Origin: a methanogenic archaeon ISO4-H5 | Lineage (GTDB): Archaea > Thermoplasmatota > Thermoplasmata > Methanomassiliicoccales > Methanomethylophilaceae | Assembly (NCBI GenBank): GCA_001560915.1 | Contig: CP014214.1 | Location: forward strand, 1,860,001 to 1,924,000 | Direction of reading: 5' to 3' | Length of the DNA stretch: 64,000 nucleotides | Shown here: one piece after another, positions 1-64,000 of the stretch | Numbering within the stretch: the first letter of the stretch is position 1 | Layout of the letters: each line of letters starts with the position of its first letter | Notes under the pieces: model-generated | Database searches by the model: none | Told to the model about the DNA's origin: nothing | Seen by the model: the letters and a program-made list of their open reading frames with translations, nothing else | Position numbers and translations under genes: made by a program

Positions 1-480
1 CATCGATATGACTGTGTCCAGCCTGACATAGGCGAGTCTTAGCCCAAGGCTCCTCGCGACGGCCTTGGCAGTCATGGTCTTACCGCATCCAGGGGGGCCG
101 GACATCAGGGCACGGCTCGCAGGACGGATCCCATCCGGCAATCTATCGGACTGCCGATGACCTTCAACCAGGCTGTTCAGGGCCCTCTTGAGGTCCGAGG
201 AGAGTATGACGTCATCCAGTTCGATCTCGGGCGTGATAATCTCCACGTACTCGTTCTCAGTCGAACCGATGTCCCCGATATGCTGGAACGACATTCTCTG
301 CTGATCGGTCTCCTCCCTGTAGATCGGCATATTGCGGTAAGCCTTCCGTATATCGGAAGCAAGGACACTGTTGCCTTTCTTGTCCTCATCCGCCGCTATG
401 GCCTCCACTATGGTTGAGAACTCGTCCTCCGAACCGGCTGCATGGGCGCGTATGAGATCGACTACCATTGAGGATTTCAT
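1..480 (-). CDS. AAA-family ATPase, N-terminal 160 residues (runs off the left edge)
   Basis: The reading frame starts at ATG 480 and is open to base 1, so the C-terminal part is missing. The first ~45 residues are an acidic helical segment (MKSSMVVDLIRAHAAGSEDE...). A linker follows, then a Walker A loop, GPPGCGKT, near residue 137. The layout of a short N-terminal domain before a single AAA module resembles ATPases that pair with subtilisin-like proteases in predicted defence or toxin-antitoxin loci. The partner would lie beyond the edge and cannot be seen, so that assignment is an inference. Upstream lie a TATA-like element and a cluster of TGGACA repeats, so the gene is probably tightly regulated. 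Confidence 0.8.
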   Translation of the reverse strand, partial: MKSSMVVDLIRAHAAGSEDEFSTIVEAIAADEDKKGNSVLASDIRKAYRNMPIYREETDQQRMSFQHIGDIGSTENEYVEIITPEIELDDVILSSDLKRALNSLVEGHRQSDRLPDGIRPASRALMSGPPGCGKTMTAKAVARSLGLRLAYVRLDTVISM

Positions 481-568
481 GGGACATTAACTGGACATTG
501 TGTCCAATATATTTATTTTATGACGTTTATTAGTTGGACAATATTTGGACAATATTTGGACATGACAT
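481..568 (-). promoter_or_regulatory. Promoter and repeat-type operator of the AAA ATPase gene
   Basis: A perfect inverted repeat, TGGACA-TTG-TGTCCA, lies at 492-506. Three direct copies of TTGGACA start at 534, 545 and 556, an exact 11-base period and so one helical turn. On the minus strand an AT-rich TATA-like box (about 507-520) sits between them and the start codon at 480. The inverted repeat falls where transcription should begin. This arrangement suggests a repressor or cooperative regulator, but no binding protein is identified. Confidence 0.6.
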
Positions 569-789
569 CTAATGTATTAATGTCTGGTTTACACAGGAAT
601 CGCCCCCTCGTCGACGTCATCCTACCCTTGCAATGCACCGGCTACCTCCCGCGGCGCGTATATATCTATCTTAGCAACCCGAGTATAAAGGAAAAAACGG
701 AAGATCGTTTCCTATCCCCCGTCTCGGTTACGATATCATAGACAAAGGGACTTCGGATGATCCGTACGCTCACAAAGGTAGGTTCACAA
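569..789. other. Intergenic stretch without a recognisable gene
   Basis: I see no convincing coding frame here. A TATA-like string (GTATATATC, about 658-666) and a second AT-rich site (AGTATAAAGG, about 690) are present, but no gene follows at the expected distance on the plus strand. A non-coding transcript cannot be excluded. Confidence 0.4.
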
Positions 790-1026
790 TCATTTCCGGA
801 ACAGGGGCCCTACAGCACCTACGAGATCGGAAGCCTCATCAATCTTGCTGCATAGAACCAACAGTCCGATGGAAACGATTGCGGCAGCTCCGATCAAGGG
901 TGCTGCAGCGGTGACAGAAGAGATGACCTGGACACAAGCATCGGCGACATACTCGACAACAGATTTTATCCCATAACCGGCAAACACGATTGCCAAAACA
1001 ATGGTTCCGAGATCGTTCTCCCTCAT
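790..1026 (-). CDS. Small two-helix membrane protein, unknown function
   Basis: This 78-residue frame encodes two hydrophobic segments: about residues 7-35 (IVLAIVFAGYGIKSVVEYVA) and about 38-60 (VTAAAPLIGAAAIVSIGLLV), ending in a short charged tail. A TATA-like box (CGTATAAAC on the minus strand, about 1055-1063) lies roughly 30 bases before ATG 1026, which supports expression. I do not recognise a family. It sits between the AAA ATPase and Fic genes in an accessory region, so it could belong to a mobile or defence cargo, but nothing in the sequence proves it. Confidence 0.5.
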   Translation of the reverse strand: MRENDLGTIVLAIVFAGYGIKSVVEYVADACVQVISSVTAAAPLIGAAAIVSIGLLVLCSKIDEASDLVGAVGPLFRK

Positions 1027-1293
1027 ATAATCAGAGAATGCGGTATTTCTGAGAGTTTATACGTATCATTTGGACCGTCTGGCAGTTAGAATAGTTGGAA
1101 TAGTTAGCAAAACCAAAAATCCGAAACAACCACAGAAATAAGGCAGACTACTATACGGGTTCCTTCAGGCCCGCCATCTGTTCTCTTATCTTCTCATCTT
1201 AAACGACGGATTTCCCGCACACCTTTATCGGTCTGAAACCGTTAATTGCGAAAAATTCATTTTCTGCAATTAACAAAAATTATAATTGCGTAA
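1027..1293. other. Intergenic, non-coding apart from promoters
   Basis: This segment holds the promoter of the small membrane protein, a short tandem repeat TTAGAATAGTTGGAATAGTTAG (about 1086-1107) and the left part of the fic operator. I see no gene. Confidence 0.4.
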
Positions 1294-1316
1294 ATGCAAT
1301 TATCGGCAATTATGAA
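1241..1316 (+). promoter_or_regulatory. fic promoter with five GCAATTA half-sites
   Basis: Two inverted repeats lie in tandem: TTAATTGC (1242-1249) with GCAATTAA (1266-1273), and ATAATTGC (1282-1289) with GCAATTAT (1296-1303). A fifth half-site, GCAATTAT, is at 1306-1313 and overlaps the ATG at 1312. An AT-rich TATA-like stretch (about 1276-1286) is about 28 bases before 1312. The sites overlap promoter and start, so autoregulation by the Fic protein's own C-terminal winged helix is plausible. The ATG at 1294 lies inside the second inverted repeat and is less likely to be the true start. Confidence 0.55.
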
Positions 1317-2454
1317 GGAGGAGATTTACCACCCAAAAATATCCGGAGAGGTCAGGTACTCTGACAACGGCGAATTCAGTTATTTCTGGCCTAACGATCT
1401 TCCTTTCGACATAAAACTCGATAAAAAAATTTACAAAAAAATAGAGACGGCGTTAATAGCACTGTCAAAACTAGACGGTAAAGTATCTCAGATGACAGAT
1501 CAGGAAAGAAGCATTCTTCTCGTCCCGTTCGTCCTCATGGAATCCACAAAATCCTCTGCAATTGAAGGCACTGGCACAACTATAGAGGATATTTACAAAT
1601 CAGAAAGGGTAGAAGAAAAAGATCCTCGCAAAATGATGGACAATCTAGAAGTCCTAAACTACCGCGATGCACTGAACCATGCGACATCATTGGATAACGA
1701 CAATATCACTGAAGGACTACTCCTGGAACTCCATAAAATACTCATGAAAGGTGTACGCGGAGAAAACAAGAATCCGGGAGCATATCGTTCTGTCCAAGTA
1801 TTGGTAGGGGCCAGAGGGGACACGCTGGAAAATGCCAAATTCGTTCCCATGCCTCCAGAGCAGGTACCCTGGAAGATTAGGAATCTCTTCGAATACATCA
1901 ACTCCCCGTACGAAAACATCCTTGTTTCTGCCGCACTCTCCCATTACCAGTTCGAGACAATACATCCATTCACAGACGGAAACGGAAGAATGGGGAGACT
2001 CTTAATCATGCTTATCCTCAACAGGAGCGGAGTCCTGGAATACCCTGTACTTTATCTCAGCGGATATTTTAACAATAAACGCGAAGAGTACATCGATTGT
2101 CTCAACAAAGTTAGGGAAACGGATGATTTTCAAGGTTGGATGGATCTGTTCCTTGATGCACTGATAGAGCAGTCCCACAGTTCCATCTCCTTAATCGATT
2201 CCCTCTATCAACTCAGAAGGAAATATCACAGTCTAGATCTGGAATTCAATACTATCCACCTGATTGATTCCCTGTTCGCTAATCCCTTCGTAAGGAAATC
2301 TGATGTAGCGACTATCTGCAATGTCCATCTTTCCACAGCAGGAAGAATCGTCAATGAGTTGGTCGAAAAGGGGATACTGAGTGAAAAAACTGGTAAAAAA
2401 AGAAATCAGATGTTCGTTTGCGATGAGATTGTACATGTCCTCAATTCATACTAA
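1312..2454 (+). CDS. fic: Fic-domain protein (AMPylator type) with winged-helix C-terminus
   Basis: Fic enzymes move AMP or another nucleotide group from a nucleotide cofactor onto target proteins. The signature HPFTDGNGRMGR is intact near residue 220. An N-terminal inhibitory helix motif of the form S-x-x-x-E-G is visible as SSAIEG (near residue 85), as in class II Fic proteins that hold themselves inactive. The last ~70 residues (VRKSDVATICNVHLSTAGRI...) look like a winged helix-turn-helix. I chose ATG 1312 (380 residues) over 1294, because the latter lies in an operator repeat and 1312 fits the TATA spacing. The gene is more AT-rich than the rest of the window, which suggests acquisition by transfer. 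Confidence 0.9.
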   Translation: MKEEIYHPKISGEVRYSDNGEFSYFWPNDLPFDIKLDKKIYKKIETALIALSKLDGKVSQMTDQERSILLVPFVLMESTKSSAIEGTGTTIEDIYKSERVEEKDPRKMMDNLEVLNYRDALNHATSLDNDNITEGLLLELHKILMKGVRGENKNPGAYRSVQVLVGARGDTLENAKFVPMPPEQVPWKIRNLFEYINSPYENILVSAALSHYQFETIHPFTDGNGRMGRLLIMLILNRSGVLEYPVLYLSGYFNNKREEYIDCLNKVRETDDFQGWMDLFLDALIEQSHSSISLIDSLYQLRRKYHSLDLEFNTIHLIDSLFANPFVRKSDVATICNVHLSTAGRIVNELVEKGILSEKTGKKRNQMFVCDEIVHVLNSY

Positions 2455-2461
2455 ACTATCT

Positions 2462-2494
2462 GTTAATTGCGAAAAATCAAAATATCGCAATTAG
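2462..2494. repeat. Second copy of the fic-flanking inverted repeat
   Basis: TTAATTGCG (2463-2471) and CGCAATTA (2486-2493) form an inverted repeat just after the fic stop codon. Its first 16 bases, GTTAATTGCGAAAAAT, are identical to 1241-1256 upstream of fic. The gene is therefore bracketed by the same element in the same orientation. It may be a second operator or the trace of a duplication on insertion. Confidence 0.7.
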
Positions 2495-2539
2495 TGAAAA
2501 CGATAGTTGCCAGGATGCTACTTAATAGTTACTATTAAC

Positions 2540-2590
2540 GATTGTAGTAATCAATGATAACTACAATCATTTGTAGTTATAATTACAAAC
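2540..2590. repeat. Palindromic TTGTAGT repeats
   Basis: GATTGTAGT (2540-2548) pairs with ACTACAATC (2560-2568). A second near-perfect palindrome, TTGTAGTTATAATTACAA, follows at 2571-2588. They resemble operator sites, but the next plus-strand gene starts more than 300 bases away. A decayed promoter of a lost gene is possible. Confidence 0.45.
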
Positions 2591-2757
2591 ATTTCTCAGA
2601 GAATAATCTCAGAGAAACCAGAACGGTTCATAGCCCCCATATCTGGAGACATCTGACCCCTATTGAGAAAAACCCGATTTTTCTGGAATCGATGGGGTTT
2701 ATGGCTATGTTGTCTTACATTCGCCACTCTTTTCCATCGGTATCGAGTTCTTGGAAT
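2591..2757. other. Intergenic, no gene recognised
   Basis: Short open frames exist, but none has a ribosome site or recognisable product. The segment leads into a tnpB fossil and may be decayed mobile-element DNA. Confidence 0.3.
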
Positions 2758-2869
2758 GAAACTGTTCCGTGATGCGAGTGCGGAGACGTTCATGAGACTG
2801 CTTAGATACCAAGGGGGAGGAAACCGGGTCTGAGATTGTAGCAGTGGATCCCGCCTACACGAGCAGGAT
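2758..2869 (+). pseudogene. tnpB fossil (fragment)
   Basis: About 112 bases closely match the stretch of the intact tnpB at 21670-22968 that encodes LFRDASAGTFMRLLRYKGEE and continues to NPAYTSRI. A one-base insertion in the codons for RYKG (ATACCAAGG instead of ATACAAGG) shifts the frame. The match stops just before the zinc-ribbon cysteines. No terminal repeats like those of the two full elements are visible next to it. It records an older insertion in this accessory region. Confidence 0.85.
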
Positions 2870-2885
2870 CCCTCCATATTGGGGA

Positions 2886-2900
2886 TTTATATACTATATA
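2886..2900 (+). promoter_or_regulatory. TATA box of the exported protein gene
   Basis: The string TTTATATACTATATA lies about 25 bases before ATG 2918. This decides for that start over an upstream in-frame ATG at 2879, which would precede the promoter, and points to a leaderless transcript. Confidence 0.6.
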
Positions 2901-2917
2901 AATCAATAAGAAATCGT

Positions 2918-4042
2918 ATGAAAACATTTAACGCTGTCGTGATAATCTTAACAGCTATTGTTGGGATATGCGGTATTGTACTGATTACAGAGGATAATCT
3001 CAACACGGATGCGTCAGTAGATAATGTAGTCTACAGTGAATTCAACAACATAAAAACCCTCGGCATAGACATTCTTTATCCTGCAAACGATGAGATCACA
3101 ATTTCATTCTTTGAAGATCACTCGATTCCATACGCAGTATCTGAAGCAGACCTTTCTGAATCAGACATGGTTGTGCTGACTGCAGGCTGGGTTGAAAAGA
3201 ACCAAGATACCTGTATTGAAAAATACGTAAAAATGGCAGAACAGGGCAGTATTCTCGTAGTGGTGGACACAGAGATTGATTATGAAAAAACCGGTCTGAC
3301 TATGTCCTACAGTAAACAGGCAGATGTAAACGTTCTTTGGATGAAACCAACCCAAATACGTTGCAATTCACCCGACTTGGAAAATACATACAAGTCTCTA
3401 GAATTCGCCTTTAACTGGATAGAGAAAAAACTAGAGAACGATAAGCTGTACTCAGAGTACGATGGTGAACTCGGTACGGAAATAGAGTCTGTTGGAACAT
3501 ATTCCAATAGCGGGTATGGTAATTCAGCCATACAGACCTATTATTACATCCTACCTGACGCTAGCCAAACCTATGATTACATCGCAGCCCATTATTACGT
3601 TCAAATGATACCTAACGGCGGATCCTTTAATTCTGGACTTGATGTTAAATCGGAATGTAACAACGTCTATGCCCTCATGTCTTACGGTCCTGCAACAACA
3701 ATCGGAACGACCTCAACAAGCGCAAACATAGCCCTGAATGCAGGTTTAGATGTATCAGTTACTGCGGGATTGAGCTGGGCTTATTCAATTGCGGATGTAG
3801 TTGTGTACAACTACTCAGACATAACCACTAAGAAACTAGATATTCGTCATAACGTTGATGAGACCAAACCTGTTGGTACGACAACATTTTTTGCTGAGCC
3901 TGGAAAGATAGTAAAACTAACAGCAGGAAATACGTATACTAGTACTGATACGTACAAATCACAATTCTGTCATAAAATACTTGGATGTTACGTTCAATAC
4001 AACGATGTTTCTTATGCGTTGTCAGTTACGATTAACACTTGA
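2918..4042 (+). CDS. Exported or membrane-anchored protein, unknown function
   Basis: This 374-residue protein starts with one hydrophobic helix (TFNAVVIILTAIVGICGIVL), consistent with a signal anchor, so the rest should face outside. The remainder is acidic and rich in Ser, Thr, Tyr and Asn, with a run of alternating small residues around TTIGTTSTSANIALNAG in the C-terminal half that suggests a beta-rich surface fold. I recognise no enzyme motif. It is AT-rich like fic. Together with the neighbouring tnpB fossil this suggests that the region was acquired horizontally. Confidence 0.75.
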   Translation: MKTFNAVVIILTAIVGICGIVLITEDNLNTDASVDNVVYSEFNNIKTLGIDILYPANDEITISFFEDHSIPYAVSEADLSESDMVVLTAGWVEKNQDTCIEKYVKMAEQGSILVVVDTEIDYEKTGLTMSYSKQADVNVLWMKPTQIRCNSPDLENTYKSLEFAFNWIEKKLENDKLYSEYDGELGTEIESVGTYSNSGYGNSAIQTYYYILPDASQTYDYIAAHYYVQMIPNGGSFNSGLDVKSECNNVYALMSYGPATTIGTTSTSANIALNAGLDVSVTAGLSWAYSIADVVVYNYSDITTKKLDIRHNVDETKPVGTTTFFAEPGKIVKLTAGNTYTSTDTYKSQFCHKILGCYVQYNDVSYALSVTINT

Positions 4043-4059
4043 CGCATTGAAGATGTGAC

Positions 4060-4386
4060 GTGAATTCGGCAGTCAACGGTACCATGGACGAATCTTCCTG
4101 TTTTCCCGGAAGGATGTACTACGATACCGATGCAGAGGTCAAGCTCTCCAAAGGTTCCAAAACCAGACTGAGGTTCGTAGCCTTCACCCTTCCCAGAGGG
4201 AAGGGTGAGGCTGAAGAACACATCCGCGGTACCGGATTCTGGAAATTCTCCAAGAGGATCGGATCCCTGGGAAAATACCATTACGAGATGGATACCCGGC
4301 AGGCTTTCGATGATTGTATCGACGCAACAGGTGGAGTATACAGCGTAACCCCGGAGAAGGGTGTGCCGGCACTGCAGTTTGATTGA
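4060..4386 (+). CDS. Hypothetical protein, possibly a 3' gene fragment
   Basis: A 108-codon frame opens with GTG at 4060. Its composition (FPGRMYYDTDAEVKLSKG, GTGFWKFSKRIG) looks like real coding sequence with the base composition of the core genome, not of the AT-rich gene before it. It lacks an obvious promoter, ribosome site or N-terminal methionine, so it may be the tail of a gene whose front was lost. A perfect 10-bp hairpin, CACCCTTCCC-AGA-GGGAAGGGTG (4185-4207), lies inside. I do not recognise the family. Confidence 0.4.
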   Translation: MNSAVNGTMDESSCFPGRMYYDTDAEVKLSKGSKTRLRFVAFTLPRGKGEAEEHIRGTGFWKFSKRIGSLGKYHYEMDTRQAFDDCIDATGGVYSVTPEKGVPALQFD

Positions 4387-4453
4387 TAATCAAGGATTAT
4401 CTGTCATACTCGAGTTCCGAACTAAATTATACTGCCCGGACCATTTCATACGT

Positions 4454-5980
4454 ATGGTCGGGAAGAAGATCCTGGTTCTGACACTCATCCTTGTCCTTGT
4501 CACCGGTGCGGGGATCGCCGTGGTCCAGCCCCACGGGAACGAGCATTCAGAGTCGTTCACCATCATCCACACGAACGACACCCACTGCTTCTTCGAGGAA
4601 CAGGGGAGCGCAGGGTTCACCACCGTCGCCGCACTGAAACAGCAGTACTCTCAGAACGGGACGACCTTCATCGTTGATGCGGGGGACTTCCTCCAGGGGA
4701 ACTCGTACGGTACCATGACCAAGGGCATGGGTTCCGTCGAGATCATGAACACGATCGGATACGACCTGTGCGTTCCCGGGAACCATGAATTCGATTACGG
4801 CCTGGACATCTTCCTGGAAAGGATCGAACAGCTGGATTTCCCGATTATATGTTCCAATCTGGTTTATGAAGACACCGGCAAGAGCGTACTTGACGAATAC
4901 CTGGTCCTGGAGAGGAACGGCATCAGGGTCGGATTCTTCGGACTCCTCACCCCGGAGACCCCCGTGACGACCATGGCGGGCAACATGGGCAACACCGAGG
5001 TCACGGACCCGGTGGAGGCCGCGGAACGCATGGTTTCCCTGCTGGAGAAGGAGGACGTCGACAGTATCGTAGCGGTGGGACACCTCGGCGTCGCCCGCAA
5101 GGGCTACATCACCTCCGACCAGCTGTGCAGCAAAGTGCCAGGCATCGATATTTTCATAGACGGGCACAGCCACACCGAGATGGAGGACGGCAAGGTGAGG
5201 GACGGCAGCATAACCCTCGAAGAGAGCGGCACCGTCATCGCCAGCACGGGCTGCTACCTCAAGAACGTAGGCATCATCACCTCCGGTCCCGGAGGCATCT
5301 CCGCCAAGCTCTACAACCAGCCGACCCTCTCCTATGACATAACGGAACAGGAGATCACCAAGGTCAAGACCGCCGTGGACGAGAGTCTGAAGGAGGTGAT
5401 CGGGCACACCGAGATCCTCCTGAACGGCGAACGTTCCGAGATAAGGAACGCGGAGACCAACCTGGGGGATTTCATAGCCGATGTGATGCGCACCACCACC
5501 GATTCCGATGTCGCCCTCATCAATTCCGGCAGCATACGCACCTCCCTGCAGGCCGGAGACATCTCCCTCAAGAACCTGTACGATGTGGTCCCGTTCCTGA
5601 ACTACACCTGCACCATGGATGTCCCGGGTTCGGTGATCGTGGAGGAGATGGAGTTCTCCCTCAATCTCATGGGCGCCACCAAAGGGGGATTCCTGCAGTT
5701 CTCGGGAATGACGGTCACCTACGACATAAATGCAGAGCCCGGCAGCAGGGTCGTCTCCATCACGGTCGGCGGCGAGGAGCTGGATCCGGATGCCACCTAC
5801 AGGCTGGCGACCACCGATTTCGTTATCACGGGAGGGGACGGGAACGTGTACCTGCAGGACTATCCGAACCAGATCCAGAGCGGGGTAGATTCGATGCTTA
5901 TAGGTTACATCTCGGATGTGGGCACCATCACTGGATCCATGATCACCGGGAACAGACTGGTCCCGGTGGCCGCTCCCTGA
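4454..5980 (+). CDS. Secreted 5'-nucleotidase / 2',3'-cyclic phosphodiesterase family
   Basis: This family hydrolyses nucleotides outside the membrane to recover phosphate and nucleosides. The 508-residue protein begins with a signal anchor (KKILVLTLILVLVTGAGIAV). All metallophosphatase signatures follow: HTNDTH, DAGDFLQG, PGNHEFDYG and DGHSHTE. The C-terminal 5'-nucleotidase domain begins near ETNLGDFIADVMR and includes LINSGSIR. I use ATG 4454, because it directly precedes the signal sequence and lies about 27 bases after a TATA-like site (AAATTATAC). It has its own promoter, and the next gene is convergent. Confidence 0.93.
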   Translation: MVGKKILVLTLILVLVTGAGIAVVQPHGNEHSESFTIIHTNDTHCFFEEQGSAGFTTVAALKQQYSQNGTTFIVDAGDFLQGNSYGTMTKGMGSVEIMNTIGYDLCVPGNHEFDYGLDIFLERIEQLDFPIICSNLVYEDTGKSVLDEYLVLERNGIRVGFFGLLTPETPVTTMAGNMGNTEVTDPVEAAERMVSLLEKEDVDSIVAVGHLGVARKGYITSDQLCSKVPGIDIFIDGHSHTEMEDGKVRDGSITLEESGTVIASTGCYLKNVGIITSGPGGISAKLYNQPTLSYDITEQEITKVKTAVDESLKEVIGHTEILLNGERSEIRNAETNLGDFIADVMRTTTDSDVALINSGSIRTSLQAGDISLKNLYDVVPFLNYTCTMDVPGSVIVEEMEFSLNLMGATKGGFLQFSGMTVTYDINAEPGSRVVSITVGGEELDPDATYRLATTDFVITGGDGNVYLQDYPNQIQSGVDSMLIGYISDVGTITGSMITGNRLVPVAAP

Positions 5981-5984
5981 CCCT

Positions 5985-6476
5985 TCAGATACGTCCTTCC
6001 ATCACGGTGAGTCCATACTCGGTCCCCGCATGCATCACGCGGGATGACGATACTTCTGACAGCCCGAAAGAACGGTAGAACACTATAGCCTGCGTGTTCA
6101 TGGTGTTCACATGGAGGTATATCCTGTCGCATCCGTGCTCCCGGCCGTACCGGATTGCGAATTCCATCGCCCGGTGGCCCAGTCCCTTCCCGCGCAGGCC
6201 CTCGATAACGTAGAGCTTGTCCAGGAACAGCCTTCCAGACGGTTCTGCCCTGAACCCTATGAGGCCCACGTCCTTCCCGTCCTCCACATACATGTAATAG
6301 AGCATTCCCTCGGCGACGGCGTTCAGATAGGTCCCGTCCTCCAGCCACTGCCGGTGCTCGGCACGGATGCCGTCGATGCCGTTGGTGGCCATGCCGAGGT
6401 ACACCTCGGACCAGCACTTCCACAGAAAATCGGACACACGGTCCAGATCCCCGGCCCCCATCGGCACCATTTCCAT
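5985..6476 (-). CDS. GNAT-family N-acetyltransferase
   Basis: This is a 163-residue acetyl-CoA-dependent transferase. The acetyl-CoA pyrophosphate loop reads LRGKGLGHRAM, matching the family pattern R/Q-x-x-G-x-G/A. The beta-bulge segment before it is SGRLFLDKLYVIEG, and the C-terminal part, HVNTMNTQAIVFYRSFGL, is the usual coenzyme A side wall. The substrate cannot be told from sequence: small molecule, antibiotic or protein N-terminus are all possible. It is convergent with the nucleotidase gene, with only four bases between the stops. Confidence 0.9.
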   Translation of the reverse strand: MEMVPMGAGDLDRVSDFLWKCWSEVYLGMATNGIDGIRAEHRQWLEDGTYLNAVAEGMLYYMYVEDGKDVGLIGFRAEPSGRLFLDKLYVIEGLRGKGLGHRAMEFAIRYGREHGCDRIYLHVNTMNTQAIVFYRSFGLSEVSSSRVMHAGTEYGLTVMEGRI

Positions 6477-6528
6477 GCACTAGGATATGCGGTCCACAGT
6501 ATTTCTGTTGATTGTCGGACAAGACCCA

Positions 6529-6538
6529 CAGTTTATAT
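6529..6538 (+). promoter_or_regulatory. TATA box of tyrA
   Basis: GTTTATATCT lies about 27 bases before ATG 6564 with no ribosome site between, so the mRNA is probably leaderless. Confidence 0.6.
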
Positions 6539-6563
6539 CTCCGATACACATCCGTGCTAATCA

Positions 6564-7661
6564 ATGACACAGTACACCTTCGGCTTCCTGGGACTCGGGC
6601 TCATCGGCGGATCCATCGCCCGTGCACTCAAGGCTCACGACGAATCCAACAGGATAATCGCCTTCGACACCGACAGGAAATCCCTGACCAAAGCCTATGA
6701 GGACGGGGTGGTCGATGTGCTGGTGTCCGACATCGACTCGCGTTTCTCCGAGTGCGATTTCATCTTCCTGTGCGCGCCCGTGAAGCACAACGCGGCCAAC
6801 GCGGAGAAGGTGAAGCCCTTCCTGAAGGACTCCGCCATCCTCACCGACGTGGGCAGCGTCAAGAACGGAATCCACGCCGCAATCCACGATCTGGGTCTTG
6901 ATGCCAATTTCATCGGCGGGCACCCCATGGCCGGCAGCGAGCGCGTGGGCTACGCCAACTCCAAGGCCAAGCTGCTGGAGAACGCCTACTACATCCTCAC
7001 CCGGACGGAGAAGTCCACCGACGCCCAGCTGGAATCCCTCTGTGCCGTGGTGAAGTCCATGGGCGCCATCCCCCTCGTGATGACCCCTGACCAGCATGAC
7101 TACATTACCGCTGCGGTGAGCCACGTGCCCCACGTGATCTCCGCCTCGCTGGTAAATCTGGTGCACGACAGCGACTCCCCCGACGAGAGGATGAAGATGA
7201 TCGCCGCGGGAGGTTTCAAGGACATCACCCGCATCTCCTCGTCATCCCCCGTGATGTGGCAGCAGATCTGCCTCACCAACAGGGACAACATCTCGAAGCT
7301 CCTGAAGGACTACATCGATTCCCTTGAGAAGATGAAGGGTGTCATCGACAGAGGAGATTCCGAAGCCCTCATGGAGTTCTTCGGCTCCGCCCGCAGCTAC
7401 CGCGATTCGTTCATAGACGCGTCCAGCGGCCCCATCAAATCCGCCAACTCGCTGCATGTCGAAATCCCCGACGAGCCCGGTGCGCTGGCGATTGTCGTGA
7501 CCATATTGGCATCCAGGGGAATCAACGTGAAGAACGTGGGAATCGTCCATAACCGCGAGTTCGAGACAGGTTCCCTGAGGATCGATCTCCACAGTGAACG
7601 GGATGTGCAGGCCGCCAAGGATACCTTGGAGGCCCATGGGTACGAGGTCACCATCGGCTGA
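6564..7661 (+). CDS. tyrA: Prephenate dehydrogenase with C-terminal ACT domain
   Basis: TyrA oxidises prephenate (or arogenate) with NAD(P), leading to tyrosine. The N-terminal Rossmann motif is FLGLGLIGGSIARAL. The family motifs TDVGSVK and GGHPMAGSE are intact, as is the helical domain with HDYITAAVSHVPH. The last ~75 residues (LHVEIPDEPGALAIVVTILA) form an ACT domain, which commonly binds an amino acid for feedback control. At 365 residues it has the usual length of the ACT-containing form. No other aromatic amino acid genes are next to it. Confidence 0.95.
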   Translation: MTQYTFGFLGLGLIGGSIARALKAHDESNRIIAFDTDRKSLTKAYEDGVVDVLVSDIDSRFSECDFIFLCAPVKHNAANAEKVKPFLKDSAILTDVGSVKNGIHAAIHDLGLDANFIGGHPMAGSERVGYANSKAKLLENAYYILTRTEKSTDAQLESLCAVVKSMGAIPLVMTPDQHDYITAAVSHVPHVISASLVNLVHDSDSPDERMKMIAAGGFKDITRISSSSPVMWQQICLTNRDNISKLLKDYIDSLEKMKGVIDRGDSEALMEFFGSARSYRDSFIDASSGPIKSANSLHVEIPDEPGALAIVVTILASRGINVKNVGIVHNREFETGSLRIDLHSERDVQAAKDTLEAHGYEVTIG

Positions 7662-7692
7662 CTTTTTTTAGCCACAACGTCATACTCCTCGC

Positions 7693-8196
7693 ATGCAGCA
7701 GATTGATCTCGATCAGCTTGGAAAGTACGTCGACGCCGTGAACGACATCGGCAGCAGATGGATGCTCGTGACCTCCGAGAACAAGGGCAAGGTCAACACC
7801 CTGACCGCCTCCTGGGGCGGACTCGGATTCCTGTGGAGGAAGAAGGTGGCCTTCATCTTCATAAGACCCAGCAGGTACACCAACGAGTTCATCAAGGCCA
7901 GCAACCGCTTCACCCTTACCTTCTTCAACGGCTGCAAGGACGAGATGTCCTATCTCGGCAAGACCTCCGGCAGGGACGTCCCCGACAAGATCGAAGAGGC
8001 GGGACTTACCACCATCCACGTCGACGGTGCCCCCACCTTCGAGGAGGGACGCCTGTTCCTCAAGTGCAGATGCCTCTACGCGGCACCCTTCGAGAGGGAG
8101 AAGTTCATCGAGAAGGAGATCGACGACACCCTCAACCCCAACGGCGACCGCAGCATCATGTACATCGCCGAGATCGAGAGCGCCTACGAACTCTGA
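7693..8196 (+). CDS. Flavin reductase-like (FMN-binding split-barrel) protein
   Basis: This 167-residue protein has the split-barrel pattern of flavin reductase-like proteins: a segment TLTASWGGLGFLWRKKVAF that should contact the FMN phosphate and isoalloxazine, then IRPSRYTNEFIKASNRFTL. Such proteins use FMN to transfer electrons or detoxify oxygen, and many archaeal members have no known substrate. It starts at ATG 7693, 31 bases after tyrA, and ends before a hairpin followed by a T-run, so it may share the tyrA transcript. Confidence 0.88.
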   Translation: MQQIDLDQLGKYVDAVNDIGSRWMLVTSENKGKVNTLTASWGGLGFLWRKKVAFIFIRPSRYTNEFIKASNRFTLTFFNGCKDEMSYLGKTSGRDVPDKIEEAGLTTIHVDGAPTFEEGRLFLKCRCLYAAPFEREKFIEKEIDDTLNPNGDRSIMYIAEIESAYEL

Positions 8197-8204
8197 TTCC
8201 CTCA

Positions 8205-8241
8205 GCCGCCGGGAACGGCGGCGAAACACCTTCCCTTTTTT
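8205..8241 (+). terminator. Hairpin plus T-run after the flavin reductase gene
   Basis: GCCGCC (8205-8210) pairs with GGCGGC (8217-8222) over a six-base loop. The pyrimidine run CCTTCCCTTTTTTTT follows. This is the form of an intrinsic terminator. Confidence 0.65.
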
Positions 8242-8302
8242 TTCAAATTTACAAAAGTCCAGCGCTCACGCTAACACTGCGAATAACAAACAAAAGGGTT
8301 AT

Positions 8303-8410
8303 TCACTGGGAAGCGGGGCCGACCAACCAGGAAACGATCAGTACGACGGCGACCGCGACCGCCATGACGGTAGCGAGCTTCATGTTGGGGGTGACTTTGA
8401 TCTTCGGCAT
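8303..8410 (-). CDS. Probable preprotein translocase subunit SecG (Sec61-beta), 35 residues
   Basis: A very short frame encodes a basic N-terminus with KVTPNMKLAT and one hydrophobic helix (VMAVAVAVVLIVSWLV). The pattern of a Pro-containing basic start plus a single C-terminal helix matches Sec61-beta/SecG, the smallest Sec translocon subunit, although archaeal members are usually about 50-60 residues. Signals support a real gene. A TATA box (CTTTATATC on the minus strand, 8460-8468) lies upstream, and AGGTGAT sits seven bases before ATG 8410. A different single-helix protein cannot be excluded. Confidence 0.6.
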   Translation of the reverse strand: MPKIKVTPNMKLATVMAVAVAVVLIVSWLVGPASQ

Positions 8411-8488
8411 TACGAATCACCTGGCATTCTGGATGTCTTTGGTACAGTTAATACGAACCGATATAAAGCCATTGTTCGGAGACCCCCG

Positions 8489-8498
8489 TTTTTATACG
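8489..8498 (+). promoter_or_regulatory. TATA box of the cyclophilin gene
   Basis: TTTTTATACG lies about 25 bases before ATG 8519. The divergent SecG-like gene has its own TATA box at 8460-8468. Confidence 0.55.
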
Positions 8499-8518
8499 AT
8501 GGTTATCATTGACTCTTC

Positions 8519-9001
8519 ATGACCAACGTCATCCTTCACACCAACATGGGAGACATCACCATCAAGATGCACGAGGACATGCCCATCACCACCGGCAACT
8601 TCGTGAAACTCGCCAAAGAGGGCTTCTACGACGGTACCATCTTCCACAGGGTAATCTGTGACTTCATGATCCAGGGCGGAGACCCTGAGGGAACCGGTAT
8701 GGGCGGACCCGGATACACCATCGAGGACGAGTTCGGACACGGACACTCCAACAAGCGCGGATTCGTATCCATGGCCAACACCGGACGCCCCCACTCCGGA
8801 GGCAGCCAGTTCTTCATCAACACCGTCGACAACGGCTACCTTGACAAGGAGAACCCCTCCACTCCCTACGCCCACCCCGTCTTCGGCGAGGTCATCGCGG
8901 GAATGGAGGTCGTCGACAAGATCCAGCAGGTCCCCACCGGCCGCAACGACCGCCCCCTCAAGGACGTCGTCATCGAGAAGGCCGAGGTCGTCGAAAACTG
9001 A
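8519..9001 (+). CDS. Peptidyl-prolyl cis-trans isomerase, cyclophilin type
   Basis: Cyclophilins speed up folding by turning proline peptide bonds. The core active-site sequence FHRVICDFMIQGGDP is present (the family form is FHRVI..FMIQGGDP), with the later GSQFFINT and the HPVFGEV loop. At 160 residues it is a single-domain cytoplasmic form without a signal peptide. The start at ATG 8519 agrees with the TATA box and with the family's N-terminus. Confidence 0.95.
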   Translation: MTNVILHTNMGDITIKMHEDMPITTGNFVKLAKEGFYDGTIFHRVICDFMIQGGDPEGTGMGGPGYTIEDEFGHGHSNKRGFVSMANTGRPHSGGSQFFINTVDNGYLDKENPSTPYAHPVFGEVIAGMEVVDKIQQVPTGRNDRPLKDVVIEKAEVVEN

Positions 9002-9008
9002 ATGTTCC

Positions 9009-9026
9009 AGAGGGGGCAACCCCTCT
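9009..9026. terminator. Hairpin between convergent genes
   Basis: AGAGGGG (9009-9015) pairs with CCCCTCT (9020-9026) over a GCAA tetraloop. It stands between two gene ends and could serve both strands. Confidence 0.5.
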
Positions 9027-9042
9027 CCAAACAACTTATCTT

Positions 9043-9699
9043 TCAGGCTTTGTGCTCGCCGTGTTTTCCGGCGAGGAACTTCCTGAGTTTTTTGTTGACA
9101 TTGATGGAATCAATGAACTCCTCGATGGACCAGCGCCTCATGTAGATGTAAATGAACAGCGAGCCGAGCATCGATCCCAACGCATTGGAGAACATGTCGC
9201 GGACAGTGTCGAAGGGACTGTACTGCATACCTGTACCGGTAAGCTGATCCACAACATACTCGAGAACCTCCCAATAGGTTCCGAACGCCATCATGATAAC
9301 GAAGATGAAAACGGTCGTGAATCCAACCGTGAACTTGATCCTCTCATTATAGCGCTGCAGGGTGAAGAGGGTCATTATCACACAGAGACTGATGACGAAT
9401 GAGGAGAACGTGTGGGTGAGGGTATCGTAGAACTCCAGCAAGTCGTAGCTCATGAGCAGGACACCGTACGCGTGGAGGAATATCGCCACCTCCATGAAGA
9501 AGGCGAACCACAACGGAAGGCTCATGATGTGCTTCCTCGCGAAGATCGTGGGAAGCAGACAGAAGAATGCGCAGACCAGCCCGGTGCATAACTCGTAAAG
9601 GTGACGGACATTCTCCATGATCGAAAGGATGCTCATGACGACAAGCACCGCGGCAGCCGCCAGACAGATGGCATCCAATGCCCTCTGGTATCCGATCAT
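9043..9699 (-). CDS. Polytopic membrane protein of the YjdF/DUF2238 type
   Basis: This 218-residue protein has about six membrane helices. The conserved polar residues of the YjdF family are visible in order: EFYDTLTHTFSSF, then GTYWEVLEYVVDQLTGTGMQ and DTVRDMFSNALGSM. The pattern D-x-x-x-H ... W-E-x-x-E-x-x-x-D ... D-x-x-x-D-x-x-x-N is typical, but the function is unknown. The start ATG 9699 overlaps the TGA of the upstream gene (ATGA), so the two are translationally coupled. Confidence 0.7.
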   Translation of the reverse strand: MIGYQRALDAICLAAAAVLVVMSILSIMENVRHLYELCTGLVCAFFCLLPTIFARKHIMSLPLWFAFFMEVAIFLHAYGVLLMSYDLLEFYDTLTHTFSSFVISLCVIMTLFTLQRYNERIKFTVGFTTVFIFVIMMAFGTYWEVLEYVVDQLTGTGMQYSPFDTVRDMFSNALGSMLGSLFIYIYMRRWSIEEFIDSINVNKKLRKFLAGKHGEHKA

Positions 9700-10340
9700 T
9701 CGAAATCGCCTCCGCAAAGCTCCTGAAGGGTCTTCTTCTTGGTCATATACCTGAAAATGAACGCGATTACGATCACCGAAGCGGTGGCACAGGTGCCTGC
9801 CGCCATCTGAGTACGGTTGCTGAGGACGATCTCCGGCGGGAGATGCTCCACGTGCTCGCTGGTATACTGGTTGAAGAAGGGCTGTCCCGTGTACCACAGG
9901 TCGAATCCCACAGTGAAGATATAGACTCCGGAAACGGCCATGGCGAATGCGATACCGAATACGATGAGCCAGCGTTTGGAAATGTAGGACCCTCCGTAGA
10001 CCTCGAACATGGATCCCAGCATGAACCCCATGGGGAATGTCACCAAAGGGACGCAAAGGAGTTCCAGGACCCACATCCAGGGGACGTTCGCATAATATAT
10101 ATCCGAGAACATACCCAGAAGGCCAAGAACGTTCAGTACCGTGAGGGCGATGAGTCCTACCAGTGCGGTGAGTGACACGGCATTGTGATAGACCCTGCCG
10201 TCACGGCGCAGAGGATAGAGCAGAACCACAGCATAGATGACTGCAACAGCTACGGTAACGAAATCGAATTTCAACGCTGATACTGCTGCGAGTACCACCA
10301 CCATTGCCAGGGACACCCAAACGATACTGCGTCCGTTCAT
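9696..10340 (-). CDS. Membrane protein, unknown function
   Basis: This 214-residue protein has about six hydrophobic segments and no enzyme motif that I recognise. I prefer ATG 10340 over an upstream frame extension, because a TATA box (TTTTTTATAG on the minus strand, about 10360-10369) lies about 25 bases before it. It overlaps the following YjdF-like gene by four bases. The two proteins are likely made together and may interact. Confidence 0.65.
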   Translation of the reverse strand: MNGRSIVWVSLAMVVVLAAVSALKFDFVTVAVAVIYAVVLLYPLRRDGRVYHNAVSLTALVGLIALTVLNVLGLLGMFSDIYYANVPWMWVLELLCVPLVTFPMGFMLGSMFEVYGGSYISKRWLIVFGIAFAMAVSGVYIFTVGFDLWYTGQPFFNQYTSEHVEHLPPEIVLSNRTQMAAGTCATASVIVIAFIFRYMTKKKTLQELCGGDFE

Positions 10341-10378
10341 CACAGCAGTATATTGGTATCTATAAAAAAGAAAGCGGT

Positions 10379-10735
10379 TCAATCGTACTCGACGACGAGG
10401 TGGGTCCCAGACCTCAGATAGATGAGTGGGATGCCGAGTTTCCTTGCCCTGCGGCGAAGTTCCTTGTCGTTGGTGAGGATGTATCCATTCTCGCGTTGCG
10501 CCACTTCCAAGACGGAGTTGTCGCCGTGCTCCTCGGAGGGTACGATCTCGCGTTTCCTCGCAAGTGCCAGAGCCGCTTTTGCATGCTTATTCTCGAGATG
10601 CTTGAGCTCCCCTATCAACGGTCCGGGGACCACGAATCTGACTTCTCCCAGAAGATTGAGGACCTCGAGATCGAGGTTAATCCCGATCTCGAAAGGCATG
10701 AGTAAGGCGTTTGTGTCCAATACGACTGTCTGCAT
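10379..10735 (-). CDS. PIN-domain ribonuclease-like protein next to aIF2-gamma
   Basis: The 118-residue protein starts VVLDTNALLMPFE, giving the first PIN aspartate and Asn. It continues with GELKHLENK and ends with YILTNDKELRRRARK, which supplies the later acidic cluster. This form resembles archaeal relatives of Fcf1/Utp24, which cut or bind pre-rRNA, more than plasmid VapC toxins, and I see no antitoxin gene. It begins two bases after the aIF2-gamma stop, so it is co-transcribed with translation genes, in line with a role in ribosome or RNA maturation. Confidence 0.85.
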   Translation of the reverse strand: MQTVVLDTNALLMPFEIGINLDLEVLNLLGEVRFVVPGPLIGELKHLENKHAKAALALARKREIVPSEEHGDNSVLEVAQRENGYILTNDKELRRRARKLGIPLIYLRSGTHLVVEYD

Positions 10736-10737
10736 CG

Positions 10738-11976
10738 TCACTGATCGATGATGCCGTATCCGATGAGCCTCCACTTGTTGGAGATTCTCCTCGAAATGGC
10801 GACCCTCTGTCCGGGCAGGATGCATACAGGGAGCTTGAGGACCACGTCGGCGTAACCCTCGCGGGCGCTCTTGACGACCCCCACGGTGGTAGCGGTACCG
10901 ACACTGAGCATGAGGGGCTCGTTACTCTTGATGTCGTCGACCCTGAGGTCTGCGGCGGAACCCACCACACGGTCCATCAGGACAGTCTTCATCTTGAACG
11001 TACTGACAACCGGGGGCAGATGTCCGGGGATTCCCACGACACGTCCGGTTAGTCCGTCGGATTTGGTAATGGCCGGATCCAGCTCGGTTCCGATGGCAAT
11101 GAGTCCTCCGGGAAGTACCTCCTTGACGCTCTTCTCCCCAGCATTGAGGGAGATGATCTTGGCGGTGATCCTCTCGTAGGTCACTTTGCCGGCTGCTTCT
11201 ATGCGCCTGCCGGGAACGACCTCGATCTCGTCTCCGATCTTGAACTTACCCTGCATCAGGGATCCTCCGATGACTCCTCCGCGGAGCTTCTCGGGAGTGG
11301 TTCCGGGTGCGTTGATATCGAAGGAACGGGCCACATGCATGATGGGCTCGGCATCGACGTTCCTCTTGACGTTGGCCACGATGTTGTTCTCAATGGCCTC
11401 GATGAGAAGGTCGATGTTCACACCGCGGTTGGCGGAAACAGGAATGATGGGAGCGTTCTCGGCAACGGTGCCTTTGACGAACTCCTTGATCTCCTTGTAG
11501 TTCTGCATCGCCTGTTCGCGGGTGACGATATCGATCTTGTTCTGAACGATGACGATCTTGTCGATTCCGATAATCGACAGGGCCATCAGATGCTCCTTGG
11601 TCTGGGGCTGGGGGCAGTGCTCGTTGGCTGCAATCAGCAGGAGGGCTCCGTCCATGAGGGCGGCTCCCGAGAGCATGGTGGCCATAAGGGTCTCGTGACC
11701 GGGTGCGTCCACGAAGGACACTGCCCTGTGGAACTCTGTCTCAGCACCGCACTTGGGGCACTTCTTGGTCGTGCAGTAAGCGGCGGCGCCTTTGCAGTTA
11801 GGACACTTGTAGAAGGCTACGTCAGCGTACCCGAGCCTGATGGAGATACCTCTTTTGATCTCCTCGGAGTGACGGTCGGTCCACTCGCCGGAAAGTGCCT
11901 TGGTAAGGGTGGTCTTTCCGTGGTCGACGTGACCGATCATCCCGATATTGATCTCGGGCTGCTTGGGAACTTTCAT
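10738..11976 (-). CDS. eif2g: Translation initiation factor aIF2, gamma subunit
   Basis: The GTPase core of aIF2 brings initiator tRNA to the ribosome. The G1 motif [13 protein letters not shown] (G3) and NKID (G4) are intact. The subunit-specific zinc knuckle is present: CPNC followed by CPKCG in the switch region (near residue 60-80). Domain II and III barrels fill the C-terminal half. At 412 residues it has the usual length. Its start overlaps the S6e stop by four bases, and a PIN protein gene follows. Confidence 0.97.
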
Positions 11977-12374
11977 TCCGTCTTCTCCTCGCCGCCGTTG
12001 AGGAGCTCCTCAATGGGCTTGGGACCGTACTCTGCGATGACCATGTTGATCTGAACGATCTCAGAGGAGATTGCGGATCCGCGGGCTGCGACCCTCTTCC
12101 TCTCTCCATGGTACTTCTCGTGGAATCCGAGTCCGTCTGAGAGAAGCAGGGGGACCCTCTTCTTTCCGGGGAGGTCCTTCCTCATGGGGGTTCCGTTCTT
12201 GTCGGAACCGCCGGTGATCTTGATCTTGTATCCGGGAAGTCCAACAAAAATTCCGTCTACGATCTCCCCGATGTTCTTTCCATCCAGGGAGTTCGCGTGG
12301 TGGCCAGACACGGTAACGTTGTAGGATTTACCGGTCTTCACATCGTTTACAATAGCTTTGAATTCTACTGCCAT
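11973..12374 (-). CDS. rps6e: Ribosomal protein S6e
   Basis: This 133-residue small-subunit protein begins [20 protein letters not shown] and has the family motif [16 protein letters not shown]. It is shorter than the eukaryotic form and lacks the phosphorylated tail, as usual in archaea. AGGTGTTCAA precedes ATG 12374. A TATA box (TTTATAA on the minus strand, 12411-12417) starts the S6e-aIF2-gamma-PIN operon. Confidence 0.96.
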
Positions 12375-12410
12375 TTGAACACCTGTAACGGTGGCAATTG
12401 GACTATATTT

Positions 12411-12417
12411 TATAAAG
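12411..12417 (-). promoter_or_regulatory. TATA box of the S6e operon
   Basis: CTTTATAAAATA on the minus strand sits about 40 bases upstream of the S6e start, leaving a short leader with AGGTG. Confidence 0.55.
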
Positions 12418-12472
12418 CTATCGCACGCGCTCCCTTATAATATATAGGGAAGCGGTCCCCGATATGCGGAAA

Positions 12473-13138
12473 TCAGCAGGAACGTGGCTCGAACAGGGTC
12501 GCTTCGACCATGGAACACAGAGCATGATAGATGGGCAAGTGGCGCTCCTGAATCTTGAAGGTCTCCTTCTCGGGCACGATGATGCAGACGTCGGCCAGAG
12601 CCTTGCACTTGCCTCCGTCCCTTCCCGTAAGGGCGATGGTCTTCACACCCTTGGCACGGGCGACCATCAGTGCATCGACGATGTTCCCCGAATTGCCCGA
12701 AGTGGTGATTCCCATGAAGACGTCTCCCGCATGTCCCAGCGCATTCACGAGCTGTGCGAAAGCGGCCGGCCATTCGACGTCGTTGGCATATGCGGAATTG
12801 GATGCGTTGAAGGTTGTGAGAGGTATTGCGGCGAGGCCTCCCTCGAGGTGGCCTGCGAGTTCTTTGCCCGCTTCGCCGTAGAGCTTCTCCAGCTCGGAAA
12901 CTAGCTTGGGATCCACGGCACGTTTGAACATGAAGGACTTGGTCAGCTCTCCGGAGATGTGGTCGCTGTCTGCCGCACTGCCTCCGTTGCCTGCGATGAG
13001 GAGCTGTCCGTCGTGTTTGTAGCTCTCCAGGAGGGTGAAGTACGCGTTGGCGATGTCCTCCCTGCATACAGAGAGCTCAGGGTACCTCTCGATGAGCTCA
13101 TCGAGGATGAAATTGGCATCTCTGGGTTTGGAATCCAT
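12473..13138 (-). CDS. gmhA: SIS-domain isomerase of the GmhA (sedoheptulose-7-phosphate isomerase) type
   Basis: GmhA converts sedoheptulose-7-P to D-glycero-D-manno-heptose-7-P. The 221-residue SIS fold shows AGNGGSAADSDHISGEL near residue 50, the motif that separates GmhA-like proteins from other SIS families, and later TTSGNSGNIVDA and TGRDGGKC. It lies four bases after aIF5B, but matching heptose genes lie at 26.2-28.7 kb. That makes a heptose role plausible, though a different phosphosugar cannot be excluded by sequence. Confidence 0.85.
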   Translation of the reverse strand: MDSKPRDANFILDELIERYPELSVCREDIANAYFTLLESYKHDGQLLIAGNGGSAADSDHISGELTKSFMFKRAVDPKLVSELEKLYGEAGKELAGHLEGGLAAIPLTTFNASNSAYANDVEWPAAFAQLVNALGHAGDVFMGITTSGNSGNIVDALMVARAKGVKTIALTGRDGGKCKALADVCIIVPEKETFKIQERHLPIYHALCSMVEATLFEPRSC

Positions 13139-13142
13139 GAAA

Positions 13143-14891
13143 TCACATTCCCCAGAATGGTTCTGATTTGCGTTTGATGGCGACGGTGTCGGACATGGCG
13201 AGCTTCTCGTCGTCGGTGAGGTCGAGTTTGGAGATGGCCTTATAACCGCTCTCGATCAGGTCCACGTAGAGCACGTCGTTCTCGTTGATCTGCCTGCCGA
13301 CGGTGACTCCGTCTATGGCCACGGAGACCTCGTCTCCTTGGACACCTTCCTTGAGGATGTTCCCGTCGTCGTCACGGACCGATTTAATGGTTCCGCAGTC
13401 CTTGCCTTCGAGATTGATGAGATTCTCTCCGACCCTGATCCTTCCGGCCAGCACCCTCACTCCGACTACGGCAGGCTTGTTGACCCTGAACACGTGGTCG
13501 GGCAGGATGGTGATCTTGGCAGGGAAGGAGAACTCCGCCCTCTTGTCGGACTCAGTCTGCCTGGTGGACTCCTCGAGCCAGAGCTTGTAATCGTCGATGA
13601 GTGCGTAGACGATGTTGTTGGTCATCACCTTGATGCTGTGGGTCGCAATCTCGCTCTCCGCATCCTTGGTGATGTTGACGTTGAATCCCAGGATGACATG
13701 GTGGGTGTCGTTTCCGTAGGAGGACTCCAGGATATCCCTCCTGGTGATGTCCCCGATACCGTACTTCCTGATGGGGATGCCTGCCAGCTTTGCTTCGAAG
13801 GCCAGGGCTTCCAGGGATCCGATGGCATCGGCCTTGATGGTGATTCCCTTCTCTACCGTCTCGATTTTGATAGAGGTCTCCTCGGAGATCTCCTTGATGG
13901 CTGGGTCCTTGGGGTTCTTGACCACACGGATGGGTGCTCCCGCGATGACGCCGGTCGCATCCTGGCAGGCAATCTTCACTCCTGCCGCCGCATGAAGTTC
14001 CTTGACGTTGTCGAACCTGTCGCGGGGATCGCGGATCTCGTCGAGGGGCTTGGGTTTGAGGATGGCTTTGATTCTGGTGACCAGGGGCGCCCCGTTGGTT
14101 CCGATGGCGACGGTCTGTCCGGTCTTGAGGGTACCGGAGTAGAGGATCATGTCCATGGTCTGTCCGAGTCCCTTGACCTCCTTGACCTCGAGGATGGTTC
14201 CCCTTCCGGGGCCCTCCTCCTTCTCGAGACGAGACTCGAGGAAGCGCTGTGCCAGACCGATCAGCATGAGCATGATGTCGGGCACTCCCTCGCCGGTCTT
14301 GGCGCTGATGGGGATCAGGGCGACTGCCTTGGTGAAATCGTCGATACGGTCGTACCTGTCAGCGAAGACGCCCTCCGACGAAAGCTGTGAGATGATGTTG
14401 TACATGTGCTCCTCGAAGGCGGCGAGGGTGTGTGCCTGCTGCTTCTTCTCGGATATGACAAAGGCCTGGTTCTCCTCCGAGATCCACCCGTCGACGGTGT
14501 CGATCTTGTTTAGGGCGATGACGAAGGGGGTCTTGTACTGCCTGAGGATGTGGATGGACTCGATGGTCTGAGGCATCAGTCCTTCCCTGATGTCGATGAC
14601 AAGCACGGCAAGGTCCGCGAGGGAGCCCCCCCTAGCACGGAGGGAGGTGAACGCCTGGTGTCCGGGAGTGTCGATGAAAAGCAATCCGGGGACGGTGAAG
14701 CGCTTCTTTCCGATAATGGGTCCGCACATCTCGTAGATGCGCTCTATGGGTACCTCGGTCGCACCGATGTGCTGGGTGATTGCCCCGGCTTCCCTGTCGC
14801 CGACGGCTGTACCCCTGATCCTGTCGAGGAGCTTGGTTTTACCGTGATCGACATGACCGAGGACGCTGACTACGGGTTGCCTTATTGCCAT
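13143..14891 (-). CDS. infB: Translation initiation factor aIF5B (IF2-like GTPase)
   Basis: The GTPase promotes joining of ribosomal subunits. The G1 motif [21 protein letters not shown] (G3) and ALNKIDTVDGW (G4) are intact. At 582 residues it has the archaeal length, with no long N-terminal extension and no intein. Domains II-IV follow with the usual DPAIKEISEETS region. GATGTGATG before ATG 14891 may be the ribosome site. A TATA-like CCCTATAAAG lies about 20-25 bases upstream. Confidence 0.97.
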   Translation of the reverse strand: MAIRQPVVSVLGHVDHGKTKLLDRIRGTAVGDREAGAITQHIGATEVPIERIYEMCGPIIGKKRFTVPGLLFIDTPGHQAFTSLRARGGSLADLAVLVIDIREGLMPQTIESIHILRQYKTPFVIALNKIDTVDGWISEENQAFVISEKKQQAHTLAAFEEHMYNIISQLSSEGVFADRYDRIDDFTKAVALIPISAKTGEGVPDIMLMLIGLAQRFLESRLEKEEGPGRGTILEVKEVKGLGQTMDMILYSGTLKTGQTVAIGTNGAPLVTRIKAILKPKPLDEIRDPRDRFDNVKELHAAAGVKIACQDATGVIAGAPIRVVKNPKDPAIKEISEETSIKIETVEKGITIKADAIGSLEALAFEAKLAGIPIRKYGIGDITRRDILESSYGNDTHHVILGFNVNITKDAESEIATHSIKVMTNNIVYALIDDYKLWLEESTRQTESDKRAEFSFPAKITILPDHVFRVNKPAVVGVRVLAGRIRVGENLINLEGKDCGTIKSVRDDDGNILKEGVQGDEVSVAIDGVTVGRQINENDVLYVDLIESGYKAISKLDLTDDEKLAMSDTVAIKRKSEPFWGM

Positions 14892-14959
14892 GGAACATCA
14901 CATCTCTTTATAGGGAAAGGAAAAGGTAAAAGGTTTTAGGTGACCGTTAGGCGGCCGAC

Positions 14960-15415
14960 TCACTCGTAGAGCCACTTGTTGGAGTCTTTGGTGTAGTCGA
15001 CGAGCTCTTCGGGCTTGAAGAAGATGCCGATCTCCCTGGCTGCGGACTCGGGGGAGTCGGAGCCGTGGATGATGTTGAGACCGGTTACCATGCAATAGTC
15101 GCCGCGGATGGTTCCGGGGGCGGAGTCCTGGGGGTTGGTCTTTCCCATCATGTTCCTGCAGACCTGCACTGCGTTCTCTCCTTCCCAGACCATTGCGAAA
15201 ACGGGTCCGGAGGTGATGTAGGAGATGAGCGAGGGGAAGAAGGGCTTGCCCTTGTGCTCTCCGTAGTGGTTCTCTGCGACTTCCTTGGGGATGATCATGA
15301 GCTTTGCTGCGACGAGCTTGAGCCCTTTCTTCTCGAAGCGGGAGACGATCTCACCGACGAGTCCGCGCTGGACTCCGTCGGGCTTGACCATCAGGTAGGT
15401 CTTCTCCATAACCAT
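14960..15415 (-). CDS. ndk: Nucleoside diphosphate kinase
   Basis: Ndk balances nucleoside triphosphates through a phosphohistidine. The 151-residue protein has [18 protein letters not shown] at the start and [20 protein letters not shown] around the catalytic histidine. I use ATG 15415, because AGGAGTGA lies five bases before it. An internal ATG at 15409 is the alternative. It is the last gene in the L7Ae-S28e-L24e-ndk cluster, an arrangement seen in other archaea. Confidence 0.96.
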
Positions 15416-15420
15416 CGGAA

Positions 15421-15648
15421 TCACTCCTTGGACTCTGCCTTGGCTGCTGCCTTGAGGCGGGCTTCCTTCTCGACGTGGGCCTTCTCGGTCCACTCGGTGG
15501 TCCTGGGGACCCTCTTCAGAATGATCATGTTCTTGTAGCACTTGTTGGCGTCGAAGAAGAGGACGGTTCCGTCTTTCTTAACGTACATCTTTCCGGTTCC
15601 GGGAGCGATGGTGGCTCCGCAGAAAGAGCATTTTTTATCCTCAACCAT
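15421..15648 (-). CDS. rpl24e: Ribosomal protein L24e
   Basis: This 75-residue large-subunit protein has the zinc-finger start [20 protein letters not shown] and the signature [11 protein letters not shown]. The CxxC and the later Cys are intact, so zinc binding is expected. It ends six bases before ndk and is preceded by AGGTGAT. Confidence 0.96.
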
Positions 15649-15653
15649 TCAAA

Positions 15654-15869
15654 TCACCTGCCCATTCCGAGCTTTCTGGCCTCTCTGGAGGTCTCTCTGA
15701 GCATAAGGATGTCGCCCATCCTGACAGGACCCATGATGTTCCTGGTGATGATCCTGCCTTTGTCGCGTCCGTCAAGGACACGGACTTTAACCTGGGTAGC
15801 CTCTCCGGTCATTCCGGTACGTCCGATAACTTCGACGACCTCGGAGGGGATGCTGTCTGTGTCAACCAT
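15654..15869 (-). CDS. rps28e: Ribosomal protein S28e
   Basis: This 71-residue small-subunit protein has the family core [20 protein letters not shown] and the C-terminal signature [11 protein letters not shown]. The length is normal for archaea. It lies between L7Ae and L24e. Confidence 0.97.
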
Positions 15870-15884
15870 GTAGATTCCTCAGAA

Positions 15885-16250
15885 TCAGTTCTTCAGGTCT
15901 TTGACTGCTGCTGCGATCTCGTCGATCTGTGCCTTTCCGTTGCCGGCGTCGACGATTGCGACAGAGGCGGTGGGCTTCTCGAGTCCGATTGCCTTTCCGA
16001 GCTCCTCTTTGGAGGGAACGTACACGTAGGGGACGTTCTTCTCGTCGCAGAGTGCGGGGATGTGGGCAAGGATCTCCGGGGGCTCGACGTCGACTGCCAT
16101 GATGACAAGTGCTGCCTCGCCGCGCTCGATAATCTTGGTGACCTCGTTGGTTCCTTTCTTCACTTTGCCGGAGTCGCGTGCGATCTCAGCAACAGAGTAT
16201 GCTTTGTCAGAGAGTTCCTTGGGGGTCTCAAATTTAACGAATACTGCCAT
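15885..16250 (-). CDS. rpl7ae: Ribosomal protein L7Ae (kink-turn binding)
   Basis: L7Ae binds kink-turns in rRNA, box C/D and H/ACA RNAs and RNase P. The 121-residue protein shows the RNA-contact segment KKGTNEVTKIIERGEAALV and the loop following VDVEPPEI. It opens an operon with S28e, L24e and Ndk. The leader contains box C- and D-like strings that could form a kink-turn for autoregulation (see the leader entry). Confidence 0.97.
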   Translation of the reverse strand: MAVFVKFETPKELSDKAYSVAEIARDSGKVKKGTNEVTKIIERGEAALVIMAVDVEPPEILAHIPALCDEKNVPYVYVPSKEELGKAIGLEKPTASVAIVDAGNGKAQIDEIAAAVKDLKN

Positions 16251-16338
16251 ATCAATACCTCATTCAGGCCTTTTCAGGCCCTCATCATTCATCGGCTCTA
16301 AAAGAGCTGAAGGTGACGATTAGCTCTTACTATAAAAG
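16251..16338 (-). promoter_or_regulatory. L7Ae promoter and leader with box C/D-like motifs
   Basis: The TATA box CTTTTATAGT lies on the minus strand at 16329-16338, giving a leader of about 55 bases. In it are a box C match, ATGATGA (16288-16282), and two CTGA box D matches (16277-16274 and 16267-16264). The second CTGA follows a GGCC-TGAAAA-GGCC hairpin. A separate small hairpin, AGCTCTTTTAGAGC, lies upstream. Archaeal L7Ae is known to bind kink-turns in its own mRNA leader in some species, so an autoregulatory site is a reasonable reading. Confidence 0.5.
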
Positions 16339-16354
16339 GCGTTCGGGCATGGGC

Positions 16355-17707
16355 TCATTCCGAGTCCGCTTTCTTCCTCTTATAAGAAGGGAGAAGCGCG
16401 GCGATCTCCACCAGACGGCCCTTCAGGACCAGCCAGACGAGATACAGGATGGCGGCGTACTGGAGGGCCCCCGCACCGTAGAACAGCAGCAGCCAGTAGG
16501 GGGCGGCGGCATCGGACCAGGAGACCACCGTGGCCACCGCGATCAGGTTGGAATCGCAGGCCAGGGTCAGCAGCAGGGTGAAGTTGTTGGCCAGGATGTA
16601 CAGGGACGCGAACACGGCGATGAGGACCAGAGGCCTCATGAAGCCCCTGTCCGAGACTACCGCGTAGACGGTCAGGAAGGGGATCAGCAGGACCAGGTAC
16701 TGGGGGGTGGGCGGGAAGAGGAACATGATCACCAGATTGACCAGCATGTACCACAGGAATTCATTCTCCAGATCCTTGCCCGCGGTGCGGTAGAACACAA
16801 GTGCCAGCAGTATGCAGAGTACGATGATTATGAGGTATGCTGCCACGGTACCCATCCCTGCAATGGCGTCCCATTGGCTGCCGTCGCCGCCGGCACGGGC
16901 GGTGAGGAAGGTGAAGCAGTAGCTGAGGGTCCCGTCCATGATCTGCGGGAGGAATACCGCCGCGGCTACAATCATGACCCCTGCGGCCGCCACGATGACG
17001 GACAGCAGCCCCTTGCGGATGTCGCGGTCCTCCTTCACGAGGACGTATGCGACCATCAGGGGCAGCAGGAACACGGGGAACAACTTGAGCAGGATGGCCA
17101 GACCCATCATCAGACCGGTGCAGAAGTACAGCCTCCGCCTGATGCACATGAACCCTGCGAGGGTCAGGAGCGCGGTGATGTTGTCGAACATACCCTGGAC
17201 GACGGGAGCGAGGATCACGAGGGGGTTCAAGAACCACAGGGCGAATCCGAGAACGGCCTTCCTCCTGTCGCCGGTGTAGTCGAGGACCACGAGGTAGATC
17301 AGGTACGCCACGACAAGGTCCACGAGGTACAGGGGGAGCTTGACCCAGAAGGTGTAGGTCATGGATGTGGTGTTAGCGGATATCCAGCCGTCGTAGCCTT
17401 CGAAACCGAGGGCCTCGGGCACACGGAAGGCGGTCTCGCCGAGGGTCAGGCAGGCCTGCTGTATGAGATTCATGAACCCCAATATGTAACCCCAGACCGG
17501 GGTGTAGAAGTATCCGGTCAGGCCGTACAGGCCGTTTCCCGAGGAGGCGTTGGCCATGATTATGGCCCAATGATGCACGTCGTATCCGTAGTTCAGCGCC
17601 AGGCCCGAGGGGATGCGGATGGCGAGACCGACCGCTATGACGACGGCCAGGAAGACTGCGACCGTCCTCGAATCGGTGTTCCTCAGGATCCTCTCGCTGA
17701 AAGTCAT
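16355..17707 (-). CDS. GT-C type membrane glycosyltransferase (copy A)
   Basis: GT-C enzymes use lipid-linked sugars on the outer membrane face. The 450-residue protein has about ten membrane helices. The first outer loop contains YGYDVHHWAIIM and LYGLTGYFYTPVWGYI, whose acidic and histidine residues fit a catalytic loop. It is a paralogue of the gene at 18727-20106, sharing the HW..I..N...GNGL.GLTGYFYTP.WGYILGF pattern. Together with the exported protein between them it forms a minus-strand operon. The sugar and acceptor are unknown. Confidence 0.8.
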   Translation of the reverse strand: MTFSERILRNTDSRTVAVFLAVVIAVGLAIRIPSGLALNYGYDVHHWAIIMANASSGNGLYGLTGYFYTPVWGYILGFMNLIQQACLTLGETAFRVPEALGFEGYDGWISANTTSMTYTFWVKLPLYLVDLVVAYLIYLVVLDYTGDRRKAVLGFALWFLNPLVILAPVVQGMFDNITALLTLAGFMCIRRRLYFCTGLMMGLAILLKLFPVFLLPLMVAYVLVKEDRDIRKGLLSVIVAAAGVMIVAAAVFLPQIMDGTLSYCFTFLTARAGGDGSQWDAIAGMGTVAAYLIIIVLCILLALVFYRTAGKDLENEFLWYMLVNLVIMFLFPPTPQYLVLLIPFLTVYAVVSDRGFMRPLVLIAVFASLYILANNFTLLLTLACDSNLIAVATVVSWSDAAAPYWLLLFYGAGALQYAAILYLVWLVLKGRLVEIAALLPSYKRKKADSE

Positions 17708-17711
17708 GTTA

Positions 17712-18743
17712 TCACAGGGTCATCGTGAACAGCTTACCATAAACCGAGAAGTCGCCTCCCAGGTACAGGAACGCTGCGACGTTGCCGGTGGCGGGCCAGT
17801 TGCTGAAGGTACCGGTCACAGTGCCGCGGGCGACGTTTCCGGTCTTGCAGTCGAGCTCGGCGGAGCAGTAGCAGATTCCTGAGGCGATGATGTTGGCCAT
17901 GTCCATGCGCTGGTTGTTGGAGTAATTGCCTCCCATGACGCAGACCATGCCCGAACCGTTCTTCACCAGGACAGTGCTGGCACATCCGTCCTTCTCGTAT
18001 CCGACGGCCAACGAATCGGCTCCTGCTGAGGCGATGTTGACCGCATATCTCACGTCGTTGTTCTTGAGGGAAAGGTCCCTGCGGTAATTGTTGGCGGTGA
18101 CGTCGGTCAGGGCGCGGGTGTCCCCGGTCTCGGGGTTCAGAGTGCCGGTGCCGAGGAAACATGCCTCGTAACCGGTGACCTTAGAGGTCGTTCCGTCCGC
18201 CTTCCCGATGTACTTCCCAATCGCCTCGCCGGCCCAGTACAGCGATCCGCCGGATGCGATCCATGTGAGGATCGGACATCCCGCAGCCCCGTTGTAGACC
18301 GTCTCGGGGATGGCACCGGATATCATGATGAGTCCCACGCCGGTCCCGGCCTCGGACATCTTGGACGCCAGCTCCGCGGCGTTGACATAGGTCACGTCGG
18401 TGACCGAGTAGTACTTCAGATTGTTGACCAGCTGACTGAGGTAGTACTTCTGATCGAGCGCCTTGGCACCGACCTCGACCTTGGCGTCGTGTACCACGCT
18501 GCCGTAGCCCTCGTCGTAATAGACGTAGAACCTGGTGGGGGCCTGGAAGCTGCCGTTATCGGACAGGACCGCGGTGTAGCAGTGAGAGCCCGAATCGTAG
18601 ACGGAGAAGTTCCCGGACGCGTCGGCGGAGGAGTCGTACCTGTAGATGTTGCCGTAGGTGGCATATTCGCCGACCAGAATCACGGCACATATCGCCACAG
18701 CCAGGATTATCAGCCCGTAATCGCGTTTATCCACGTATCTCAC
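17712..18743 (-). CDS. Membrane-anchored exported protein between two GT-C genes
   Basis: This 343-residue protein has one N-terminal helix (YGLIILAVAICAVILVGEYA). The exported part follows a pattern of alternating strands and helices: KYYLSQLVNNLKYYSVTDV, then GVGLIMISGAIPETVY and GGSLYWAGEAIG. It resembles flavodoxin- or amidotransferase-like folds, without a catalytic Cys-His-Glu that I can identify. Its start overlaps the upstream GT-C gene by 17 bases, and four bases separate it from the next. Tight coupling to both transferases suggests a partner or acceptor in the same pathway. Confidence 0.75.
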   Translation of the reverse strand: MRYVDKRDYGLIILAVAICAVILVGEYATYGNIYRYDSSADASGNFSVYDSGSHCYTAVLSDNGSFQAPTRFYVYYDEGYGSVVHDAKVEVGAKALDQKYYLSQLVNNLKYYSVTDVTYVNAAELASKMSEAGTGVGLIMISGAIPETVYNGAAGCPILTWIASGGSLYWAGEAIGKYIGKADGTTSKVTGYEACFLGTGTLNPETGDTRALTDVTANNYRRDLSLKNNDVRYAVNIASAGADSLAVGYEKDGCASTVLVKNGSGMVCVMGGNYSNNQRMDMANIIASGICYCSAELDCKTGNVARGTVTGTFSNWPATGNVAAFLYLGGDFSVYGKLFTMTL

Positions 18744-20106
18744 CTCCGAGTATTGTCCTTAGTTCCGTGATAAACTCATTCAGCTTATTGTACCTGTCGA
18801 AGAGACCGAGATCGGACAGAAGGAACAGGGCTATCAGAATCATGATGATCAGCTGGATAAACTCCACTATGAACACGACCAACTGGGTAAGAGGGGTGCC
18901 GAACACAGGAGTGTCCAATGCATGCATCCAGGAGATCACGGTCTGCGGCTCGCACAGATGCAGATACTCCGACGCGGTGGTAAGCAGAGAGAATGAATTG
19001 TTGAAGAATGCCGCGGTTGTGGTCAGGATTGCCATTGCTATCAGGCATATGAGAAGCGCACGGTTCCTGTCCCTGCATGCGATGTAATAGGACAGCAGAG
19101 GAAGATACACTATCCAGTACTGCGGTCCGGGAGAGAATATCGTGCATATGCTCAGCATAGCCAGAATCAATACCAGGAAATCCTGTTTCCTGCGTGCATC
19201 ATCCATACGCCATGCGAATATAGCCAGAATGACCAGCATCACCAGGGTGACCGCGATGAACGGATAGGTACGCAGCATCAGCATCAGATCGTATTCCGAG
19301 GTCCTTCCGAAAACGAACGAGAACGCATTCATGACCGTTCCGTCCAGAATCTGCGGGAGGAAGATCACCAGGGCGGTCAGAACTGCTCCGGACACGGACA
19401 GCAGGAGATTCTTCCAGGACAGTCTTCCGGGAGTTGCCTTCACGACGTAAACGCAGAGCAGGAAGATGCAGAATGCGGGGAAGAATTTGATCAATGCCGC
19501 GATTGTGAATATCACACCTGCGATGAAGAATAGATTGCGCCTCACCAGCAATACGCAGAGGAGCGTAAGCAGGGCGGAGATGCAATCAAACTGTGCCTGA
19601 ACGGAGGACATGTAGATGACTATGGGGCACAGGAACCAGAGTCCGAAACCGATGGCGGCCTTGCGCTCGTCCCCGCACTCGCTCATCACAAGACGGTAGA
19701 TGAGGTAACCCACCAGCACATCCACAAGAATCAGCGGCAGTTTCATAGCGAAATTGAAAACGGGAGTGGTGGTGGTCGCGGTCTGATACGGGAACACCAT
19801 TCCTTCGATTTCCAGAAGATCGGTGAAACGCTCGCCGTAAGTCATCCCGGGCAGGAGATTGATGATGAGATCCTCGAAGCCGAGGATGTAGCCCCATGCG
19901 GGAGTGTAGAAATATCCTGTGAGACCGAATAATCCGTTGCCGCTCTCGGTATTCTGGAGGATCACTCCCCAGTGCTCGATATCGAACGGATATGTGAACA
20001 CCGGCGCGAATACCAGGCGGATCGCCAGACCCAGGATCAAAATCCATAGAGCCAGACCTGCGGAAAATGCATACTTCCTGTTTGCGGCGGTCTCACAGTC
20101 TGACAT
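18727..20106 (-). CDS. GT-C type membrane glycosyltransferase (copy B)
   Basis: This 459-residue paralogue of the 16355-17707 gene is the first of the three-gene operon. It has the matching outer loop FDIEHWGVIL and LFGLTGYFYTPAWGYI and about ten membrane helices. Conserved cytoplasmic-side patches such as KLPLILVDVLVGYLIY also match copy A. Two related GT-C enzymes in one operon suggest successive sugar additions. The gene after the next divergence (20162) is a Dol-P-mannose synthase-like GT2 that could supply the lipid-linked donor. Confidence 0.8.
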   Translation of the reverse strand: MSDCETAANRKYAFSAGLALWILILGLAIRLVFAPVFTYPFDIEHWGVILQNTESGNGLFGLTGYFYTPAWGYILGFEDLIINLLPGMTYGERFTDLLEIEGMVFPYQTATTTTPVFNFAMKLPLILVDVLVGYLIYRLVMSECGDERKAAIGFGLWFLCPIVIYMSSVQAQFDCISALLTLLCVLLVRRNLFFIAGVIFTIAALIKFFPAFCIFLLCVYVVKATPGRLSWKNLLLSVSGAVLTALVIFLPQILDGTVMNAFSFVFGRTSEYDLMLMLRTYPFIAVTLVMLVILAIFAWRMDDARRKQDFLVLILAMLSICTIFSPGPQYWIVYLPLLSYYIACRDRNRALLICLIAMAILTTTAAFFNNSFSLLTTASEYLHLCEPQTVISWMHALDTPVFGTPLTQLVVFIVEFIQLIIMILIALFLLSDLGLFDRYNKLNEFITELRTILGGEIRG

Positions 20107-20161
20107 CGTGCGGAGAACATTTTCAGGCTATTAAGTTATAGCGGGCACAAGGGAAGAAGAA

Positions 20162-20929
20162 TCAATTCTTCTTCTCGGCCGGATACATCTCGTAATAATC
20201 GACCCTGTACACCTTGCAGAAGAATTTGGCAAGGAATTTCCCGAAACCCCACAGCTGATGGAAGGTCATGATGGGGACCTTGGGGTTGATGTGGGACTCT
20301 CCCTCCGCACGGGTACCGAAATCGTATGTGAAATAGCGGACATCGACCTTGCGGTCGTTGTACTTCATCAGATCCATGAGGACTTTCCAACCTTTGAGCT
20401 CGAAATTGCCCCAGTTGGCCTGGATAACGGGACGGAACACATCGCACTTGAGTCCGAACAGACCGCTCATCATATCCTTGGTGGTCTGTTTGCCGTGGAG
20501 TTTGAAGAACACCTTGCAAAACAGTTCGACGACCTCGGAACCCATGGCCCTCTTGAATCCCATGGACATCCTGCTGGTCCTCTTGCCGATGCACAGTTCT
20601 GCTCCGGCCTCCATCTGGTCGTAGATGCCCTGCAGTGCGGAGATGGGATGCTGGAAGTCGCAGTCCATGCAGATAGCGTAATCGGTCTCGGCGATCTCGA
20701 ACCCCTGGATGACGGATGCACCGAGTCCGCGCTCCTCGGGTTTCCTGACGAACATCTTGGTCAGGGGATCGTTGAGTTCCTCGATGAGCTGGCGGCTCCT
20801 GTCGGTGGAATTGTCGTCCATGAAGAGGATGCGGAACTCGGGGTATGCCTCCCTGATGGCCTTGGCCATGTTCTGGATGTTCTTCTCCTCGTTGTAGGTC
20901 GGAATCACAATCGTGCAGGTGCCTGCCAT
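20162..20929 (-). CDS. Dolichol-phosphate mannosyltransferase-like GT2
   Basis: GT2 enzymes of this type transfer a sugar from a nucleotide to polyprenyl phosphate. The 255-residue protein has IVIPTYNEEKNI, FMDDNSTDRS and MDCDFQHP (the metal-binding DxD-like site). It lacks C-terminal membrane helices, so it is the short soluble form. ATG 20929 follows AGGGTGTGATACC, a good ribosome site, and is preferred to a longer frame. The GtrA gene starts divergently beside it, a common pairing with lipid-linked sugar carriers. Confidence 0.9.
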   Translation of the reverse strand: MAGTCTIVIPTYNEEKNIQNMAKAIREAYPEFRILFMDDNSTDRSRQLIEELNDPLTKMFVRKPEERGLGASVIQGFEIAETDYAICMDCDFQHPISALQGIYDQMEAGAELCIGKRTSRMSMGFKRAMGSEVVELFCKVFFKLHGKQTTKDMMSGLFGLKCDVFRPVIQANWGNFELKGWKVLMDLMKYNDRKVDVRYFTYDFGTRAEGESHINPKVPIMTFHQLWGFGKFLAKFFCKVYRVDYYEMYPAEKKN

Positions 20930-21065
20930 TGGTATCACACCCTCCAAACCGCCCAACTATATTATTTTTGCATAAAGAAGGGACCATGCAGGGAAAAGGA
21001 TGGATACGATAACGATTCCCGGTGGCTGATAAGGCATTAATAAGAGCATCTGATTTTCTTGGTAG

Positions 21066-21518
21066 ATGTCCTTCGTTCGCGACCTCATCGACAAGATATT
21101 CTACGGCAAGCACGGAGAGGCCATGCGCTATCTGTTCTTCGGTTTCCTCAACGTCATCGTCACATGGGTCTCGTACGCCGCACTCGTGCTGGTCGGGATC
21201 GACATCAACATCAGCAATGCGGCATCCTGGGTCATCGGAGTGGCATTCGCCTTCGTGGTGAACAAGCTCTATGTTTTCAACAGCAGGAACATGGAGACCA
21301 AGACCGTCGGAAAGGAGGCGGCGAGCTTCACCATCGGAAGGATCATAACCGGACTGGTCGCCATCATCGGATTCCCGATTCTCTACAACCTCGGCCTCAA
21401 CCAGCATCTCTTGGGTGTTGACGGTTTCGTCGCCAAGATCACGGTCAGTATACTGGAGATCGTCCTGAACTACTTCTTCAGCAAGTACCTCGTCTTCAAC
21501 CACGGCGACAAGGAATGA
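21066..21518 (+). CDS. GtrA-family membrane protein
   Basis: GtrA-like proteins have four helices and are thought to help move lipid-linked sugars across the membrane. The 150-residue protein has GEAMRYLFFGFLNVIVTWVS, NAASWVIGVAFAFVVNKLYV and a final NYFFSKYLVF, the family hallmarks. The stop at 21516-21518 directly abuts the 8-bp target duplication of the tnpB transposon, so the insertion just spared the gene. Confidence 0.9.
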   Translation: MSFVRDLIDKIFYGKHGEAMRYLFFGFLNVIVTWVSYAALVLVGIDINISNAASWVIGVAFAFVVNKLYVFNSRNMETKTVGKEAASFTIGRIITGLVAIIGFPILYNLGLNQHLLGVDGFVAKITVSILEIVLNYFFSKYLVFNHGDKE

Positions 21519-21637
21519 GTTACTCGGGTTCTTTGACGAATTGAGTGGGTCGGTGTAATTCGGTTTCTAATGTTCATTTTTCGGAGGGGAACACATTTTA
21601 GATTACTATTCTCACTTTCGGGCATCCCCCTGTGAAC

Positions 21638-21646
21638 TTTATATAC
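21638..21646 (+). promoter_or_regulatory. TATA box of tnpB copy 1
   Basis: TTTATATAC lies about 25 bases before ATG 21670. The preceding CCCCTGTGAAC is identical in copy 2, where the sequence further out is unrelated. A conserved core promoter inside the element and a leaderless mRNA are likely. Confidence 0.6.
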
Positions 21647-21669
21647 CTCGAAACAACGTATCTAAAACG

Positions 21670-22968
21670 ATGCCGTATCGTACCGTGAAGATCCAGCTCT
21701 TCCCTAAACCCGAACAGGAGAAGAAGCTCTTACTGACCCTGCATGCCTGCAGGGCCACCTACAACGATCTCAACGAGTACTGCAGGGACTTCACTAAAAG
21801 ATACGATGAATGGCGCGAGAGCATGGGCGTGAAGGAAGGTGAAGATGCTTCGCTTTACGAAACGGATACCAATCCTCTTCCGAGGTTCCCTTCGGAATTC
21901 GAACTCACCGCAAAAGCGGGAGAGTTCAGGGAGATCAACCTATGGAGACGGGATGCTTACGGTACTGCAGTCAGAGAAGTCGGCTGCAGGATATACAAAG
22001 CATATCAACGTTGGTTCGATTCCTTAATAGACAATCCTTCCGCAGGAAAACCCAGATTCAGGACTGACGGGAGATACGACTCGTTCACATATACAGAGTA
22101 CAATCAATATCGCCTGGATACCCAGGGATTGTTCAAGGGAAAGAAACCGCGCATGTTCCTCGGAGGCGTAGGCTGGGTCAGATCCTCTGACAATAACATC
22201 ATCAAGAGAGTCCCAGTAGATCGCATGAAACAGGCAGTGGTATCCAGGAAGAAGATGGGTAAGAGCAACAAATGGTACATCACGATCTTCTGCGAATGTC
22301 TCGAGATACCCGACAACCGTACCTGGTACATGGATGCGGAAACTCCCGATCCCGTAGGATTGGATCTCGGAGCAAGGAGAGTGGCAACACTGACCGACGG
22401 CACGGTGGTCGAGAACCACCGTACCATGAGGAAGAACGAGAAGAAGATGGCAAAGATACAGCGCAAGATCTCCAAGACCGAGGAGGGTTCGGAGGAACGC
22501 AGGAAGTATCTGGGTCATCTCAGGCATCTGCAGAAGAGGATCGACGACAGTAAGAATGACGTACTGCAGAAAGCAACCAGATCGATTGCTCAGAATCACA
22601 CGAAGATCTTCGTGGAGGATCTTTCAGTAAGAGATCTTATTGATTTACAGGATAACAAAGAATCAAGGAAACTGTTCCGCGATGCGAGTGCGGGGACATT
22701 CATGAGACTGCTCAGATACAAGGGGGAGGAAACCGGGTCTGAGATAGTTCCAGTGAATCCCGCCTACACGAGCAGGATCTGCACCAAATGCGGAAAACTG
22801 AACGATCCGTTCAGCGAAGAGACCTTCCGTTGCAGATTCTGCGGTTTCACCAAACACCGTGACGACAACGCATGCGTGAACGTACTTAGACGCGGGATGG
22901 GGTTCGACATCCTCGGCACGTCATCAATTGCCGGAATTACCAAGGCGGAAGCCGAAGTGCAGAATTGA
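21670..22968 (+). CDS. tnpB: RNA-guided nuclease TnpB (intact)
   Basis: TnpB is the ancestor of Cas12 and cuts DNA using a guide RNA from the element's right end. The 432-residue protein has the three RuvC acids: GLDLGARRVATL (D), FVEDLSV (E) and HRDDNACVNVLRRG (D). The zinc ribbon CTKCGK...CRFCGF lies between the last two. No frameshift is present, so it may be active. It has no tnpA neighbour, and its guide RNA should end at the right inverted repeat, where a hairpin is seen. Confidence 0.95.
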   Translation: MPYRTVKIQLFPKPEQEKKLLLTLHACRATYNDLNEYCRDFTKRYDEWRESMGVKEGEDASLYETDTNPLPRFPSEFELTAKAGEFREINLWRRDAYGTAVREVGCRIYKAYQRWFDSLIDNPSAGKPRFRTDGRYDSFTYTEYNQYRLDTQGLFKGKKPRMFLGGVGWVRSSDNNIIKRVPVDRMKQAVVSRKKMGKSNKWYITIFCECLEIPDNRTWYMDAETPDPVGLDLGARRVATLTDGTVVENHRTMRKNEKKMAKIQRKISKTEEGSEERRKYLGHLRHLQKRIDDSKNDVLQKATRSIAQNHTKIFVEDLSVRDLIDLQDNKESRKLFRDASAGTFMRLLRYKGEETGSEIVPVNPAYTSRICTKCGKLNDPFSEETFRCRFCGFTKHRDDNACVNVLRRGMGFDILGTSSIAGITKAEAEVQN

Positions 22969-23010
22969 CAAATTGAGGGGAATTCCACCCACTCAATTCG
23001 TCAAAGAACC
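22965..23010 (+). ncRNA. Right-end hairpin overlapping the tnpB stop (possible guide-RNA scaffold)
   Basis: TTGAC-A-AATTGAG (22965-22977) pairs with CTCAATT-C-GTCAA (22992-23004), 12 of 13 positions, and the right half is the terminal inverted repeat itself. In known TnpB systems the guide-RNA scaffold spans the 3' end of tnpB to the element boundary, so this hairpin is in the expected place. The identity as RNA is an inference. Confidence 0.4.
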
Positions 23011-23011
23011 G

Positions 23012-23605
23012 TTACTCGATTCCTTTCTTCTTCTTAACAAAGAACGAAAGAACAATGCTCACCGCAATCACGACCAGGATCATCACGATGGTGATGATCT
23101 GGGACTCCTCGGACTGGAAGTAATTGTAGAAGAAGTTGCTGAGCATCATGATGAACCCGAACTTCACGACACATCCCAAGACGATGTAGAACGCGGATTT
23201 GGGAACGCTCCAGTTGAGGATGGCGATGAACGCCCCGGCGAACGGCAGCATGGGGGCCACACGGTTGAGGAGCAGGAGCTTCTCGTCACTGACCACCAGG
23301 AACTGGGTATACTTGTCCAGGGCCGATTGGATCTTCTTCGGGATCTTGTGACTGTACTTCTTGACGACCAGGTACAGCGAGAATATACCTATCTGTTCGG
23401 CGATGATGGCTGCGATCAGAAGTTCTACCCCGAAAAGCAGAGGATGGCCGTAGTTTGCTCCGCCGATGAAAGCCAGGACGAAGAACAGTTCCGGCAGGGT
23501 CGGGATGAGCAGGGCATCCAGCAGAAATATGAGGAAGATACACAGGACGAGACCCCATTCGCCGTTGGCACCGAATAAGTCATAGATCGCCTGGCCTAGG
23601 TTCAT
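23012..23605 (-). CDS. DedA/SNARE-associated-type membrane protein
   Basis: This 197-residue protein has about five hydrophobic segments, with a conserved-looking central block (VVKKYSHKIPKKIQSALDKYTQF, then LLLLNRVAPMLPFAGAFIAI) like the DedA/VTT family, which handles lipids or proton-linked transport. The R-x-A-P-x-x-P-F-x-G pattern is the best support. The last codons and stop overlap the right target duplication of the tnpB element, so the gene remains intact. Confidence 0.75.
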   Translation of the reverse strand: MNLGQAIYDLFGANGEWGLVLCIFLIFLLDALLIPTLPELFFVLAFIGGANYGHPLLFGVELLIAAIIAEQIGIFSLYLVVKKYSHKIPKKIQSALDKYTQFLVVSDEKLLLLNRVAPMLPFAGAFIAILNWSVPKSAFYIVLGCVVKFGFIMMLSNFFYNYFQSEESQIITIVMILVVIAVSIVLSFFVKKKKGIE

Positions 23606-23633
23606 GTCCGCCCACCTGTGCTGTTAAAAAGAT

Positions 23634-23649
23634 GCGGGCCGAAGCCCGC
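23634..23649 (-). terminator. Hairpin after ilvE
   Basis: GCGGGC (23634-23639) and GCCCGC (23644-23649) pair over a four-base loop. On the minus strand ATCTTTTTAA follows, so this looks like an intrinsic terminator for ilvE. Confidence 0.6.
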
Positions 23650-23661
23650 TTTGAATGGTTT

Positions 23662-24591
23662 TCAGTTCACGTAGTCGAGCCACTTGTCGTACTTGGGGTC
23701 CTTACCCTCGACGATCTCGTGGAACTTGGCGTGGATTTTTGCGGAGACCTCTCCGGGGGTTCCGTCGCCGACAATGCGTCCGTCGATGGAAGTAACAGGT
23801 GCAATCTCTGCGGCGGTTCCGGTCATCCAAATCTCGTCGGCAGTGGTCAGCTGGAACCTGGTGATGGGGGCCTCGACGACCTCGTAACCAAGATCCTTGG
23901 CGACGGCGATGATGGAGCTCCTAGTGACTCCCTGAAGGATTCCCTCGGAGACGGAAGGGGTGTAGATCTTGCCGAATTTGTAGATGAATATGTTCTCTCC
24001 GCTGCACTCGGCGGGACGGCCCTCCTTGTTGAGCATGAGTGCCTCTCCGGCGCCCTGGCGGATGGCCTCTCTCTTGGCGAGACAGGATGCGACATAGGAA
24101 CCGTTGACCTTGGCTCCGGCAGGTCCGCACAGGTAGTCGGGCCTCTGCCAGGATGCGGTGACCAGTTTGGTACCGGCGGCGGCTCCCTTTCCGAGGTATG
24201 CTCCCATGTAGATGCAGGTGATAGCAAAGCTCTCGGGAACACCGACAGGGTTGAGTCCGACCTCCTCTCCGCTGAGGAAGATGCAGGGCTTGACGTAGTC
24301 GACCTTCTTGTTGGCCCTGACTGCCTCTTTGATTGCCTCGCAGATGCTCTTCTCGTCGTACTGCTTGCCGCCGAATTTCATCTCGAAACCCATGAGCTTG
24401 CATCCGTCGACCAGCCTGCGGACGTGGTCCTTCAGCCTGAAGATGGCGGGGCCCTTGGGGGTCTGGTATACCCTGATTCCCTCGAACACACCGGTTCCGT
24501 AGTTGAGGGCGTGAGCCAGGACATGCACTTTAGCGTCGTCCCAGTTGACAAGCTTTCCATCAAACCAAATCTTTTCGCATTTCTCTCCCAT
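23662..24591 (-). CDS. ilvE: Branched-chain amino acid aminotransferase
   Basis: This PLP enzyme makes Val, Leu and Ile from their keto acids. The 309-residue protein has ALNYGTGVFEGIRVY and NGSYVASCLAKREA. The latter is in the position of the catalytic lysine region, with GAKVNGSY giving the lysine. ECSGENIFIYKFG and TTADEIWMTGTAAEI follow, all class IV signatures. I chose ATG 24591 with AGGT seven bases upstream over a TTG at 24609. It follows an ACT-domain gene by 14 bases. Confidence 0.95.
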   Translation of the reverse strand: MGEKCEKIWFDGKLVNWDDAKVHVLAHALNYGTGVFEGIRVYQTPKGPAIFRLKDHVRRLVDGCKLMGFEMKFGGKQYDEKSICEAIKEAVRANKKVDYVKPCIFLSGEEVGLNPVGVPESFAITCIYMGAYLGKGAAAGTKLVTASWQRPDYLCGPAGAKVNGSYVASCLAKREAIRQGAGEALMLNKEGRPAECSGENIFIYKFGKIYTPSVSEGILQGVTRSSIIAVAKDLGYEVVEAPITRFQLTTADEIWMTGTAAEIAPVTSIDGRIVGDGTPGEVSAKIHAKFHEIVEGKDPKYDKWLDYVN

Positions 24592-24605
24592 GATATACCT
24601 TCGAT

Positions 24606-24968
24606 TCAAAGTGCATTGAGTGCTTTAACGTATTTCTCGGGCTCGGAACGGGCGATGATCTCCTCGACCTGATCCGATCCTCCCACGACTCCGACGTTCC
24701 CGTTGGAGGTGGAGATGAGGGCATATGCGGACTGTCCGGACTCAGGGACGAGTTCCGTGTCGTACACGTCCTGCAGCTTCTGGAGCCTTCCGATGGCCAG
24801 TTTGGCCTCGTTCTCGTCGATGACGGAAAGGACCATCCTGGATTTGCCCTGCTGTTCGCATTTTCCGACCACGATGGTTTCGACGTTGATCTTGTTACGG
24901 GTGAACTCGCCCATGACTCTCTGCATGACGCCGAACTCGTTCTTGACAATCAAGGATATAACGTACAT
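24606..24968 (-). CDS. ACT-domain protein, acetolactate synthase small-subunit-like
   Basis: This 120-residue protein starts YVISLIVKNEFGVMQRVMGEF, an ACT domain like that of IlvH/IlvN, which sense valine for acetolactate synthase. The second half (YALISTSNGNVGVVGGSDQVEE) is a further regulatory-looking segment. No catalytic IlvB gene is adjacent. Its place directly before ilvE supports a role in branched-chain amino acid control. Confidence 0.75.
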   Translation of the reverse strand: MYVISLIVKNEFGVMQRVMGEFTRNKINVETIVVGKCEQQGKSRMVLSVIDENEAKLAIGRLQKLQDVYDTELVPESGQSAYALISTSNGNVGVVGGSDQVEEIIARSEPEKYVKALNAL

Positions 24969-25036
24969 ATGTCCACGACTGGCTATTGGATGGGCTAGGT
25001 TGTATTTAGGCCCTTTTCAATTTTTTAAGAAAGTAA

Positions 25037-25053
25037 CGCCCCCTACGGGGGCG
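25037..25053 (-). terminator. GC-rich hairpin after the PGI/PMI gene
   Basis: CGCCCCC (25037-25043) and GGGGGCG (25047-25053) pair perfectly over a three-base loop. On the minus strand TTACTTTCTT follows. Confidence 0.6.
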
Positions 25054-25061
25054 ATTGAAGT

Positions 25062-26078
25062 TTACTGCGGGAGAACAGCCCTCATACGTGCCTTGATGTC
25101 CACAATGGGGTCGACGTTGCAGGGGTCCACTTCGCGGAGGGCCGCGAGGTACAGGGAGACGTAGTCTCCGAACATGACGGCGTAGATGTTCTTCTCGAGG
25201 ACGGAATCGCCCTTGACCTTGAAGACATCGAGACCGACATCGCGGCTCGAGAGGAGTCCCTTGGTAGCCTTGATGATCTTGGCGATTTCCTCGTAATCAT
25301 CGTCGACGATGAGGACGGGGTGGAACTGGTACTTGTGGTCGTCGTCGTACCATCCGACGATCTCGTTGTGATTGAACTCAGGAAGGACTCCGGAGAAGGC
25401 GATGACCTTGGAGTTTTCGTTGAGCTGGGTCTTCATCCTCAGCGCCATGGCGGAAAGGTTGGGGGCACCGTAGATTACGGGGATCTTGCCCTTGATGCGG
25501 AGGGCGATGGTCCTGGCGTAGCTGTCGTCGGCGGTAAACTCGTAGTTGTACTCACGGATGCGGGGCAGGAGTTTCCTGAGCTGCTCCCTGACCTGTGGTC
25601 CGCCGGCGTCCTGAATGATTCCTCCCAGGAGACCGATGAACCATCCGATGGCGGAACGGGGCTGGATGAGCTCGCCTCCGATCTTCATCATGAGGTTGCC
25701 GTTCTGTTTGGAGAGCTCCTCGAGCTGTCCGCCGTGGGTGACGGCGATAACGTCGATTCCTTTGGCGATGGCTTCCTTGTACATCTGAACGGTCTCGTAG
25801 GTGTTGCCGGAGTAACTGCATGCCACGAAAAGCGTGTCTCCGTCCACCCAGGCGGGAAGGTTCATGGTCTTGACGACCTCCACGCTGACCTTGGACGTAT
25901 AATACATGGAGTCTACGAAGAGGGCTCCGCCGATGGCGGATGCGCCCATTCCGCAGATCATGATGTGTTTGTATGACTTGGTGATACCACTGGGAATATC
26001 CAGGGCCGCGGTGAGGTCGGATTCCAATCCGCCGATCTCTCTGGCCATCTGGTTGAGGGAGTCCGTTTTAAACATCAT
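25062..26078 (-). CDS. Bifunctional phosphoglucose/phosphomannose isomerase
   Basis: Archaeal PGI/PMI interconverts fructose-6-P with glucose-6-P and mannose-6-P. The 338-residue protein consists of two SIS subdomains: CGMGASAIGGALF and CSYSGNTYETV bind the phosphate, and the segment ending NHNEIVGW carries the family's E/H catalytic residues. It follows the GmhB gene by about 90 bases and could share its transcript, placing mannose-6-P supply beside heptose synthesis. Confidence 0.93.
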   Translation of the reverse strand: MMFKTDSLNQMAREIGGLESDLTAALDIPSGITKSYKHIMICGMGASAIGGALFVDSMYYTSKVSVEVVKTMNLPAWVDGDTLFVACSYSGNTYETVQMYKEAIAKGIDVIAVTHGGQLEELSKQNGNLMMKIGGELIQPRSAIGWFIGLLGGIIQDAGGPQVREQLRKLLPRIREYNYEFTADDSYARTIALRIKGKIPVIYGAPNLSAMALRMKTQLNENSKVIAFSGVLPEFNHNEIVGWYDDDHKYQFHPVLIVDDDYEEIAKIIKATKGLLSSRDVGLDVFKVKGDSVLEKNIYAVMFGDYVSLYLAALREVDPCNVDPIVDIKARMRAVLPQ

Positions 26079-26167
26079 TCTATCTTGCCTTCGTTTAGTG
26101 GTGTATATGTTCGTATCCAGTGCGGGTAATTAATAGGTTTCTTAACAATTGTTTAGGATAACTTGGA

Positions 26168-26662
26168 TTATTCAGTCATCGACAGAATCTTTTCGACAGC
26201 ATCCGAGAATGAGACCTCGCTTGAAACCTTCACGGTCCGCATACCCAACTGCCTTCCGAATTCCATATCCTTGTCATGGTCGCCGATCATCCAGCATTTG
26301 GATGGGTCCAGATTGTACTTGGCAATGGCTTCCAAGCCCATCTTGGTCTTGGGCTTGCGGCAGTCGCAGTTATCCTCGGGGCGGTGGGGGCAGAAGAAGA
26401 TATCGTCTATCCTTCCCCCTCCGGCGGAAATCTGGGACAGCAGTTCTTTGTTCACTGCGTTGAGCTGTTCAAGGGTGAAATACCCCCTGCCGATACCAGA
26501 TTGGTTGGTCACCATCAGGACCAGGTATCCAGCATCGTTGAGCCTCTTCACCGAAGCGGGCACGTCGGGGAACGCATGCATGTCAGCAGGGTCGCTGCAG
26601 TAGGGTACGTCGGGACACAGAGTGTCGTCGCGATCCACCAGGACGGCCCTGTTGGACTTCAA
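26168..26662 (-). CDS. gmhB: D-glycero-D-manno-heptose 1,7-bisphosphate 7-phosphatase-like HAD protein
   Basis: GmhB removes the 7-phosphate of heptose bisphosphate. The 164-residue HAD protein has LVDRDDTL (the DxD nucleophile), TNQSGIGRGYF, and the zinc loop CPHRPEDNCDCRKP that marks the GmhB/histidinol-phosphatase group. The final MIGDHDKDMEFG supplies the last acids. The start is TTG 26662, overlapping the upstream stop (TTGA), so translation is coupled to the kinase gene. Confidence 0.9.
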   Translation of the reverse strand: MKSNRAVLVDRDDTLCPDVPYCSDPADMHAFPDVPASVKRLNDAGYLVLMVTNQSGIGRGYFTLEQLNAVNKELLSQISAGGGRIDDIFFCPHRPEDNCDCRKPKTKMGLEAIAKYNLDPSKCWMIGDHDKDMEFGRQLGMRTVKVSSEVSFSDAVEKILSMTE

Positions 26663-27660
26663 GCCTTACTCCTCCAAGAGACAACGCCCTCAGGTTCGAA
26701 ATTGAACTCGGAGATGGTGGCCCCTGCCTTCGCCAGGGCCTTGGAGACAGCGGATTTCTTGTCGTAGTCGGTAACGAAGTACATGAATCCGCCTCCGCCG
26801 GCGCCGGAGACCTTTCCTCCGATGGCTCCCGCTTTGATAGCGGTGTTGTAGAAGTTGTCGAGGACAGGGTTGGAGACCTTGTCCGAGAACTGCTTCTTGT
26901 AGTCCCAGGATTCTGCCAGGAGCTTTCCGACGACGTCGATCTCGCCGTGCCTCAGCGCGCTGCGGAGCCTGACGGCGATGTCCTTGGAGTGGTCCAGGGC
27001 GAGGTCGTTCTTACCCTCCTTGTAGGACTTGACCTGGGTGTCGATGATGGCCGCGGAGTCGTGGGTGGTGCCGGTGAAGCACATGACCGAGCGGCACTGG
27101 AGCTCGTAGATGATATCAGGGGAGATTCTGGCAGGAAGCACGTTGACCCCGTTGCGGTCGATCTTCAGCGAATTGAAACCTCCGAAGACTGCCGCATACT
27201 GGTCCTGCTTTCCTCCTCCGAGTCCGATGACCTCCCTCTCGAGATGATATGCGAGAGCGGCCATCTCGGTCTTTGACATATCGACGTCGAGCCAGTTGGC
27301 CATGGCGCCGATCATGGAGACGATCATGGTGGAGGATCCTCCGAGTCCAGATCCCGCGGGGACGTCGGAACGGATGGAGATCTCGAAACCGTCGGTTACT
27401 TCAAAATAATTGGTGACGGCCTTGATGAGGTCCATGTTCCCGTCGAGGGGGAGGGGTCCGCCGTCGAGGGGTGCTTGATACCTTCCGTAGTACTCCGAGG
27501 TCACACGCATGGTGTGGTCGTTACGGGGTTTCAGGGTACTGAATGCGTATTTGTTGATGGTCGTGTTGAAAACGTAACCGCCCTTCTCGGAAGCATACGG
27601 GTCGACATCCGTTCCTCCTCCCGCAAGACCGATGCGGTTAGGGGCGCGCGCTCTGATAAT
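26659..27660 (-). CDS. hddA: GHMP kinase of the HddA (heptose-7-phosphate kinase) type, non-standard start
   Basis: HddA phosphorylates C1 of D-glycero-D-manno-heptose-7-P. The frame contains APNRIGLAGGGTDVDPYAS (GHMP motif 1), PAGSGLGGSSTMIVS (ATP-binding motif 2) and GKVSGAGGGGFMYF (motif 3), all intact. The first ATG in frame is at 27510, after motif 1, so it cannot be the true start. No ATG, GTG or TTG precedes the motif in this frame. ATT at 27660 would give MIRARAPNRIGLAGG, the usual N-terminus. ATA at 27675, overlapping the hddC stop, is the alternative. Confidence 0.88.
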   Translation of the reverse strand: MIRARAPNRIGLAGGGTDVDPYASEKGGYVFNTTINKYAFSTLKPRNDHTMRVTSEYYGRYQAPLDGGPLPLDGNMDLIKAVTNYFEVTDGFEISIRSDVPAGSGLGGSSTMIVSMIGAMANWLDVDMSKTEMAALAYHLEREVIGLGGGKQDQYAAVFGGFNSLKIDRNGVNVLPARISPDIIYELQCRSVMCFTGTTHDSAAIIDTQVKSYKEGKNDLALDHSKDIAVRLRSALRHGEIDVVGKLLAESWDYKKQFSDKVSNPVLDNFYNTAIKAGAIGGKVSGAGGGGFMYFVTDYDKKSAVSKALAKAGATISEFNFEPEGVVSWRSKA

Positions 27661-27671
27661 TTCTACCGTGT

Positions 27672-28694
27672 TTATCCCATCCTGTTCTCGAGAATCTCGC
27701 CCTCTCCGACGACGGTACCGTCACGGAGGACGCAGTTCCTCACAGTCGCACCGCGGTTGACGGTGCAATTCCGTCCAAATATACTATTAGAGACGGTCGC
27801 TTGTTTTACGAAACATCCTTCCATTATTAAGGATTGTGCTATCGTCGAATCCTTTACGGTGCTTCCCTTCAAAATTACCGTCGATTCGAGTACGGACCCC
27901 TCAACAGAGGAGCCCTCCCCCAAGTAGAAGGGACGGGTTATCCTGCATCCCTCCGCAGGGAAATCCGTTCCGCTGTGGAGGCGTTCGGCCATCAGCAGAT
28001 TGGTACCGATAAGGTCGGAGGGACGGCCGACGTCCTTCCACACACCACCGCTGAGTTTGTAACCCTGGACTCTCTCGCCGCGCCTGGTGATTATCGGGAC
28101 CAGGTCCTTGGAGAAGTCGAAGAACGTCTTTTCAGGCACATGTGCCAGCACGCTCCTATCTACCACATAGATACCTGCATTGATGTAGTTGGAGAAGACC
28201 TCATCGGGCTTGGGTTTGTCCTTGAATTCGGTGATGCGTCCGTCATCCTCGAGCCTGGCGATACCGTACTCGCAGGGATTGTCGACGGTGGTAAGGGCAA
28301 TGGTGATCTTGGCACCTGTACGGAGATGGAGGTCGATCTGCTCACGGAGGTCGATGTCGATGAAAGTATCACCGTTGGCCGCTGCAAAAACAGGATCCAG
28401 ACGGTCCTCCAGCTGTTTCATAGCCCCGCCGGTACCTAGAGGGGTGTCCTCGTCAGAGTAGATAATCTTCACACCGAGGTCGGAACCGTCACCGATGGCC
28501 TTCTGGAGAACATCCGACTTGTATCCGCAGGCCAGGAAGACCTCGGTAATACCGGCGGATGCGAACGACCTGATGAGATATTTCAGGCACGGCATGTCCA
28601 GAACCGGCAATGCGGGTTTGGGCGTGTTCTCGGTCAGAGGATACAGACGGGTACCCTTTCCGCCCACCATAATGACTGCCTGTTTGACTTCCAT
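27672..28694 (-). CDS. hddC: Sugar-1-phosphate nucleotidyltransferase of the HddC type
   Basis: HddC joins heptose-1-P to GMP, making GDP-D-glycero-D-manno-heptose. The 340-residue protein has the signature VMVGGKGTRLYPLTENTPKP (read here as IMVGGKGTRLYPLT), NGDTFIDID and a C-terminal left-handed helix of hexapeptide-like repeats (STVILKGSTVKDSTI). A general mannose- or glucose-1-P transferase is the alternative; context favours heptose. I use ATG 28694 after AAGGGGGGATAAG. ATG 28715, which overlaps the upstream stop as ATGA, is also possible. Confidence 0.85.
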   Translation of the reverse strand: MEVKQAVIMVGGKGTRLYPLTENTPKPALPVLDMPCLKYLIRSFASAGITEVFLACGYKSDVLQKAIGDGSDLGVKIIYSDEDTPLGTGGAMKQLEDRLDPVFAAANGDTFIDIDLREQIDLHLRTGAKITIALTTVDNPCEYGIARLEDDGRITEFKDKPKPDEVFSNYINAGIYVVDRSVLAHVPEKTFFDFSKDLVPIITRRGERVQGYKLSGGVWKDVGRPSDLIGTNLLMAERLHSGTDFPAEGCRITRPFYLGEGSSVEGSVLESTVILKGSTVKDSTIAQSLIMEGCFVKQATVSNSIFGRNCTVNRGATVRNCVLRDGTVVGEGEILENRMG

Positions 28695-28711
28695 CTTATC
28701 CCCCCTTAATC

Positions 28712-29587
28712 TCATACCGCCCTTTTAATTCTGACTGTATTCGTACCTACTGGCACATTCAGCGATGCGGCCACGGGAGCACATTTCGCTCTCAGCAGGA
28801 AAGCAGTGGGAACAGGTAAACTCCTATCGGAGAGGGACTCGTAGTTCGCCATGCCCTTGCAAATCATGACTCCCGCCTTGGCGTATTCCTTAATAAACCC
28901 AGGATCGGTGAACTCCCCCGGGAAACCGATGGCGAAATCCCCAGTGGTTACGATACGGTCAAGTTCGCGGTCCAATCCAGCACGGAGGGCATCCTCCATG
29001 GAGACATCGTTCAGAACGGGCTTTCCCCTCACGACCCCTACGACCCTCTTGCCCATGGATCTGATCTCACGGATGAGGAAACGGTCCAAAAGATCTTCCC
29101 CGCAGTTGTCGAACGCATAGAGAACGGTATCCGAGGCCTCGATCAACTCTCTAAGCCTATCGGTCTCGTCGGAACCGATACCCTCGTCCAGAAGCCCGTC
29201 GAACATCCTTCCGAATTCCTCTGGGTCATCTATGGCGATACCCGAACCGAAATCCATGATGTTGCCGATGATGGAGACTTGTACGGCGGCTCTGAAACGG
29301 TCCCCGCTGCCATTTATGAATCTCTCAGCCTGCGGGAGGTATCTCTCCACAACCCGGTCGGCATCGATCTTCATCTGACGATAAGGGTCGCTGCAGCCCA
29401 TGATGCTGTAGGACAGCGCATGAACCTTCGTGGCGATATCCGCCGAGCATACGTCAGGGGTCATGAGCGCGGAATAGAGCCCCATGCACTCCTTCACGGA
29501 TTCGAACTCCTTGCCGGTCCCTGCCAGGCGTGCCTGGAATAATATGCGCTTCATCAAACAGGGTCCGCAGTCCGCACAGGCTTTCAT
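28712..29587 (-). CDS. DUF89 metal-dependent phosphatase
   Basis: DUF89 proteins are metal-dependent phosphatases believed to clear damaged or side-product sugar phosphates and cofactors. The 291-residue archaeal form starts MKACADCGPCLMKRILFQ, with the CxxC pair near the N-terminus. It contains TVLYAFDNCGEDLLDRFLI, the D-N metal-binding motif, then KGKP-like VVRGKPVLNDVSMEDA. It is the first gene of the DUF89-hddC-hddA-gmhB run, overlapping hddC, which suggests that it acts on intermediates or by-products of heptose synthesis. Confidence 0.88.
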   Translation of the reverse strand: MKACADCGPCLMKRILFQARLAGTGKEFESVKECMGLYSALMTPDVCSADIATKVHALSYSIMGCSDPYRQMKIDADRVVERYLPQAERFINGSGDRFRAAVQVSIIGNIMDFGSGIAIDDPEEFGRMFDGLLDEGIGSDETDRLRELIEASDTVLYAFDNCGEDLLDRFLIREIRSMGKRVVGVVRGKPVLNDVSMEDALRAGLDRELDRIVTTGDFAIGFPGEFTDPGFIKEYAKAGVMICKGMANYESLSDRSLPVPTAFLLRAKCAPVAASLNVPVGTNTVRIKRAV

Positions 29588-29652
29588 GCAGGCCCGATTA
29601 ATAAAAGGACTTTTAATAATATTGAAAGGCGGAAGAGGCCTTTTCCGACCTT

Positions 29653-29662
29653 TCCCTATAAA
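29653..29662 (+). promoter_or_regulatory. TATA box of the zinc-ribbon/EF1B transcript
   Basis: CCCTATAAAT lies about 28 bases before ATG 29688. Confidence 0.55.
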
Positions 29663-29687
29663 TAGGTGTAGCTTTATCCGTTCGACC

Positions 29688-29855
29688 ATGGCTACAGATA
29701 AGATTTGCTCTTCCTGCGGAAAGAGGCTCATCGGCCACGGCAACACTTTCTTCAAGTGCCCCAAATGCGGGGAAGTCGAGATCGGAAGGTGCGCCCAGTG
29801 CCGCGACCAGAGCGTTCCCTACGAATGCCCCAAATGCGGATTCATCGGACCTTGA
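29688..29855 (+). CDS. Small two-zinc-ribbon protein (HVO_2753-like)
   Basis: This 55-residue protein has four CxxC-type pairs: CSSCG, CPKCG, CAQC and CPKCG. They fit two small zinc ribbons, as in the archaeal HVO_2753 family. That family is conserved beside elongation factor 1-beta and has been linked to cell surface or translation phenotypes. The start at ATG 29688 fits the TATA box. The EF1B gene starts nine bases after the stop. Confidence 0.9.
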   Translation: MATDKICSSCGKRLIGHGNTFFKCPKCGEVEIGRCAQCRDQSVPYECPKCGFIGP

Positions 29856-29864
29856 GGAATCGTA

Positions 29865-30134
29865 ATGGCAGAGATCTACTCCGTTTACGAGCTGTTCCCC
29901 GACGGGGACTCCGCTGACGTCGCAACCATCGCCGCCGCTGTCGCCAAGGCAGTTCCCGCCGGCGTCGAGGTCAAGAAGACCGAGGTTCGCGAGCACGTCT
30001 TCGGACTCAAGAAGGTCTACGCTGAGTTCCTGCTCAACGCAGACGACGAGATGATCGGAAGCAAGCTCGAAGATGCCCTCTCCGGAATCGAGGGAGTCGG
30101 CAGCATCGAGTGCGTCTCCTCCACCAACGTTTGA
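29865..30134 (+). CDS. ef1b: Elongation factor 1-beta (aEF1B)
   Basis: aEF1B exchanges GDP for GTP on aEF1A. The 89-residue protein has the compact archaeal form, with EVKKTEVREHVFGLKKVYAE and the final SGIEGVGSIECVSSTNV segment typical of the family. It is co-transcribed with the upstream zinc-ribbon gene and followed by a hairpin terminator. Confidence 0.95.
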   Translation: MAEIYSVYELFPDGDSADVATIAAAVAKAVPAGVEVKKTEVREHVFGLKKVYAEFLLNADDEMIGSKLEDALSGIEGVGSIECVSSTNV

Positions 30135-30144
30135 AACTCTAATT

Positions 30145-30164
30145 TCCCGGTCTTAGTACCGGGA
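30145..30164 (+). terminator. Terminator after EF1B
   Basis: TCCCGGT (30145-30151) pairs with ACCGGGA (30158-30164), followed by CCTACCTTTCTTTT. Confidence 0.65.
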
Positions 30165-31063
30165 CCTACCTTTCTTTTACGGCCTTTCGGTCACTTGATT
30201 CTATAACGAAGTGTGTGGAAATCGAGTGGTTGATTGAGTTGTCTTTTGGTCAATCAGATTTCAGTTTCGGTCACTTTCGGTACTTTCGGTGACCTCCCCC
30301 TGTGAACTTTATATACTTCTAAACAACGTATATCAAACAATGCCGTATCGTACCGTGAAGATCCAGCTCTTCCCTAAACCCGAACAGGAGAAGAGGATGT
30401 TACTGACCCTGCACGCCTGCAGGGCCACCTACAACGATCTCAACGAGTACTGCAGGGACTTCACTAAAAGATACGATGAATGGCGCGAGAGTATGGGCGT
30501 TGAGGAAGGTGAAGATGCATCACTGTACGAAACGGATACCAACCCCCGTCCGAGATTCCCGTCGGAGTTCGAATTGACCGCATTGGCAGGCGAGTTCAGG
30601 GAGATCAATCTCTGGAGGAGGGAGGCATACAGCGCAGCTGTGTGGGATGTCGGACGCAGGATACACAGGGCATACCAGCGTTGGTTCGATTCTCTGGTCG
30701 ATGATTCTTCCGCAGGAAAACCCAGATTCAGAACTGACGGGAGATACGACTCATTCACATATACAGAGTACAATCAATATCGCCTGGATACCCAGGGATT
30801 GTTCACGGGAAAGAAACCGCGCATGTTCCTCGGAGGCGTAGGCTGGGTCAGATCCTCTGACAACGGGATCGTCAAAAGAGTTCCCACTGATTGCATGAAA
30901 CAGGCTGTGGTATCCAGGAAAAAGATGGGAAAATCCAACAAATGGTATATCACGATCTTCTGCGAATGTCTCGAGATACCTGATAACCGTACCTGGTACA
31001 TGGATGCGGAAACTCCCGATCCCGTAGGACTGGATCTCGGAGCAAGGAGAGTGGCAACACTCA

Positions 31064-33006
31064 ATCGAGTAGGGCGACTGGGGTCATGCCCCAGTCTGCC
31101 CTCTCACACCACCGTGCGTACCGTTCGGTACACGGCGGTTCAAACACCTTTCCTTTACCTTTTCCACGTTGTCGAGAAGATAGTACATTCCCCTTTCCTT
31201 CAGGTATTTCAGCGTCAGCGCGTTCTTTATCGGAGTATAATCGGATGCTCTCCAGTATGAACTGTTGTAGCTGACCTTGTAGATGTTGGTCTTGCATGGT
31301 TCTGGCAAATATCCCGGAACAGGAGACTACCATCCTGGGGCAAGGGCCTTCAGGTTCTTGACCCTGTTCTTAGGAGTTTTCCACTGCTTGAAGATGTACT
31401 GCCTGATTCTCCTGCGTATCCAGGCGTCGAGCTTTCCCGTCCTATCTTTCCCCAGTCCGACAGCGAAATATCCCAACCATCCGCGTTCGTAGGTCTTCAG
31501 CTCTCCCAGTATCTGTTCGAGTCTCCTACCGCGGTTACGCTTGGTTATCTCCCTGATTCTCTTCCTGAATCTCTCCAGGCTCGAAAAGTGAACGGTTATA
31601 CCCACCTCCCTGGATCGATAGAATCTGAATCCCAGGAACTTGACCGTATCGGCTCTGCCGACAACGGTCTTCTCCTGGTTCACTTTCAGCCTGAGTTTCC
31701 CTTCCAGGAAGCGGGTCACGGATTCCCTCACGCGTTCCCCAGAACGCTGACTCCTGACGAAAATCATACAGTCGTCAGCGTATCTGCAGAACCTCAGGCC
31801 TCTGCTTTCCAGGAGCTTATCGAACTTATCGAGATAGATGTTCGATAGGAGCGGGGATAGGGGTCCGCCCTGGGGCGACCCCTCCCTGGTCTCCCTGACG
31901 ATTCCGTCAGGCATGACCACTCCGCTCCTGAGAAAGCTCTTTATGAGCCTCAGCAGGGATTTGTCCGCAATCCTTTCCCTCAGGATATTCATCAGGATAT
32001 CCTGGTTCAGGGTGTCGAAGAATTTCTCCAGGTCTAAATCCACAACGGTACCGTATCCTTCCTCGAAGTACGCTTTCGCCTGAAGTACCGCATCCTGTGC
32101 GCTCCTTCCAGGACGGAATCCGTAGCTCGATTCCGAGAAGGTCGGTTCATAGATCGGAACCAATACCTGTGCGATCGCCTGCTGAAGCACGCGGTCGAAT
32201 ACCGACGGAATCCCGAGATTCCTCACACCGCCGTTGGGTTTGGGAATCTCCTTCCTCCGTACGGGCAGAGGTTTGTAAGTGCCGTTCCTGATTTTGTCAA
32301 TCAGGACGGTACGGTTCTTCTCGAACCATTCGGGCACCTGTTCGACGGTCATTCCGTCGGAACCGGGTGCTCCATGGTTGGCAACGACCTGTCTGAACGC
32401 ATCTGCGAGGTTCTTCTCGGAGATGACGACTTCAATCAGGCCGTCGTAAAGTGTCTCCTTTCCGTCAGGTTCAGGGAGTGATATGCTGTCCGCTCCAATC
32501 GTTGCTTCGGGTTCCGCCCTATCTCCCGATTGGTAGCTTTCCGATGTTTTCTGTTTTCTCTGCATATCCTCGCTTCTCCTGCTGAAGACTTGGTGTTCGT
32601 TCGGTGCTTCCCCAGAACCCTTATCAGTAAGCATTCGTTGGGTACTATCACCTCGGCTGACTCCTCATCGGTTCGGCACGTCCCTCACGGGATGTGTTGC
32701 TCCCCCTTTTGTCTCGGTTGGAGCGTACCGATGAGGCCTCCCCAGGTAAGAACAGAATCTTTCACCGCATGTAACTGGCACATTTACTGGAACGGTTCCG
32801 TACAGTCTTGGATTTCGTTGCTTTTGGCCAACTCATCCACCAGATCCAGCCTACTATGTGCTTTCTGTCCGTCAGTTCGCGGTTTTGCCTCCTCCTTCCT
32901 TCACTCATCATCCTCGCGGATGGTGGCTTGGACTTGGCTAACAGTTCCGACTATCAAGCCTGTTCGGGACTTTCACCCTATAGAATTCTGCCCATGCTGG
33001 GCGCAC
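31064..33006 (-). mobile_element. Group II intron with RT/maturase, antisense inside tnpB copy 2
   Basis: The intron is read on the minus strand. It begins at 33006 with GTGCGCCCAGCATGGGC followed by GGGTGAAAGTCC, classic 5'-end sequences. Near the 3' end lie domain V (about 31141-31108, arms GTACC/GGTAC around GAAC) and domain VI (about 31102-31071, arms GACTGGGG/CCCCAGTC). It ends in CTACTCGAT with the presumed branch A seven bases from the end. The boundaries are fixed because removing 31064-33006 restores the tnpB frame with the same length as copy 1. The RNA-only part without a gene is about 32635-33006. Confidence 0.93.
31327..32634 (-). CDS. Group II intron reverse transcriptase/maturase
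   Basis: The protein helps the intron splice and copies it into new sites. Up to 435 residues long, it has NHGAPGSDGMTVEQV at the start of the RT domain, GIPSVFDRVLQQAI, YGFRPGRSAQDAV, REGSPQGGPLSPLLSN and the catalytic RYADDCMIF. A maturase X domain follows (FKQWKTPKNRVKNL). There is no HNH endonuclease domain, so mobility would rely on replication forks or single-stranded targets. The N-terminal ~60 residues are unusual, and the real start could be an internal ATG such as 32565. It ends with TAG, rare in this window. Confidence 0.93.
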   Translation of the reverse strand: MLTDKGSGEAPNEHQVFSRRSEDMQRKQKTSESYQSGDRAEPEATIGADSISLPEPDGKETLYDGLIEVVISEKNLADAFRQVVANHGAPGSDGMTVEQVPEWFEKNRTVLIDKIRNGTYKPLPVRRKEIPKPNGGVRNLGIPSVFDRVLQQAIAQVLVPIYEPTFSESSYGFRPGRSAQDAVLQAKAYFEEGYGTVVDLDLEKFFDTLNQDILMNILRERIADKSLLRLIKSFLRSGVVMPDGIVRETREGSPQGGPLSPLLSNIYLDKFDKLLESRGLRFCRYADDCMIFVRSQRSGERVRESVTRFLEGKLRLKVNQEKTVVGRADTVKFLGFRFYRSREVGITVHFSSLERFRKRIREITKRNRGRRLEQILGELKTYERGWLGYFAVGLGKDRTGKLDAWIRRRIRQYIFKQWKTPKNRVKNLKALAPGW

Positions 33007-33628
33007 CAGACGGCACGGTGGTCGAGAACCACCGTACCATGAGGAAGAACGAGAAGAAGATGGCGAAGATACAGCGCAAGATCTCCAAGACCGAAGAGGG
33101 TTCGGAGGAGCGCAGGAAGTATCTGGGTCATCTCAGGCATCTGCAGAAGAGGATCAACGACAGCAAGAATGACTTACTGCAGAAAGCAACCAGATCGATT
33201 GTTCAGAATCGCACGAAGATCTTCGTGGAGGATCTTTCTGTAAAGAAACTGATTGAGTTACAGGACAACAAAGAAACAAGAAAACTGTTCCGCGATGCGA
33301 GCGCGGGGACGTTCATGAGACTGCTCAGATACAAGGGGGAGGAAACCGGGTCTGAGATAGTCGCAGTGAATCCCGCCTACACGAGCAGGATCTGCACCAA
33401 ATGCGGAAAGCTGAACGGACCGTTCAGCGAAGAGACCTTCCGTTGCAGATTCTGCGGTTTCACCATACACCGTGACGACAACGCATGCGAGAACGTACTT
33501 AGACGCGGGATGGGGTTCGACATCCTTGGCACGTCACCGATTGCCTGAATTACCGAGGCGGAAGCCGAAGTGCGAAAAAATGTGACGGGTGTGTGAATTC
33601 GTTTCCACACACTTCGTTATAGAACCGG

Positions 33629-34642
33629 TCACTTCAGTTTCTTCATGGCGTACGAGCCGTTGCGCTTGTACACAAGCGCCACATAAGTGCGTATGGCCAG
33701 CCAGTACAGCGAGGAGATGTGGATGTTCCACCAGCCCTCGAAGGAACCTTTCAGGTATTTCTCGTAGGATGCGCGGTTCCTCTCGCTCTTGGTGAACTCC
33801 ATGAAACCGCGGTAGGACATGTGGCCACTGGAACGGATCTTCATGATGGCGTTCTTGCGGAGGATGACAGGATCGGTGCAGATGTCATCCACTTCATCAT
33901 AAGATTTGATCTCCGACAGTCCGCGGGCGTCGAGATCCCCGCGGCAGATTGATCCGCGGGTCTGGCGGTATGCGTACAGAGGGCGGTCGTAAAGGCAAAT
34001 CCTGGTACATGCGTCAACACAGCGATAGGTGTGGACCACATCCTCGGCGAAGGATTCCTCGAAAAGCAATCCGTTGTCCACCAGGAAACTGCGGCTGAAC
34101 ATCTTGCACCAGGAGGACACGGGGAAGACCTCGTCATTCCTGGCGATCAGTGCCTGATCCCTCTCCAGGACCTTGGTGCGGTAGGTGCGTCCGGGCTTCT
34201 CGCGGATTGTTCCGGTCTCATTTGTGTTGAGGAAATTGCAGCATACGAAATCCACCGGGTTCTCGATCATCAGACGGCGCATCTCCTCAATGAAATAGGG
34301 GCTGGGCGCATCGTCGACATCCAGGAACCAGATGTATTCCCCTGAGGAGGCTTCCAGACCGATGTTGCGGTTGCCTCCGAGCCTCTTCCCCTGATCCTGA
34401 GGTATCACCGTGGAGCGAGGGAGCTGTTCCGCGAGTTCGCGGACCTTCTCCAGGGAGCCGTCGTCGCTGCGGGTGTCGACCACGAAGATTGCTTCGAAAT
34501 CCTGATAGGTCTGAGCCTTGAGGAATGAAATGCAGCCTTCGATGTAACGGGCCCCGTTACGGATGGGTATCACCACTGAAACATCGAATTGTCCTGTTCC
34601 TGCATCTGTTCCAGAGTCTATGGAATCAGTCCTCACAGCCAT
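33629..34642 (-). CDS. GT2 family glycosyltransferase
   Basis: This 337-residue protein begins with the GT-A fold: VSVVIPIRNGARYIEGCISF, then IFVVDTRSDDGSLEKVRE and the metal-binding site YIWFLDVDDAPSPYF. The C-terminal part has no membrane helix and is rich in charged and aromatic residues. Such enzymes add sugars to surface glycans from nucleotide donors. Its stop codon lies in the target duplication of tnpB copy 2, but the coding sequence is intact. I use ATG 34642 as the start. Confidence 0.9.
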   Translation of the reverse strand: MAVRTDSIDSGTDAGTGQFDVSVVIPIRNGARYIEGCISFLKAQTYQDFEAIFVVDTRSDDGSLEKVRELAEQLPRSTVIPQDQGKRLGGNRNIGLEASSGEYIWFLDVDDAPSPYFIEEMRRLMIENPVDFVCCNFLNTNETGTIREKPGRTYRTKVLERDQALIARNDEVFPVSSWCKMFSRSFLVDNGLLFEESFAEDVVHTYRCVDACTRICLYDRPLYAYRQTRGSICRGDLDARGLSEIKSYDEVDDICTDPVILRKNAIMKIRSSGHMSYRGFMEFTKSERNRASYEKYLKGSFEGWWNIHISSLYWLAIRTYVALVYKRNGSYAMKKLK

Positions 34643-34801
34643 TTTAAAAAGAATCATACGCCAACCGAAGACCTATGAATCCTTCCCGCTGGGAGTCGCT
34701 ATGGGACCAGACTATATGTTAATTGTTGCCCGTGTTTTGCCGAATGACGGATATTCCCATCCGCAGACAAGGATTATACCTACTAATGACATCCTTAATG
34801 C

Positions 34802-37069
34802 ATGAACACAGCTGCCAAGGCTCTGATTCTGCTGACTGTATCAGCCTTGGCTCTGCTGGTACTGTCTGCCCCGGACAGTTCCGAAGCTGCACCTGGCTGG
34901 AAGGATGTCTCTACCGAAGCGGAACTTATCGAAGAACTCGGCAAAGGAACAACGAACATCAGCATCATCCCTGCCAAGACCGAGGATTCCCGCAAACTCA
35001 CGATCGAAAGCGATATCACCATACCTGCAAACGTCAGGGTCCTTCTGCCCTACGGTGTCACCGACATGTCGGGGCTGGCGTTGGGGGACAGCGAAGCATC
35101 TTACAAAATAGCAGGGGAGGACAAGGTCTTCGTCGAACTCACCGTGAACGGCAAACTGAACGTGAAAGGACAGCTTATAGTCGGCGGAATTTTGGGAAAG
35201 GATGACACATTCGCCTATCAGGGGCACACCTCTTCATGGCATTCAGTCATCGTCAATAACGGCACGATAACGGTAGAGAACGGCGGTACGCTATACTGTT
35301 ACGGATTCATCAGGGGGTCGGGAGAGGTCGTCGGCGAAAACGGAAGCAAAGTGATGGAACCTCTTATCATCACAGACTTCTCCGGTGGAGACAACATGCT
35401 GAGCAGCCACCGTGGTAACCAGGCTTTCTTCAACCGCTACAGCCTATCCAATATCAGATGCCCCCTGCAGATCGACTATGGCTCGACACTCAACGGGAAA
35501 CTCGCCATCTGTGTAGGGGGAACAGTCTATGAGAACCAGATTACCTACATAGGCGAGAAGGATACCTTTATTAAGCTGTCTGAAGGCGCAAGTGCCAGAC
35601 TGACCTACGATGCAACAAAATCGATAGAGAGCAACGAAAGCCTCGGACTGCATTCGGATATAGGCAAGACAACGATAACACTCAACGGAGGATGTTCCTT
35701 CGAGGCTATCGAACTGGTCCTCGACATAAACGGCGAGTCGGGTGTGTACTCTTTCGCAGAACATCCATTCCCGATTCCGTACAATATCGATATGGTCCTG
35801 GAGAACGGGAACTACCTGATGAACGAGGACTTCCGCATACTCCCTGGAGCCAAACTGACCATCGTCACCAATGCGACACTTGCCGTGAACAATTCCCTCT
35901 CGGTATTCTGGGGATTAAAGGACAAGAATTACAAAGATGATGTGGAAGTGAACATGAAGTACCCCACGACCGAAACACTGGCCTCCAATGGATTCGACAA
36001 ATCCGGCAGACTGATCGTCTGCGGTAACCTCATCCTTCTGGACAGTTCGGAATTCAGCGGTATCGCAGAGATGGGGAGCGCCTCAGCCACCATCACCACC
36101 TCCAAGCGCACGGATACTTCACTGAAGATTGTAGAACATGGTTGTACTCGCGATAATGACAGTTTCACTGTGATGGTTTTCGGTTTGTTTCCGTACACGA
36201 TGACCTGGACAGTCGATACCCTGACCACCAGAGAGATGGCAGGTTACATAGTGGACTCCACGGGAGCCTTGTCTATTCTCCAGCCGGATTCGATTTACAG
36301 GGCAAGCTCTCAGACCAATTACTGCATGGAGAAGTACATACAGGATGGGACAGAATATGCTCTCGGATCGGACTTTAAAGGTGGCTGGATCCTTTCATCT
36401 GGGTCATATCAGACAATCACCTCAAGCATCCCAGGCAATCTCACCGGGGAAAAGGTCAACCTCATGCTGACCTCCAAAGGTATCAGTCAGGACTTCATCA
36501 TCGATCTGACGGTTGATTCCCTCAAGAAAGTGACCGTCGAGCAGTCTGCCGTCGCTTCCATCAGAGACGGTAACGGAGCGCTCAGACTCCGCTGCGACGG
36601 TATCTCGATAACGTTCTCCGCGGAATCCCTAAAGAACATATCTGGCACTTTGGAAATTAGACTCAACGATGCTGCCCTCAACGATGCACAGAAGTCTTCC
36701 GCACAAGACAGGGCCACATACTATCTCGAAGTCCTATCAGACGGAAAGAAGATCGACATCTTCCACGGAGTGGTCACCATCGTTCTGCCCTTCAAGCCTC
36801 ACTCTGAAGCCGACAAGGAGAAGGTCCAGGCATGGAAGATCGATACTAACGGTATCGCCCACACATACAGAGCGGCATACAGCAACAACGAGATCTCCTT
36901 CGCAACAGCCTCCGCCGGATGTTACGCCATATCCCTGGACAACGTCCCCGAGAGATCGACTGTGCAAAACGCTCATCACAGCCAAACACTGATGATCGCA
37001 GCCGGAGCCACAACAGCAATCATCGCCGGTCTGCTGATCTATTTCTTCTTAATCAGGAAAAAGAGGTGA
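34802..37069 (+). CDS. Large surface protein with signal peptide and C-terminal anchor
   Basis: This 755-residue protein has a signal peptide (KALILLTVSALALLVLSAPDSSEA). A long beta-rich region follows with repeated short strands such as GKLNVKGQLIVGG and GTITVENGGTLYCYG, like right-handed beta-helix adhesins. It ends with one helix (TLMIAAGATTAIIAGLLIYF) and the tail LIRKKR, so it is anchored with its bulk outside. Many N-x-S/T sites could be glycosylated. I recognise no enzyme motif. A TATA-like GATTATACC lies about 25-30 bases before ATG 34802. Confidence 0.85.
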   Translation: MNTAAKALILLTVSALALLVLSAPDSSEAAPGWKDVSTEAELIEELGKGTTNISIIPAKTEDSRKLTIESDITIPANVRVLLPYGVTDMSGLALGDSEASYKIAGEDKVFVELTVNGKLNVKGQLIVGGILGKDDTFAYQGHTSSWHSVIVNNGTITVENGGTLYCYGFIRGSGEVVGENGSKVMEPLIITDFSGGDNMLSSHRGNQAFFNRYSLSNIRCPLQIDYGSTLNGKLAICVGGTVYENQITYIGEKDTFIKLSEGASARLTYDATKSIESNESLGLHSDIGKTTITLNGGCSFEAIELVLDINGESGVYSFAEHPFPIPYNIDMVLENGNYLMNEDFRILPGAKLTIVTNATLAVNNSLSVFWGLKDKNYKDDVEVNMKYPTTETLASNGFDKSGRLIVCGNLILLDSSEFSGIAEMGSASATITTSKRTDTSLKIVEHGCTRDNDSFTVMVFGLFPYTMTWTVDTLTTREMAGYIVDSTGALSILQPDSIYRASSQTNYCMEKYIQDGTEYALGSDFKGGWILSSGSYQTITSSIPGNLTGEKVNLMLTSKGISQDFIIDLTVDSLKKVTVEQSAVASIRDGNGALRLRCDGISITFSAESLKNISGTLEIRLNDAALNDAQKSSAQDRATYYLEVLSDGKKIDIFHGVVTIVLPFKPHSEADKEKVQAWKIDTNGIAHTYRAAYSNNEISFATASAGCYAISLDNVPERSTVQNAHHSQTLMIAAGATTAIIAGLLIYFFLIRKKR

Positions 37070-37070
37070 C

Positions 37071-37088
37071 GGAGGGGTTGCCCCCTCC
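37071..37088. terminator. Hairpin between convergent genes
   Basis: GGAGGGG (37071-37077) pairs with CCCCTCC (37082-37088) over TTGC, between the surface protein and malic enzyme genes. Confidence 0.5.
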
Positions 37089-37103
37089 TTGAAAGGTTTA
37101 GTC

Positions 37104-38501
37104 TCACTCGACGTAGGGCTTGATGAAGCCGGTCTGCATCATATTGGCGGTCAGCTTCCTGGACCTGCTGATGATGGCAGCTGCGCGGTCGTACTCCTCC
37201 TGGTAGGAGCACTTCTCGCGGGCGACACCCTGCTCGATAGCCTTCATGGCGACAGCGGCGGCCTCCCTGGGGAAGACATCCTCCTCAGACATGTTGGGGA
37301 TGATGTACTCCTCGGTGATTCCCTTCTCCTCTGCACACTTGGCGAGCTCGGTGGCCGCTGCGATGCACATCTCGTCGGTGATGGTCCTTGCCTTCACGTC
37401 GAGCACACCACGGAAGATTGCGGGGAATCCCATGGAGTTGTTGACCTGGTTGGGGAAGTCGGAACGGCCGGTGGCGAACACCTTGCATCCGTGCTCCTTT
37501 GCCTCCCAGGGCCAGATTTCGGGTACGGGGTTGGCGGTGGCGAAGACAACGGGGTCGTCTGCCATGAGATCGATGTATTCTGCGGGGATGGTTCCGGGTC
37601 CGGGCTTGGATGCTGCGATGACGATGTCGGCGCCCTCCATTGCCTCCTTGATTCCTCCGGTCTTTCCTGCACCGTTGGTCTTCTCGCAGATGTTCCTCTT
37701 CAGCCTGTGGAGGCTCTCAAAGTCCTCCCTGGACTGGTTGAGGATTCCCTTGGAGTCGCACATACAGAGGTGCTCGGGCTTGAATCCGGTGGCCAGCAGC
37801 AACCTTGCGATGGCAAGGGATGCCGCTCCTGCACCGATGACGGTGACGTTGGCGTCCTGGAAGTTCTTTCCGACGAGCTTCATGGCATTCATGGCACCGG
37901 CGACCTCGACGGTTGCGGTACCCTGCTGGTCGTCGTGCCATACGGGGATCTTACAGTCCCTCCTGAGCTCGTCGAGGATGTCGAAACACTTGGGGTTGGA
38001 GATGTCCTCGAGGTTGATTCCTCCGAAGGAGGGGGCGATGAGCCTGACGGTCTCGATGATCTTCTCGGGGTCCTTGGTGTCAAGGCAGATGGGGACGCAG
38101 TCCACACCTCCGAGGTACTTGAAGAGCATGGCCTTTCCTTCCATGACAGGCATGGCGGCTTCGGGTCCGATGTCTCCGAGACCGAGTACGCGGGTACCGT
38201 CGGATACTACTGCTACGGTGTTCCACTTGCAGGTGTGCTCGTAGACGAGGTCGGGGTTCTGTGCGATGGCCTTGCAGGGCTCAGCCACTCCGGGGGAGTA
38301 CCAGATGGAGAAGTCGTCGAAGGACCTGATGCAGGCCTTGGGGACGGTCTCGATCTTTCCGCCGTAGTAGGGGTGCATCTTCATTGCATCCTGTCCGGGC
38401 TTCTTGGCGCGCTCGAGGCGCTCCTCCACGGTCAGTTCCTTCTTCTCTTCGGGGGCGGCGGGAGTCTTGTTCTCCTTCTTGAATTTGTCCATGAAACTCA
38501 T
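37104..38501 (-). CDS. Malic enzyme (NAD(P)-dependent malate dehydrogenase, decarboxylating)
   Basis: The enzyme interconverts malate and pyruvate plus CO2, with NAD(P). The 465-residue protein has SIWYSPGVAEPCK, GLGDIGPEAAMPVMEGK, VWHDDQQGTATVEVAGAM, with the two metal-binding aspartates, and a Rossmann motif VTVIGAGAASLAIARLLL. It has the length of the shorter bacterial/archaeal form without a phosphotransacetylase tail. The N-terminal ~25 residues are charged and variable. It stands alone between convergent and divergent neighbours. Confidence 0.95.
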   Translation of the reverse strand: MSFMDKFKKENKTPAAPEEKKELTVEERLERAKKPGQDAMKMHPYYGGKIETVPKACIRSFDDFSIWYSPGVAEPCKAIAQNPDLVYEHTCKWNTVAVVSDGTRVLGLGDIGPEAAMPVMEGKAMLFKYLGGVDCVPICLDTKDPEKIIETVRLIAPSFGGINLEDISNPKCFDILDELRRDCKIPVWHDDQQGTATVEVAGAMNAMKLVGKNFQDANVTVIGAGAASLAIARLLLATGFKPEHLCMCDSKGILNQSREDFESLHRLKRNICEKTNGAGKTGGIKEAMEGADIVIAASKPGPGTIPAEYIDLMADDPVVFATANPVPEIWPWEAKEHGCKVFATGRSDFPNQVNNSMGFPAIFRGVLDVKARTITDEMCIAAATELAKCAEEKGITEEYIIPNMSEEDVFPREAAAVAMKAIEQGVAREKCSYQEEYDRAAAIISRSRKLTANMMQTGFIKPYVE

Positions 38502-38571
38502 GATATCTCCTCTTTTCTACGAATTTCGTAAGAAATCCTTCGAATTGCTTAGGACACGGTAATACTGTTCC

Positions 38572-38582
38572 TTTTTATAGAT
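38572..38582 (+). promoter_or_regulatory. TATA box of the radical SAM gene
   Basis: TTTTTATAGAT is 25 bases upstream of ATG 38605. The ATG at 38590 would be too close, so the shorter start is preferred. Confidence 0.5.
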
Positions 38583-38604
38583 ATTGCGTATGTTAAAAAT
38601 CGCA

Positions 38605-40230
38605 ATGGAGGCCGAGAAAAGCATCCCCCACGTCGTGCTTATCGACGGTTATATCGATGACCCAGCAGCCCTGGGTGTACCTCCGTACATATCCCCTATG
38701 ATACGTGCGGTGGCCGGTGCGGCGATCGATGCTGGCGGCAGAGTGACCTATCTGTCGATAGATATGCTCCGCCAGGGGCACGAAATCCCCGATGCGGATG
38801 TCACCGTCCTGCTGTCCGGAAACACTGTGCCAGGCAAGTATCTCCGCAGCATGCCTATGTCGCTGAAGGAGATCCGCGAGTACCTCCCGAAGATGAAAGG
38901 ATGGAAGCTCATAGGCGGTTCCTCGGCATACGCTCCCGAAGCGGAAGGCTTCGATTTTCGTATTCACAGGGATCTCGCCGCCTCCCTCTACGACGGCATG
39001 ACCGGCAAAGAGGTCGGAGAGCGGTTCAGGACTCTCGACGAATGGAACAGGTGGATGCTTCTCGGCGCGGACATCGTGAAAGAACATCAGGACTTCCCGC
39101 AGCCCCTGATGGTCGAGATCGAATCATACCGCGGCTGCCACCGCTATGCCTCCGGAGGATGCTCGTTCTGCATCGAACCGACCAAGGGTAAACCTCTGAT
39201 GAGGCAGCCGGAGGACATCCTTGCGGAAGCGGAGAAACTCAGGGAACTCGGCGTCTACAACATCCGTGTGGGCGGACAGACCTGCATCATATCATACGGC
39301 TCCGAGGACTTCTCGTCCGGGGTCCCGCGCCCGGTGCCCTCCAAGGTCCGTCAGCTGTTCGAAGGACTGAAGGCACTCGGTTTCGAGCACATCAGTGTGG
39401 ACAACGCCAATCCTGCCGTCATCGCCACCTATCCCGAGGAATCCTCGGAAATCATCAAAATCCTGGCCGACAACTGCAGTTCGGGGAATGTGCTCGCACT
39501 CGGTCTGGAATCCGCAGACCCCGCTGTGAGAGAGGCCAACAACCTCAACAGCACCGCGGACCAGGTGCTGGAAGCTATCCGCATCATCAACAGGTACGGA
39601 GCCGAGAGAGGACCCACCGGACTTCCCAAAATACTTCCGGGACTCAACATCATCTGCGGTCTGGAAGGAGAGACCTTCGAGACCTACGGCATAGACATGG
39701 ATTTCCTAAAGAGGATAGTCGACGAGGGACTCATGGTGAGGAGGATCAACATCCGCCAGGTCATAGGCTCCAGAAGGGAGTTCCACGTCAAGATGAACGA
39801 GAAGCGCTTCAAGAAGTTCAAGGAGAACGTCAGGGAGAACGTGGACCATCCCCTCCTGGAGCGCATGATCCCGCTGGGCACCGTACTGACAGGTGTTTAT
39901 GCGGAGATCCACGACGGGAACATCACATTCGGCAGACAGCCCGGATCCTATCCGATTCTGGTAGGTATCCCCTACAAGATAGACCTCGACCGCTTCTACG
40001 ACGTGAAGATCACTGAATGGGGATTCAGATCCGTGACAGGCATCACCTACCCGTTCAACATCAACACCATGCCCATGTCCGCTCTTTCCGCATTACCCGG
40101 AATCGGCAAGAAAAGAGCGACCACTCTGACCCTGAAACGTCCCTTCAAGGACCTTACCGACCTGAACCGCGCCATCGACGACCCCAAGGTTATCGAGGGA
40201 CTGAGGGATTACATCGTCTTCGACGACTGA
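38605..40230 (+). CDS. Radical SAM protein with C-terminal helix-hairpin-helix (COG1031 type)
   Basis: This 541-residue protein has the iron-sulfur motif ESYRGCHRYASGGCSFC, that is C-x7-C-x2-C rather than the usual C-x3-C-x2-C. An N-terminal ~160-residue domain resembles a cobalamin-type or flavodoxin-like fold (VLIDGYIDDPAALG...). The C-terminus contains ALSALPGIGKKRATTLTLKR, a helix-hairpin-helix that usually binds DNA or RNA. The combination matches an uncharacterised archaeal radical SAM family that may modify a nucleic acid. The primase gene starts 30 bases later. Confidence 0.88.
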   Translation: MEAEKSIPHVVLIDGYIDDPAALGVPPYISPMIRAVAGAAIDAGGRVTYLSIDMLRQGHEIPDADVTVLLSGNTVPGKYLRSMPMSLKEIREYLPKMKGWKLIGGSSAYAPEAEGFDFRIHRDLAASLYDGMTGKEVGERFRTLDEWNRWMLLGADIVKEHQDFPQPLMVEIESYRGCHRYASGGCSFCIEPTKGKPLMRQPEDILAEAEKLRELGVYNIRVGGQTCIISYGSEDFSSGVPRPVPSKVRQLFEGLKALGFEHISVDNANPAVIATYPEESSEIIKILADNCSSGNVLALGLESADPAVREANNLNSTADQVLEAIRIINRYGAERGPTGLPKILPGLNIICGLEGETFETYGIDMDFLKRIVDEGLMVRRINIRQVIGSRREFHVKMNEKRFKKFKENVRENVDHPLLERMIPLGTVLTGVYAEIHDGNITFGRQPGSYPILVGIPYKIDLDRFYDVKITEWGFRSVTGITYPFNINTMPMSALSALPGIGKKRATTLTLKRPFKDLTDLNRAIDDPKVIEGLRDYIVFDD

Positions 40231-40260
40231 TTTTTGTAGCTTGTGTGGGATTCGGTAAGC

Positions 40261-41289
40261 ATGGACAGTCTCCGCGCGGCTAGGTATCCCTTCCTCAGCG
40301 AGGCCTCTGAATTCGCAGAGGCTAACTCAGAGGGCATAGAGAAGCTCCTGTCGAGCGAGACCTATGCCGACGCCAGGGAAAGAGGGCTTGCAAGGGTCAT
40401 GGGTGCCCTGGACAACCACACAATCCCGGAGAACTCGCTGTCAGGGGAGTACAACCGTCTGATGGAGGTCCTATCCTACCCGTACGCCAGGATTTTGGTT
40501 TCCTGCGTGGGCGACAGACTGCTCCTCAAAAGATATGCACTGGCCGAAGCGGAGCACATGAACCACATTCTCACCAAGGACCCCGATTCGGTGGACATCA
40601 TAGTGAAGGAACTGGAGGTCAACGCCACCGACAACCGCGACGGCACCATGGACATGCATTTCGCGGATTTCCTACGTTTCTCCTATGTCATGAAAGCCGT
40701 AGAATGGAAGCTCATTAACTCTCAGATTCACAACGGCTTCGTCACCCTAACCAGAGACAAGTTCGTAAGGCTCCTGCAGAACGCCTACCGTCTGAAGATC
40801 GAATCGGAGCTCCCCCTGAACATCCCCGATGATTTCAAAAAGGACCTCGCATCGAACGTCGCAAAGATCGATCTGGCACTATCGGCTGTCAAGGCCCGTC
40901 TGAGTCCCACAGGGGGGCAGGGTATGAACGACGCATACCTTCCGCCCTGCATCAGGACCATCATCGAAATGGCGCAGGCGGGACAGAACCTGCCCCATAG
41001 TGCCAGGTTCGCACTTGTGACATTCCTGCACGCACTGGGTCTTGATTACGGACAGATCATCGCGATATTCGCGGTATCTCCCGACTTCAACGAAGCCATG
41101 TCCGAATATCAGATTAAGCACATCACGGGAGAGCTGAACGGGACCGAAGGCTATACCCCTCCCGTATGCAGCACCATGAAGACCAACGGACTCTGTTTCG
41201 ATCCCGATCCCCTGTGCGAAAGGGTGAAGCATCCGCTGAGTTACTACCGTATAAAATCCGGCAACTACCAGAGACAGCCTAAGGAGTGA
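40261..41289 (+). CDS. priL: DNA primase large subunit PriL
   Basis: PriL regulates the catalytic subunit PriS and carries an iron-sulfur cluster. The 342-residue protein has the expected N-terminal helical part (AARYPFLSEASEFAEAN). Its four cluster cysteines lie in the C-terminal domain: PPCIRTIIE, VCSTMKTNGLC and DPLCERVKHPLSYY. The length is normal. ATG 40261 matches family N-termini better than an upstream GTG at 40243. PriS is not in the window. Confidence 0.93.
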   Translation: MDSLRAARYPFLSEASEFAEANSEGIEKLLSSETYADARERGLARVMGALDNHTIPENSLSGEYNRLMEVLSYPYARILVSCVGDRLLLKRYALAEAEHMNHILTKDPDSVDIIVKELEVNATDNRDGTMDMHFADFLRFSYVMKAVEWKLINSQIHNGFVTLTRDKFVRLLQNAYRLKIESELPLNIPDDFKKDLASNVAKIDLALSAVKARLSPTGGQGMNDAYLPPCIRTIIEMAQAGQNLPHSARFALVTFLHALGLDYGQIIAIFAVSPDFNEAMSEYQIKHITGELNGTEGYTPPVCSTMKTNGLCFDPDPLCERVKHPLSYYRIKSGNYQRQPKE

Positions 41290-41290
41290 T

Positions 41291-41947
41291 TCACTCCTTC
41301 TTTTCCTCTGATTCCGCCTCTCCGAGGTTCTTCCAGGTGATGAGCACCCTCTGGATTGCGGTGAGGTTTCCTACGACTGCGAAGTAGATCATCATGATCT
41401 CCATCCAGGACAGGCTGTATCCAGAGATGTCAAAGAATCCGTATCCGCACATGCAGGCGATCCACTGGATAATGGGGAATGCGACACAGAGAACTACGCG
41501 GTCCGCACGTCCCAGAAGACCGTCGTAGAGCCTCTTAGCACCGATGGCCTGAGCCTGGGTTCCCATGTAGGAGGTCAGCAGCACGCCCATGACGGCCAGA
41601 AGTCCGACGGTGGTGTTGCACCATCCGCTGAGGGCGATGGCGGCGATCATGAACATATCGGCGTAACGGTCGAAGACGTGATCGAGGTAGTCTCCTTTCT
41701 TGGAGCACTTGCCGGCAAGTTTGGCGATCTTCCCGTCCAGAGCGTCGAAGTATCCGGAAAGGAGTACGACGACCGCACCGACAGGTAGAAGCCAGTGATA
41801 ATCCCAGCTGAGGTACAGCACGATACCGCTGATGGCGGCGGTGATGAGTCCGAGCCAGGAGATGGTGTTGGGATTTACGTTAATGAATCTCTTCGCGACA
41901 GGTGCGAGGGTGAACTCAGCGTCTTTTCTGTGCTTGTCTAGAACCAT
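41291..41947 (-). CDS. CDP-alcohol phosphatidyltransferase (archaetidylinositol-phosphate synthase type)
   Basis: The enzyme joins a CDP-activated lipid to an alcohol such as inositol phosphate. The 218-residue protein has about six membrane helices and the signature DALDGKIAKLAGKCSKKGDY followed by LDHVFD, which holds the four metal-binding aspartates of this family. Lys replaces the Arg found in many members. It overlaps the AK6 gene by ten bases, and pfkB is upstream. The acceptor is not proven. Confidence 0.88.
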   Translation of the reverse strand: MVLDKHRKDAEFTLAPVAKRFINVNPNTISWLGLITAAISGIVLYLSWDYHWLLPVGAVVVLLSGYFDALDGKIAKLAGKCSKKGDYLDHVFDRYADMFMIAAIALSGWCNTTVGLLAVMGVLLTSYMGTQAQAIGAKRLYDGLLGRADRVVLCVAFPIIQWIACMCGYGFFDISGYSLSWMEIMMIYFAVVGNLTAIQRVLITWKNLGEAESEEKKE

Positions 41948-42471
41948 TCTTCCATCTCTCCGGACCAATCCACCCCTCCGGGCAGACCTAACTCCGTCTC
42001 TCCGTTAAGTATCCGTTCTATAAAATCGACTGCATCGGAAGGGGAGCCTTCGGAGCAGTCGAATTCGTTCACCGGGATGTCGGTATCGGTCGCTTCGCAC
42101 AGAATCACGTCCAAGACCTCGGCCTGCACGTTCTCTCTGACCTTGGCCTCCGAATACCCCCTCTTCCTCAGTCTGTCTGCCAGAACCGAAGGTCTGCACC
42201 TCAGGACGATGATGCGCGAACAGTCGGTACCGTGGGAGAGGTGGGAATCGATGAAGACGATGCCGTCCTTCCTGCGATATTCTTCCAAAGAATCGTTGAA
42301 TGCATCCATGTCAACGTTGAAGGTATCCCTCGGGACATCCTTCTCAGTCAGCAGCCCATAGGCCCGGAGATGCTCGTTGGCATCCACCACCTCATATCCA
42401 CGCCTGCGGAGTTCGGCGGAAACCGAGGTCTTCCCGACCCCGGGGGTTCCGGTGATAGCTATCAGCACCAT
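41938..42471 (-). CDS. AK6/Fap7-type adenylate kinase
   Basis: This family of P-loop NMP kinases helps mature 18S/16S rRNA by acting with ribosomal protein S11 (uS11). The 177-residue protein starts LIAITGTPGVGKTSVSAEL, has the short lid and VLRCRPSVLADRLRKRGYSE, and keeps the SHLSHGTDCSRIIVL signature. It ends with TAG, one of only two TAG stops in the window. Reading through it would add 18 residues before TAA. It sits between a pfkB kinase gene and a lipid synthase gene. Confidence 0.9.
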   Translation of the reverse strand: MVLIAITGTPGVGKTSVSAELRRRGYEVVDANEHLRAYGLLTEKDVPRDTFNVDMDAFNDSLEEYRRKDGIVFIDSHLSHGTDCSRIIVLRCRPSVLADRLRKRGYSEAKVRENVQAEVLDVILCEATDTDIPVNEFDCSEGSPSDAVDFIERILNGETELGLPGGVDWSGEMEEWF

Positions 42472-42475
42472 GCCC

Positions 42476-43396
42476 TCACTTCAGATATGGTGCGGCACGG
42501 TCCTCCACCATGTCCCAGGTGGGCAGATTGCTGAGGGCTCCGACCTTCTCGATGGTGAACGATGCGACCGCCGATGCGAGTATGAGGGACTCCTTCACGG
42601 AGTACCCGCGGTACAGTCCCGCATAGAATCCTGCACGGTAGGTGTCGCCGCAGCCGGTGGCATCAACTGGTTTTCCTCCTTTGATGCAGGGGATACGGAC
42701 GGTCTCGTCTCCGATGCGTGCAACACTTCCTTCGGAGCCCTCGGTGCGGACCACCAGGTCCTTTCCGAGATCCAGCACGGACTGCACTCCGATGCGTTCC
42801 TGAATGACCTTGGCCTCGAAATCGTTGCAGAACACGCTGTCTGCAAGGGGAAGGGCCTTCTCCAGTCTCTCGGCGGGCCAGAGACGGTAGGTCTCCTGAG
42901 CGGGATCGAAAGCCACCTTGGATCCGTTCCCTTTCAGTTTCTCCATAAGTCCCAGATAGTAAACGGGATCGCCGGTGCAGAAATGGGACCAAGCGGAACA
43001 GGATGCGTTGGAGAGGAGCTCTCTGCCGATCTTGGAGGCGTATCCCTGGGGACCCTGGTAGAAGATGACCTTCTGCCTGAGGTCCTTGTCGTTCATGATG
43101 GTGCACTGGGAGGTCTCGTACTCGTCGACGGTGACGAACTCATCCAGGATGAGTCCAGCATCCTTCATGTCCTGGACATACTTCCCGGGGAAATCGGTGC
43201 CCACGAAAGCACAGAGTGCGGTAGGAACGCCAAGTTTTGCCGCGGCGATGGCGATGTTGGACCCGGTACCGCCCAGGGATGTCTTCTTATCCATGATGTC
43301 CACGGTCTCGTTGAGGTCCGGGAACTTCTGGATGGAAACGATCTGATCGATGGTGACGTGGCCGTATACACTCAGGAACGGCTTCTGCTCTGACAT
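42476..43396 (-). CDS. PfkB-family carbohydrate or nucleoside kinase
   Basis: This 306-residue kinase of the ribokinase fold has SLGGTGSNIAIAAAKLG (PfkB signature 1) and VDATGCGDTYRAGFYAGL (signature 2, with the catalytic Asp). Family members phosphorylate ribose, adenosine, fructose-6-P or similar. The substrate cannot be read from sequence. It begins 38 bases after the GT4 gene and lies four bases before AK6. Confidence 0.92.
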   Translation of the reverse strand: MSEQKPFLSVYGHVTIDQIVSIQKFPDLNETVDIMDKKTSLGGTGSNIAIAAAKLGVPTALCAFVGTDFPGKYVQDMKDAGLILDEFVTVDEYETSQCTIMNDKDLRQKVIFYQGPQGYASKIGRELLSNASCSAWSHFCTGDPVYYLGLMEKLKGNGSKVAFDPAQETYRLWPAERLEKALPLADSVFCNDFEAKVIQERIGVQSVLDLGKDLVVRTEGSEGSVARIGDETVRIPCIKGGKPVDATGCGDTYRAGFYAGLYRGYSVKESLILASAVASFTIEKVGALSNLPTWDMVEDRAAPYLK

Positions 43397-43434
43397 GCCT
43401 GTGTAATGGCGACGCTGTTAGAAATACGGTTCGT

Positions 43435-44538
43435 TCAGCGGCGGGCGTCGGAACTGGAGTATTCTCCGGAAAGGACCTTGCCGTAAACTTCCTCGATGAC
43501 CGGGAGGTGTATGTTCCAGTCATAGTAGGCAGCGCGCTTGAGCGCTTCAGAAGCCAAAGAATCCACCTTGGACTGGTCCTCGAACATCTCGTTGATGGCA
43601 TGTGCCAGAGCAGCTGCGTCAGCCTTGGGGACGACATATCCTGCCTGACCGACGGTGTCCGGAAGTCCGTCCGCGTCGGAGCATACGATGGGGCGTCCGT
43701 GAGCCATCAGCTCCTCCGCCGCCAATCCCAGCGATTCATGGATGGAGGGCATCACGAAGAACCTGCACTCGCCCATGAGACGGGACTTCTCCTCCTCGCT
43801 GACGTATCCCTTCATCTCCACACGGTCGGAGACGCCGTACTTGGCGATGAGATTGCGGAGCCTCTTCTCGTCCGGACCCTTGCCGCAGAGAATCAGTTTG
43901 TGGTCGACATCCTTCATCGCCTCGATCAGATAATCCAAACCCTTGGTCCTCACCAGGCGTCCGAGGGACAGGGCATAATCACCAGTACCAGGACCCGCTA
44001 CGAGGGGGCACTTCAGACAGCTGGGGACGGTCGTGATGTAATCCGGGGAATATCCGCGGCGGACCAGGTCGTTGCGTACGGTATCGCTGACGGCGATAAT
44101 GTGATCGAAGGTCTCCAGGACCTTGGCGAATTTGTTATCATTTATCTCCGAGAACCTGGCGGTTATGCCGGTCCCCTCCCCCCACATGTTGTGGTAGGTG
44201 AATACCTTCTTTCCGTCGTAGGCCTTGAGCGCCTCGGTATAACTGGGCGCCCAGCGGTAATTGAAATTGACGATATCGGCATCGATGGACTGCAGGGTCT
44301 CCAGGACCCCTTTGGAGGATATGAAAGGCGGATTGTAGATCTTGATCTGACGCGATTTGAGACGGATGATGCGGAAACCGTCCACCTTCTCCTCCTCGGG
44401 ACTGTCATCCGAGAGCCTGCCGGTGACCACGGTCACATCGTGACCCTTGGCAGCCAGGAGCTTGGAGGTGTCGTACATGCGGTTCTCGATTCCGCCGTTG
44501 TACGGGGTGAAAAACGGATTCACGTCGACGATCTTCAT
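43435..44538 (-). CDS. GT4 family glycosyltransferase (distal of the pair)
   Basis: This 367-residue GT-B enzyme has the donor-domain motif FVMPSIHESLGLAAEELMAHG, with the E-x7-E pattern, and KLILCGKGPDEKRL. The N-terminal part, NPFFTPYNGGIENRM, is the usual glycine-rich acceptor loop. It transfers a sugar from a nucleotide donor to a lipid or glycan. Its start overlaps the stop of the upstream GT4 gene (ATGA), so the two enzymes are made together. Confidence 0.92.
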   Translation of the reverse strand: MKIVDVNPFFTPYNGGIENRMYDTSKLLAAKGHDVTVVTGRLSDDSPEEEKVDGFRIIRLKSRQIKIYNPPFISSKGVLETLQSIDADIVNFNYRWAPSYTEALKAYDGKKVFTYHNMWGEGTGITARFSEINDNKFAKVLETFDHIIAVSDTVRNDLVRRGYSPDYITTVPSCLKCPLVAGPGTGDYALSLGRLVRTKGLDYLIEAMKDVDHKLILCGKGPDEKRLRNLIAKYGVSDRVEMKGYVSEEEKSRLMGECRFFVMPSIHESLGLAAEELMAHGRPIVCSDADGLPDTVGQAGYVVPKADAAALAHAINEMFEDQSKVDSLASEALKRAAYYDWNIHLPVIEEVYGKVLSGEYSSSDARR

Positions 44539-45680
44539 TGCTTCGCCTTCTTGGATGCGATTACTTCTTCGTACAATTTAACGAGTCTCTCGGTAGTGGG
44601 CTTGAGACCGTACGAGAGAGCGGTCTCCATGGAGCGGTCCAGGACCTCTTTGGGTGCGTTCAGGGCCTTGGTCATCGCGGCGGCGCACTCCTCCTCGGTG
44701 AGATTGAAGAGATATCCGTTCTCCCCGTCCACGATGAAATCGGTGAAGGCGCGGCCGTTCCCGCAGGCTACCGGCAATCCGCAGGACATGGCCTCCTGGA
44801 CGGTGAATCCCTGAGTCTCGAAGACCGATGCGGAGGCGAATGCGTCCGCACAGGAGTAATGGTCCACGAGGGCCTGGTCGAAGACGTATCCGGTGAAGAT
44901 CACGCGGTCGTTCATGCCCTCCTCTTCCACCGTCTTCCTAAGGCTCTCCATGGCGGGACCCTGTCCCACCACCATCAGGACCACGTCATCGGCCATCAAC
45001 TTCAGGGAACGGATGAGCAGGTCCACGTTCTTCTCGTAGGAGAGACGTCCCACGAAGATGACCACCTTCTTGCCCTGGATCCCGTACTTCTCGCGGAGCG
45101 CGGGCCCGGCGTCCGACCTGGTGAAGTGGTCGGTGTCGATACCTGTCGGGATGACTTCCATGCGCTTGGGCTTCGCGCCGATGACCTCGGTGATCTCCCT
45201 CCCCGCGCTGGGGGTGGGGACGGCCACAGTGTTGGGGCGCTTGAGCATCTGACGCAGGTAGATGGAGGCCAGGCGGACCAGGGTCTCCTTGGGCAGCTTG
45301 ATGGGGGAGTACTGTTCGATGACGTCAGTGACCAGGGTGTCGTAGGTCAGCACCGTCGGAACGCCGGTATTGTGGGATGCGATGAGACCTTTGAGAGCCA
45401 TGAAGGCTACCCCGCGGATGTGTATCACATCGGGTTTCAAGCACTTCACGAGCTAGGTCTTCTCCGAAGGGAAGATGGGTACGAAATAACCCTCGTAGGT
45501 CCTGAACTTGATCGCCCGGAAATAGTACACTCCTTCCTCCCGGTATTCGGGTCCGGGGTCGGGAGCGGCTATGAATACGGTATGTCCCAGCTCTTCCAGG
45601 ACACGGCGGGTGATCAGGACGGCAGTCACCACTCCGTCGGTGGTAGGGCGGTAACTGTCCGTCATTATCAGTATGCGCAA
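44535..45680 (-). CDS. GT4 family glycosyltransferase with an in-frame TAG codon
   Basis: The frame begins MRILIMTDSYRPTTDGVVTA at 45680 and continues in the same frame to 44535 except for TAG at 45453-45455, between FPSEKT and LVKCLKPDVIHI. The full product would be 381 residues counting the amber position. It matches the GT4 family on both sides, including KVVIFVGRLSYEKNVDLLIR and SVFETQGFTVQEAMSCGLPV. It may be a pseudogene by one nonsense change, or the codon may be read, for example as pyrrolysine. Everything else is intact. It lies one base after ahcY and overlaps the next GT4. Confidence 0.85.
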
Positions 45681-45681
45681 A

Positions 45682-46920
45682 TCAGGTTCCTTCCTGCCAG
45701 CTGTGGATGTAGTTGTACTGCTCCTCGGTCAGCTTGTCGATGCTTATTCCGAGGGTGCGGAGCTTGATCCTCGCCAGCTCGTTGTCAATCTCGTCGGGGA
45801 CGGGGATGACGTTGTTCTTCAGCTTGTCGTGGTTCTCCACCATGTACACAATGGCCATGGCCTGGGTGGAGAAGCTGGTATCCATGATCTCGGCGGGATG
45901 TCCCTGACCTGCGGCGAGGTTCATGAGCCTGCCCTCTCCGATGAGATAGAACTTACGACCGTCCTTCATGGTATAGCAATCGATGAAATCGCGAACCTGC
46001 TCCTTGGATACTGCGAGCTCGTTGAGGTCCTTCTTGGAGATCTCGTTATCGAAGTGACCCGCATTACCCAGGACGCATCCGTCCTTCATGTTCATGAAGT
46101 CCTTCTTGGTGACGATGTCCTTGCATCCGGTAACGGTGAGGACGATGTCAGCGGTCTTGACAGCCTCGGACATGGGCATGACGTCGAATCCGTCCATCCT
46201 TGCCTCGATGGCCTTGACGGGGTCGACCTCGGTGACGGTGACCAATGCACCCAATCCCTTGGACCTCATGGCAACACCTTTTCCGCACCATCCGTAACCG
46301 GCAACGACGACACGTTTTCCGGCGACGATGAGGTTGGTGGCGTTCATCCATCCATCGAAGACGGACTGTCCGGTTCCGTACCTGTTGTCGAAGAGGTACT
46401 TCATCTTGGAATCATTGACGTCCATCACGGGGAATTCAAGTTTCTTGTCGGCGGCCATGGCCTTGAGCCTAACGATACCGGTGGTGGTTTCCTCGTTTCC
46501 TCCCTTGATGTTGGAAAGCACTTCCCTCCTGGAGGTGTGGGCCATGGTGATGAGGTCAGCTCCGTCGTCGATGACGAAGTCGGGCTTCATGTCGAGAACG
46601 GCGTTGAGGTTGGCGTAGTACTCCTCATCGCTCTCGAATTTCTTAGCATAAACTTTCAGACCGAACTCCTCGCGGAGAGCGGCCGCCACCGAATCATCGG
46701 TGGACAGGGGGTTGCAGCTGGCGAGCCTTATCTCCGCACCAGCGTTGGCGAGGGTGACTGCCAGCATTCCGGTCTTGGCCTCGGTGTGGAGGGCCATTCC
46801 AATCTTCAGACCGGCGAGGGGCTGCTCCTTCCTGAATTTCTTGTCGATCTCCTGGATTACGGGCATGTGTTCGTACGCCCAGTGGAGACGCATGCTTCCT
46901 TTCTTGACGAGTTCGTCCAT
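45682..46920 (-). CDS. ahcY: S-adenosylhomocysteine hydrolase
   Basis: The enzyme recycles S-adenosylhomocysteine made by methyltransferases, using bound NAD. The 412-residue protein has TEAKTGMLAVTLANAGAEIR, the substrate-site segment DDGADLITMAH and the NAD motif VVVAGYGWCGKGVAMRSKGLG. It lacks the ~40-residue insertion of many bacterial forms. The start ATG 46920 follows AGGAGAATTAAG. It forms a run with PPS upstream and two GT4 genes downstream. Confidence 0.95.
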   Translation of the reverse strand: MDELVKKGSMRLHWAYEHMPVIQEIDKKFRKEQPLAGLKIGMALHTEAKTGMLAVTLANAGAEIRLASCNPLSTDDSVAAALREEFGLKVYAKKFESDEEYYANLNAVLDMKPDFVIDDGADLITMAHTSRREVLSNIKGGNEETTTGIVRLKAMAADKKLEFPVMDVNDSKMKYLFDNRYGTGQSVFDGWMNATNLIVAGKRVVVAGYGWCGKGVAMRSKGLGALVTVTEVDPVKAIEARMDGFDVMPMSEAVKTADIVLTVTGCKDIVTKKDFMNMKDGCVLGNAGHFDNEISKKDLNELAVSKEQVRDFIDCYTMKDGRKFYLIGEGRLMNLAAGQGHPAEIMDTSFSTQAMAIVYMVENHDKLKNNVIPVPDEIDNELARIKLRTLGISIDKLTEEQYNYIHSWQEGT

Positions 46921-46921
46921 C

Positions 46922-47674
46922 TTAATTCTCCTTGAATTCTGACATGAGTGCGTCGCAGATGCATTGTATTGTATCGCGGCGCGTGTTTTTCTGTGAATAT
47001 CCGCCAATAATCCTATCGATCTCGGCGTCGTTGCCCCTGAGCTCCTCCACGAAGCGGGTTATGTTGGCCACCGCTCTGGTGATCTCGTCCGAGATGGGGA
47101 CGGATGCGACCTTAGAGGTCCTGGAGAGGGGATTCAGATCGATGGAAATGACGATCTTCCCCATGGCTATGAGCGCCTCCGCACGGTCGCCGTCCTCGAT
47201 GGGGACCACAATGACGTCGGAGTCGTAGATTCCCTCCTTGGTGCAGAGGGCTCTGTCGGATGTGAGATTGGGGATCCTGGAATCGGGATTCCTGCCGAGT
47301 ATCCCCTCGGCACCCTGCGATTCCATGTAGGCGATGAGCTGTTCCATACGCTCCTCGGTGCGGTGGAAGATGTTGACCTCCATCTTGGCGGGGACTGCCT
47401 TCGCAAGACCGATGAGGCCCTTGGGGTCGAGTGCTACCGAGTTCCCGTTGACACAGACAATGGGTCTCTTGGCCCTCAGCAGGAAGGCTGCTGCCGCCTT
47501 CTCCGCCTCCAGGGCGGGAGCGATGGTCTTCTCACCCATCAGATAATCGAACGCTTCCCCTCTGCCATGGGAGATCAGTCCGGTCGGGGTGACCAGACCC
47601 TGCTCGACCATATCAGCGAGATGCTCCCTCACCATGAGGGACTTGTAACGCGGGTGGTTCTTAGGTGTTGACAC
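46922..47674 (-). CDS. 4-phosphopantoate--beta-alanine ligase (phosphopantothenate synthetase)
   Basis: This archaeal enzyme replaces the bacterial pantothenate route in coenzyme A synthesis. The 250-residue protein has the family start HPRYKSLMVREHLADMVEQG followed by GLISHGRGEAFDYLMGEKT, then VNGNSVALDPKGLIGLAK and GILGRNPDSRIPNLTSDRA, all characteristic. The length is normal. It starts the PPS-ahcY-GT4-GT4 run. Confidence 0.94.
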   Translation of the reverse strand: MSTPKNHPRYKSLMVREHLADMVEQGLVTPTGLISHGRGEAFDYLMGEKTIAPALEAEKAAAAFLLRAKRPIVCVNGNSVALDPKGLIGLAKAVPAKMEVNIFHRTEERMEQLIAYMESQGAEGILGRNPDSRIPNLTSDRALCTKEGIYDSDVIVVPIEDGDRAEALIAMGKIVISIDLNPLSRTSKVASVPISDEITRAVANITRFVEELRGNDAEIDRIIGGYSQKNTRRDTIQCICDALMSEFKEN

Positions 47675-47711
47675 AGAGGAGTCATACTAATCGCGCCTAA
47701 TAAATAAACGG

Positions 47712-48026
47712 TCACTCCGAGGACTCCAAAACCGTGTCTGCGAACGGTATCCTGATGGGGAACTCCCCCGCCATGGCGCCTTCGCGGATCTCCGACATCA
47801 CCATGTCGATGAGTTCGTCGCGGATGCTGCGGTATAAACCGTAATCGGTGCGCTTGAGTGCGGATGCGGTGCGGAGCTCCTCCCCGTCGCTGATGACTGG
47901 TCCGTTCTCGCGGAGATAGAAATCGATATCGGAGTCACCGAGGGAGAAGTCGATATCGTCACGTACCGCATCGAGGGCATCGCGGATATCGCGGTAGGAT
48001 CTGCCATCGTAGTAGTACATCTCCAT
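47712..48026 (-). CDS. Hypothetical acidic protein
   Basis: This 104-residue acidic protein (MEMYYYDGRSYRDIRDALDA...) has no motif I recognise. The sequence mixes helical charged stretches with DIDFSLGDSDIDFYLREN. It is transcribed away from the TrmJ-like gene and separated from PPS by about 37 bases. Codon use resembles that of its neighbours, so I regard it as a real gene. Confidence 0.55.
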   Translation of the reverse strand: MEMYYYDGRSYRDIRDALDAVRDDIDFSLGDSDIDFYLRENGPVISDGEELRTASALKRTDYGLYRSIRDELIDMVMSEIREGAMAGEFPIRIPFADTVLESSE

Positions 48027-48116
48027 GAAGGACGTTCAGACAGTTCCACACATATAACCTGCACGGCCCAAAGGGTAACAACTATATCCCATTTCATCCG
48101 TGGCCGTCACGTTACT

Positions 48117-48833
48117 ATGCCGGACATCCGTGTTGTACTCGTTGGACCCAAATTCGAAGGAAATGTCGGTGCCGTCGCACGCTGCATGGCGAACTTCGAT
48201 GTCACCGAACTGTACCTTGTCAACCCCTGCGAACTGGGAGATACCGCTTTCAACAGGTCCAAGCACGGATCGCAGATCCTCGAGAACGCCGTGACCGTCA
48301 CCTCCATGGAGGAGGCGGTGGACGGATGCTTCCTCGTGGTCGGTACCAGCGGGGTCACCACCAAGGGCGACAAGAACTACACCCGTATCCCGGTCCCTGC
48401 CAGGGAATTCGCGGAATCCGCAAGGGGCTACAACGAGAAGATTGCACTGGTGTTCGGAAGGGAGGACATCGGACTCCTGCAGACCGAACTCAACAGGTGC
48501 GACGTACTGATCACCATCCCGGCTTCCGAAGAGTATCCCATCATGAACCTCTCCCATTCCGTCGGAGTGGTCCTCTACGAGATGTTCCAGTCGGAGCATG
48601 TCCCCAAACGTTGCCTGCCCGCCGACAGCCGCGAGAAAGAACTCATGTTCCAGTTCTTCGGCGACCTCCTGGAGGAGATCGGTTACATGGAAGCCCGCAG
48701 GGAAGCCACCACAGTCATGTTCAGACGCATGATGGGCCGTTCCATCCCCACCAAGTACGAGTACAACACCATCATGGGCGTATTCGGCGATGCCGCCAAG
48801 ATCATAAGGGCCGGCGGCAAGAAATGGGCATGA
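48117..48833 (+). CDS. trmJ: SpoU-family RNA methyltransferase, TrmJ type
   Basis: TrmJ methylates the 2'-OH of nucleotide 32 in tRNA with S-adenosylmethionine. The 238-residue protein has the knot motifs: VLVGPKFEGNVGAVARCMAN (motif 1), ALVFGREDIGL (motif 2) and IPASEEYPIMNLSHSVGVVL (motif 3). The C-terminal ~70 residues are a helical dimerisation extension as in TrmJ. It overlaps the end of the convergent FtsZ-like gene by 32 bases. Confidence 0.9.
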   Translation: MPDIRVVLVGPKFEGNVGAVARCMANFDVTELYLVNPCELGDTAFNRSKHGSQILENAVTVTSMEEAVDGCFLVVGTSGVTTKGDKNYTRIPVPAREFAESARGYNEKIALVFGREDIGLLQTELNRCDVLITIPASEEYPIMNLSHSVGVVLYEMFQSEHVPKRCLPADSREKELMFQFFGDLLEEIGYMEARREATTVMFRRMMGRSIPTKYEYNTIMGVFGDAAKIIRAGGKKWA

Positions 48834-49617
48834 AGAGAAGGACCGTGTCCCCGCCCAACCCTGATTTTCCGACATGCTCAGGCATGGCGTTCCCTCTCGC
48901 CGCAAGTGTCGTGGAAGCCTGATCGCGATCGAAATCGCTGACCTGCATATCGGTGAAAGCGATTATCTTCCCGCAGCTTGGAGGCACCTCGAAATATGTA
49001 TGTGCCAGCGCATCCGAAATCGCATCCTGATAATGAGTGCCTTTGCCTACTGCGATGGTATACGAAGGGCTCGAACAGTAAGAGAAGAAAGGCATCTTCT
49101 CGAGCAGATCCACAAGCATGTGGACCAAGTCGGCAATCTTTCCCTCGGTACCTGCCAGGAACTCGGAGAAGTTCTCGGTGATGGCCTCGTCGCGTATCGT
49201 CCTCTGCAGATCGATGACGAATAGATTATCGACCGACTCCGGCAGGGTTGCAAGCGTCTGAAGTGCCTTTTCACGGCGCTCGGATTCGAAGGTGTACGGT
49301 ATGGTGCACAGCGACACCATAGCTTTATCGAGATCTCTGGCACATTCAGAAATCAGAGTGTGTGCGGCTTCGAACGATGCTCCGCCCAGAGGAGACAGGA
49401 GCAGGATCTGACTGTAATCGGAAAGCACATCGCGGAGCCTGCCGGCATTGAGATTGATGTCCTCGGTAAGCTCCAGACAATCCTGATTGAGAGTGTATTC
49501 CTCCTCGGCGAAACTGCGGTAATCCATCAGGAGCACGGGACTGTCGTACTTCTCGGAATAGGTCCTGGCACAGCTGCATCCGTACCCTCCGTAACCGATT
49601 ACGAGAGTACCCGGCAT
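48802..49617 (-). CDS. Degenerate FtsZ/tubulin-superfamily protein
   Basis: This 271-residue protein follows the FtsZ fold from start to end. It has VIGYGGYGCSCARTY (position of the first nucleotide loop), VSLCTIPYTFESERREKALQ and ESVDNLFVIDLQ, which align with FtsZ's VT-PF-FEGRRR and VDTLIVIPND. The GTP loop GGGTGTG is replaced by LGGASFE near residue 78. The T7 loop with its catalytic acids (NLDFAD) is replaced by KMPFFSY. It is probably unable to hydrolyse GTP. It starts directly after the stop of a ribbon-helix-helix gene (TGAATG). Confidence 0.75.
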   Translation of the reverse strand: MPGTLVIGYGGYGCSCARTYSEKYDSPVLLMDYRSFAEEEYTLNQDCLELTEDINLNAGRLRDVLSDYSQILLLSPLGGASFEAAHTLISECARDLDKAMVSLCTIPYTFESERREKALQTLATLPESVDNLFVIDLQRTIRDEAITENFSEFLAGTEGKIADLVHMLVDLLEKMPFFSYCSSPSYTIAVGKGTHYQDAISDALAHTYFEVPPSCGKIIAFTDMQVSDFDRDQASTTLAARGNAMPEHVGKSGLGGDTVLLFMPISCRRPL

Positions 49618-49908
49618 TCACTCATCCTTCCTATCCGACTCGAGGCCTTTGGCGATGACATCGGTGAGTACGCGGCCCGCATCGGTGCCGTCGGCGGTGA
49701 AATCGTTGAGATCCAGTTCCGCCCTCGCCCTGAGACGCTCCAGGGCCTCCGCCCTCTGTTCGGGGGAGAACTTTGATTCCAAAAGTGCCTCGACGGCGGC
49801 TTTGACAGCCTCAGCTTCCGAAGCAAAGTCATGACGGTTCACGAGTTCCGAGAGCAACAAAAGGTCATCAGAAGAAAGTCTCACGATGACTCTTTCCTCA
49901 TTGTCCAT
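49618..49908 (-). CDS. Ribbon-helix-helix protein (CdrS-like) coupled to the FtsZ-like gene
   Basis: This 96-residue protein begins ERVIVRLSSDDLLLLSELVN followed by FASEAEAVKAAVEALLE, a ribbon-helix-helix DNA-binding domain. It ends in an acidic extension (ELDLNDFTADGTDAG). In haloarchaea the short RHH protein CdrS lies beside ftsZ2 and controls cell-division genes, so the same pairing here suggests a division-related regulator. That is an inference. I use ATG 49908 over GTG 49920. Confidence 0.8.
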   Translation of the reverse strand: MDNEERVIVRLSSDDLLLLSELVNRHDFASEAEAVKAAVEALLESKFSPEQRAEALERLRARAELDLNDFTADGTDAGRVLTDVIAKGLESDRKDE

Positions 49909-49933
49909 GGACCGCACCACATGTTAAAAGTTA

Positions 49934-49951
49934 CAGGGGCGAAAGCCCCTG
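49934..49951 (-). terminator. Hairpin after L12
   Basis: CAGGGGC (49934-49940) and GCCCCTG (49945-49951) pair over a GAAA tetraloop, between the end of L12 and the start of the RHH gene. Confidence 0.55.
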
Positions 49952-49992
49952 TGAAGGTAAAGCGTTTGAAGTATCCGATCAAGTCGAAAAGC

Positions 49993-50313
49993 TCATCCGA
50001 AGAGTGCGCTGAGACCAGCTGCTGCCTCGTCCTCGCTGACTTTCTCCTCTTCTTCCTCAGCAGGTGCTGCTGCGGGTGCGTCAGCTGCGGCTGCGGGTGC
50101 GGCTGCGGCTGCTGCTGCGGGAGCGGCGAAGGAAGCGTTTGCGATAGCTTCCTTGATGTCGACTCCCTCGAGGGATGCAACGAGTGCTTTGACTTTTGCG
50201 GCGTCAACTTCTGCGCCTGCTGCGTTGAGGATAGCCGTGATAGCATCTTCGGTAATCTCTTTTCCAGCAGAGTAGAGGACCATTGCGCTGTAAATGTACT
50301 GCATTTCATTCAT
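49993..50313 (-). CDS. rpl12: Ribosomal protein L12 (P1)
   Basis: This 106-residue stalk protein begins [20 protein letters not shown], has an Ala-rich hinge, and ends [20 protein letters not shown], the acidic tail shared with L10 that recruits translation factors. It starts nine bases after L10. Confidence 0.96.
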
Positions 50314-50322
50314 CTCCTATTT

Positions 50323-51321
50323 TCATCCGAAGAGTGCACTGAGACCGGCTGCTGCCTCGTCTTCGCTTACTTCTTCGGCTTCTTCTTCGTCTGCTTTCTG
50401 CTCCGCCTGTGCGACGGGTTCTGCTGCGGTAGCGACGGGTGCAGAGGAAATCCTTGCTGCGATGTCGTCGTTAGTGTACCCGGTTGCAGAAGCTACGGCA
50501 AGCATTTGACTGTCTGCCTTGGCAAAAAGCGCTCCAATTGTCTCTTTAGTCGGTATCGCGGCCTCAACAGAGAGCGAGTAGGCGCTCCTGTATGCCTTCG
50601 CAATCAGAGTGGGCAGGGTCTCCTTTGCAGGGTATGCAATCTCGACTGCCACTGCGAGTGCGTCGTGCGCGGCCGTAGCGAACATATTGCTGTAATAATC
50701 ATCAGGAATGTCCAGAACAGACCTGCTGTAAACGATTCCGTCGCCGTAGACTGCTTTCGCGTCCATTCCGACGATCATGGGAAGAATTTCCAGCTTGGGA
50801 AGCATTGCTGCCAGGTCAGCGGAGATTGCCTCTCCTTCCTTGACAACAGTGGTGTCCTTCTTGATGGTTATTTTTCCGTTCATAATCTGAGCGGGAAGCC
50901 CGAGTTTCTGAAGTTCACCGATGATAGGTCCGGGTCCAAAGGGGGTGGGTCCGGCAGGGACAACGATGTCGTAGGGTGCTTTGTCACCGGCCTTTGCGGG
51001 CGCGGGGGACATGGTCGCCTTAAGCTTGTTAAAAAGCTTGAAAGCGTTCATGTCAGTGGTGACAATGGCGCACTGTCCATCGACGTGCTCAGCAAGTGCA
51101 TCGATTCCGGGCTTGTACTGAACAGCCTCGTCAAGAGCCAGGCGAATAAGGTTATTCTTGGTCATCTTGATCTTGGCGTGTCCGCGCATTCCAGCCCTCA
51201 TCGCCTGAATCTGCTGGCCGGGGATACCTTGCATACTGACGACCGCGACAACGGGCGCGTTCTTGATATCCTCGACGATTTCACCGACGAGTTCCTTCTT
51301 CCAACTTGCAACGTGTGCCAT
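50323..51321 (-). CDS. rpl10: Ribosomal protein L10 (P0)
   Basis: This 332-residue stalk base starts with the rRNA-binding domain (VASWKKELVGEIVEDIKNAP, GMRGHAKIKMTKNNLIRLAL). It continues with the archaeal insertion domain and L12-binding spine, and ends with the same [17 protein letters not shown] tail as L12. It lies between L1 and L12. Confidence 0.96.
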   Translation of the reverse strand: MAHVASWKKELVGEIVEDIKNAPVVAVVSMQGIPGQQIQAMRAGMRGHAKIKMTKNNLIRLALDEAVQYKPGIDALAEHVDGQCAIVTTDMNAFKLFNKLKATMSPAPAKAGDKAPYDIVVPAGPTPFGPGPIIGELQKLGLPAQIMNGKITIKKDTTVVKEGEAISADLAAMLPKLEILPMIVGMDAKAVYGDGIVYSRSVLDIPDDYYSNMFATAAHDALAVAVEIAYPAKETLPTLIAKAYRSAYSLSVEAAIPTKETIGALFAKADSQMLAVASATGYTNDDIAARISSAPVATAAEPVAQAEQKADEEEAEEVSEDEAAAGLSALFG

Positions 51322-51333
51322 CCTTAGACCTCC

Positions 51334-51972
51334 TCAGAGCAACCTCTCCGCGGGACCCATAGTGGTCTTGATGTAAGCGGATGCGATGTTGTGGGATCCT
51401 TTCTCAAGGTGTCCTTCAACACGCTTCATGATGAGATCGGCATTCTCAGCGATATCATCTGCAGACATCTCGACGGTTCCGATGGGGACATGGAAAGTTT
51501 TCTTGTCTTTCGTCCTAACAGTCACAGACTTACGGAAGTTTGCGATAAGGGCAGCCGGATCTGCTCCGGGTGCGATGGGCTTAGGCATCTTTCCGCGAGG
51601 ACCGAGAACGGTACCGAGCCTCTTACCGACCTGCGCCATTAAAGGTGCCTCGGCAATGAAGTAATCGATGTCATTTGCGATCTTCTTAGCCTGCTTCTTG
51701 TTCCCTGCGAGAGTTCCGAGTTCCTCGGGAGTAATCACAAGGTCAGCAACGTCTTTGGCTTTCAAGGCAAGTTCGCCACCACCAATCACAGCGATCTTGA
51801 CTTCCTTTCCGCGTCCCTTGGGGAGAACGATGTCTTCCTGAATACGGTTCTTAGGAAGGGAGAGGTCAACATCTTTGAGATTGATGGCCAACTCAACCGT
51901 CTCAACAAATTTGCGCTTCTTTGCACTATCAAGTGCCTTCTGCACAACTATTACGGTTGGTTTATCTGCCAA
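51334..51972 (-). CDS. rpl1: Ribosomal protein L1, TTG start
   Basis: This 212-residue protein has LVITPEELGTLAGNKKQAKK and GKRLGTVLGPRGKMPKP, the family signature. It is encoded from a TTG at 51972 after GGAGGAATTGTA. L1 is a known translational repressor of its own operon in archaea and bacteria, and the leader here forms a hairpin just before the start. It opens the L1-L10-L12 operon. Confidence 0.96.
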   Translation of the reverse strand: MADKPTVIVVQKALDSAKKRKFVETVELAINLKDVDLSLPKNRIQEDIVLPKGRGKEVKIAVIGGGELALKAKDVADLVITPEELGTLAGNKKQAKKIANDIDYFIAEAPLMAQVGKRLGTVLGPRGKMPKPIAPGADPAALIANFRKSVTVRTKDKKTFHVPIGTVEMSADDIAENADLIMKRVEGHLEKGSHNIASAYIKTTMGPAERLL

Positions 51973-52052
51973 TACAATTCCTCCTCGTAGTGCTAACGGG
52001 CGGTTTAGACCCTCCTACGAGCAGACTGTCGTAAGTTGGGGTCATATATAAA
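51973..52052 (-). promoter_or_regulatory. L1 operon promoter and leader hairpin
   Basis: A TATA box (CTTTATATATG on the minus strand, about 52043-52053) is followed by a leader of about 45-50 bases. In the leader CTCGTAG (52021-52015) pairs with CTACGAG (51990-51984), ending just before the GGAGG site of the TTG-started L1 gene. The position fits an L1-binding autoregulatory element, but I do not see a clear copy of the rRNA site. Confidence 0.5.
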
Positions 52053-52095
52053 GGTGTCCCACTTGACACAATATTATACTATAGAACAGAAGGAA

Positions 52096-52117
52096 AAGGG
52101 GGATGTTGATCCCCCTT
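52096..52117 (-). terminator. Hairpin after L11
   Basis: AAGGGGGAT (52096-52104) pairs perfectly with ATCCCCCTT (52109-52117) over GTTG. On the minus strand TTCC follows, so it marks the end of the SecE-Spt5-L11 unit. Confidence 0.6.
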
Positions 52118-52131
52118 GTGAAGGGTTTGTT

Positions 52132-52605
52132 TCACTGGAGCTCAGCGTCGTAGACGCCGGCCCTGACATCGGCCTGGAAGACCTTTGCATCCTTGCCGTC
52201 GATGGTGACACCGAGGGAGACACAGTTTCCTGCGACTTCCATGACACGTGCCTTGACGGTTGCTCCGAGGAGGTCGTCCTGCTTCTGTGCTGCGACCTTC
52301 TTGGCCTGCTCGACGGTGAGGTTTCCGACCTTGGTGGTCTTGGGGTTGCCGGATCCGAGGGGGATGCCGAGCTCTGCCTTGATGAGAGCGGACATGGGGG
52401 GAGTTCCGACCTTGATCTCGAAGGTCTTGTCGTCGTTGATGAGAACGGTTACAGGGACCTTCATTCCCTCGAATGCCTTGGTCTTCTCATTGATCTTTGC
52501 AACTACCTGGGCGGTGTTGACTCCTTTGGGTCCGAGTGCGGGTCCAAGAGGGGGTCCTGCGGTTGCTTTTCCACCGTCAACCATTGCCTCTACTTTGTCT
52601 ACCAT
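52132..52605 (-). CDS. rpl11: Ribosomal protein L11
   Basis: This 157-residue protein has the signature GGKATAGPPLGPALGPKGVN and ends with the rRNA-binding C-domain. ATG 52605 with GGAG eight bases upstream is preferred to a TTG at 52611. It follows Spt5 directly, the usual archaeal order. Confidence 0.96.
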   Translation of the reverse strand: MVDKVEAMVDGGKATAGPPLGPALGPKGVNTAQVVAKINEKTKAFEGMKVPVTVLINDDKTFEIKVGTPPMSALIKAELGIPLGSGNPKTTKVGNLTVEQAKKVAAQKQDDLLGATVKARVMEVAGNCVSLGVTIDGKDAKVFQADVRAGVYDAELQ

Positions 52606-52607
52606 AT

Positions 52608-53471
52608 TCAATTCTCCTTTTCGATTAATTTGACGCTGTCACCTTTAACGGTAACGGGAATGGGGACCATGGCATCGACGAGCTCAACGGTGATCTCCTC
52701 TTTAGCCTGGTCGATCCTCTGGACCCTTGCCCTCTCGCCCTTGAAGGGTCCGTTGACAAGCTCCACGAGGTCTCCTTCCTCGATTCCGATGACTGCGGAG
52801 ACGGGCACAAGGTATGAGCTGATCTCCTCGATCGAAGTCTCGGCGGGGATGTGGGTCCCTTTTGCTACACTGATATCTTTCCTGTCGACGAACGAGCGTG
52901 CCTTCTTGATCTCGCGGGTCTTCTCCTGGAGACGGTCGGTGTTCATACCCTCGACGAACACGTATCCCCTGAGACCTACGGGGCTGAGGATTGCGTAAAC
53001 ATCCTTCTCGCCCTGCGAGGCCTTTGCGAACAGGCTCTGTGCCACGACCTTCTCCTGATCGATCTGAGTCTTCAGGATGAGGATGGACTGTTTGGCGCAA
53101 GCGCCGAACTGCTGGGTGGCGGTGCCGGCATTGGATTTGACAGTGATTTCGATGTCGACGCGGTCGTCGTACCTGGCTCCCCTGGGGCAGATGACCTCGA
53201 GCCTCAGGATCTTGGAAGCGCTGCCGGGGAAGGCGACCTTGAACTCCGGCTTGGAGCGGAAGTAATCCCAAAGTTCTGCACCCTGGGAGTCGTAGAGGAT
53301 GACGCTCCACTCGGGGCCGTTCTCGGGGTCGGATGCGACGACGCTGACGGAGAAGACCGCATCCGCTGCACCTGCCGCAACCTGGAAATCCCAGGTGACG
53401 AGGCCGCCTGCGTGGACGTCCTTCGCGCCGCTGTCACCGCTGAACATCGGACTTGAATAGTTCTCTGCCAT
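52608..53471 (-). CDS. spt5: Spt5/NusG elongation factor with an extra N-terminal beta domain
   Basis: Spt5 closes the RNA polymerase clamp with its NGN domain and has a KOW domain that meets ribosomes. Here the NGN domain starts near residue 127 (KQSILILKTQIDQEKVVAQS, with LRGYVFVEG) and KOW near residue 232 (EEGDLVELVNGPFKGERARV). Archaeal Spt5 is normally about 150 residues; this one has 287. The first ~125 residues (VTWDFQVAAGAADAVFSVSV...) are beta-rich and resemble an immunoglobulin-like or NEW3-type sandwich. AGGTGGAAAG precedes ATG 53471, supporting the long form. Confidence 0.93.
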   Translation of the reverse strand: MAENYSSPMFSGDSGAKDVHAGGLVTWDFQVAAGAADAVFSVSVVASDPENGPEWSVILYDSQGAELWDYFRSKPEFKVAFPGSASKILRLEVICPRGARYDDRVDIEITVKSNAGTATQQFGACAKQSILILKTQIDQEKVVAQSLFAKASQGEKDVYAILSPVGLRGYVFVEGMNTDRLQEKTREIKKARSFVDRKDISVAKGTHIPAETSIEEISSYLVPVSAVIGIEEGDLVELVNGPFKGERARVQRIDQAKEEITVELVDAMVPIPVTVKGDSVKLIEKEN

Positions 53472-53480
53472 CTTTCCACC

Positions 53481-53714
53481 TCAGAAGTACCCGGGAAGAT
53501 AGGTCATGATCCACATGACAACGAATCCTACCAGACCGAGAATGAGGATTCCCAGTGCGGAAATTTTGGCGGTCTTCAGATACTCCTCCTTGTCAGGAGT
53601 GTGGGCCATCTGGAGAATCCTTCCGTATTTTCCCCTGCCGATACCGCTGATTCTGGAGTCGAGGCTGTCCTGAATCTGTTCAGCCTTAGTTCTTCCGGCG
53701 TTGTCATCTGTCAT
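53481..53714 (-). CDS. secE: Preprotein translocase subunit SecE (Sec61-gamma)
   Basis: This 77-residue protein has the amphipathic segment and the single helix typical of SecE (GRILQMAHTPDKEEYLKTAK then LGILILGLVGFVVMWIMTYL). The motif TPDKEEY is common to archaeal SecE. It stands directly before Spt5. ATG 53714 is chosen over a longer frame. Confidence 0.93.
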   Translation of the reverse strand: MTDDNAGRTKAEQIQDSLDSRISGIGRGKYGRILQMAHTPDKEEYLKTAKISALGILILGLVGFVVMWIMTYLPGYF

Positions 53715-53747
53715 TTTTCTTCCTCTGCGCACCGAATCACGGTGCAT

Positions 53748-53950
53748 TTATCGCTCGTTCGTTACCACTGACAATAGCAAATAAGCAAGACCCTAACTTA
53801 GCATGTTTATTTTAAAGGTTTCGGCCCTCTATACTATATTATTAGTTTGAGAGAAAGATACGCTGCCCCGAAGGGCCAGAAATATGTACGGCACTAACGT
53901 TATTATACCAAATGGGGATTGACTCTCAGTTTCCCCCTGAGGTGTTTAAC
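53748..53950. other. Divergent intergenic region with promoters
   Basis: This stretch separates SecE from two small plus-strand genes. It has AT-rich promoter-like strings (CTATACTATATTATTAG, about 53830-53846, and TTATTATACC, about 53901-53910) and a small hairpin, GCCC-CGAA-GGGC (about 53866-53877). No other gene is seen. Confidence 0.4.
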
Positions 53951-54115
53951 ATGGAAGAGGTTTTGTGCAATATCGAGATTACCAAGGACAACAATACTTT
54001 CGTCGCCAAGATCCAGAGCGATATCGGCGGTATGAGGGAGTACAAGTCTTCCAACTTCGAGGAAGGCCTCGAGCAGATGACCATGGATCTTCAGGAAGAA
54101 TTCGAGCTTGCTTGA
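53951..54115 (+). CDS. Small conserved-looking protein of unknown function
   Basis: This 54-residue acidic protein (MEEVLCNIEITKDNNTFVAK...) contains a beta-rich start and an acidic helix. GAGGTGTTTAAC precedes ATG 53951, so it has a good ribosome site. The frame is in tandem with the UPF0147 gene 14 bases downstream. I do not recognise the family. Confidence 0.65.
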   Translation: MEEVLCNIEITKDNNTFVAKIQSDIGGMREYKSSNFEEGLEQMTMDLQEEFELA

Positions 54116-54129
54116 AAGGCGGTGAGAAA

Positions 54130-54384
54130 ATGGCAGACAAAATCAAACAGATTGTTGACGCAATGACCATGCTCTCCGAGGACACTTCCGTCCCCAGAAA
54201 CATCAGGAAAGGAGCCACTGATGCAAAAGCAAGGCTCCTTGACACCAAGGACGCTCCCGACGTACGTGCCGCCGGCGCCATCAACATCCTCGACGACCTT
54301 GCGAACGATCCCAACGTACCTCTTCACGCAAGGACCCTCATCTGGCAGATCATCAGCCAGCTTGAGACTGTCAGCAAAAACTGA
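54130..54384 (+). CDS. UPF0147 family protein
   Basis: This 84-residue all-helical protein (KQIVDAMTMLSEDTSVPRNI, then GATDAKARLL and RAAGAINILDDLANDPNVPL) matches the archaeal UPF0147 family, which has no known function. GGTGAG precedes ATG 54130. It probably shares a transcript with the small gene before it and ends at a convergent hairpin. Confidence 0.9.
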   Translation: MADKIKQIVDAMTMLSEDTSVPRNIRKGATDAKARLLDTKDAPDVRAAGAINILDDLANDPNVPLHARTLIWQIISQLETVSKN

Positions 54385-54390
54385 ATCAGA

Positions 54391-54410
54391 CGGCCCCCAA
54401 AAAGGGGCCG
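54391..54410. terminator. Hairpin between convergent genes
   Basis: CGGCCCC (54391-54397) and GGGGCCG (54404-54410) pair over a six-base loop between UPF0147 and guaA-A. Confidence 0.55.
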
Positions 54411-54421
54411 CCGATTATTGT

Positions 54422-54997
54422 TCACTGTTTCTGGGACTTTATGATTTCCAGGAAATTCTGGAAGAGTTCCGCCCCGTACTCGCTGTTCTCCACCTCGGGA
54501 TGATACTGTACACCGAAGAGAGGACGGGCGAGACATGACACGGCCTCGATACCGCAGGAAGGCGATGAGGCCAGGACCTTGAATCCCTTGGGGACGTCCT
54601 TCACCTCATCGTTGTGGGAACCCCATACGGTGATGTCGTCGGGGATTCCGGCGAAAATATCGGAGTGGTCGTCGATGTGGAGCTTGACCTCTCCGAACTC
54701 GGGCATGTCGGCAGGACCAAGCGTGGAACCGAAGTGCTGGCACATGAACTGGTGGCCGGCACAGATACCCAGCACGGGATACTCCGCTTTGTCGAGGTAT
54801 TCACCGTTGTTACCCATGCGCTGACCCTCGCAGGCGATGCTGGGGGCACCTCCGGAGAGGACCAATCCGTCCAGGTCCCTGAGCTCCTCGAAGGGGGTTG
54901 TGTTGGGAACGATCTTGGTCTCGACCTTGAGATATTTCAGAACACGCCATTCGCGGTGGGTCCACTGTCCGCCGTTGTCGACGACATACACTTTCAT
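54422..54997 (-). CDS. guaAA: GMP synthase, glutamine amidotransferase subunit
   Basis: The subunit takes ammonia from glutamine for GMP synthesis. The 191-residue class I amidotransferase has GICAGHQFMCQHFG (nucleophile Cys) and GVQYHPEVENSEYG (His and Glu). Archaea encode it apart from the ATPase subunit, here 61 bases upstream. Confidence 0.96.
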   Translation of the reverse strand: MKVYVVDNGGQWTHREWRVLKYLKVETKIVPNTTPFEELRDLDGLVLSGGAPSIACEGQRMGNNGEYLDKAEYPVLGICAGHQFMCQHFGSTLGPADMPEFGEVKLHIDDHSDIFAGIPDDITVWGSHNDEVKDVPKGFKVLASSPSCGIEAVSCLARPLFGVQYHPEVENSEYGAELFQNFLEIIKSQKQ

Positions 54998-55030
54998 GTC
55001 CCTTCATCCGCGAAGATGGTAAAAAATTAT

Positions 55031-55046
55031 GGCCCTGTGAAGGGCC
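55031..55046 (-). terminator. Hairpin between the two GMP synthase genes
   Basis: GGCCCT (55031-55036) pairs with AGGGCC (55041-55046) over GTGA. On the minus strand an ATAATTTTTTACC run follows, so it may terminate or attenuate between guaAB and guaAA. Confidence 0.5.
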
Positions 55047-55058
55047 GTTAAGGTTTGT

Positions 55059-56021
55059 TCACTCCCACTCGATGGTCGCGGGGGGCTTGCTTGTGATGTC
55101 GTACACCACGCGGTTGACCTGGCTCTTCATGGAATCGGTGATTCTGACGGAGATCCTGTTGAGCACGTCCATGGTCAGCCTGGAGAAGGTGGCGGTCATT
55201 CCGTCAATGGAATCGACGGCACGCACAGCGATGGTGTAGCCGTAGGCCCTCCTGTCTCCCTGGACACCGACGGATTTGCTGGGGACCAGCACTGCGAAGT
55301 ACTGCCAGGGGCGTACGGACTCGCCCGCATCGGCTGCTTTCCTGATCTCATCCTCAACGATGAAACAGGCTTCCCTGACAATCTGAACCTTCTCGGGAGT
55401 GACCTCGCCGAGGCACCTGACGGCCAGTGCGGGGCCGGGGAATGGCTGCCTCTCGGAAGCTTCCACGCCCAGAACGCGGGCGACCTGCCTGACCTCGTCC
55501 TTGTAGAGGTCCCTGAGGGGCTCGCAGAGGGTCATGCCCATATCCTTGGGGAGACCTCCGACGTTGTGGTGGGACTTGATGGTGTCGCGGGTACCGTCTC
55601 CGGACTCGATCCAGTCGGGGGCGATGGTTCCCTGAAGCAGACAGGTGGCACCGAATTCGCGGGCATATCTCTCGAAAACCCTGACGAACTTCTCTCCGAT
55701 GATCTTCCTCTTCTGCTCGGGGTCCTCGACGCCTTTCAGAGCCTCGAAGTACTCGTCGGCCGCACGGGCGATCTTGTAGTTGATGCCCATGTGCTGCATC
55801 ATGGCCTCGACCTCTTCGGTCTCGCCCTTCCTCATGAGGCCGTTGTCGACATAGACTGCCAGGAGACGGTCGCCGATGGCTTTGCTGGCAAGGGTGGCGG
55901 CAACCATGCTGTCGACACCGCCGGAACAGGCGATGATGGCCTTGGCAGGTGCAGGGATGCTGCTCTGGATGAGCTCGACGGCCTCGTCGATGAATTCCTG
56001 CTCGTCGAAGAAACCGACCAA
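55059..56021 (-). CDS. guaAB: GMP synthase, ATP-pyrophosphatase subunit
   Basis: The subunit adenylates XMP and adds ammonia. The 320-residue protein has the PP-loop IIACSGGVDSMVAATLASKA and the GuaA dimerisation domain (VRCLGEVTPEKVQIVREA..., TSKPPATIEWE). It starts one base from the PurE stop. Confidence 0.96.
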   Translation of the reverse strand: MVGFFDEQEFIDEAVELIQSSIPAPAKAIIACSGGVDSMVAATLASKAIGDRLLAVYVDNGLMRKGETEEVEAMMQHMGINYKIARAADEYFEALKGVEDPEQKRKIIGEKFVRVFERYAREFGATCLLQGTIAPDWIESGDGTRDTIKSHHNVGGLPKDMGMTLCEPLRDLYKDEVRQVARVLGVEASERQPFPGPALAVRCLGEVTPEKVQIVREACFIVEDEIRKAADAGESVRPWQYFAVLVPSKSVGVQGDRRAYGYTIAVRAVDSIDGMTATFSRLTMDVLNRISVRITDSMKSQVNRVVYDITSKPPATIEWE

Positions 56022-56507
56022 TCACTGCACCTTCCCGGCTTCACCGACGACGAAGTCGGAATCCTTCTCGACCTTCTCGGCCATGGCCTTGCGGTCGTCC
56101 GCAAGCTTCTTGGCGAGTGCGGAATCGAACAGTGCCAGCATCTCGATTGCGAGAGTTGCCGCATTGTCTCCGCGGTCCATACCGACGGCTGCCACGGGGA
56201 TTCCCGGGGGCATCTGCACGATGGAGAGCATGGCATCGTAGTTCAGGGAACCGCTGACGGGTACTCCGATCACGGGCTTGGTGGTGAACGATGCGATGAC
56301 TCCGGGAAGGGCTGCGGACAGTCCTGCGATGGAGATGAAAACAGATGCGTCGGTACCGGTGACGAGCTGTTCTACCCTCTGGGGGGTCCTGTGGGCGGAA
56401 GCGACCGCGATATCGTAAGCAACGCCGAATTTGTTCAGGACCTTGATGGCCTTCTCGGCGATGGGGAAATCGCTCTTGCTTCCCATAATTATGAAGACTT
56501 TTGCCAT
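56022..56507 (-). CDS. purE: N5-CAIR mutase / AIR carboxylase PurE
   Basis: This enzyme of purine synthesis makes CAIR. The 161-residue protein has [34 protein letters not shown] and [20 protein letters not shown], all typical. The catalytic His in SAHRTP is present. It heads the purE-guaAB-guaAA unit. Confidence 0.95.
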
Positions 56508-56554
56508 AAAGGGATGACTGTGAAAAAAGTAATAAATTTTTTCGAGAAGAGAAT

Positions 56555-56577
56555 GGCGGCCGGGAGACCCAGCCGCC
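56555..56577 (-). terminator. Hairpin after the small membrane protein gene
   Basis: GGCGGC (56555-56560) pairs with GCCGCC (56572-56577), with an inner GGG-AGA-CCC stem. On the minus strand ATTCTCTTCTCG and then a T/A-rich tract follow. Confidence 0.5.
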
Positions 56578-56591
56578 TGGAATGGTTTTAA

Positions 56592-56900
56592 TCAGCTCTT
56601 GAGAACGGTGACAAGGAAGATTCCAACAGCGATGAGAGCACCGATGAGGATTCCGATGAGGTAGACGATGGCGTTGTAGACGATGTTCCATCCGTCGATA
56701 CCGTCGAAGGGAGAGATTCCGCTCCAGTTGATGAGATAGACCCAAATAAGTCCGACTACGAGTCCGATAACGATGATCAGGACACCGAATGCCCTGTTCT
56801 TGCCCTTTCCGAAATAGGTGGAGAAGACTCCTGCGAGGATCATCACAATCGAGAAGACGAGAATGATGAGGGTCAGGAAATCCCAGCTGATTATGTCCAT
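56592..56900 (-). CDS. Small three-helix membrane protein
   Basis: This 102-residue protein has three hydrophobic segments (TLIILVFSIVMILAGVFS; FGVLIIVIGLVVGLIWVYL; AIVYLIGILIGALIAVGIFL) and no recognisable motif. A basic loop (GKGKNRA) follows the first. It stands alone before purE with its own hairpin end. Confidence 0.7.
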   Translation of the reverse strand: MDIISWDFLTLIILVFSIVMILAGVFSTYFGKGKNRAFGVLIIVIGLVVGLIWVYLINWSGISPFDGIDGWNIVYNAIVYLIGILIGALIAVGIFLVTVLKS

Positions 56901-57045
56901 GTTTCTTGCCTCCGTAAATCATACCGATGGTACGGTTCAGATACGTCCACAATTACGTTAAAGTTATAAAATGTTCCGTCGCGAGCGCATATAAAAAGCA
57001 ATAAATAGCCACCCTATCATGGTATTCCATCGATTTCGTGATACC

Positions 57046-57309
57046 ATGGAACTGCTGGGAATCGTTGAAGGAATCACCTCCGAGGGACATGCTCTGGTCA
57101 GATGCGCGAGCGTCCCCGAACTGGGTTCGGCCGTTTTCGATAAAGACCGCAACCGCATCGGTTCCGTCAAGAGGATCCTCGGCCCGGTCGACGAACCCTA
57201 TGCTTCGGTATCCGGCGAAGGGGTCAGCGGCAGCCTGAAGGGCGCCAAGGTCTATTCCGGCCAGGGTGGTAACAATGGCAGGAACAGGGGAAAAGGCAGG
57301 AAGCATTGA
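57046..57309 (+). CDS. gar1: H/ACA ribonucleoprotein subunit Gar1
   Basis: Gar1 is part of the RNA-guided pseudouridine synthase. The 87-residue protein has LGIVEGITSEGHALVRC, GSAVFDKDRNRIGSVKRILG and VDEPYASV, the family beta-barrel, and a Gly/Arg-rich basic tail. ATG 57046 follows GTGATACC. Overlap by 35 bases with TFB is a common archaeal arrangement. Confidence 0.94.
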   Translation: MELLGIVEGITSEGHALVRCASVPELGSAVFDKDRNRIGSVKRILGPVDEPYASVSGEGVSGSLKGAKVYSGQGGNNGRNRGKGRKH

Positions 57310-58060
57310 GGCCTGTCCCTTCTGCGGAAGCGCCGAACTCGAATTCTCAAGAGCCTCGGATGGGGTTACATGCCGCGGCTGCGGGAGACGTTTTTACCTG
57401 TCGGATCTGGTTGACAAAAACGAGTCTGGCACTAATGAGAACATGCGGAGACCGAACACTCGCAGAACGGAATCCGCCGAAAGGAATCTTGCCTTCGCAT
57501 TATCGGAGATAGACCGTGTGACAACTGCCAACGGACTTCCCCGTTCCGTCCGCGATTCCGCAGGTTCAATCTACAGGAGCGCGGTGGAACGCAATCTCGT
57601 GAAGGGCCGTCCGATAGATGTCCTGGCGGCCGCTTCCGTATACTGCAGCTGCAGGATCTCCGGAATCCCCCGCACCCTCGATGAGATTGCAGAAAACGCC
57701 AACATCGGCAGAAGGGAACTGGGGAGAACCTACCGCCACTTATCCAAAGAACTCGGTCTGGGTCTGTCGCCTGCAAGACCTCAGGACTATATCGGGAGGT
57801 ACTGCGACGCGTTGAAACTTGGTACCGAGGTCCGCGAGAGAGCCCTGTCGCTCATCAGGAAAGCGTCCGAGAACGATCTCCTTTCGGGACTCGGTCCAGC
57901 AGGCGTGACTGCAGCCGCAGTCTACATCTCGGCGATTATCTGCGGAGAGCATCGTTCTCAAAAACAAGTGGCCGAAGCCGCAGACATATCGGAAGTCACT
58001 CTCAGGAGCAGATACAGGGAACTGGCTGACGGTCTGGGCATAAGGATCGAGTTCAGCTGA
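57275..58060 (+). CDS. tfb: Transcription initiation factor TFB
   Basis: TFB joins TBP at the promoter and recruits RNA polymerase. The 261-residue protein has the N-terminal zinc ribbon (CPFCG ... CRGCGR) and two cyclin folds beginning ERNLAFALSEIDRV and YCDALKLGTEVRERALSL. The B-finger region is short and the protein is a little smaller than typical TFB (about 300 residues). ATG 57275 follows GGTGGTAACA. A second tfb may exist elsewhere in the genome. Confidence 0.92.
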   Translation: MAGTGEKAGSIEACPFCGSAELEFSRASDGVTCRGCGRRFYLSDLVDKNESGTNENMRRPNTRRTESAERNLAFALSEIDRVTTANGLPRSVRDSAGSIYRSAVERNLVKGRPIDVLAAASVYCSCRISGIPRTLDEIAENANIGRRELGRTYRHLSKELGLGLSPARPQDYIGRYCDALKLGTEVRERALSLIRKASENDLLSGLGPAGVTAAAVYISAIICGEHRSQKQVAEAADISEVTLRSRYRELADGLGIRIEFS

Positions 58061-58062
58061 GA

Positions 58063-59112
58063 TTAGGGTCTGAACCATTTGAACTCAAGGTACTCGATCT
58101 CTTTTCCGACCCTGCAGAACAGAATCTGTTTCTTCACACCGCCGGAGAGCCTGACCGTACGGGAGATGTCGGGCCACATGGCGACGACGGACCCGGGTAC
58201 TGCATGGACGAGATACCTGGCATGGCATTCGTCGGGGGACTGTTCGTATACCCTGAAATGGGTCCCGTACTTGAATCCGGTCTTCACCACGAGTCCGCGG
58301 TTCCTGAGATCGGTGTATGCCTTCAGACGGAGATCGAATTCGTCCTGGTTCTTCTTCCCGAAAGCGATGAGATCCTCCCGGGTAAGCTGCTTCCCCTTGC
58401 GGTCGGAGAGTTCGATCTCCCCTGTGCCCAGGAGGTAGCATCCCTCGATGAGCGAGAGCTGGAGTACACCCTGCATGTTCTTGCCGTAGAAGGCACGTGC
58501 ATGCGGCCTCTCCCCCTCGTCCGAATCGAAAACGAAAATACGGTCGGAGATCAGCTTTCCGGCCACGGGTTCCGCTCTCTCGGTGGGGGAGATCTTCCCC
58601 TCGGGATCCAGGATGGCCATCTTGTAGTAAGTAAGGTCGCCTTCTTCGTCGACCACTCCGTAGAGCAGCTGCTTGCCGCGGTCCTCGCTCTGGGCGATCT
58701 CGTCCATGAACTCGTTGATATTCAGGGCGGAACGCTCGGAAACGGCGCACACCATGTAGAGCGGGGCGGATTTGGAAGGGGACATGCCGCGGGGGTAGAC
58801 CCTCAGGTCAAAACTGCCGGATTCGGGTTTCACGATGAAACCCCTCTCGCGGAGGTCCTTGAAGACGATGTACTTGATGTCGAAATCGCTGATGAGTCCG
58901 GAAGCGTAATCGAAAAGGTCGTTGAAAGTCATCTTCTTCTTACGGTAGACGACCTCCAGACGGTTCAGCTGGAGGAGGAATGCTGCCTCCACCAGGTCGA
59001 GCTCCAGGGCGCCTCCGCTCATCGGATAGCCGAAATTACCCTTGCTGAAGGTCTGACTGGCCTCCCTGACATCATAGATGAACACAGAGCGGTCTTTGAG
59101 CTCGCCGGACAT
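58063..59112 (-). CDS. endA: tRNA-splicing endonuclease EndA (tandem-domain form)
   Basis: EndA removes introns from tRNA at a bulge-helix-bulge. At 349 residues it is the fused form with two endonuclease units, of which only the second is catalytic: FKYGTHFRVYEQSPDE (Tyr and His) and GGVKKQILFCRV (Lys). It ends two bases after TFB on the opposite strand. A TATA box (ATTATATCC on the minus strand, about 59134-59142) lies upstream. Confidence 0.92.
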   Translation of the reverse strand: MSGELKDRSVFIYDVREASQTFSKGNFGYPMSGGALELDLVEAAFLLQLNRLEVVYRKKKMTFNDLFDYASGLISDFDIKYIVFKDLRERGFIVKPESGSFDLRVYPRGMSPSKSAPLYMVCAVSERSALNINEFMDEIAQSEDRGKQLLYGVVDEEGDLTYYKMAILDPEGKISPTERAEPVAGKLISDRIFVFDSDEGERPHARAFYGKNMQGVLQLSLIEGCYLLGTGEIELSDRKGKQLTREDLIAFGKKNQDEFDLRLKAYTDLRNRGLVVKTGFKYGTHFRVYEQSPDECHARYLVHAVPGSVVAMWPDISRTVRLSGGVKKQILFCRVGKEIEYLEFKWFRP

Positions 59113-59133
59113 ACTACTGGGATAGACCCAGCG

Positions 59134-59206
59134 GATATAATGCTTGTTGGTTTGAAGTGATAATGGAATATAGATATGTTTTTATAGAAGTTCAAACTAT
59201 ATAACC
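59134..59206. promoter_or_regulatory. Divergent endA/arsR promoter region with TTCAAAC repeat
   Basis: GTTTGAA (59150-59156) and TTCAAAC (59191-59197) are inverted copies. Each lies just upstream of or overlapping a TATA box: ATTATATCC for endA on the minus strand, and ACTATATAACC (59196-59206) for the ArsR-type gene. One regulator could control both directions. Confidence 0.45.
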
Positions 59207-59235
59207 ACTAGTTGTAAACTGCGGGTGAATAACAC

Positions 59236-62051
<2,816 letters not shown>

Positions 62052-62072
62052 GGCAGTTTGTACCTCCGAACA

Positions 62073-62110
62073 GGCGGATGGGCCCTAACGGGCCCTCCGC
62101 CACATTTTTT
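62073..62110 (+). terminator. Strong terminator after cdc48
   Basis: A two-part stem is formed by GGCGGA (62073-62078) with TCCGCC (62096-62101) and GGGCCC with GGGCCC around TAAC. ACATTTTTT follows. The T-run also leads into the TATA box (TTTTTTATAG) of the next gene. Confidence 0.75.
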
Positions 62111-62136
62111 ATAGAAATACAAACATTTTTCATATT

Positions 62137-63090
62137 ATGACAAGGGAGGATATGATCAACATCACCCGCGCCATCCTGGCAAGGGCGGGGTTCGATGTTT
62201 CTTCGGCCATCAACATACGCAGCGTATGCTTCGACGTGGTCGGCAGGAGGGATAAGACCCTTCTGATCATCAAGATCCTCTCTAACGTCGATGCTTTCTC
62301 CAGAGAGAACTCCGAAGAGATGAAGATTATGGCGGAAGCACTGGACGCCAACCCTCTGATCATCGGAGAGACCTCCAGTTCCGGACCTCTCGAAAAGGGC
62401 ATCGTCTATTCCAGGTTCAAGATCCCCATCATCTCCAACGAGACCCTGGCGGAACATCTGCTGGAAGAGGTGCCCCCATTCATCTTCGCCGCTCCCGGAG
62501 GACTCTACGTCAAAATCGACAGCGATGTCCTGAAGCAGCTCCGCGAGGAACGCGGCATCAGCCTCGGTACCCTGGCGGAGACCGCCGGCGTGTCCAGGAG
62601 GACCATTCAGATGTATGAAACAGGTATGGGTGCCATGATCGATGCCGCCCTCCGCCTTGAAGAGTTCCTGGATGTCCCCATAGTTCAGCCCCTCGATCCG
62701 TTCGAGTACAAGAAGGACGATACCGCGGCCAAGCACGAGATCGAACTCGGAGGCACCACCGGCTCCCAGAGGCTGGATCGTCTGCTCAACATCGGATTCG
62801 CGGTCACTCCCATCATCAGAGGCCCGTTCGAGGCAATGTCCAGGGACAATTCGCAGAATACCGTGGTCCTGACCGGCCTGGATACCGACAAGACGAAGAT
62901 CATCCAGAAGGCGCTCATCGCCGCAGAGCTCTCCAACCTATCGAAGAGACCCTCGGTGCTCATCGTTCAGAAGAAACAGACCTCGGACAACATCGGTTCC
63001 ACCGCACTGGTCACCGATGACGAACTCAAGAAGATCGACGACAAGACTACCTTCACCGATATGATCCTCTCCCGGAGCACCAAGAAATGA
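62137..63090 (+). CDS. Archaeal HTH (XRE-type) regulator, COG1395-like
   Basis: This 317-residue protein begins with a ~125-residue domain of predicted restriction-endonuclease-like topology (VCFDVVGRRDKTLLIIKILS). A helix-turn-helix then follows (LKQLREERGISLGTLAETAG and SRRTIQMYETG). The C-terminal domain is of unknown function. This architecture is conserved in archaea as a predicted transcriptional regulator. A TATA box lies 25 bases before ATG 62137. Confidence 0.88.
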   Translation: MTREDMINITRAILARAGFDVSSAINIRSVCFDVVGRRDKTLLIIKILSNVDAFSRENSEEMKIMAEALDANPLIIGETSSSGPLEKGIVYSRFKIPIISNETLAEHLLEEVPPFIFAAPGGLYVKIDSDVLKQLREERGISLGTLAETAGVSRRTIQMYETGMGAMIDAALRLEEFLDVPIVQPLDPFEYKKDDTAAKHEIELGGTTGSQRLDRLLNIGFAVTPIIRGPFEAMSRDNSQNTVVLTGLDTDKTKIIQKALIAAELSNLSKRPSVLIVQKKQTSDNIGSTALVTDDELKKIDDKTTFTDMILSRSTKK

Positions 63091-63713
63091 TGCGATTCAA
63101 GATTGGGGAGTGCGACATAGACATTCTTCCTGTGGTCAACGGCCTCGTTTCGGAGGCAGAGAAGGTACGTTCCGCTTTTGGCAACCACGAAGCGTACGCA
63201 GCCTCCCTCGGATGGGAAGGTCTCGAAGCACTCAGGAAGAGGGATGAAATCGGAGTCGACAGCGTCGAAGTGAGCGAACTCGATATCGTCTATTCCAACA
63301 AGATGTCCGTTTTCGGAGAGATACAGACCCCTTCCCCCGCATTCTGCGAACTGGTGGACCTCTGTGCCGAAGCGGGTAAGAACATCATTCCTCTCGATAT
63401 GAACGACGAGGAGTTCGACGATGCGTTCATGGAATGCGTCAGCGCCACACAGTTCACCTCTGTCCACCATCTTGCCAAGAAAGGATTCCGCAAGAGGATG
63501 GATGCCGCGACCCCCGAGGAACTCGCCATCGAGTGGGACAGGTTCGTGGAATCGAACAGGGGATTCAAACGTCTCGATAAAAGACGTGAGGAACACATCG
63601 CGAAGGAGCTCTGCGACGTCGCCCGTTACCGCAGGAAGGTCCTCGCGGTCATCGAGGTCGAACGCGTGGAAGGCGTCGCCGACATACTGAAAGGAGTCTG
63701 CAACAATGGATGA
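63087..63713 (+). CDS. Conserved archaeal protein, unknown function (TraB-like?)
   Basis: This 208-residue protein starts MMRFKIGECDIDILPVVNGL, overlapping the regulator's stop by four bases. The part LDKRREEHIAKELCDVARYR followed by KVLAVIEVERVEGVADILKG resembles the end of TraB/PrgY-type proteins, but the usual histidines are not clear, so the link is weak. It is co-transcribed with the regulator before it and overlaps the next gene. Confidence 0.7.
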   Translation: MMRFKIGECDIDILPVVNGLVSEAEKVRSAFGNHEAYAASLGWEGLEALRKRDEIGVDSVEVSELDIVYSNKMSVFGEIQTPSPAFCELVDLCAEAGKNIIPLDMNDEEFDDAFMECVSATQFTSVHHLAKKGFRKRMDAATPEELAIEWDRFVESNRGFKRLDKRREEHIAKELCDVARYRRKVLAVIEVERVEGVADILKGVCNNG

Positions 63714-64000
63714 CTGCGAGATGTGCCAGATGTGGCGCGAGAGGGGTGCGAAGTACTGTTCTCACTGCGGGAAATACCTGGGGGATATGACGCCTGTCAA
63801 GAAGAACGATACGGGCCTACTTCATCTCCTGGTTCTCCTGACTGTTACCATCGTGGTATTCGTCGTGGTCAACAATCTGGTCTACTGCATTGTGAATTTC
63901 GGAGGGATTGCGGACGATATCTCGAACCTCAGAATATCCGTCTATATCCCGTACGGAATCGACGATCTGGTCCTTACCCGCGTCGGAGGTTCTGCCCTCA
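63706..64000 (+). CDS. Zinc-ribbon membrane protein, N-terminal part (runs off the right edge)
   Basis: The frame begins at ATG 63706, eight bases before the previous stop ends, and is open to the edge. It encodes MDDCEMCQMWRERGAKYCSH, a small zinc ribbon (CEMC ... CSHCG), then one hydrophobic helix (LLVLLTVTIVVFVVVNNLVY). The rest is outside the window. Such zinc-ribbon plus membrane-anchor proteins are common in archaea without known function. Confidence 0.75.
   Translation, partial: MDDCEMCQMWRERGAKYCSHCGKYLGDMTPVKKNDTGLLHLLVLLTVTIVVFVVVNNLVYCIVNFGGIADDISNLRISVYIPYGIDDLVLTRVGGSAL

What the first reader, a model, noticed from the sequence alone, without database searches (positions are those of the whole stretch)
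21519..23018. tnpB inside a transposon with perfect 24-bp terminal inverted repeats and an 8-bp target duplication
Directly visible: 21527-21550 and 22987-23010 are exact inverse complements, and GTTACTCG flanks both ends. The element carries only an intact tnpB. Established: tnpB normally sits in IS200/IS605 or IS607 elements, which do not have such ends or duplications. Inference: this tnpB is cargo of an element moved by a DDE-type transposase supplied from elsewhere, so its nuclease would need to favour retention or homing in a different way from IS605.
Basis: partly seen in the sequence, partly recalled or inferred. Interest (0 to 1): 0.85.

Follow-up and report, generated by a model that had tools for sequence, protein, structure and literature searches.

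The report
tnpB gene carried by ISL3 ends
In a rumen methane-making archaeon, a gene for an RNA-guided DNA cutter (TnpB) sits inside a small transposon with the ends of an unrelated "cut-and-paste" family (ISL3), and one of those ends appears also to be part of the cutter's guide RNA; this arrangement was known from eukaryotic and viral Fanzors, but I found no report of it in prokaryotes.

Summary
In detail: perfect 24-bp inverted repeats, an 8-bp direct repeat GTTACTCG, and only tnpB inside (432 aa, RuvC and zinc-finger motifs intact). A related genome carries the empty site with one copy of the target. Five more such cassettes (88-93% TnpB identity) lie in the same genome, one in this window; relatives occur in at least three genera of the family. 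The ends are ISL3-family ends. An autonomous ISL3 element with nearly the same ends as the sister cassettes (21 of 22) and an 8-bp duplication was found in another genus; for the window copy's own variant the best partner is 18 of 22. New here: in every cassette the right end, but not left ends or autonomous ISL3 ends, forms a hairpin whose 3' arm is the right inverted repeat, with compensatory changes; third-position change is about fourfold lower at the end of tnpB. I read this as the right repeat doubling as the end of the TnpB guide RNA. TnpB is under purifying selection (dN/dS 0.10-0.18). No clear target-adjacent motif was found, so homing is inferred, not shown. Two further TnpB groups in the genome also carry inverted ends with short duplications, one resembling a resident IS1634-like element.

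The parts
21519..21526 (.). left copy of 8-bp target-site duplication GTTACTCG
   Evidence: empty site in RUG13270
21527..21550 (+). left terminal inverted repeat, ISL3 type
   Evidence: 24/24 with right end; for ISL3 ends
21670..22968 (+). tnpB, 432 aa, intact RNA-guided nuclease gene
   Evidence: dN/dS among 8 copies 0.10-0.18
22880..23010 (+). predicted guide-RNA (omega/reRNA) scaffold, overlapping the 3' end of tnpB and ending at the right repeat; 5' limit approximate
   Evidence: fold z-score -3.05; third-position differences 0.061 in the last 47 codons against 0.241 elsewhere
22965..23004 (+). terminal hairpin of the predicted guide RNA; its 3' arm lies in the right inverted repeat
   Evidence: compensatory pairs across 17 cassettes, absent from left ends and autonomous ISL3 ends
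22987..23010 (-). right terminal inverted repeat, also 3' arm of the hairpin
23011..23018 (.). right copy of target-site duplication GTTACTCG
23011..23030 (+). predicted guide segment, if the scaffold ends at the element boundary as in IS200/IS605; inferred
   Evidence: inference from PMC10711439
30189..30196 (.). second cassette in the window: left target-site duplication GGTCACTT
30197..30222 (+). second cassette: left inverted repeat GATTCTATAACGAAGTGTGTGGAAAT
30340..33548 (+). second cassette: tnpB, split by an antisense group II intron at about 31064-33008
33601..33626 (-). second cassette: right inverted repeat and hairpin 3' arm
33627..33634 (.). second cassette: right target-site duplication GGTCACTT

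Best explanation
It is a transposase-less cassette with ISL3-family ends that carries tnpB and its guide RNA. Shown: the ends, the duplication, the empty site, the sister cassettes, a transposase gene bounded by nearly the same ends in a relative, purifying selection on TnpB, and a right-end-only hairpin built from the right inverted repeat. Inferred: an ISL3 transposase acting in trans cuts out and inserts the cassette, recognising both repeats. A transcript through the 3' end of tnpB folds into the TnpB scaffold, ending in the hairpin whose last arm is the right repeat, and reads on into the flank, which supplies the guide. TnpB loaded with it would cut copies of the site that lack the cassette, so that repair from a cassette-bearing copy restores it. 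Because ISL3 duplicates a variable 8-bp target, the guide would start with the duplication, and the recognition motif would have to lie just left of it; the transposase does not fix that motif, so cutting should work at only some insertion sites.
For: Ends and duplication. Empty site. Autonomous ISL3 with end GGTTCTCTAACGAAGTGTGTGG (21/22 to the sister cassettes) and duplication CTAACCAT at G056:C69:13917-15272; ISL3 transposase by NCBIfam, 246 bits against cut-off 180. One cassette (L040) with a left end of one type and a right end of the other has a perfect 8-bp duplication TAGCGCGG, which suggests that one transposase can use both. Hairpin: each of 17 right ends folds with the repeat as 3' arm; pair identity changes on both sides at several positions (position 18 from the end: A-T, T-A, G-C; position 15: G-C, T-A; position 12: G-C, A-T), while left ends and autonomous ISL3 ends do not show it. 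Third-position constraint at the 3' end of tnpB. dN/dS 0.10-0.18. Motifs intact. Precedent for repeats being part of the guide-RNA scaffold in SfAV Fanzor: PMC10711439.
Against: No transposase with matching ends is in the same genome, and the window copy's own end variant has only an 18/22 match among autonomous elements. No significant shared motif next to nine insertion sites: 2.69 bits over 6 positions, null 95% point 2.71. One copy (L005) lacks a duplication. The hairpin counts come from related sequences and separate minimum-energy folds, not from a tree-based test; for the two G039 copies the fold energy is no better than shuffles. No RNA data. No Rfam match.
Confidence: 0.78

Rival explanations
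1. The cassette is an ISL3-mobilised passenger, but the right-end hairpin is not guide RNA: it serves the transposon itself or tnpB expression, for example as a transcription stop, an RNA stabiliser, or a block to read-through from outside.
For: Hairpins near transposon ends have such roles in known elements (own knowledge). No RNA data are at hand, and a motif next to the insertion sites was not found.
Against: The hairpin is limited to the right end, 3' of tnpB, and is absent from autonomous ISL3 ends. No T-run follows it. The adjoining last codons of tnpB are constrained at third positions, as expected if the RNA extends upstream. The arrangement matches the scaffold position known for TnpB.
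Confidence: 0.15
2. TnpB is a stranded passenger whose cassette no longer moves; the gene is kept for a host function such as cutting plasmids or viruses, not for keeping the transposon.
For: Copies are old (dS 0.22-0.55), yet all but the intron-split one have open frames, with dN/dS 0.10-0.18, and no matching transposase is in the genome.
Against: The window copy has perfect repeats and duplication, and the site is empty in a close relative, so this copy inserted recently or was lost there. Many copies at different sites and in three genera fit spread better than a single domesticated locus.
Confidence: 0.2
3. An IS200/IS605-type element inserted beside or into a pre-existing inverted repeat, so that the repeats are host sequence.
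For: tnpB usually belongs to IS200/IS605 or IS607 (established knowledge).
Against: Six cassettes in different places share the ends, 8-bp or 7-bp repeats flank five of them, and the empty site lacks the inverted repeats.
Confidence: 0.01

Closest known systems
Fanzor-only non-autonomous transposons with inverted repeats and target duplications (for example SfAV Fanzor1; Fanzor2* of Chloropicon and molluscs), PMC10711439, PMC3627910
   Same: A lone TnpB-family gene in a cut-and-paste-type element; inverted repeat predicted to be part of the guide-RNA scaffold.
   Different: Those are eukaryotic or viral and belong to other transposon families. Here it is an archaeal TnpB with ISL3 ends and a variable 8-bp duplication, so the duplication cannot be a fixed part of the scaffold.
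tnpB-only IS200/IS605 (IS1341-like) elements
   Same: TnpB protein family; transposase supplied in trans; guide RNA at the right end.
   Different: Those have no inverted repeats of this kind and no target duplication; here both are present and of ISL3 type.
ISL3 family insertion sequences
   Same: Ends and 8-bp duplication; an autonomous member with nearly the same ends as the sister cassettes exists in the same archaeal family.
   Different: No transposase gene inside; tnpB instead; right end reshaped into a hairpin.
Mobile insertion cassettes (MIC231 type; Chen et al. 1999, cited in PMC6542083)
   Same: IS ends around a passenger gene with no transposase.
   Different: MIC231 carries a different passenger with IS231 ends (own knowledge); here the passenger is an RNA-guided nuclease whose RNA appears to use the IS end.

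Membership tests
ISL3 family (as a cassette with its ends) | terminal inverted repeats of the family type | tested here: met
   Same pattern as autonomous ISL3 elements of the order; 21/22 for the sister cassettes and 18/22 for the window copy against L089
ISL3 family (as a cassette with its ends) | 8-bp target-site duplication | tested here: met
   Window copy and most sisters; one sister lacks it. 8 bp for an ISL3 element also in PMC9782665 and in L060, L063, L089 here
ISL3 family (as a cassette with its ends) | encodes an ISL3 DDE transposase | tested here: not met
   Only tnpB between the ends; hence a cassette, not an autonomous member
TnpB RNA-guided nucleases | protein family with RuvC motifs and C4 zinc finger | tested here: met
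TnpB RNA-guided nucleases | guide RNA from the right end overlapping the 3' end of tnpB | tested here: inconclusive
   Structure and constraint support it; no RNA data
TnpB RNA-guided nucleases | RNA-guided DNA cutting next to a short motif | not testable with these tools
   Needs an assay; a motif search beside nine insertion sites was not significant
IS200/IS605 or IS607 element | no inverted repeats of this kind and no target duplication | tested here: not met
   Perfect 24-bp repeats and 8-bp duplication

The most novel reading that the evidence does not exclude
In this archaeal family TnpB has been taken up repeatedly by different DDE-type insertion sequences (ISL3, an IS1634-like family, and probably a third), and each time the right inverted repeat became the last arm of the guide RNA's terminal hairpin. 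Transposons that insert with little regard to sequence thus gained an RNA-guided homing nuclease, a prokaryotic counterpart to the capture of Fanzors by eukaryotic DNA transposons.
Probability: 0.55. Interest if true: 0.85.

Novelty: new variant of a known kind. Interest (0 to 1): 0.75.

Why it matters
TnpB is thought to depend on transposases that insert next to a fixed motif, because that motif lets TnpB recognise the empty site. A TnpB carried by a transposon with variable 8-bp targets breaks that link and makes it testable what TnpB needs from its transposase. It also gives a prokaryotic system in which to study how RNA-guided nucleases move between transposon families, the step proposed for the origin of Fanzors. 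The double use of one inverted repeat as transposase site and as RNA scaffold is a sharp constraint that can be tested by paired mutations.

Tried and rejected
Autonomous partner in the same genome: two identical ISL3 elements were found, but their ends share mainly the first bases and the GTGG part. Relatives in genome contigs: two loci. Viral contigs: none. The phylum search found close TnpB relatives only in the same genus. No ISL3 locus held a tnpB in the stretch fetched. Rfam had no family for the right end. Motif test at nine insertion sites: not significant. A host hairpin predating tnpB was rejected by the empty site. Literature: no paper in the held library with TnpB, ISL3 and terminal inverted repeats; the eight with TnpB and ISL3 looked unrelated from titles and abstract starts and were not read. 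That library leaves out most subscription journals, so novelty is not certain. In the TnpB tree row L017 (731 aa, over-long frame) is unreliable and the root is arbitrary; I did not use it to count captures.

Full report
Observation. The window element at 21519-23018 is as described: 24-bp perfect inverted repeats, GTTACTCG on both sides, and tnpB between. The left flank ends with the stop codon of a GtrA-like gene, and the right duplication contains the stop codon of a convergent gene, so the insertion sits in the junction between two genes without breaking either. Relative RUG13270 has that junction at 90% identity with no insertion and one copy of the target, slightly diverged.

Family of cassettes. 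The genome (one 1.94-Mb contig; I take it to be the rumen methanogen ISO4-H5 or close to it, from size and relatives only) has six TnpB copies of 88-100% identity counting the window copy, five unbroken and one split. Their ends are GGTTCTATAACGAAGTGTGTGGAAAT-like in five and GGTTCTTTGACGAATTGAGTGGGT in the window copy, with 8-bp duplications ATGAAGGT, CGTATTTG, GGTCACTT and GTTACTCG, a 7-bp one at L006, and none at L005. A cassette in RUG10898 (L040) has one end of each type and an 8-bp duplication TAGCGCGG. More distant TnpBs (36-38% identity to the window protein) in G039 and G113 also lie between ISL3-like ends, several with 7-8-bp duplications, and one in G080 has duplication GAATATAG.

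Source of movement. Autonomous ISL3 elements in this order have ends such as GGTTCTCTTTCATTTTGAGTGG and 8-bp duplications. One in another genus, G056:C69:13917-15272, has GGTTCTCTAACGAAGTGTGTGG at both ends, duplication CTAACCAT and an ISL3 transposase gene. It matches the sister cassettes at 21 of 22 positions and the window variant at 18 of 22. Movement in trans by such a transposase is inferred.

The right end. Folding the last 56 nt of 17 cassettes one by one gives in each a hairpin whose 3' arm lies in the right repeat. Counted from the right end, positions 7, 8, 9, 12, 13, 14, 15 and 18 show different standard pairs in different cassettes, several changed on both sides. Left ends of the same cassettes and both ends of six autonomous ISL3 elements do not form it. 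In the window copy the 131 nt up to the right end fold better than all 200 shuffles, z -3.05. Across eight copies third codon positions differ 0.061 on average in the last 47 codons and 0.241 elsewhere; gene conversion could also lower this. Together these fit a TnpB guide RNA that starts inside tnpB and ends with the right repeat. Placing the guide at 23011 onward rests on how IS200/IS605 scaffolds end (PMC10711439) and is inference.

Function. dN/dS is 0.10-0.18 over all pairs with dS 0.22-0.55, so the protein has been kept working over the life of the family. At nine left flanks the six positions before the duplication hold 2.69 bits against a null 95% point of 2.71: suggestive at most. Homing or retention is therefore the most likely role by analogy, not by test.

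Wider pattern. Other TnpB groups in the genome also have inverted ends. L018-L021 have CTTAAGATGAYGCAACATTTAGCACTAG-type ends with 5-bp repeats at three sites (TTGAT, ATAAG, TTTAC). A 2034-bp IS1634-like element in three copies in the same genome has CCTAAGATGACGCAACAAGTAGCACTAG with 5-6-bp duplications (its IS1634 model score, 57.6, is below the curated cut-off of 100). L011-L016 have CTTGAGTWYGACA-type ends with 6-bp repeats at two sites. Most of their right ends also fold with the repeat in a 3' arm. I give these as leads, since they were followed less far.

Known and new. Fanzor-only elements with inverted repeats and duplications, and inverted repeats inside the guide-RNA scaffold, are described for eukaryotes and their viruses (PMC3627910; PMC10711439). 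In the held library I found no description of a prokaryotic TnpB in a DDE-type cassette, with the limits noted.

Noticed in passing
window 31064-33008: Group II intron (Rfam RF02001 and RF01998, minus strand) with a reverse-transcriptase ORF, inserted antisense in the tnpB of the second cassette.
   Followed up: partly
window 2802-2876: Short remnant of a TnpB gene of the same group (residues 348-372, 76% identity).
   Followed up: no
L018-L021, L165-L167: TnpB group with ends resembling those of a resident IS1634-like element of 2034 bp in three copies, with short duplications.
   Followed up: partly
L011-L016, L136: Another TnpB group with CTTGAGTWYGACA-type inverted ends; L136 has such an end near a weakly IS1634-like transposase ORF.
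   Followed up: partly
L005, L013 and L014 upstream regions: A promoter-like stretch GTCACTTTCGGTAYTTTCGGYGACCTCCCCCT is shared between the ISL3-ended cassettes and a distant TnpB group, suggesting exchange of modules.
   Followed up: no
L103, L104, L105, L111, L113: TnpB reading frames with in-frame TAG in three genomes of one genus; these archaea may read TAG as pyrrolysine.
   Followed up: no
L038 2828-2849: Lone ISL3-like end GGTTCTTTAACACTTTGAGTGG about 575 bp beyond an ISL3 element, with no partner end identified.
   Followed up: no
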